A stretch of DNA of 23,199 nucleotides from positions 1 through 23,199 of the IMG/VR virus record IMGVR_UViG_3300036985_003028; one strand, 5' to 3'. A model generated the notes under the pieces. The model was not told the DNA's origin, ran no database searches, and was given only the letters and a program-made list of their open reading frames with translations. Shown here one piece after another: positions 1-23,199 of the stretch. The stretch is from a virus. Positions within the stretch are counted from its first letter, which is position 1. The number at the start of each line of letters is the position of its first letter. Made by a program: the position numbers and the translations under genes.

Positions 1-460
1 TGTAAAATAAATAACTTAAGATTATAATTAATAAAATCCACCAATAGTTTAAAATAGATTCTTTTCTGTCTATATTTTTAACTTTAGTGTTTTGTTTAGT
101 AGAACTTTTAGCTTCAGTATGCTTTATAACGTGTTTTAAATCGATTTGAGCAACTTTCTTTGTATTTTGATATGTAGTATTGTCTTTACGTTTTTTAATG
201 CGTAATTTCACGTTAAAATACGTTTTGCCATTTACTCTAATTTCTTTAGTAGAATCTAATGGAATTATACAAATTTCAGTTTCTTCAGTATTAATATTAA
301 TATTAGTGTTATCATCTGTAGTTTTAATAGATTTACTAATATCAATTTGAGTTGTAGTTACTGCTGTATCTTTTTTAATTTCTGTAGTATTTACTTGTAC
401 TTTTCTTGAACCACAAGATAGTAATACTAAACTAACTAAAATATATAAATGCTTCTTCAT
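1..460 (-). CDS. Candidate unimolecular spanin (lipoprotein with C-terminal TM), 3' end outside window
   Basis: This frame is open from the ATG at 460 to the window edge, 153 codons without a stop. Seen: a lipoprotein signal peptide (MKKHLYILVSLVLLSCGSRK, lipobox LLSC with Cys16), a Thr/Lys-rich polar middle of about 115 residues, then a very hydrophobic stretch from about residue 139 (NYWWILLIIILSYLFY). An outer-membrane lipoprotein joined to a C-terminal inner-membrane helix is the architecture of u-spanins such as phage T1 gp11, which disrupt the outer membrane in the last step of lysis. It starts inside the end of the lysozyme gene (29-base overlap) and is the last gene of the lysis cassette, which fits that role. 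The C-terminus is missing, so the final length is unknown. An alternative is an unrelated phage lipoprotein. The architecture is seen; the function is inferred. Confidence 0.65.
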   Translation of the reverse strand, partial: MKKHLYILVSLVLLSCGSRKVQVNTTEIKKDTAVTTTQIDISKSIKTTDDNTNININTEETEICIIPLDSTKEIRVNGKTYFNVKLRIKKRKDNTTYQNTKKVAQIDLKHVIKHTEAKSSTKQNTKVKNIDRKESILNYWWILLIIILSYLFY

Positions 461-878
461 TTCTTCTTAATGTTAATCCACGTACTACTTTACCACCTGC
501 TTTATTCCATCGTAAAAATTGGTCTTTTATCTTTGGATTTTTTGCGTTTTCATTTACCATTTTTAACAAAGTAGATAACTGAAATGCTGATACCCCAATA
601 TTGTAACAAATAGAAACTAAACTATTAAATTGATTTTGGTTAATAGGATAGGTAACTAACTTACTTACTTTATCAGCAAATCTATCAGCTATTTCTTTAA
701 ACATTTCAAACGCTTCAGTTTCTGTAATTGGTTTATCTAATAAAGTTACTTTTTTACCATTTGTGTAGTAAGTATTCCCATAACCAATCGTAGGAACTTT
801 AGCTGAACACAAATAAGGTTTAGCGCTAAAACCTTCAAACTTTGTGATTAACCGGTAACCATCAGAATTTAATTTCAT
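432..878 (-). CDS. Endolysin, GH24 (T4-type) lysozyme
   Basis: The 148-aa product is a compact phage lysozyme that cleaves the glycan strands of peptidoglycan. Seen: KFEGF with the catalytic Glu15, then VPTIGYGNT with Thr30 in the family active-site region, then conserved C-terminal motifs (NQNQFNSLVSICYNIG and RWNKAGGKVVRGLTLRR). The family triad is E-8aa-D-5aa-T. Here the spacing is exact but the Asp position is Cys24. A Cys at this site is known in natural GH24 phage lysozymes and is tolerated in engineered T4 lysozyme. There is no signal peptide or SAR-type N-terminal helix, so export should depend on a holin. The start at 878 overlaps the stop of the upstream TM protein (ATGA). Length is typical of the family. 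Confidence 0.95.
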   Translation of the reverse strand: MKLNSDGYRLITKFEGFSAKPYLCSAKVPTIGYGNTYYTNGKKVTLLDKPITETEAFEMFKEIADRFADKVSKLVTYPINQNQFNSLVSICYNIGVSAFQLSTLLKMVNENAKNPKIKDQFLRWNKAGGKVVRGLTLRRNEEAFIYFS

Positions 879-1168
879 TTAGAAAATGTTTTAAAAATTA
901 AAGTAACTAATGCAGCAGTAAAAGCAGCTACAACAAATTTAGCTTGTCTAATGTAAACTTTCATTTCATTGTGGTTATCTTCTAACTCAGTTACTCGATT
1001 ATCAATATCTGATATTTTCCAAACAAGACCACGAAAACCATTTAAATCATTTCCAAGCAATGCCTGTTTAATTTCTTTTATATCAGAAGAACGTATTTCA
1101 CTATCTTGTTTTAATAGCTTTAAATGTTGTTCTATTCTGTCTAATCTTTCACTTTCTAAATTACTCAT
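875..1168 (-). CDS. Coiled-coil protein with one C-terminal TM helix, lysis cassette (XhlA-like architecture)
   Basis: The 97-aa protein has a charged, heptad-like N-terminal part (about residues 1-72, rich in Glu, Lys and Leu) and a single hydrophobic helix near the C-terminus (VVAAFTAALVTLIF, about residues 79-92) followed by KTFSK. This is the layout of haemolysin XhlA-type proteins and some holin partners encoded beside endolysins in Gram-positive prophages. I see no definite sequence signature, so the resemblance is architectural only. It lies between the two-TM holin candidate (8-base overlap) and the lysozyme (4-base overlap). It could be a holin, an antiholin or a membrane anchor that regulates lysis timing. 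Confidence 0.7.
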   Translation of the reverse strand: MSNLESERLDRIEQHLKLLKQDSEIRSSDIKEIKQALLGNDLNGFRGLVWKISDIDNRVTELEDNHNEMKVYIRQAKFVVAAFTAALVTLIFKTFSK

Positions 1169-1361
1169 TTCTTAACTTATTAGGCTGCGATAAATATAGT
1201 TTTACTGCACCAAGTGTTATTACTAATATCTTAAATATAGTTCCTACGTATTCAGGCAAACCTAACTGACTAATTAACTCTACAAGTAAATGCGTAGTTT
1301 GGTCTAAGATACCTAAAACGATTAAAACAATCGGCAAAATGTGCTCTTTAATCTGCTGCAT
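1161..1361 (-). CDS. Putative holin, two TM segments
   Basis: The 66-aa protein has two hydrophobic segments, roughly residues 8-28 (ILPIVLIVLGIL) and 39-57 (VGTIFKILVITLGAVKLYL), joined by a short loop and ending in a charged tail (QPNKLRNE). Small size, two TM helices and a charged C-terminus are typical of class II holins. These form the inner-membrane lesions that release the endolysin. It sits two genes before the lysozyme in an overlapping gene string, which supports the assignment. There is no family-specific motif that I can name, and the neighbouring coiled-coil/TM protein could instead be the pore former. Confidence 0.65.
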   Translation of the reverse strand: MQQIKEHILPIVLIVLGILDQTTHLLVELISQLGLPEYVGTIFKILVITLGAVKLYLSQPNKLRNE

Positions 1362-1485
1362 TTTCTTTGAGTTTTGTCTCTAATTTATCCAATATTTGCG
1401 ACAAAGCCACTACATCGGCCATTTGATAAACTCCCGCTTTTACTGCGATTTCGATTGCTTGTTTAATTACATTTAATTCTTCCAT
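1348..1485 (-). CDS. Small hypothetical protein, 45 aa
   Basis: A short frame from ATG at 1485 to TAA at 1348-1350 encodes 45 residues beginning MEELNVIKQAIEIAVKAGVY and ending KLKENAAD. It is predicted to be helical, with Glu/Lys and Leu/Ile/Val spaced as in an amphipathic helix, and has no TM segment. It overlaps the upstream 89-aa gene by 13 bases and the downstream holin by 14 bases. It fills what would otherwise be a 111-base gap in a tightly packed gene string. Natural-looking composition and coupled overlaps support it as a real gene. Function unknown; the location suggests a minor lysis or tail-fibre-associated role. Confidence 0.7.
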   Translation of the reverse strand: MEELNVIKQAIEIAVKAGVYQMADVVALSQILDKLETKLKENAAD

Positions 1486-1742
1486 TGGTCTAAGGGTATT
1501 AAGATTATTATTCCTTTATCGTTTGCAACGCATTGCTCAACCCAAGTGTTGTCAGTTCCCCACTTTTTAAATTCCTCATCGGTTAAGGTGTAGTTCCAAT
1601 TGGCGCACATTACACCTTCCTCGGTCAAAAGTTCGTTGTAGGTCGTGCAAGTGGTTGCAGTGGTTTCAAAGTTAAGTATTAAAACTTTTAAAATTGTTGC
1701 TTCGCCTGTAAATGGGAAGTCAATCGGTTGAATTTGTGCCAT
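1473..1742 (-). CDS. Hypothetical protein downstream of tail fibre, 89 aa
   Basis: The 89-aa protein starts MAQIQPIDFPFTGEATILKV and contains several Cys and Trp residues (Cys near residues 32, 45 and 67). It has no signal peptide or TM segment. I do not recognise a named domain. The pattern of a small protein directly after the tail fibre suggests a fibre accessory, a chaperone or a small virion protein. The start follows an A/T-rich leader without Shine-Dalgarno, as in the other genes. The DNA here is noticeably richer in G+C than most of the window, like the middle of the fibre gene, which suggests a shared transfer history. Confidence 0.8.
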   Translation of the reverse strand: MAQIQPIDFPFTGEATILKVLILNFETTATTCTTYNELLTEEGVMCANWNYTLTDEEFKKWGTDNTWVEQCVANDKGIIILIPLDQWKN

Positions 1743-1752
1743 TTTTATTTAT

Positions 1753-4566
1753 TTATAAAGTTATCCAAGTTGTGCCGTCATAAAAACAAGGGCGATTTAA
1801 AGTATTGTCATATATCATTAACCCCGCAGCGGGTGTAGCTATTGCGTTCTTTTGCGTGGTGGTCATTCTCGGTGGTAAAAAGCCTTGCGTTGTACTATCA
1901 ACTTGTAATTGAGCCGAAGCGTTTGGTGTAGATACATTTGCTAAAATACCACTACTACCTTTTATAAACCATCTTTGTGTTAGGGTTTGTAAAGTAGTGC
2001 CTGTTGTTGTAGGTGTAGCAGTTGAAAATATAATATCTTTAGAAATTGCGGTACCTGTTGAGCGACCACTTGAAAATACTAAATTATAACCTTCTACATT
2101 TGTCCCGACTCCATTGGTTGCTGAAACAAAAACATTCCTTGAAGAAGTAGGAAGTGTACTATCACAACCCCATTGACCAAGATAAATATTTGGAGTACTT
2201 TGAGTTGGGTTATTTATTCCACATCCTATTATTGTAGGAATGTTTGTTCCAACAGGAGGTAATTCAGCTGAACCCGCATCACTTGCAAATAGTCCACTAA
2301 AATCACCAAGTACAGTTCCGCTACAAGCTATGTAATTTCCATATAAACCACTTGAGGCATTAAGAGTTACTTGCCCACCAAAGATGTTTACAGGAGAAGT
2401 GCTTGTGTACCCTGTTAAGTCTGTATTTGTAGCTACTATAGTTGAATTGGTTGGTATATTACCCCTATTAAAAAAACCTATAATAATACTACGTTGCGTT
2501 GTAGCCTCAGTTGCTATTGTAGCACCATTCCATCCAATTATTATATTATTACCAAGACCATTAAGACTATGTCTTATTTTAATCCCTTGTGAATCAAAAA
2601 ATAATTCTTTTTGTGAGCCACTTTGTAAAGTTAAATTTCCATTTACCCTTGCCGTGCCGTTTACGTCTAATTTAAAACCTGCGTCTGTTGTGGTTGCTAT
2701 TAAAACATTTCCACCTTGACGATTAATAAGTAATGGAACATTATTAATTGCAGTAGATTGGTGCGATTGTATTTCTGCTGCTCCATTCCCATAACTATTA
2801 ATTGCAACTCCTGCATTTCCATTTCCTGCAATAAAAGCTGCTGCATTGTTAGGAACTGAGCCTATTGTATTAGTATTTCCTATTACTCTAAATTGGTTAC
2901 TTCCTGCTAAGCTACCTGTTCTTATTGAGGCTATTTGTGCATAAGCTGCGTTATCGTAACTTCCCTCAAAACTTAATATACCTACTGTATTTCCGCCACC
3001 AAGTCCTGCTTGCAAATACTGTCTAAATGAAATTGGAACATTTGCAATTCCATTATATGTATTACCATTATAATATACTGCAGGAGAGTGAGAAACTAAG
3101 GAATTACTTGTAGCTGAAGCTGAATTTCTTAAAAGTATATCATTTGTATTGGTAAATGTAGCGGGTGCAGTTGTAACGCTTTTATTTAATCTTAAACCAA
3201 ATGTACTAACCCCTGTAAAAGCTCCAAGTGTAAAAGTTGGAGTAATATCTAAAGCTACAAGTGAATCACTATTTGCAGCAGCTACGAGTGTGTGTGTTAA
3301 ATTTAAACCTCTTGCTATTGCACTTGCAGCCGTATTACTTCCTGTAAAAGTTAAAGGAAAGCCTCCACTTGTTACAGTTCTCGCGCTTGTTAAAGTTCCA
3401 TCAGCATTGTAAATATTTGAGCCACCAACTACCAAATCGCCACTTCCTAAAACTGACGCTCCGTTTATAGTTTTGATGTTTGTGCCGCTTACAAGTTGTT
3501 GCTGCGGTGTATACCCCAAAGCCGTTGCAATAGTTTTGTTTTTCCAAACTGAATCCGCTGAGTCGTAAAATAACCCCTCGTTATTTACAGGCGAATTTAT
3601 ATAAACGTTGTGCAGCTCATCAAGCTCCCATCCGTTCATAATCTTAACGTAGATTTTTCCGTGATTAGCGTGAGCGTACTCAACGTAACCCATCACAACG
3701 ATGTGGCCTGTTATGCCTGTTGGTTTGATGTTTGTCAATCGGCCCGCAGTTGTAGGCGATAAATAAAGTACATCCCCATCAACCCACGTTTCGCCCTGCA
3801 AGCTGCCTGTTGTGTTTATCTCCTCAAATTGGCCCATTGTCATAATGAAACCCTCTTGATTTGTAGCTATATTTTCGCAAACAAGGCCAATCGTATCGGC
3901 TGAATTATTGTCGTTATTCGCTTGAGCGTATGCAACGGCTAATCGTTGACCTTGCGCCCCGCTTATTCTTACTGCCGTATAATTCGCACGCAATAACGTT
4001 GCGTTTGGCGTTACTTTATTTACTACTCTTGCAACTAAATCAACCCCATTTTTTAGTACAACCGTGCCACCTTTTAAAGTCGTTTCGGAGCTACCAATTG
4101 AATCGTTCCATCGTGTTGTCGCAACCGCTGCCGTACCTGTTGGCGATGTATCCAAAGTGAGTTGCCCCGCCTTTAGTTCATACTCGCCTAAATTTACATT
4201 TTGTGTAGCACCGGTATAGGGAACGTAACCGGTTAAGCTTGGTAAATCTTCAGCAGTAATAAAAGGATGTACACCATCTTCACCATCATTAGTTAAGTCT
4301 GAAGTGTTTGTTACTGCAGCAGGTATAGTAGGCTTGTTTTTAATAAAGTCTAATGCTTCATTGTCAGTTTGCGCCCAATCAGATTGTATTTGTTCAGCCG
4401 CGGTTACTTTGTTTATGTTTACTTGAATTATTTCTTCAGTAATGTTTAAAGTAACATCTTCTGTCGTTTCAAAAACATTAATATCAATTACTTCCTGAAT
4501 TTCAGAAGAAACTATATTAATCGTTTCATTTGTTTCTTGTACGTTTATGTTTACGTTTTCACACAT
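1753..4566 (-). CDS. Tail fibre / receptor-binding structural protein, 937 aa
   Basis: This is the longest gene in the window. The N-terminal 55 residues alternate Val/Ile/Asn and acidic residues (for example VNINVQETNETINIV), a pattern seen at virion-attachment ends of Bacteroidota phage fibres. Residues about 112-378 form a module beginning GYVPYTGATQNVNLGEYEL and ending near GYTPQQQLVSGTNIK. The rest is Gly/Ser/Thr/Asn-rich repetitive sequence suggestive of a beta-helix or beta-sandwich shaft. The C-terminus (GFLPPRMTTTQKNAIATPAA, then LMIYDNTLNRPCFYDGTTW) resembles a short terminal domain common on Bacteroidota surface and phage proteins. No intramolecular chaperone (S74) is seen. The start shares one base with the upstream stop (TAATG). 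It probably contacts the host surface; receptor unknown. GC content jumps inside the gene (see findings). Confidence 0.85.
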   Translation of the reverse strand: MCENVNINVQETNETINIVSSEIQEVIDINVFETTEDVTLNITEEIIQVNINKVTAAEQIQSDWAQTDNEALDFIKNKPTIPAAVTNTSDLTNDGEDGVHPFITAEDLPSLTGYVPYTGATQNVNLGEYELKAGQLTLDTSPTGTAAVATTRWNDSIGSSETTLKGGTVVLKNGVDLVARVVNKVTPNATLLRANYTAVRISGAQGQRLAVAYAQANNDNNSADTIGLVCENIATNQEGFIMTMGQFEEINTTGSLQGETWVDGDVLYLSPTTAGRLTNIKPTGITGHIVVMGYVEYAHANHGKIYVKIMNGWELDELHNVYINSPVNNEGLFYDSADSVWKNKTIATALGYTPQQQLVSGTNIKTINGASVLGSGDLVVGGSNIYNADGTLTSARTVTSGGFPLTFTGSNTAASAIARGLNLTHTLVAAANSDSLVALDITPTFTLGAFTGVSTFGLRLNKSVTTAPATFTNTNDILLRNSASATSNSLVSHSPAVYYNGNTYNGIANVPISFRQYLQAGLGGGNTVGILSFEGSYDNAAYAQIASIRTGSLAGSNQFRVIGNTNTIGSVPNNAAAFIAGNGNAGVAINSYGNGAAEIQSHQSTAINNVPLLINRQGGNVLIATTTDAGFKLDVNGTARVNGNLTLQSGSQKELFFDSQGIKIRHSLNGLGNNIIIGWNGATIATEATTQRSIIIGFFNRGNIPTNSTIVATNTDLTGYTSTSPVNIFGGQVTLNASSGLYGNYIACSGTVLGDFSGLFASDAGSAELPPVGTNIPTIIGCGINNPTQSTPNIYLGQWGCDSTLPTSSRNVFVSATNGVGTNVEGYNLVFSSGRSTGTAISKDIIFSTATPTTTGTTLQTLTQRWFIKGSSGILANVSTPNASAQLQVDSTTQGFLPPRMTTTQKNAIATPAAGLMIYDNTLNRPCFYDGTTWITL

Positions 4567-4898
4567 TAGCGGGTTACATCATTTTTAATTAAAAAATTAC
4601 CTGAAATGTAGGTTTTAACAACTCCATCAAAATCAAATTCAATATCGTAAATGTAATTAAAAGCAGGTATATCTATAATTTGCTGATTAATGCGAAATAA
4701 GCCGTTTGCAGCGTCTGTAATTGTAATTCCTGCATTAGCTACAGAAGTTAAAGATAAACCTACTACACCACCGTATTCTTTGCGTAATTGCATACGAATA
4801 ATAGTGTCTGATAAATCTACCGGTACATCATCTACATTAATTTCGAAGTTTACCGCCTCGAACGTGTCCGCTTTTATGTGTGTAAAGTTTAAACTCAT
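4566..4898 (-). CDS. BppU N-terminal-like baseplate/fibre adaptor protein
   Basis: The 110-aa protein reads like a compact beta-sandwich. The pattern is NFEINVDDVPVDLSDTIIRM, then an alternating strand region, then AGITITDAANGLFRI, then YIYDIEFDFDGVVKTYISGN and a final NDVTR. This order (polar and acidic start, IRMQLR strand, ITI-G-F strand, YDIEF-DG, G-F-I, ending VTR) matches the N-terminal domain family of lactococcal baseplate upper protein BppU. Those proteins attach receptor-binding proteins to the baseplate. It sits directly before the fibre gene, with which it overlaps by one base, consistent with an adaptor role. Family placement is from memory of the pattern, not from a search. Confidence 0.65.
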   Translation of the reverse strand: MSLNFTHIKADTFEAVNFEINVDDVPVDLSDTIIRMQLRKEYGGVVGLSLTSVANAGITITDAANGLFRINQQIIDIPAFNYIYDIEFDFDGVVKTYISGNFLIKNDVTR

Positions 4899-4964
4899 TT
4901 TCTATTTTATTTAAAAATAATTGTAATTTTTCTACGTTCTTTGTCTTTGGCTTATATGTTTCTT

Positions 4965-5465
4965 TTACAACACCCATCCGATAAAATTTGCGTTTGAATC
5001 CGGATATACATCAGCGTTTGAATTTTGATTATATTCAGGAAATAAAGCCTGATTGAAACACATATAATCTATAAATCTATTTGTATAAGATTGTGCAATA
5101 TCACGCTCTTTTTCAATAAGAAAATCTATTTCGTTTTTCTCTACGTTTGAACTTGCTTCAGAAGAATGTTTAAATACACCTTTGTTAGCTATCGTATAAG
5201 CTGCGTAAGGCAAAAACTCTACCATAGACCAATGTATTACCATAGGCTTAATATAAGTGCTTAAAAGCGTTGTATATGGTGCTTCTAAATCACCCGAAAC
5301 TATATCATCATTAATCTTATTAAATAATCGAGTACCAAGATAATTCTGAATATGAATATCCTGAGCAATCTTAATGTATTGAATAAATTTATCAGTATCG
5401 ATGTTGCCATTTAAAGCAGTAAATTTTACAATATCATCACGTGTTATAAAAAGTGCCTGTGCCAT
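4965..5465 (-). CDS. Putative head-tail connector protein (DUF6712-like)
   Basis: The 166-aa, mostly helical protein begins MAQALFITRDDIVKFTALNG and contains IAQDIHIQNYLGTRLFNKI, a pattern I associate with Bacteroidota phage connector proteins placed after the portal. Such proteins form the ring between portal and tail. A helical bundle with a long central helix is expected for gp6-type connectors. It starts three bases after the portal stop. There is no TM segment or signal peptide. The assignment rests on position and general resemblance, so a different minor virion role is possible. Confidence 0.55.
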   Translation of the reverse strand: MAQALFITRDDIVKFTALNGNIDTDKFIQYIKIAQDIHIQNYLGTRLFNKINDDIVSGDLEAPYTTLLSTYIKPMVIHWSMVEFLPYAAYTIANKGVFKHSSEASSNVEKNEIDFLIEKERDIAQSYTNRFIDYMCFNQALFPEYNQNSNADVYPDSNANFIGWVL

Positions 5466-5468
5466 TTG

Positions 5469-7265
5469 TTAGTTTTTAAATCCCATTTTATCCCAATATT
5501 CTTGTGTATATCCTTTTGTCGGCATATCAGCAGGTTTCATTGATACTTCTTTTTCATTTCTGATTCTGTATCCGTACTTTTCAGCTATTGCGTTGCTTAA
5601 TGGTTTTGCAGTTCCACTTGTTGGGTCTACTTTTACACCTTGTAAATTTGCATATGTTCTACGTAACCATTTATGCTCACATCTTGGGCCGCCCTTGTAC
5701 AACCATATAGAATAATTAGCAGCGCCATTTTTACCAAACCCTGCATTTACTGCAAAATTCTCCATATCAATTATATCTTCTTTACGATATACTTTATCAG
5801 CATTTAACATTTTATTGCAAAATTCTCTTTCACCGGTTAAATTACCACTATAAACGTAACGTGTAATAAAGTTTACACCATCAATTACTTTATCTTGCTC
5901 AGGGCTTTTAATGTTTGGTCTTGCAGTACCTGTACTAACAAACTTCCATACCTTAGATAAAAGTGATTTATCTTCTTTTTTCTGATTAATAAAGTTTATT
6001 TCAGCATCTAATTCTTCTTCTGCATCGTAATCAACTTCCGTTTCATCAATCATTAACCATTCTTCACCTAATACTTCGCCTTTGTTTATTAATTCATCAG
6101 CTATAGATTCAGAACTTAAACAAGTGTGTGAACTTAAACCTGTTTCTTCTGCTACTTGCTCCTGATTTTGTGTGTTTTCTAAATCAGTAAATTCTAATGG
6201 CTGAATAGTTTTAAAGTATAATTTTAATGAAATATCATTTATTGCTAAAATTTCATCTAAAGCAGAACAAATTTCTTCTTGGTATGGTTTAATTACAATA
6301 TTGTCAAACAACAAAGTAGCAGTTTTAATTTCATCTGCATTATTACCTAATCCACCATCACCTGTACGTACTCCTAATAACATAGGTGAAGTAACACGAT
6401 GTCCTACAATTAGTTTTTCAAAACATTCTTTACTTAAGTATTCGTAGTGTGCAGGTGCATCAGTTAATGGTAAATCATCTACTGTAGTTTTACTTTCTGC
6501 ATTGTTGTTAAAAGCTATAATTACTTTTTCACCTTTAGCACCGGTTACTTTACTAAGCACATCACGCTTAATGCTATCACGCATTTCTTCAGAAGGTACA
6601 CCATTGTTAAAATTGATAACCTTAGTTCCGCTAAATCCGTTAGCAATATCGTTAATTAAATAATCACCTATTGATTCTTCTAAATAAGCATAAGGCAAAG
6701 CACCACTATAATCTATTGGTGTATAATAATGAAACCCTGAAACGTATGGTTTAACAATATAAATTTCTACTTCGTTTCCGTTACCGAATCCAAATGCAGG
6801 AATTTTTTTAGGTTCTTCGCTTGGCTTTTTCTTTGTCCAATCAGGGTAATAATACCACGCTTCAATTTCGCCTTTATCGTTACATTTTTCAGCTCGTAAA
6901 GTATGCATAGGAAAGTGAGAAATAGATTTAACTAACTTCTTTTCCATTACAACTTGCATTGCAGCCATTCCTAATAACTTGCGTTCTAATGCTACCTTTT
7001 TTAAACAATCAGGTTTAATTAAAGAAACCATTTGTGCGTACTCATTCGGCTTTTTATTAGCATCTAATGCGCTGATTCCTTTTCCGTATATCATATTAGT
7101 AATACCGGTAATAATAGCACCATTCGATGTACTATAAAGGTATCTATCGATTAAATACTGAAAGTAGTTATTATCGTTTCCGTACTCGATGTAATTAGCT
7201 TTTTTATTCTCCTTAATTTCGGGTGAAGTATAAGCCGATAAATTAACAACTGAAATATTATTCAT
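5469..7265 (-). CDS. Portal protein with extra C-terminal domain
   Basis: The 598-aa protein has a portal-like core over about residues 20-360: NYIEYGNDNNYFQYLIDRYL, then SNGAIITGITNMIYGKG, then a wing/stem region with GHRVTSPMLLGVRTGDG, then the long helix near IVIKPYQEEICSALDEI. The portal forms the dodecameric vertex through which terminase pumps DNA. After an acidic linker (about 400-430) a separate domain follows (about 465-545) with EFCNKM (Cys483), YRKEDIIDMENFAVN and WLYKGGPRCEHKWLRR (Cys529, His531). Cys and His suggest metal binding, but this is inference. It overlaps the upstream gene by 8 bases. Its position after the capsid gene, not next to terminase, is unusual. Confidence 0.85.
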   Translation of the reverse strand: MNNISVVNLSAYTSPEIKENKKANYIEYGNDNNYFQYLIDRYLYSTSNGAIITGITNMIYGKGISALDANKKPNEYAQMVSLIKPDCLKKVALERKLLGMAAMQVVMEKKLVKSISHFPMHTLRAEKCNDKGEIEAWYYYPDWTKKKPSEEPKKIPAFGFGNGNEVEIYIVKPYVSGFHYYTPIDYSGALPYAYLEESIGDYLINDIANGFSGTKVINFNNGVPSEEMRDSIKRDVLSKVTGAKGEKVIIAFNNNAESKTTVDDLPLTDAPAHYEYLSKECFEKLIVGHRVTSPMLLGVRTGDGGLGNNADEIKTATLLFDNIVIKPYQEEICSALDEILAINDISLKLYFKTIQPLEFTDLENTQNQEQVAEETGLSSHTCLSSESIADELINKGEVLGEEWLMIDETEVDYDAEEELDAEINFINQKKEDKSLLSKVWKFVSTGTARPNIKSPEQDKVIDGVNFITRYVYSGNLTGEREFCNKMLNADKVYRKEDIIDMENFAVNAGFGKNGAANYSIWLYKGGPRCEHKWLRRTYANLQGVKVDPTSGTAKPLSNAIAEKYGYRIRNEKEVSMKPADMPTKGYTQEYWDKMGFKN

Positions 7266-7599
7266 AAATTATAAATTCATTAGATGTTGCGTGTTGTACG
7301 TAAACACCCTGATTAATTGTATAAGTAGCTGTAGATTGATTTGTACACATCACTTTATCTCTATAAACGACATTAGAGCCATCAAAACAAGTTAAAGTAT
7401 ATGTATGCCCATCTACTAAAAATTCAAAGCTTAAATCTTCTTGAAATTGCAACCAATACTTTTCTTTAACAAGTAATGGATTTTCTATTTCGTGTTCTAC
7501 GTTTGTCAGTTCATTCAAGAATACCATAGAAGTAATATTACAACTACGTGGCATAAACTTAAAATTTTGGTTGTATGTAGAATCCTTTAAAACTATCAT
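7258..7599 (-). CDS. Hypothetical structural protein, 113 aa
   Basis: The frame is open from 7680, but I place the start at the ATG at 7599 (MIVLKDSTYNQNFKFMPRSC). The first 27 codons of the longer frame lie across a rho-independent terminator hairpin, whose sequence would encode the implausible RVALCCPFYF. The 113-aa product looks beta-rich, with KEKYWLQFQEDLSFEFLVDG, DKVMCTNQSTATYTINQGVY and the end SNEFIIYE. I do not recognise a named domain. Similar small beta proteins occur between capsid and portal genes in related phages, so a decoration or connector role is possible. It overlaps the portal start by 8 bases. Confidence 0.75.
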   Translation of the reverse strand: MIVLKDSTYNQNFKFMPRSCNITSMVFLNELTNVEHEIENPLLVKEKYWLQFQEDLSFEFLVDGHTYTLTCFDGSNVVYRDKVMCTNQSTATYTINQGVYVQHATSNEFIIYE

Positions 7600-7641
7600 T
7601 CTATTTTTTATTAAATAATAAATTAAAGTCGAAATTGTTTT

Positions 7642-7673
7642 AAAATAAAAAGGGCAGCACAAAGCCACCCTTT
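7642..7673 (-). terminator. Rho-independent terminator
   Basis: On the minus strand the sequence is AAAGGGTGGC, loop TTTGT, GCTGCCCTTT, followed by a T-rich run (TTTTTATTTT). The ten-pair stem has two G-T wobbles. It lies between the 124-aa gene ending at 7696 and the ATG at 7599. No obvious promoter separates it from the next gene, so partial readthrough is expected. Confidence 0.85.
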
Positions 7674-7695
7674 CAATCAAACAAAAAACAAATTA

Positions 7696-8070
7696 TTATA
7701 TAGAATCTATTTTAGAACTAAAAGATGATATAGTACTTTTCATTAAATTATATGATTTTATACTATCTTGATAATATTTATAAGTTGTATCTAAATTAGG
7801 TGGCAAAGCAATGCCTAAATCTTTAGCCATAATTTTAGCTTTGTCAATTTGGTCAATTACACTTTTAGCACTTAAAATAGATTTATCAAGTATCTTACTT
7901 CCATTATCTAAAATAGAAATAGCTTTTGTAATTTCAGCTATAGCAGAATCTTCAATTTTATCAGTTTCAATTCTTGATTTATTAATATCATCAACTAAAC
8001 CTAATTCTACTTTTTGTGTAGCCAATTCCGTTTTGAATAATTGACTAAATACTAATTTTTCAGTACTCAT
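7696..8070 (-). CDS. MSTEKLV-type helical protein, paralogue of the gene at 10256-10621
   Basis: The 124-aa protein is almost entirely helical and polar. Its N-terminus MSTEKLVFSQLFKTELATQK matches, nearly residue for residue, the N-terminus of the 121-aa product of 10256-10621. Both also carry a mid-protein K-(D/E)-LGI-x-x-P motif (residues about 84-91 here). The remaining sequence has diverged widely, so this is an old duplication. It lies between the tail-tube-like gene and a strong terminator. Function is unknown; an abundant assembly or virion-associated role is suggested by location in the capsid expression block. There is no TM segment or signal peptide. Confidence 0.85.
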   Translation of the reverse strand: MSTEKLVFSQLFKTELATQKVELGLVDDINKSRIETDKIEDSAIAEITKAISILDNGSKILDKSILSAKSVIDQIDKAKIMAKDLGIALPPNLDTTYKYYQDSIKSYNLMKSTISSFSSKIDSI

Positions 8071-8082
8071 ATCTTATTTGAA

Positions 8083-8625
8083 TTAATCAGTAGTAATAAC
8101 TGTAAAACCTACTTCAGCTAAAGTATCACCTAAGAAGTTAGCAGGTACACGTTCCATTCCTTTTAATTCTAAAGTATATCCTGATAAATCACCCATAGCA
8201 GTTCCTGATACAATTGTACCACCTACTACATCCATTCCGTGTTCTAATCCACAGAAAAAGAAGTTACCATTGTTATCTTCTACAATTACTTGTGGTCGCC
8301 CATAAGCAAGTAGTTTAATTTGTTTGTGTGTTGTAGCATCTAAACTTTTCAATTGAAGTTTTACACTTTGGTCAAAGAAAGTAGTACCATTTTCACGTGA
8401 AGAAGTAATAGTTTGGTCAAAGCTATTCGTTCCTTTTAATTCATATCTGTAAGCATTAGGTGCTACGGCAGGGTCACCAACACCGGTAACGGTATCAATA
8501 ATATCAGTGCTTCCTGAATAAGTGTATGAAGCAACTTCGCCCCAATTCACAAAATAAGCAGCTTTCAAACCGCCCACCGCATCTTTACAGACTTCTAACC
8601 TTCCGAGAGTAATATCACAAGCCAT
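8083..8625 (-). CDS. Putative major tail (tail tube) protein
   Basis: The 180-aa protein begins MACDITLGRLEVCKDAVGGL and appears beta-rich, with alternating strands (YRYELKGTNSFDQTITSS, VKLQLKSLD, GYTLELKGMERVPANFLG). Its size and all-beta character fit phage tail tube proteins, and this N-terminal pattern is common in Bacteroidota siphophages right after the capsid gene. The 118-base leader holds the capsid terminator and an 11-13 base palindrome. Placement of a tail-tube gene here, far from the other tail genes, is odd. It might instead be a head decoration protein. There is no decisive motif, so the role is inferred from fold impression and position. Confidence 0.55.
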   Translation of the reverse strand: MACDITLGRLEVCKDAVGGLKAAYFVNWGEVASYTYSGSTDIIDTVTGVGDPAVAPNAYRYELKGTNSFDQTITSSRENGTTFFDQSVKLQLKSLDATTHKQIKLLAYGRPQVIVEDNNGNFFFCGLEHGMDVVGGTIVSGTAMGDLSGYTLELKGMERVPANFLGDTLAEVGFTVITTD

Positions 8626-8647
8626 CGTTATATTTTTTTTATAAGTT

Positions 8648-8660
8648 ATTGATAATCAAT
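8648..8660. promoter_or_regulatory. 13-base palindrome, possible operator
   Basis: The sequence ATTGATAATCAAT is a perfect inverted repeat around one central base. It lies between the capsid terminator and the start of the 180-aa gene at 8625. It could be an operator for a dimeric regulator. In A/T-rich DNA a repeat of this length may also arise by chance. Confidence 0.25.
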
Positions 8661-8690
8661 TAATTATCTTTTTCTATTTAAAGTATTAAT

Positions 8691-8726
8691 AAAAAAAAAG
8701 GTGATGTTTATTCCACCACCCTTTTC
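8691..8726 (-). terminator. Rho-independent terminator after the major capsid gene
   Basis: On the minus strand AAAAGGGTGGTG is followed by a short loop (GAATAAA) and CATCACCTTTT, then a run of T. The stem pairs with one bulged G and one G-T wobble. It begins about 18 bases after the capsid stop codon. This is typical for a highly expressed capsid gene followed by less expressed genes. Confidence 0.85.
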
Positions 8727-8743
8727 TTGTTTATTTATTATGA

Positions 8744-9691
8744 TTATGCAGCAGGAGTGTACAATACAATTTCACTACCGATTCCGTATTGAACAGAAGC
8801 AGTAAATCTCATTACAACTCTTACATTTTGTGAACCATCGATTGGACTCATATCAATCAATTGAACTTCATTTTGGTCTGAAAGCAAACCTGTACCGAAG
8901 AACAAATTAGATTTTTGTGCAGCCATAACGTAATCATCAGCCATACCTTGTGCTACGAAAATTTTAATTCCGTCAAAAGATAAACTTCCGTTGTTCCACC
9001 ATTGTGTACCCATAGCGTTAGTACCATTAGCGCCTAAACCTGAAGCTCCAAACCCACCCAAAGCACGTACATAAGCACGAGCAGCTGATTGTGAAACGTA
9101 CAAGTATAAATCTTCTTTACCATACAATGCAGCAGGAATAGCATCTACAACTTTTCCAAATTCAGCAATTACGTTAGCAGCAGTAATACCACCCGAAGCA
9201 GGAGAAGCTACATCAATAACAGTAGCATCAGCAGTAGCAAGTGTAACAAAACCTGCAAATTCACCGGCATTAGCAGTAACACCTTTCCAAATGTTTTGCT
9301 CAGTTTTTTCAGCAACTTTAGCAGCTACGTGTGCGATTAAATAATCTGCAAATGAAGGTGGCAAATTATCAAAAGCTGAATAACCCATTGTAATCGCTTC
9401 CCAAGTTTGGTGGAAGTCTTTTTTACACAATTGTAAATTTACCTGAAATTCCTCAGGGGTAATTACTCTTTCAGTTAATGTAATTGTAGAAGTAGCGTCA
9501 AAATCACAAGTAGCATCTTTTACGATACCATCTGTAGCGATTCTTTGGATTACTTGTTTGTATTTTACATTAGGTAAAACCTCGATTCCACCATTAGCAA
9601 TAGTAGAACCTGATAATAATGCAGCTGAAATGTATTTCCCTGCAAATTCACCTGCATAAGTTGGTGAAGTAATTGTAGTAGTAGTAGCCAT
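8744..9691 (-). CDS. Major capsid protein (HK97-fold)
   Basis: The 315-aa protein follows the scaffold-like gene and is itself followed by a strong terminator, the usual place and setting for the capsid gene. Seen: a Thr-rich N-terminus (MATTTTITSPTYAGEFAGKY), a central helical region with PSFADYLIAHVAAKVAEKTEQNIW that resembles the HK97 spine helix, Ala/Gly-rich turns, and a C-terminal beta segment (SQNVRVVMRFTASVQYGIGS) as in P-domain strands. It forms the icosahedral shell. There is no separate delta domain, consistent with a separate scaffold gene. The start at 9691 follows an A-rich leader. Family assignment is by context and pattern. Confidence 0.85.
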   Translation of the reverse strand: MATTTTITSPTYAGEFAGKYISAALLSGSTIANGGIEVLPNVKYKQVIQRIATDGIVKDATCDFDATSTITLTERVITPEEFQVNLQLCKKDFHQTWEAITMGYSAFDNLPPSFADYLIAHVAAKVAEKTEQNIWKGVTANAGEFAGFVTLATADATVIDVASPASGGITAANVIAEFGKVVDAIPAALYGKEDLYLYVSQSAARAYVRALGGFGASGLGANGTNAMGTQWWNNGSLSFDGIKIFVAQGMADDYVMAAQKSNLFFGTGLLSDQNEVQLIDMSPIDGSQNVRVVMRFTASVQYGIGSEIVLYTPAA

Positions 9692-9698
9692 TTTTTAT

Positions 9699-10244
9699 TT
9701 AGTTAAAAAGTTTAGACATTACGACATCTTGTGTAGACATTTGTCTATTAGATGAAATTTTAGTTAATTTTACATTTGAAGTAACTTCAGGAGAGTGTGT
9801 TAATGGTTCAACAACTAAATCTGAACTTAATTCTTCTTTAGAAACTTTTACTGATTTTAATTCAGCAATTTCCGCACGTAGTTTTTCAATTTCAGAAAAG
9901 AACATTTCTTTAGTAATTGATTCTACTACACGTTTAGGAGCAGCTGCTTGTGCTTCAACTTCTACTTCCACTTCAGGTGCTTCAGTTTCTGCTTCAGGCA
10001 TTTCTTCTTCAGGCATTTCAATAGCAGCAATAATACCTTCTACTTCAACTTTTAAAACGCTTCCGTCTTCAAGTTTGTATTCCCCGACAGGCATTGCAAT
10101 TCTATCTTCACCATTTACGATGAATACGGCAGCTTCAGGTTCGAATGCTTCTGCTTCGATAACTGTAACACCATCTTCAAGTTTCATTTGGGCAAGTTTT
10201 ACTTCCATTCCCAAAAGAGTTTTGATTTCATTAATTACATTCAT
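9699..10244 (-). CDS. Putative capsid scaffold protein
   Basis: The 181-aa protein has an N-terminal beta-like part (AFEPEAAVFIVNGEDRIAMP and VGEYKLEDGSVLKVEVEGII, about residues 33-72), a strongly acidic and Ala/Pro-rich linker (about 77-103) and a coiled-coil segment (ITKEMFFSEIEKLRAEIAEL, about 110-129). Acidic, coiled-coil proteins directly before the capsid gene are typically scaffolds removed by the prohead protease, which is encoded three genes upstream. The C-terminus MSTQDVVMSKLFN resembles the N-terminus of the two MSTEKLV paralogues nearby. Scaffold C-termini often bind the coat protein. Low sequence complexity prevents a firmer family call. Confidence 0.65.
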   Translation of the reverse strand: MNVINEIKTLLGMEVKLAQMKLEDGVTVIEAEAFEPEAAVFIVNGEDRIAMPVGEYKLEDGSVLKVEVEGIIAAIEMPEEEMPEAETEAPEVEVEVEAQAAAPKRVVESITKEMFFSEIEKLRAEIAELKSVKVSKEELSSDLVVEPLTHSPEVTSNVKLTKISSNRQMSTQDVVMSKLFN

Positions 10245-10255
10245 ATTTACTTAAT

Positions 10256-10621
10256 TTATAGTTTAGCTGATTCAAGGTTTTTAATATACTGAGCAAAAGT
10301 TCCTTTTAACCCATCTTGAATATTTTGTTTTTGTGCGGCAATTTCAGAAGGCATTGGAATACCTAATTCTTTAACCAATGCTTCAAATTTTGCAAAAATT
10401 GGCAATGCATCTTCGTTAATAGCCTTTAGGCTTTTTAATTCGCTTACTGCTGATTGAACTGCTGATTTAGCATTATTATAAACGTCTAAACTTTTCTTTC
10501 TTGCAGCAATAGCATCATTATAATATTTTTTAACATCATCATTAATTGCCAATTCTACTTTCTGAGTAGATAATTCTGTTTTTCCAAACAAAGCGTTGTT
10601 TACTAATTTTTCAGTTGACAT
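10256..10621 (-). CDS. MSTEKLV-type helical protein, paralogue of the gene at 7696-8070
   Basis: The 121-aa protein is helical and polar, beginning MSTEKLVNNALFGKTELSTQ and containing KELGIPMPSE at about residues 88-97. It shares the N-terminal motif and the LGI-x-x-P motif with the 124-aa product of 7696-8070. It lies between the Cys-rich 51-aa gene and the scaffold-like gene, that is within the head assembly block. The central section (about residues 30-80) looks like a coiled coil. Function unknown; a scaffold partner or an ejected or internal head protein would fit. There is no signal peptide or TM segment. Confidence 0.85.
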   Translation of the reverse strand: MSTEKLVNNALFGKTELSTQKVELAINDDVKKYYNDAIAARKKSLDVYNNAKSAVQSAVSELKSLKAINEDALPIFAKFEALVKELGIPMPSEIAAQKQNIQDGLKGTFAQYIKNLESAKL

Positions 10622-10661
10622 AAGTAATTTTTTTTATATTAATAATTGTTGTTTTAAATTG

Positions 10662-10817
10662 TTATAAATTAACAGGTTCGTTACCTTGACCTACTAAACT
10701 ACCTATGCCTTGTTCGTGTAGTTTACCATTGCAGCATTTAGAGTTGTACGTATTGTCTTTACACAAACACCCACGTTTACCACCCTTTGGCGATGTTACT
10801 TTTAGTTTCTTATTCAT
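10662..10817 (-). CDS. Cys-rich small protein, 51 aa, between prohead protease and scaffold genes
   Basis: A short frame from ATG at 10817 to TAA at 10662-10664 encodes 51 residues starting MNKKLKVTSPKGGKRGCLCK. Cysteines are at 17, 19, 28 and 29 (CLC, then DNTYNSKCCNG), followed by LHEQGIGSLVGQG. The start overlaps the protease stop by 8 bases. The CxC...CC pattern with basic N-terminus suggests a small metal-binding or disulphide-bonded protein. I recall similar small proteins beside head genes in other Bacteroidota phages but know no function. It is well supported by overlap and by its strongly patterned sequence. Confidence 0.8.
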   Translation of the reverse strand: MNKKLKVTSPKGGKRGCLCKDNTYNSKCCNGKLHEQGIGSLVGQGNEPVNL

Positions 10818-11388
10818 CTTTTAGTAGTTGTTTAATTTTTTCAATCAATTCATCATCTTTAGCTTTTTGGAAATTCATTTCTACTTTATCTGAGAAATAT
10901 CCTTCAATTGAAAATCCTTTTACTTTTTTAGTTTTAACAAACTCCTGCCAAATATCTTCGTTGTTTACTTTCATAGAAACCATCCAAGTTCCTATTGGCA
11001 TTTCTAAACCATAGTTACGTGATTTGTCTACTTCACTTTCTACTATCCAAGATTCAACTACTGATAAATCTTTTAGTTTAGTATTGTGTTCTAATGTAGC
11101 ATTGTTTTGAAACCCATTCATTAAATACAATTCACTTGCTTTTTTAACCGTATCCTTAGAAAAGAAAATATAGTATTCATCATCACCACTTCTTCTGTAA
11201 ATGTTTTTATTAGGTATCAATGCAGCACCCATTAAAATTCTTTTATCAGAATCTACTTCAGCAAGTTTGATTTCTATTTCTTTATTTAGTGCTACAAAGT
11301 TTTCTTCGATAGCAGGATTTTCTACAATTGAAATTGCTTCTACACCGGTAGCTTTATCATCATCTAATATTAATTCTACGATTCGCAT
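10810..11388 (-). CDS. Prohead maturation protease, XkdF-like
   Basis: The 192-aa protein matches the XkdF-type serine protease pattern. Seen: SIVENPAIEENFVAL near the N-terminus (a motif common to phage proteases of this group), a strand with ILMGAALIPNKNIYR, TLEHNTKLKDLSVVESWIVE with the likely catalytic His101, PIGTWMVSMKVNNEDIWQEF, and VKGFSIEGYF with the likely catalytic Ser150. The family has the herpesvirus-assemblin/HK97 gp4 fold and cuts scaffold and capsid N-termini during maturation. The location just upstream of the scaffold and capsid genes agrees. The C-terminal tail (about 165-192) is a Lys/Glu-rich helix. Confidence 0.85.
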   Translation of the reverse strand: MRIVELILDDDKATGVEAISIVENPAIEENFVALNKEIEIKLAEVDSDKRILMGAALIPNKNIYRRSGDDEYYIFFSKDTVKKASELYLMNGFQNNATLEHNTKLKDLSVVESWIVESEVDKSRNYGLEMPIGTWMVSMKVNNEDIWQEFVKTKKVKGFSIEGYFSDKVEMNFQKAKDDELIEKIKQLLKDE

Positions 11389-11585
11389 ATTATTTTTCTT
11401 TTAAAATTAATTTTTATTGATTTTGTTTTAAATAGCGTTTTTTTGCGTTTTAAGGCATTTTGTTTATTTAACGTATTACCTATTATTTTTTTTTAGTTTG
11501 TTTATTAAATTAAAAATCCCTTTAAAATCAATACTTCACAACGCAAGTTTTTATTTATAGTATTTTATTTTTTAATAGTTTTTAT
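11389..11585. other. 197-base gene-free A/T-rich spacer between tape measure and protease
   Basis: I see no open frame of useful length on either strand, no clear terminator hairpin and no full TAnnTTTG promoter. The sequence is extremely A/T-rich with short T and A runs. It is the longest gene-free stretch in the window and separates the tail and head blocks, so a regulatory role is plausible but not shown. Confidence 0.4.
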
Positions 11586-13208
11586 TTATCCTAATGTAGC
11601 TGAGCGAATAATATTTCTATCTAAACTTTGTGCAGTAGTTACATTATTTGCTACTACGTAAGCTTGTACCGGTGCTTGTTCTTTACCTGCTATTGCACCT
11701 GCTAATTGATTAACACCTGTAGCACCTACTACGTTAAATTGTGGCGCATTTCCACCGCCTGCTTGTCCACTTGGTGCATTTCCACCACCTGCAGCACCAC
11801 CGCCACCTAAAGCACTTAATGCTTTTGATGTAGCAAGTATATTAGCAGCAATACCAATACCTGCACCAACTTTATTTAAAGCTAATTTAGGCCCTAAATA
11901 TAATGGCCCTGCAATTGGCCCTAATTGTGAAGCAGTAAATGTATCTGCTGCATTAGCTGACATTGTATTAGTAATAATTCTTGCAATACCTACAGCACTT
12001 TCAGCTACTAATAAACCCTTTTGTATGTCTTTATTTTTGTCAAATAATCCTTTTAATAAACTAATACCACCTTCAACTACAGAAAAAGAAGCATCTTGAA
12101 TTTCTTTTTTAGCTGCAGCTACTGCCTTTTCTTGGTCAATAATTTTTTTATTTACATCTTCTTGGTTTTTTAGTTTTATATCGTTTACTTCGTTATCACG
12201 TTGTATTTCTAAAGCATCAATTTCTTCTTTGGTTCTATTTTGTTGTTTAGCTAATTCTATTAACCTAAAATACTTATCATTTACGTTTCTTATTTCTGCT
12301 TCTGTAGCAGTCATTAAAAATTCAGATTGTTTATCTTGTGCATCACCTATAGCTTGTGTTACTTCGTTATAAGTGGTTTGTGTAGCATCTTTTTGCGCTT
12401 TTAACGCTGCTTTTAAATCTTCTAAATCTTTTCTACGTTGTTCTGCTAATTTTTCTGCTGCTTTTCTTCTTGCTTCAGCTTGTTTTTCTAATAATTCTTT
12501 TTGTTTTTCTGCTGCTTCACGTTCTGCATCAGTCATTTCTTTAGTACCTGAAATAAACCTTTTAGAAGCATCATCATAATTTTGGCTAAAACTTGTAACT
12601 GATTTTTTAGCATCTTCCCAAGCACCGCTAAAATCACCTGAAATAAGTTTTTTAACTGCACCACCTAACATTCCTAAAGATTGGAATACCGCAGACACAC
12701 TTGAATAAACTACATTAAAAGCATCAGAAACAAATGGCAATGCCTCTAAAGCTAAATCTACTAATATGTTAAATAATGGTTCAACTGCACGAAATATGCC
12801 CTGAAATATCTTCTGCATACCATTTAATAACGGCTGCAGTTTTTTCATTGCTACTTCATTATCGTTAAACGCTGCTACTAATCCCGCAACAAGTGAAACA
12901 ATTAAACCTATACCGGTAGCTTTTAATGCACCCCCAAAAGATTGTGTGGCTACTTTAGCTTTGTTTAAAGAAGCACCTAATGCACCTAAAGGACCACCTG
13001 CACTTTCTAAACTATCAATCCAATCAGAAGAAGCTGCTTTACTCGATTTAATTTTATCTTCTAAATCATCTATTTGATTATAGATTCTTTTAAAATCTTC
13101 TGAACCTGCAGCAGTTTCTTTTAACTGTCTTTTTAAGTCTTTTAAGTCAGCAATAGATTGGCCTAAATTACTTTTTACTTCTAAATCAACTTCTATTTTT
13201 TCTGCCAT
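11586..13208 (-). CDS. Tail tape measure protein
   Basis: The 540-aa protein has the classic tape measure make-up. Seen: an N-terminal coiled coil (about residues 15-60, SIADLKDLKRQLKETAAG), a hydrophobic helix (about 97-114, GIGLIVSLVAGLVAAF), further hydrophobic stretches (about 128-185), a long Lys/Glu/Ala coiled coil (about 225-380), and a Gly/Ala-rich C-terminal part (about 455-490) with SALGGGGAAGGGNAPSGQAG. It sets tail length and is ejected with DNA. At roughly 1.5 angstrom per residue, a known rule for siphophages, it predicts a tail near 80 nm. The start overlaps the upstream gene by 16 bases. Confidence 0.9.
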   Translation of the reverse strand: MAEKIEVDLEVKSNLGQSIADLKDLKRQLKETAAGSEDFKRIYNQIDDLEDKIKSSKAASSDWIDSLESAGGPLGALGASLNKAKVATQSFGGALKATGIGLIVSLVAGLVAAFNDNEVAMKKLQPLLNGMQKIFQGIFRAVEPLFNILVDLALEALPFVSDAFNVVYSSVSAVFQSLGMLGGAVKKLISGDFSGAWEDAKKSVTSFSQNYDDASKRFISGTKEMTDAEREAAEKQKELLEKQAEARRKAAEKLAEQRRKDLEDLKAALKAQKDATQTTYNEVTQAIGDAQDKQSEFLMTATEAEIRNVNDKYFRLIELAKQQNRTKEEIDALEIQRDNEVNDIKLKNQEDVNKKIIDQEKAVAAAKKEIQDASFSVVEGGISLLKGLFDKNKDIQKGLLVAESAVGIARIITNTMSANAADTFTASQLGPIAGPLYLGPKLALNKVGAGIGIAANILATSKALSALGGGGAAGGGNAPSGQAGGGNAPQFNVVGATGVNQLAGAIAGKEQAPVQAYVVANNVTTAQSLDRNIIRSATLG

Positions 13209-13345
13209 TTTATTTCCCTTTTAATTTGTTCAAATCCTTTTTTAAATGTTGTAGGCAGTTCATATTTGCCTTTAGCAATTTCTATTAATTCGCTTTGTCC
13301 GTAATGCTCTGTGCATTGCAGTAGTTCAAATATTTTTTTAAGCAT
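13193..13345 (-). CDS. Small hypothetical protein preceding tape measure, 50 aa
   Basis: I place the start at the ATG at 13345 (MLKKIFELLQCTEHYGQSEL); the longer open frame begins only with a TTG at 13378. The 50-aa product is basic and helical, ending REIKWQKK. It overlaps the upstream tail gene by 8 bases and the tape measure by 16. Direct juxtaposition with the tape measure suggests a tail assembly role, but no domain is recognisable. Confidence 0.7.
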   Translation of the reverse strand: MLKKIFELLQCTEHYGQSELIEIAKGKYELPTTFKKGFEQIKREIKWQKK

Positions 13346-15710
13346 ATTGTAGTACAGGTATTTGTATGATTGTTCCAACTCCGTTTTTAAAATATTCCAA
13401 CACTACTACATCACTTCTATCAGCAGCAGTAGCATTGGCAGGTATAGTTACATCTAATAATATATCAGCATCGTTATCTGTTGTTAATGCATAGCTTAAA
13501 AAGTCTGTAGATAGCTTTACATCAAACGTATCGTAGTTATTCTTGTAAATTATAAACTGAACTTCTTGCGCAGTATTATCTACTTGTAAGAATGGTATAT
13601 TTGAAAAGCGTAAATAGGTGGTATCTTGCGTTATATCCCTAAAATCGTTTAGTAGTTCTAATTCTACTTCACTTGTTGTTAAATCAGTTGTAAGTGTGTT
13701 TATAATGTATCTTTTATTAGAAACTATTATCCTATCATTTAACTTTAAAGAAGATAGCAAATAAGGATTGAAATTACCTTTTACTTTTAGCACCCTTGTG
13801 CGCTGATTGTATAGGTTGTTTATGTATTGGCTATAAAATTGCTGATACAATCCATTTGGTGCAAATGTTAAATTCCAAACTGAATTTTCTACACCCCAAT
13901 TTAAAGTCTGTAGGTAAGATAAATCTGTAGCTGCTAATGGTATTTCGTTTGAGAATCTTACATAAAAATCAGAATTTAAACTAAACCCTAATCCATTATT
14001 CATATACCAATTAGAACTTAAATTAGTCATTCCATTGTTATACATTAAAACAGGTTTAGGTGTGTATGGTTGTAAATCTTTATTCCAAAACGTAGTAGTT
14101 AAAAAATTCTCACCTGTAGTACGTTCCCACATCACATCTTCAAAAGGTGTTTTAACTTCGTAATTTTCGGTAAATGCTGAATTAGGATTTTCAAAAAACA
14201 AATCACCATATTCTTGGTTATTGTTTGCGCTTCTAAATGCATTGTTTAAAACGTTTTCTGATTTCTCGTGTTTGAAGTCAATACGTTTAAATAGTTTTGG
14301 TTTGCCTATTTCTATTTCGTTTGCTTGAATAAATTTAGTAATATCTATTACTTCGCCATCTTGATACCATTTTTCTAAAGGTAAAAACTCAAATGTGTTT
14401 TCAGCAGTAGGTACAATTACCATATTAAACATTTTAACTAAACCGGTTAGAAAATCAGTAACTGTAATATCAGGTACATAGTTTCTAATGTTTAAGTTAG
14501 CTAAAGTAGTTTGTGATGTTCCAAACGCTACGTGTGAAGCATTATAAATATCACCATCAATTATTTTAGTATATGAACTAATTATTTCACTTGTGTATGT
14601 TACCGGTGCAGAATCTGAATTAACAAAAAATGTAAAATTGTAAACATCAGTAAAAAAATCACCTACATTTAAAAACCTTAATGTTTGTGTTCCACTTTGA
14701 TTTAAGAAACTAACAAATGGTTGGCCGTTATTATAAACGTGTACGTTGTAATCTGTGGAACTTGTATTTATTTTTATAGAAAATCTATTTGATTGTGGAA
14801 AGTCAGTAATGTAACTGCTAAACCATTCCATATAAATTTGTCTACGTTGTACGTTTAAAGTATCAGTAGTTAAATTGTATTCAGTTCCTGCGGCAGGTGT
14901 ACCTGATTGGCTTGTTAAATTAACTCGCATCATTTCAGTTGCAACCCTTAATGTTTCAGCATTTTTACAATATAAATATAATTTGCTAAAAGTTTCACTA
15001 TTTAGAAACTCACCCGTAAAAGTCAATCCGTATGCTGCCTGAATATACTCAATAACCTTACTAATTTTAATTGCGGGAAATAATTCTCTATAATCTATAC
15101 CACCTGTTGTTAGTGTAATATCATTATCTACATCGGCAGTATCAAATTCAAACCTACGTGTACTACCTGCTAAAGGAAAACATACATTTGAATTAAAACC
15201 ACCTTCAGCTCGTGTAAAAACATTATCTAAATTATATTCAAAATTTAATTGATTGTAATAGCTTACGTTATTTACGTTTGCTAAACTATTTAATTTATCT
15301 TCTTTAAATTTGTCTTTTAGCTGAACTAAATTGCCTACAAAGTTTATAGTATAAGATTCTATAAATCCATTTTTCTTATTGGCCTTTTCCATTGTAAATT
15401 TACCATCACGAAAAGGAATAGTATCTATTTCAATATAGCCGTAATACTTTATTCTATGGTCGAATGCACCATCTACGTTTTGTGGTGAATCTAAATCTGT
15501 TTCACCTACTGCTGATTCGTACCAATGTTTGAAAATAGCGTTGTTATGCTTACTTGCAGGAATAGTAAACGATTGTGAATAGTCTGTAAAAAGTTTCCCT
15601 AAATCACTAAAGTTTTGAATAGAAGAAGTTACACTAATCTTTTCATCTTTGAATAATTCAATGCGATTAATTACACCATCTACGTAAATGTATATTTGTA
15701 CTGTTTGCAT
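13338..15710 (-). CDS. Large tail-tip / baseplate protein with C-terminal BACON-like domain
   Basis: The 790-aa protein starts MQTVQIYIYVDGVINRIELF. The N-terminal part (DEKISVTSSIQNFSDLGKLF, DYSQSFTIPASKHNNAIFKH, then IKYYGYIEIDTIPFRDGKFT) is characteristic of Bacteroidota phage virion proteins in the baseplate or tail-tip position. A long beta-rich centre follows with DITKFIQANEIEIGKPKLFK. The last 85 residues or so (VDNTAQEVQFIIYKNNYDTF to VTIPANATAADRSDVVVLEY and IIQIPVLQYA) match the outline of a BACON Ig-like domain (ends in I-x-V-x-Q-x-A). BACON domains are thought to bind carbohydrate or mucin. It overlaps its upstream neighbour by one base. Specific function is inferred. Confidence 0.7.
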   Translation of the reverse strand: MQTVQIYIYVDGVINRIELFKDEKISVTSSIQNFSDLGKLFTDYSQSFTIPASKHNNAIFKHWYESAVGETDLDSPQNVDGAFDHRIKYYGYIEIDTIPFRDGKFTMEKANKKNGFIESYTINFVGNLVQLKDKFKEDKLNSLANVNNVSYYNQLNFEYNLDNVFTRAEGGFNSNVCFPLAGSTRRFEFDTADVDNDITLTTGGIDYRELFPAIKISKVIEYIQAAYGLTFTGEFLNSETFSKLYLYCKNAETLRVATEMMRVNLTSQSGTPAAGTEYNLTTDTLNVQRRQIYMEWFSSYITDFPQSNRFSIKINTSSTDYNVHVYNNGQPFVSFLNQSGTQTLRFLNVGDFFTDVYNFTFFVNSDSAPVTYTSEIISSYTKIIDGDIYNASHVAFGTSQTTLANLNIRNYVPDITVTDFLTGLVKMFNMVIVPTAENTFEFLPLEKWYQDGEVIDITKFIQANEIEIGKPKLFKRIDFKHEKSENVLNNAFRSANNNQEYGDLFFENPNSAFTENYEVKTPFEDVMWERTTGENFLTTTFWNKDLQPYTPKPVLMYNNGMTNLSSNWYMNNGLGFSLNSDFYVRFSNEIPLAATDLSYLQTLNWGVENSVWNLTFAPNGLYQQFYSQYINNLYNQRTRVLKVKGNFNPYLLSSLKLNDRIIVSNKRYIINTLTTDLTTSEVELELLNDFRDITQDTTYLRFSNIPFLQVDNTAQEVQFIIYKNNYDTFDVKLSTDFLSYALTTDNDADILLDVTIPANATAADRSDVVVLEYFKNGVGTIIQIPVLQYA

Positions 15711-16810
15711 TATACTACATCGTTTATTAAGTTGTAACTATATTCAAACTCTACTTCGTAATTAATCATCTTATCCTGCAACCCTGTTTTAATTGGCATA
15801 GATTTAGTTTTGATATTTGCAGGTTTGTTATCTAATAAAATAGTTTCTGAAGCCATTAAATCAAACATTAATTCAGAATAGTTTTCATCCACCCAACCTG
15901 TATTTAGTTTTACTGATTGTGTACCTACAAAATTAAACTGCTGCGTTTGGTTTCTTAACGGATTGTAATCCCAATTATCAGGTAGTAATCTAAATTCACT
16001 ATTCTTTACTTCTATATTGTTTGTTTGTGCTTTCCAAAATGTAAGAAACTGCCACCCACCATAACGATTAATAAACGTACAAACTACAGGTGTGTATTTA
16101 CTTTCGCATACCGGTAGAAAAGTAACTATTGGAAGTTCACCTTCAAACAAGTCTGTTGTGATGTAAACATTATTCCCAAAGTTATGGCTCGAAATAGCAG
16201 CATTTTTGGCAGGTATCTTAAACAGATAGGTTTCAGCAGGGTAAGTATCATCTAAAATCACTCGTGAAGTTACACCTGTTGTGCGTAAATTCTGCCAATT
16301 TGCACGAGTTATAGATTCACCATCGTGTTCTATTAATACATTAAAGTAAGGTAATTGTAATTGTGTAGAAGCCTCGTTGTAATACTGAATAATATTCGAG
16401 TTAATTAAATACTCTACCTTATTGTTTTGCGTTTGGTTAGCACCACCTAAATAGCTTGTAAACGATTGTGTTCCCACGTATGATATGCTTCTAACTAATT
16501 CCCATTCTTTATCGCCTTCTGTATTAAAATACCATTCAGCATAAACATAAACCCACATTTGGTCGGAATCTTCAAAAGGGATATTTTCTATTACAGCACT
16601 TATAGTTTCTATTTGCTCAGCTATGTAAGGCGAAATGTTAAATACAATTATAGGAGAATCTACAGAAGGTATTTTCTTTTCAATAGTATAGGTAGCTGTT
16701 GCAGGTTGTGTTTCATTTTTATTCCAAACCCATAAACGCAATTGTGCGGCAGCTTGTCCTGCTTCATCTACTTCTATAAAATACGGTGAACGTGTATTAA
16801 TTACTTTCAT
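15710..16810 (-). CDS. Tail/baseplate structural protein, 366 aa
   Basis: The 366-aa protein begins MKVINTRSPYFIEVDEAGQA and is predicted beta-rich. Distinctive segments include IVFNISPYIAEQIETI, PVVCTFINRYGGWQFLTFWK and the C-terminal KTGLQDKMINYEVEFEYSYN. This combination is familiar from Bacteroidota siphophages, where the gene precedes the large tail-tip gene, as here. A distal-tail or baseplate hub function is likely from position but not proven. The start and stop overlap neighbours by 4 and 1 bases, indicating translational coupling in the tail operon. No TM segment or signal peptide is seen. Confidence 0.65.
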   Translation of the reverse strand: MKVINTRSPYFIEVDEAGQAAAQLRLWVWNKNETQPATATYTIEKKIPSVDSPIIVFNISPYIAEQIETISAVIENIPFEDSDQMWVYVYAEWYFNTEGDKEWELVRSISYVGTQSFTSYLGGANQTQNNKVEYLINSNIIQYYNEASTQLQLPYFNVLIEHDGESITRANWQNLRTTGVTSRVILDDTYPAETYLFKIPAKNAAISSHNFGNNVYITTDLFEGELPIVTFLPVCESKYTPVVCTFINRYGGWQFLTFWKAQTNNIEVKNSEFRLLPDNWDYNPLRNQTQQFNFVGTQSVKLNTGWVDENYSELMFDLMASETILLDNKPANIKTKSMPIKTGLQDKMINYEVEFEYSYNLINDVV

Positions 16811-17349
16811 TTCTTAATATCTTTTAAACTTGTTTTCATTAAATCTTCTACATCTAAAGCAAATCCTTTTATTAAATCTTCTGTGATGTATTTTTTATAT
16901 CCTGCTTCAAATGGTTTTGTAAAAAATAAACTTGGTCGTATACCTTTTGCATAAACACTACGTGTAATTAAAAATGCAGTAGATTCATAAGACATAAATT
17001 TACCGTCTTTTCTTTTAAATTGAATCCTACGTGCTTGTACCCACTTTTTGATTCCTTCAGTTAATCCACCTTTCTTACCTGTACCACTACCAAACTTAAA
17101 TGGTGAGTTTGGTGCTTTTAAAGAACTGAATTTACCCTTTACCCCTTTGTCTTGAAATTGTCCGTATTGTGGCATTTCAAAATAAACACCTATTGAATTA
17201 GGCATTGCTTTTACTTCGCCTTTTAATTGGCTATATAGATTGCTTGTAACGTTCTTTCCGCCTTTAGTTAAGTTAGTTCTACTTTGTTGTATTACGTAGT
17301 CTCTAAAGCGTTCTAAAGTCTTTTGTGTATGTAATAGATTGTATGCCAT
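16807..17349 (-). CDS. HK97 gp10-like tail completion/neck protein
   Basis: The 180-aa basic protein has an N-terminal helix (LERFRDYVIQQSRTNLTKGG), a strand pair (SIGVYFEMPQYGQFQDKGVK), a loop with Ser/Gly/Lys (FGSGTGKKGG) and C-terminal helices around FTKPFEAGYKKYITEDLIKG. The Y-G-x-F-x-D-x-G-V motif at about 62-70 resembles the glycine-containing core motif of HK97 gp10-like neck proteins. Those proteins join head and tail. Placement two genes after the chaperone and beside another probable tail-completion gene supports it. Confidence in the precise family is moderate. Confidence 0.6.
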   Translation of the reverse strand: MAYNLLHTQKTLERFRDYVIQQSRTNLTKGGKNVTSNLYSQLKGEVKAMPNSIGVYFEMPQYGQFQDKGVKGKFSSLKAPNSPFKFGSGTGKKGGLTEGIKKWVQARRIQFKRKDGKFMSYESTAFLITRSVYAKGIRPSLFFTKPFEAGYKKYITEDLIKGFALDVEDLMKTSLKDIKK

Positions 17350-17810
17350 TAACAGATAGTAGTGTTATTTGCAGTTTCTACATTTAGCGTAATTGTCCAA
17401 CCTACTAATTTGTTTTCAAATCTATCAGCAAATGCTTCAAAGCTAATGCTGCCATTTAATCTAAAACCCATATCGTACAAATTGCCCCTACGTAAACTTG
17501 CTATTAATCGTTTACCAACTTCTAACTGCGTGTTGAATATATCCTGCTCATTGTCATTGTCTAACCAAATATCAGTTGAATTAGCTTTAGATATATCGCA
17601 CACATCCATTAGCAAAATAGAAACGTTAAATATGTTTGTGTTTCCTGATTCAGATTCTGTTACGTTGTTTACAATAATATGCGACAAAGGAAATATAGTA
17701 GTCTTGTTTAAATCTACGTTGAATATATCACCGGTAGTTACATTGTTTACTATTCCATCTTCGTAGAGTGAATCCCTTAATACTTCGGTAACTTTATAAT
17801 ATTGGTTCAT
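17349..17810 (-). CDS. Putative tail terminator/completion protein
   Basis: The 153-aa protein shows alpha/beta character: MNQYYKVTEVLRDSLYEDGI, then TTIFPLSHIIVNNVTESESG, then IFNVSILLMDVCDISKANST and a C-terminal strand GWTITLNVETANNT. A beta strand pattern with an N-terminal helix and FPL-H motif is common in short proteins at this place in Bacteroidota phages, and small size fits tail terminator proteins. Its start shares one base with the stop of the frameshifted chaperone reading frame (TAATG), a strong sign of coupling to that frame. The role is inferred from context. Confidence 0.6.
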   Translation of the reverse strand: MNQYYKVTEVLRDSLYEDGIVNNVTTGDIFNVDLNKTTIFPLSHIIVNNVTESESGNTNIFNVSILLMDVCDISKANSTDIWLDNDNEQDIFNTQLEVGKRLIASLRRGNLYDMGFRLNGSISFEAFADRFENKLVGWTITLNVETANNTTIC

Positions 17811-18546
17811 TACTTTCTAATTTGTTGTATTTCTATTTCGTTCTTTTCCTTTTCGAATGTTAAAAATGTTAAGCAGGTTGTAAGCCGTAATTGGGAAACT
17901 TCATCGAATCTTCTAACATCTCCCTGAGCAAGGCCATAATATGAACTATACCATCCCCACTTTTTTCCAAAATTTGCTTGTCTATCAAATCCATCAGCTG
18001 CTTGTCCGTCTCCAAATAATTCAGGGTAGAGTTCAGTAATGCGTTGCCTAAATTGTAAAAAAAAACCATAGCACCTAAAGCAACTTCTAAAGGCATATCT
18101 AACATAGCATCAGAGTAAGTGGCAGAACCTTTATATTCTTCTATTAGGTACTTCTTATTCAGTTTGTTTATTACAGGTCTGTAAAGAACTGCCATAGCTT
18201 TATGCATATTATCCCAATCAGAAATATATGTTTCTAAATCGGTATATTCTCCTAAACTAATTTCATCTAAATTAGGAATGAATCCAAATTCTAAACCTTT
18301 ATGTTTAAATGTTTGAATCAATTTATAATTACCGGTAAACATTTCACCTAACTTATTTGTTATGGTTGTAATGTCTTTTAACTTCATTAACGATATTTCT
18401 TTTAACGAAACACCACAAAATATTTCTATCATCTTGTGCTGCAAAAATTCGCCTTCAGGATTATCTTTAGCTATACGTGTGAATCTTTGGTATTGTTCTA
18501 ATGTTATTTCTTTTAAAGATGTTGGTATAGATATTTCTAACTTCAT
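17810..18546 (-). CDS. Tail assembly chaperone, -1 frameshift product (245 aa)
   Basis: This is the long form of the gene starting at 18546. At T_TTT_TTT (18064-18058), after Phe163, a -1 slip leads into a frame open for 82 further codons, ending TAA at 17812-17810. That stop overlaps the next gene's ATG as TAATG. The added part reads LQFRQRITELYPELFGDGQA, then FGKKWGWYSSYYGLAQGDVR, then CLTFLTFEKEKNEIEIQQIR. It is clearly protein-like, with a WGWY...LA-GD core resembling extensions of tail chaperones in siphophages (lambda gpGT analogue). gpGT-type proteins hold the tape measure while tail tube subunits assemble. The slip and the open frame are seen in sequence; ratio and function are inferred. 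Confidence 0.8.
17869..18546 (-). CDS. Tail assembly chaperone, zero-frame product (225 aa, lambda gpG analogue)
   Basis: The short form ends at TAA 17871-17869. Seen: an N-terminal part beginning MKLEISIPTSLKEITLEQYQ, a central helical part, and MPLEVALGAMVFFYNLGNAL at residues 151-170, which contains the slip codons Phe162-Phe163. Beyond the slip it continues as NLGNALLNSTLNYLETDKQL. Residues 164-225 are encoded by the same bases as the first 62-63 codons of the -1 frame, so about 190 bases code for two protein ends. This region is richer in G+C than its surroundings, as expected under double constraint. A terminator lies upstream at 18594-18620. It probably assists tail assembly as the majority product. 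Confidence 0.8.
   Translation of the reverse strand: MKLEISIPTSLKEITLEQYQRFTRIAKDNPEGEFLQHKMIEIFCGVSLKEISLMKLKDITTITNKLGEMFTGNYKLIQTFKHKGLEFGFIPNLDEISLGEYTDLETYISDWDNMHKAMAVLYRPVINKLNKKYLIEEYKGSATYSDAMLDMPLEVALGAMVFFYNLGNALLNSTLNYLETDKQLMDLIDKQILEKSGDGIVHIMALLREMLEDSMKFPNYGLQPA
18058..18064 (-). promoter_or_regulatory. Programmed -1 ribosomal frameshift slippery heptamer
   Basis: On the minus strand the codons are GTT TTT TTT TAC. The heptamer T TTT TTT is a perfect X_XXY_YYZ slip site inside a run of nine T (18065-18057). Both tRNA-Phe molecules re-pair fully after a one-base backward slip, and reading continues TTA CAA TTT. I did not find a clear downstream stimulatory stem-loop or an upstream Shine-Dalgarno. 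Confidence 0.85.
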
Positions 18547-18593
18547 AAAGTTTTTTATTTAATAATAACTTTTATGTGAAATTGTATTAAACA

Positions 18594-18620
18594 GAAAAAG
18601 GGTAACATTTCTGCTACCCT
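18594..18620 (-). terminator. Rho-independent terminator after the 90-aa gene
   Basis: On the minus strand AGGGTAGCA, loop GAAA, TGTTACCCT, then TTTTTCTG. The nine-pair stem has one G-T wobble and a GAAA tetraloop. It closes a short unit formed by the promoter-like element at 18940-18966 and the gene 18647-18919. Confidence 0.9.
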
Positions 18621-18646
18621 AATTCCAACTATTTAACCAACTTTAA

Positions 18647-18919
18647 TTATGCTTTAAAATACTCTATCCAAAAATCCCGAAGTGATTGTGATATTTGACT
18701 ATAAGGAATCCACACATCGTTTCCTTCATTTACTTTCAACTCAATTCTACGTTCTAAGGTCATTGTAGGTAATTCTTCTACTTTGTAAATGCGTTTATAT
18801 ATGTTATCGCAAGTAAACTTATTTAACGCATCGTATACACCATCTGCTTGTATTTCTAATTCAAAATCATTGCAGTTATCTTTGTGTTCTGCGTAGTAAC
18901 TTATTCTGTATGTTCTCAT
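18647..18919 (-). CDS. Hypothetical protein, 90 aa, in its own transcription unit
   Basis: I start the gene at the ATG at 18919 (MRTYRISYYAEHKDNCNDFE). The longer open frame opens only with TTG at 18952, and its first codons overlap the candidate -7 promoter box. The protein is acidic with two Cys (about 16 and 38) and contains EIQADGVYDALNKFTCDNIY, a segment typical of small phage proteins with a strand-helix-strand layout, and ends SQISQSLRDFWIEYFKA. I do not recognise its family. With its own promoter-like sequence and terminator inside the late operon it resembles a moron, an independently expressed extra gene. Function unknown. Confidence 0.8.
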   Translation of the reverse strand: MRTYRISYYAEHKDNCNDFELEIQADGVYDALNKFTCDNIYKRIYKVEELPTMTLERRIELKVNEGNDVWIPYSQISQSLRDFWIEYFKA

Positions 18920-18939
18920 ATTATTTGTTTTTGTTTCAA

Positions 18940-18966
18940 CAAATGTAAACAAGTTATTTATACAAA
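18940..18966 (-). promoter_or_regulatory. Candidate Bacteroidota-type promoter
   Basis: Minus-strand TACATTTG (18947-18940) matches the -7 consensus TAnnTTTG of Bacteroidota sigma-ABfr/SigA. An upstream TTTG (18966-18963) could be the -33 box, but the spacer is 15 bases, shorter than the usual 17-23. It lies 21 bases before the ATG at 18919 and after the stop of the 49-aa gene. Confidence 0.5.
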
Positions 18967-18984
18967 TTACATTTTAACAAATAT

Positions 18985-19134
18985 TTAACTACTCAAATAA
19001 GCACTTGCTATTTCGTACATCTTATGCATTAGCTTTATTTCACCAATGTTTCTTGGTAAAGCTATATCTACTTCAACACCTTTAACGTGGTGTATGTAGC
19101 ATTGTATGGTGGCTATAAATTGTCCGTAGGTCAT
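18985..19134 (-). CDS. Small hypothetical protein after large terminase, 49 aa
   Basis: A short frame from ATG at 19134, sharing one base with the terminase stop (TAATG), to TAA at 18985-18987 encodes 49 residues: it starts MTYGQFIATIQCYIHHVKGV and ends MYEIASAYLSS. It is mostly helical. The junction and codon use match neighbours, so it is likely a real gene omitted by length cut-offs. Function unknown; a terminase or tail accessory is possible from position. Confidence 0.75.
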   Translation of the reverse strand: MTYGQFIATIQCYIHHVKGVEVDIALPRNIGEIKLMHKMYEIASAYLSS

Positions 19135-20342
19135 TAGTAGACAAAGTAATTACCCTTGTTTGGATTCTCTAACTGATATGCTACTGCGTAACGTAATGCA
19201 TCTATAGCGTGATTGTAGTTATCTATTGGAGTTGAACTCTTACGTTCTAACCAACTGTAGTTATTTAATTCTTTAATTAAGTCTATACTTTCTTCATCTA
19301 TTACTAAATCGTAATCCTGCAATAATGCTATTCCATACGTTACACTACCTGCTCCTTTAATTGTAGGTACAATGTTATTACCTTTTGCTTTTAGTTCAGA
19401 TATTAATCGTGGTTCTGCACAATCAGCTACTATTAAACTATCACCTGCAAACTGCACGTTTAAATTGAATATGTGCGATGTTTGTAACCCTGTTTGATAT
19501 ATGTGCTGCCTAACGTAAATTCGTTTGTTAGAAGCGTCTATATTCGTTTCTATTAATGTAGTAGGGTCTGAACTGAAACCAAAATCTTGACCGAATACAG
19601 ATTTACCTATTTGTTGAAACTTACCTATTGACCAATTTGTAAATATTACACCTTCTGCTTTATCTAACCAACCACCAAGTATTTGATGTTTGTATTTTTC
19701 AGGCCTACGATTTTTTATAGTTTCTATTTGCTCTAAATAGCTTTTGCTTAAATTGTCTATGTTATCTAAATAAGTAGAATGTATGTAGGTTGTATCTTGC
19801 TTTGTTATGCATTGTCCTGCTTCTATTCCTTTACCTTCAAAGAAGCGTTTATATATCCAATGCTCTTTAGTTGTAGGATTCAGTATTAATATTACCCTAT
19901 TGTCTTTGTCCTTTTGTCTTACTGATAAATCTATTTTGTCAAATGTGTTTTCATCTGTTAGTTCTTCAGCCTCATCTAATACCCAAGTAGTAACACCTTG
20001 AATAGATTTTAGGTTTGCAGTTTGGTCGCCTGATGATGTTTTAATTCCACGAAATAGAATTTTACTACCGGTTTGTTTATTTATAATTTCATCTTTGGTA
20101 ATGTAAAAGTCATTAGTAATGTTTAATGCTTCTAACTTTTCTATAAATTCGGGAATGATTGAAATAGTAGCTGAACGTAAAGTGTAACGTGTAAATAGAA
20201 TTATATGCCCTACTTCATAAGTAAGAAGTGATAGCAGTAAATTTATTGAATATGATTTACCACTACCACGCCCACCTGTAACTATAAAATAACGTGAATC
20301 TACTTCACCGATTACTTTATATTTTTTGTTTATGTCTACCAA
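19134..20342 (-). CDS. Large terminase subunit (PBSX XtmB / Terminase_3 family)
   Basis: The 402-aa packaging motor has an N-terminal ATPase with Walker A GGRGSGKS (23-30), Walker B VLDEAEE (Asp123, Glu124) and coupling motif LNPT (154-157). The C-terminal RNase H-like nuclease shows the three expected acids: GQDFG (Asp253), VADCAE (Asp307) and HAIDALRY (Asp381). Order and spacing fit the PBSX XtmB-type family. It cuts concatemers and pumps DNA through the portal. The frame has no ATG near the N-terminus: the only plausible start is TTG at 20342, one base after the small subunit stop, indicating translational coupling. Length is normal for the family. Confidence 0.95.
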   Translation of the reverse strand: MVDINKKYKVIGEVDSRYFIVTGGRGSGKSYSINLLLSLLTYEVGHIILFTRYTLRSATISIIPEFIEKLEALNITNDFYITKDEIINKQTGSKILFRGIKTSSGDQTANLKSIQGVTTWVLDEAEELTDENTFDKIDLSVRQKDKDNRVILILNPTTKEHWIYKRFFEGKGIEAGQCITKQDTTYIHSTYLDNIDNLSKSYLEQIETIKNRRPEKYKHQILGGWLDKAEGVIFTNWSIGKFQQIGKSVFGQDFGFSSDPTTLIETNIDASNKRIYVRQHIYQTGLQTSHIFNLNVQFAGDSLIVADCAEPRLISELKAKGNNIVPTIKGAGSVTYGIALLQDYDLVIDEESIDLIKELNNYSWLERKSSTPIDNYNHAIDALRYAVAYQLENPNKGNYFVY

Positions 20343-20343
20343 A

Positions 20344-20625
20344 CTATTTGAAGTTAATTAAATCCCTGAAGTTTAAATTAAATCCTTCTGATGAATTTAT
20401 ATCTATACTTTGTTCAGGTTTACCCAAGTAATATTCTAAGAATAGTTTAGCTGCTTGTATATCGTTACTAACTATAGCTTTATTCTTAACCATATTAATA
20501 ACCTTTACTACATCTTCCACTGTACTTGCTTGTTCTAATGCTTGGCGATATTCGTTCTTTCTTTTATCGAATCCTGATTTAGCTTTTGTAGAATGTCCAC
20601 CATTCATTCTTCTTTTATCTTCCAT
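20344..20625 (-). CDS. Putative small terminase subunit
   Basis: I start it at the ATG at 20625 (MEDKRRMNGGHSTKAKSGFD); the longer frame opens only with TTG at 20637. The 93-aa protein has a basic N-terminus, a helical middle (KNEYRQALEQASTVEDVVKV and NMVKNKAIVSNDIQAAKLFL) and a conserved ending EYYLGKPEQSIDIN. The motif A-x-x-F-L-x-Y-x-L-G-K-P-x-Q is typical of small terminase C-terminal regions that contact the large subunit. It would recognise the packaging site. It is immediately upstream of the large subunit. It is shorter than many family members and no helix-turn-helix is clear, so it may be a divergent version. Confidence 0.75.
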   Translation of the reverse strand: MEDKRRMNGGHSTKAKSGFDKRKNEYRQALEQASTVEDVVKVINMVKNKAIVSNDIQAAKLFLEYYLGKPEQSIDINSSEGFNLNFRDLINFK

Positions 20626-20665
20626 AATTAAAATCAATTAACTTTTAATTTGCAATAAAAATAAT

Positions 20666-20845
20666 CTATTGTTCTTTTTGTTTATCAGGCCAATAGTATT
20701 CACATTCGTGTTCACCATTTTCATTTATTGTTAATGGTGGTGATGTAAAGTAAGATTGTCTATACTTACTTGGTTCTGATGTATACCGGTAGCAGGTATC
20801 TTTTAATTCGCATTGTCTACCTTCGCATTTAGTTATATCAGGCAT
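20666..20845 (-). CDS. Cys-rich small hypothetical protein, 59 aa
   Basis: A frame from ATG at 20845 to TAG at 20666-20668 encodes 59 residues beginning MPDITKCEGRQCELKDTCYR. Cysteines at 7, 12, 18 and 48 and the segment EPSKYRQSYFTSPPL recur in small proteins of Bacteroidota phages and mobile elements, as I recall. The Cys pattern suggests metal binding. It overlaps the upstream TM peptide gene by 13 bases and occupies the sequence between that gene and the terminase genes. Function unknown. The motif content makes it a credible gene despite its size. Confidence 0.8.
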   Translation of the reverse strand: MPDITKCEGRQCELKDTCYRYTSEPSKYRQSYFTSPPLTINENGEHECEYYWPDKQKEQ

Positions 20846-20946
20846 ATGTACATAGTTAGTATTGTTAGTAATAAAGCTACATAAACTTTAAAAGCAGTAG
20901 CTGCTAAAAATCTAATTTCTTTTTTATCTTGTTCCGTTAGTTTCAT
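20833..20946 (-). CDS. Small membrane peptide, 37 aa
   Basis: A frame from ATG at 20946 to TAA at 20833-20835 encodes 37 residues: a charged start MKLTEQDKKEIRF, then one hydrophobic helix (LAATAFKVYVALLLTILTMY) ending ICLI. It overlaps the upstream 52-aa gene by 23 bases and the downstream Cys-rich gene by 13. Single-TM peptides with this design are common in phage early regions. Function unknown. Confidence is moderate because of its size. Confidence 0.65.
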   Translation of the reverse strand: MKLTEQDKKEIRFLAATAFKVYVALLLTILTMYICLI

Positions 20947-21082
20947 TGTATAGTTTTTTTAATTCTTTTCCTATTTCTATGTAGTTATCGTAACCTTGTT
21001 TAATATATCCACTTACTACAAATCTATTATATTCTTTTGTGTACTTGTGGTATAGTAGTTCTGCTCTTTCTTTATTTGTCAT
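20924..21082 (-). CDS. Small hypothetical protein, 52 aa
   Basis: I start it at the ATG at 21082 because it overlaps the upstream stop as ATGA and the longer frame opens only with TTG at 21115. The 52-aa product starts MTNKERAELLYHKYTKEYNR and ends ELKKLYNETNGTR. It is rich in Tyr, Lys and Glu, and helical. I do not recognise a family. Coupled start and stop with both neighbours supports expression. Function unknown. Confidence 0.7.
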   Translation of the reverse strand: MTNKERAELLYHKYTKEYNRFVVSGYIKQGYDNYIEIGKELKKLYNETNGTR

Positions 21083-21291
21083 AGCTTTTCTATTTCGTTT
21101 CTTACTTCTAACCAATAAGCATTATTTATAACTCGCATACCATCTCTTTCTTCTGTTTCAGATAGTATTTCATCTACTGCAATTAAAGCACATTGTTTAG
21201 CATTTTTTTTAAGTAATGGTACATTTCCATTCCATTCCATTTCGTATAACATTTTTACGCAAATATTATCTGCCTTTTCTTTTGGTGTCAT
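21079..21291 (-). CDS. Hypothetical protein, 70 aa, Bacteroidota phage type
   Basis: The 70-aa protein begins MTPKEKADNICVKMLYEMEW and includes AKQCALIAVDEILSETEERD and YWLEVRNEIEKL at the end. I have met the combination MTPKEKA, QCALIAVDEI and YWLEV-x-EIEKL in many uncharacterised proteins of Bacteroidota phages and prophages, always near nucleotide-metabolism or packaging genes. It is predicted fully helical. Function unknown. Start and stop overlap both neighbours by 4 bases. Confidence 0.85.
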   Translation of the reverse strand: MTPKEKADNICVKMLYEMEWNGNVPLLKKNAKQCALIAVDEILSETEERDGMRVINNAYWLEVRNEIEKL

Positions 21292-21593
21292 TCTTTATCT
21301 TCATCTTTTAGTTTAACTTCTATTTCGTTTATACAACTTTCACACATTATTTCATCTTGTAAACCTGTTGTTATTATTATGCTGCATTTATTACATAGTG
21401 TAGCACCTAAACCATTATTGTATTTATGTATTGGTTTGTATCCTGCTTTTAGTCGCATTAATATTTGCGCACGTTCTTTTGATTCTTTAATTATATCTTT
21501 TATATTTTCAATCTTTTCCTGATTAAATACATCTTCTAATTTTATTTCTTTTGCTTCTTGCTCGTATGCGTGAGCGTTACAAGGTTGTTTCAT
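21288..21593 (-). CDS. Small protein with CxxC zinc-ribbon-like pair
   Basis: The 101-aa protein has a helical acidic N-terminal half and two CxxC pairs, Cys67-Cys70 (LCNKCS) and Cys84-Cys87 (MCESCI), separated by 13 residues with SIIITTGLQDE between them. This is the knuckle spacing of a small zinc ribbon. It could bind nucleic acid or a protein partner. It overlaps the downstream gene by 4 and the upstream one by 17 bases. No family is recognised, and a regulatory role is speculative. Confidence 0.75.
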   Translation of the reverse strand: MKQPCNAHAYEQEAKEIKLEDVFNQEKIENIKDIIKESKERAQILMRLKAGYKPIHKYNNGLGATLCNKCSIIITTGLQDEIMCESCINEIEVKLKDEDKE

Positions 21594-21780
21594 AAGTTTC
21601 TTTATAATAATCTATTGATGTTTTACTATGTGCATTAAACATTCCTGTTATGTATGCATCTTTAATTTGTTGCTTTTCCATTTCTTTTGCTTGTTTTATA
21701 TCGTTTTTAATATGATAAAAGTCAATATCATATTTTAATTTTATCTTTTCTACTAACCAATCTACTGCTGTTTGTTTCAT
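21577..21780 (-). CDS. Hypothetical protein, 67 aa, Bacteroidota phage type
   Basis: The 67-aa protein starts MKQTAVDWLVEKIKLKYDID and contains DIKQAKEMEKQQIKDAYITG. The pattern M-x-x-T-A-V-x-W-L followed by QAKEMEKQQI recurs in hypothetical proteins of Flavobacterium-type phages. It is helical and charged. Function unknown. It lies between the membrane protein gene and the zinc-ribbon-like gene. Confidence 0.85.
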   Translation of the reverse strand: MKQTAVDWLVEKIKLKYDIDFYHIKNDIKQAKEMEKQQIKDAYITGMFNAHSKTSIDYYKETYETTL

Positions 21781-21783
21781 AAC

Positions 21784-22035
21784 TTAATTTTTATAAATTT
21801 TTTTATAAGCTTCTTGTATTTTGCTGAATACAAATAAAATTAATAGTAAAATATCAAATACTAATATGCTTAATCTAATCCATTCGGGTGTTGGGAATAA
21901 ACTTGGACAAAATATTATAAATATTCCAAATCCTGTAAATATCCAAATTACTAATAAAGAAACTACTATTGTGCCTGCTAAAAATTCTATTGCAGGCGAT
22001 ATTAATACCAAAATAAATTCAAAAAATTTTTTCAT
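21784..22035 (-). CDS. Membrane protein with two or three TM segments, 83 aa
   Basis: The 83-aa protein is very hydrophobic: FFEFILVLISPAIEFLAGTI, then VVSLLVIWIFTGFGIFIIF, then RLSILVFDILLLILFVFSKI, with a basic start and a charged end (EAYKKIYKN). The second and third segments are separated by CPSLFPTPEW. Small membrane proteins in phage early regions sometimes block superinfection or act on host membranes, but nothing in the sequence proves this. Codon use and base composition match neighbours. Confidence 0.8.
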   Translation of the reverse strand: MKKFFEFILVLISPAIEFLAGTIVVSLLVIWIFTGFGIFIIFCPSLFPTPEWIRLSILVFDILLLILFVFSKIQEAYKKIYKN

Positions 22036-22544
22036 AATTTTCTTTTGCTATTAATTTCTACTAATTGATTTAATCTAAACAAAAACAATTCGTGTTGTTC
22101 TGTTCCTGCAAATTTATGTAATAATTCTTTTATACTTTTTATTACCGGCTCAGCATCGTTTAGTAATTGTTTCTTTAATCTTTCATTCTCTATTTGTAAG
22201 TCTATTAATTCGCCCTGTAAGCGATTAACTTGTTTACGAAGTAAATCTATATCAGTTGAATCTATTTCTTTGTCAAACATCTTTAAAATGCGTTCCTTGT
22301 ACTTGTTTAGTGTTGGGTTGTACTTTACAAGCATATCCCATTGATTCAATCCGTGAATAACTGTAGCGTGATTCTTATTTACTGAACTACCTATTTGCTT
22401 TAATGTAGCTTTAGGTGTTAGTTCTTTTATTAGTGTGTAATATAAACTACGTGCTTCTACTTGCTCACGTGTACGTGTAGTATCATCTACGTTAATGCTT
22501 GTTTGTTGTAATACTAATTCTTTGATTTTTTCGTTGATTTCCAT
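22032..22544 (-). CDS. DnaA domain IV-like DNA-binding protein with C-terminal coiled coil
   Basis: The 170-aa protein has a DnaA domain IV-like helix-turn-helix at about residues 20-75: TRTREQVEARSLYYTLIKEL, then ATLKQIGSSVNKNHATVIHG. The signature HATVIHG corresponds to DHSTVLHA in DnaA, which reads DnaA boxes. No AAA+ domain is present. The second half (about 95-145) is a strong coiled coil (LLRKQVNRLQGELIDLQIEN). Similar stand-alone DnaA-C proteins are found in phages and may bind origin or regulatory sites. It sits in the early block, between hypothetical genes and near the MazG-like gene. DNA targets are not identified; no DnaA box cluster was found here. Confidence 0.8.
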   Translation of the reverse strand: MEINEKIKELVLQQTSINVDDTTRTREQVEARSLYYTLIKELTPKATLKQIGSSVNKNHATVIHGLNQWDMLVKYNPTLNKYKERILKMFDKEIDSTDIDLLRKQVNRLQGELIDLQIENERLKKQLLNDAEPVIKSIKELLHKFAGTEQHELFLFRLNQLVEINSKRKL

Positions 22545-22756
22545 TTTAATTTCTTTGTTTTTATTTCTTGCTTTTCTGCTAATTCAAATAAGATGTTAAA
22601 CCTTATAACTTCTACTGCTAAATGCACACCCTGACATATTTCGAATTGTTCCAAATCTTCGTAGTGTTTTATCACTTCACGTAGTTCTTCTAATGCCATA
22701 CCATTTTCGTATTCAAACAAAGCTAATTGGTAATGTTCAGCAGTTATTTGTTTCAT
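22514..22756 (-). CDS. Hypothetical protein, 80 aa
   Basis: The 80-aa protein begins MKQITAEHYQLALFEYENGM and is helical and acidic for 65 residues, then ends with a basic tail (KTKKLKWKSTKKSKN). The acidic body plus basic tail may indicate nucleic acid contact, but no domain is recognised. It overlaps the DnaA-like gene by 31 bases, the deepest overlap between early genes in this window. Its own start overlaps the MazG-like stop by one base. Confidence 0.75.
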   Translation of the reverse strand: MKQITAEHYQLALFEYENGMALEELREVIKHYEDLEQFEICQGVHLAVEVIRFNILFELAEKQEIKTKKLKWKSTKKSKN

Positions 22757-23052
22757 TAATCTTTTTTAAATGTTCCGTTTTCCATTTTGCCGGTACGTTT
22801 AGAAATAACATCGTATGCAGCAGCTATACAATCTTCTATAATTAAACCTTCTAAATGTGCAATATTAGTTAATACCACAATGCAATCACCTATAGCATCT
22901 ATTATTTCTTCTTGGTCTTTGTGCAGTAATGCCTTTGCTAATTCACCTGCTTCTTCTTGTAGCTTTAGGTATTGTGTTCTTGAATCTGAATTATTATAGA
23001 TTCCCTTGTTAAATGCCCAAACTCTAATCTGATTAAAAATTTCTAATGTCAT
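22756..23052 (-). CDS. MazG-like nucleotide pyrophosphohydrolase
   Basis: The 98-aa single-domain protein has the MazG/all-alpha NTP-PPase pattern: LQEEAGELAKALLHKDQEEI, with metal-binding ExxE (Glu34, Glu37) and ExxD (Glu49, Asp52, and Asp56) motifs separated by about 12 residues. These enzymes hydrolyse (d)NTPs to (d)NMP and pyrophosphate. In phages they may adjust nucleotide pools or interfere with the ppGpp starvation response. The C-terminal segment (VISKRTGKMENGTFKKD) contains the usual KR-x-G-K-x-x-NG ending of this group. The location at the start of the visible early block supports early expression. Confidence 0.9.
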   Translation of the reverse strand: MTLEIFNQIRVWAFNKGIYNNSDSRTQYLKLQEEAGELAKALLHKDQEEIIDAIGDCIVVLTNIAHLEGLIIEDCIAAAYDVISKRTGKMENGTFKKD

Positions 23053-23063
23053 AATTTATTTAT

Positions 23064-23199
23064 TTATAAAATTCCACGTAATACATACTGATTTAAATCT
23101 ACATCACTATCTTGGCCAAAGAAGTATTTATAGTTACTAATTCCCTGCTCTAACTTTTCTTTGCCTCTTTGGTAAAATTCATCTGAACATTCAAAGATA
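23064..23199 (-). CDS. C-terminal fragment of an unidentified early protein
   Basis: The frame is open from the window edge to TAA at 23066-23064 and encodes the last 44 residues of a protein: it includes IFECSDEFYQRGKEKLEQGI and ends DLNQYVLRGIL. There is no stop in frame before the edge. It is the 3' end of a gene whose start is outside the window; no family is recognisable from the fragment. Confidence 0.75.
   Translation of the reverse strand, partial: IFECSDEFYQRGKEKLEQGISNYKYFFGQDSDVDLNQYVLRGIL

Follow-up and report, generated by a model that had tools for sequence, protein, structure and literature searches.

A conserved nine-T run and a dual-coded C-terminus in a putative tail assembly chaperone gene of a widespread phage group

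How could a single phage gene supply two proteins that begin alike and end differently, and would their ratio be set at the ribosome or at the RNA polymerase? The question is raised by a gene on the minus strand of a 23,199-base IMG/VR virus record, called here the window, to whose full stretch all window coordinates refer; the window genes and slip-site features described below also lie on the minus strand. The zero-frame ORF (17869..18546) encodes a short product of 225 aa and contains a run of nine T (18057..18065), read GTT TTT TTT TAC in the zero frame, with the heptamer T_TTT_TTT, a possible ribosomal slip site, lying in frame inside it (18058..18064). From 18058, the -1 frame stays free of stops for 82 codons up to a TAA at 17812..17810, and this extension (17810..18058) would provide the WGWY...FEKEK domain of a 245-aa product having residues 1-163 in common with the short one. 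The zero frame, meanwhile, reaches its own stop at 17871..17869 after a further 62 codons beyond the slip, giving a dual-coded overlap (17872..18057) in which the -1 frame would be read too, while the stop of the extension overlaps the start of the next gene, with its ATG at 17810, in a TAATG (17808..17812). An earlier note, made from the letters of this DNA alone, had described the slip site within nine T, the 82-codon extension ending in TAATG, and the 62 further zero-frame codons, and all three were confirmed, with every coordinate correct.

One gene with two ends

The same arrangement was found in 435 distinct relatives in all scans, down to about 25-30% identity, with the frame relation always -1 and the in-frame T_TTT_TTT always present (435/435); this count leaves out four loci that end before the slip (L453, L454, and the L465-L467 group). 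Hundreds of relatives came from viral contigs, by zero-frame protein scans and by extension scans separately, so that the homologues of the extension that the earlier note had proposed to search for do exist; assemblies of bacteria and archaea yielded 9 more, and whole genomes a few. Every locus of the first two scans had both halves, the -1 relation, and the heptamer, and although one seed peptide covered the FF site in some scans, those with all seeds outside FF gave the same result. Among annotated phages, the sole matches were the Nonlabens phages P12024L/S, at 29-30% identity, and neither a nucleotide search of annotated phages nor a search with the -1 extension, tblastn included, gave any match. 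P12024L has the T9, and its halves are annotated as two separate hypothetical proteins, gp40 and gp41; likewise, in PHROGs the halves make up two families, phrog_32199 and phrog_38404, neither with a function, and hence the suspicion that annotation had missed the extension was well founded. Three assemblies labelled Pseudooceanicola, Euryarchaeota, and Epsilonproteobacteria (L250, L251, and L248) carry the phage module on short contigs, which probably belong to phages and were assigned to a wrong host in binning.

In the annotation of P12024L, the second half begins at an internal ATG, as would be expected if the two halves were separate genes and the -1 ORF were translated from its own start. 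In the window, however, ATG, GTG, and TTG are all absent from the -1 frame, both in the extension and in the stop-free stretch that precedes the slip, and a separate gene with a normal start is therefore impossible there; in the relatives, an ATG lies between the slip and the WGWY motif in only 8/309, and any common start in 47/309. An internal start was rejected on these counts. Moreover, in a distant prophage-like locus (L549), both halves form one uninterrupted ORF on the minus strand, a version of the 245-aa product, whose alignment spans the slip position (hhalign probability 96.6, E 5e-10), and this continuous ORF argues that the fused product is a real protein. Two separate genes are, therefore, a very improbable explanation. 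The L549 ORF lacks the T9, which means that the frame change disappeared from this lineage or arose in the other one. As independent evidence for the fusion, the Foldseek targets common to the separately predicted halves, whose models are moderate (mean pLDDT 79 and 76), were single viral proteins, A0A516L611 and A0A6J5N0W0 among them. Judging from these sequences, we consider that the -1 extension is a real part of a programmed frame-change product.

The overlap itself was examined in 42 representatives, where both frames are open in 42/42. Zero-frame synonymous codon identity was 1.79x expectation in the overlap vs. 1.08x before the slip, and -1-frame synonymous codon identity was 1.48x in the overlap and 1.24x in the unshared tail. 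When codons were resampled with the zero-frame amino acids fixed, the -1 frame acquired a mean of 5.4 stops and was open in about 0.4% of the draws, and with the -1 amino acids fixed, the zero frame acquired a mean of 3.6 stops and was open in about 1.3%, whereas the real sequences have none. The synonymous conservation, which the earlier note had suggested testing, together with the resampling, thus indicates that both C-termini are selected, bearing out its proposal of two useful C-termini; selection acts on both readings of the 62-codon overlap, and neither frame is open by accident. Across the relatives, the zero frame continues for 16-88 codons after the slip, with one case of 7 and modes at 25, 39, 62, 67, and 84. 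This tail length is constant within clades and different between clades, as if the overlapping tail had come about through shifts of the stop codon.

Length of the T run and route of the frame change

On runs of 9 A or T, slippage of bacterial RNA polymerase, whose hybrid measures 9-10 bp, is efficient (PMC5009743); in IS elements, conserved nine-A runs are used for transcriptional slippage, and Baranov and colleagues used under-represented runs to find hosts whose RNA polymerase slips on nine (PMC1088944). We propose that in the present phage, a Bacteroidota siphophage, the standard message would give the 225-aa form, while slippage of the RNA polymerase on the nine-T run would leave a fraction of the messages with one additional U, and these, read normally, would enter the -1 frame and yield the 245-aa form with its longer C-terminal domain. 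One inserted U and a ribosomal -1 slip yield the identical fusion peptide, and in most relatives a one-base deletion would bring the protein to its end within 2-3 codons.

A ribosomal -1 slip needs seven Ts, but the run is of nine in 422/435 relatives and of ten in the other 13/435, with no T7 or T8 among the 435; T9 is also found in L464 and in the very remote L551, both outside this count. The usual codon register is xTT TTT TTT Txx, and the 435 divide into 421 in register 1, 13 in register 0, and a single one in register 2. In 8 sequences, the codon following the FF site has no T at its start (GCT, GTT, or CTG), and in 8/8 of them the preceding codon is TTT and the run is still nine, whereas L400, the third register, has GGT (Gly) before and TTG after, again with nine. 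The register-0 T9 state requires 6 changes on a tree of 120 representatives, at least 5 of them forced by well-supported branches; we relied on this tree count since the Fisher test (p about 1e-11) takes no account of relatedness. Register-0 T10 forms, which could be intermediates, do occur, and T8 forms do not. A run of nine in all three registers means that the length of the run is conserved, beyond what the heptamer or the residues alone would account for.

Homopolymers are error-prone and mutable, and a sequencing error, a pseudogene, or DNA-level phase variation at the T run might be suspected. Nevertheless, the same arrangement recurs in 435 sequences, which derive from numerous independent samples, from a phage isolate, and from bacterial genome assemblies, indel variants are absent, the T10 relatives keep the zero frame through substitution, and both frames are under selection as described above, all of which makes this kind of explanation hardly credible.

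Long runs are avoided elsewhere: the neighbouring coding sequence, 107.7 kb in all, has 0 A/T runs of at least 9 vs. 11.5 expected from codon resampling, and 5 of at least 8 vs. 30.5 expected, although replication slippage can be another reason for such avoidance. The slip site is the sole coding nine-base run in the window. Two other nine-base A/T runs (8691-8699 and 11486-11494) are both intergenic. No conserved RNA structure was found near the slip by single folds, an alignment fold, and shuffles, all in pseudoknot-free models, and an Rfam search gave no match; given that lambda works without a known RNA structure, the missing structure is weak evidence. A possible SD-like AGG, which precedes the run by about 10 nt, was also considered and was set aside because the distant clade does not keep it.

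The earlier note had likened the strategy to that of lambda gpG/gpGT. The main rival explanation, in the lambda style, is purely ribosomal -1 frameshifting by the tandem slip of two Phe tRNAs at T_TTT_TTT, in which case the extra Ts would come from protein constraint or from a more slippery U9. Ribosomal -1 shifting is the established mechanism for tail chaperones (PMC5009743), and the in-frame heptamer inside every T9 makes ribosomal slipping possible in every relative. The residues flanking FF are, moreover, for the most part V/L/I and Y/W, with codons that contribute extra Ts, so that a demand for hydrophobic or aromatic side chains around FF could maintain part of the run. A purely ribosomal slip fits poorly with the lack of any seven- or eight-T run, with the preservation of run length in the other registers, as in L400 with its Gly codon, with the finding of no other slippery heptamer as a replacement in any frame-shifted relative, and with the lack of a detected stimulatory structure. 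We therefore regard an exclusively ribosomal frame change as a possible but doubtful explanation: the programmed -1 frame change stands, and the ribosomal route alone is probably incomplete because the run is of at least nine in any register. The invariance of T9/T10, the three registers, the avoidance of runs elsewhere, the lack of RNA structure, and the published threshold of nine lead us to favour transcriptional slippage at T9 as the probable main route, while ribosomal slippage on the embedded heptamer may add to the 245-aa form, with both machines acting together.

A separate observation concerns Flavobacterium phage 6H (L395, ~10048-10927, minus strand), where AGN89393, a structural relative by Foldseek, ends in CFFYSTR and has T6C in place of T9, and where an unannotated downstream -1-frame ORF fills the roughly 300-base gap after it; this phage may use another frame-change signal.

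Position in the tail module and probable role

The gene stands first in the tail module, preceded by the large terminase subunit (19134..20342, PF04466) and a small ORF, and lies upstream of a tape measure candidate (11586..13208), which matches phrog_32985 (E 6e-17) and, weakly, the phrog_24 tape measure (E 0.0019). Five ORFs lie between the two, the first being the next gene (17349..17810), which encodes a 153-aa tail-module protein of unknown function (phrog_30964), and a tube candidate also lies downstream of the slip gene. In L549, a tape measure gene (phrog_58, E 1.4e-6) is found three genes downstream of the fused ORF. The gene order over 4965-20342 of the window is unusual: candidates for the protease, scaffold, capsid, tube, and portal come after the terminase, the chaperone gene, and the tail genes, although head genes normally precede tail genes.

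Pfam and NCBIfam gave no credible family for the slip gene, phrog_166 ('tail protein') matched weakly in 5/42 representatives, Foldseek returned one named chaperone at E 0.068, a PDB fold search with the zero-frame model gave nothing, and a profile search against PDB sequences gave nothing credible. Since no family model names a chaperone and the gene order is unlike that of lambda, we infer this role, as we do the site of slipping in the RNA polymerase and the ratio of products. By position and architecture, the two products are most likely a gpG/gpGT-like pair, and the tail assembly chaperone identity given in the earlier note is to be taken as quite likely, plausible on these grounds and not proven.

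Taken as a whole, the evidence inclines us, by a modest preference, toward a large phage group, widespread and infecting Bacteroidota and marine bacteria, in which an obligatory T9 would set the ratio of the tail chaperone products through the RNA polymerase and not the ribosome, and in which the dual-coded C-terminus would reach a length of about 88 codons at most. The obligatory T9, its independence from codon register, and the long dual-coded tail are new, and so, likely, is the use of RNA polymerase slippage, no report of which for a tail chaperone was found in the literature searched, an absence that is not a proof. In practical terms, the annotation is corrected for a gene present in hundreds of phages, in which two 'unknown' families are the two ends of one product pair, and the relatives provide a deep, naturally occurring record of how selection acts on the length of a T run. 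If the T9 reading is true, a conserved structural-gene ratio would be set at the RNA polymerase, not at the ribosome, and would be predicted to depend on the RNA polymerase of the host.

Comparison with known systems

Frame-shifted tail chaperones are a known kind: lambda has one, and others are discussed in PMC3711429 and PMC10885494. Lambda gpG/gpGT shares with the present gene the making of two products from one gene by a -1 frame change, in the tail module and with the tape measure downstream, while family libraries detect no sequence similarity between them. In contrast, lambda slips at GGGAAAG, after which G has 5 more codons, vs. 62 here, so that the overlap was rightly called long, and its frame change is ribosomal, whereas we propose slippage of the RNA polymerase as the more probable route here. 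Besides, lambda has the tail tube gene directly upstream and the tape measure directly downstream; here, neither holds, and the tail tube and head genes are downstream of the slip gene. In phage P2, too, the overlap of E/E' is longer and lies at a T-rich site. Another close likeness is P12024L gp40/gp41, with homologous halves, T9, the -1 relation, and a position directly after the large terminase, although its zero frame runs on for only ~25 codons after the slip. The dnaX gene of Thermus thermophilus likewise has a nine-T run in the coding region and two products (PMC5009743), but it encodes a cellular polymerase subunit whose standard frame gives the long product, whereas in this phage gene the slipped message would give the longer one. 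Finally, IS elements share a conserved ORF overlap and a conserved nine-base run as a sign of use (PMC1088944), with the difference that theirs are A runs in transposases, while here a T run lies in a phage tail-module gene whose dual-coded overlap is under selection.
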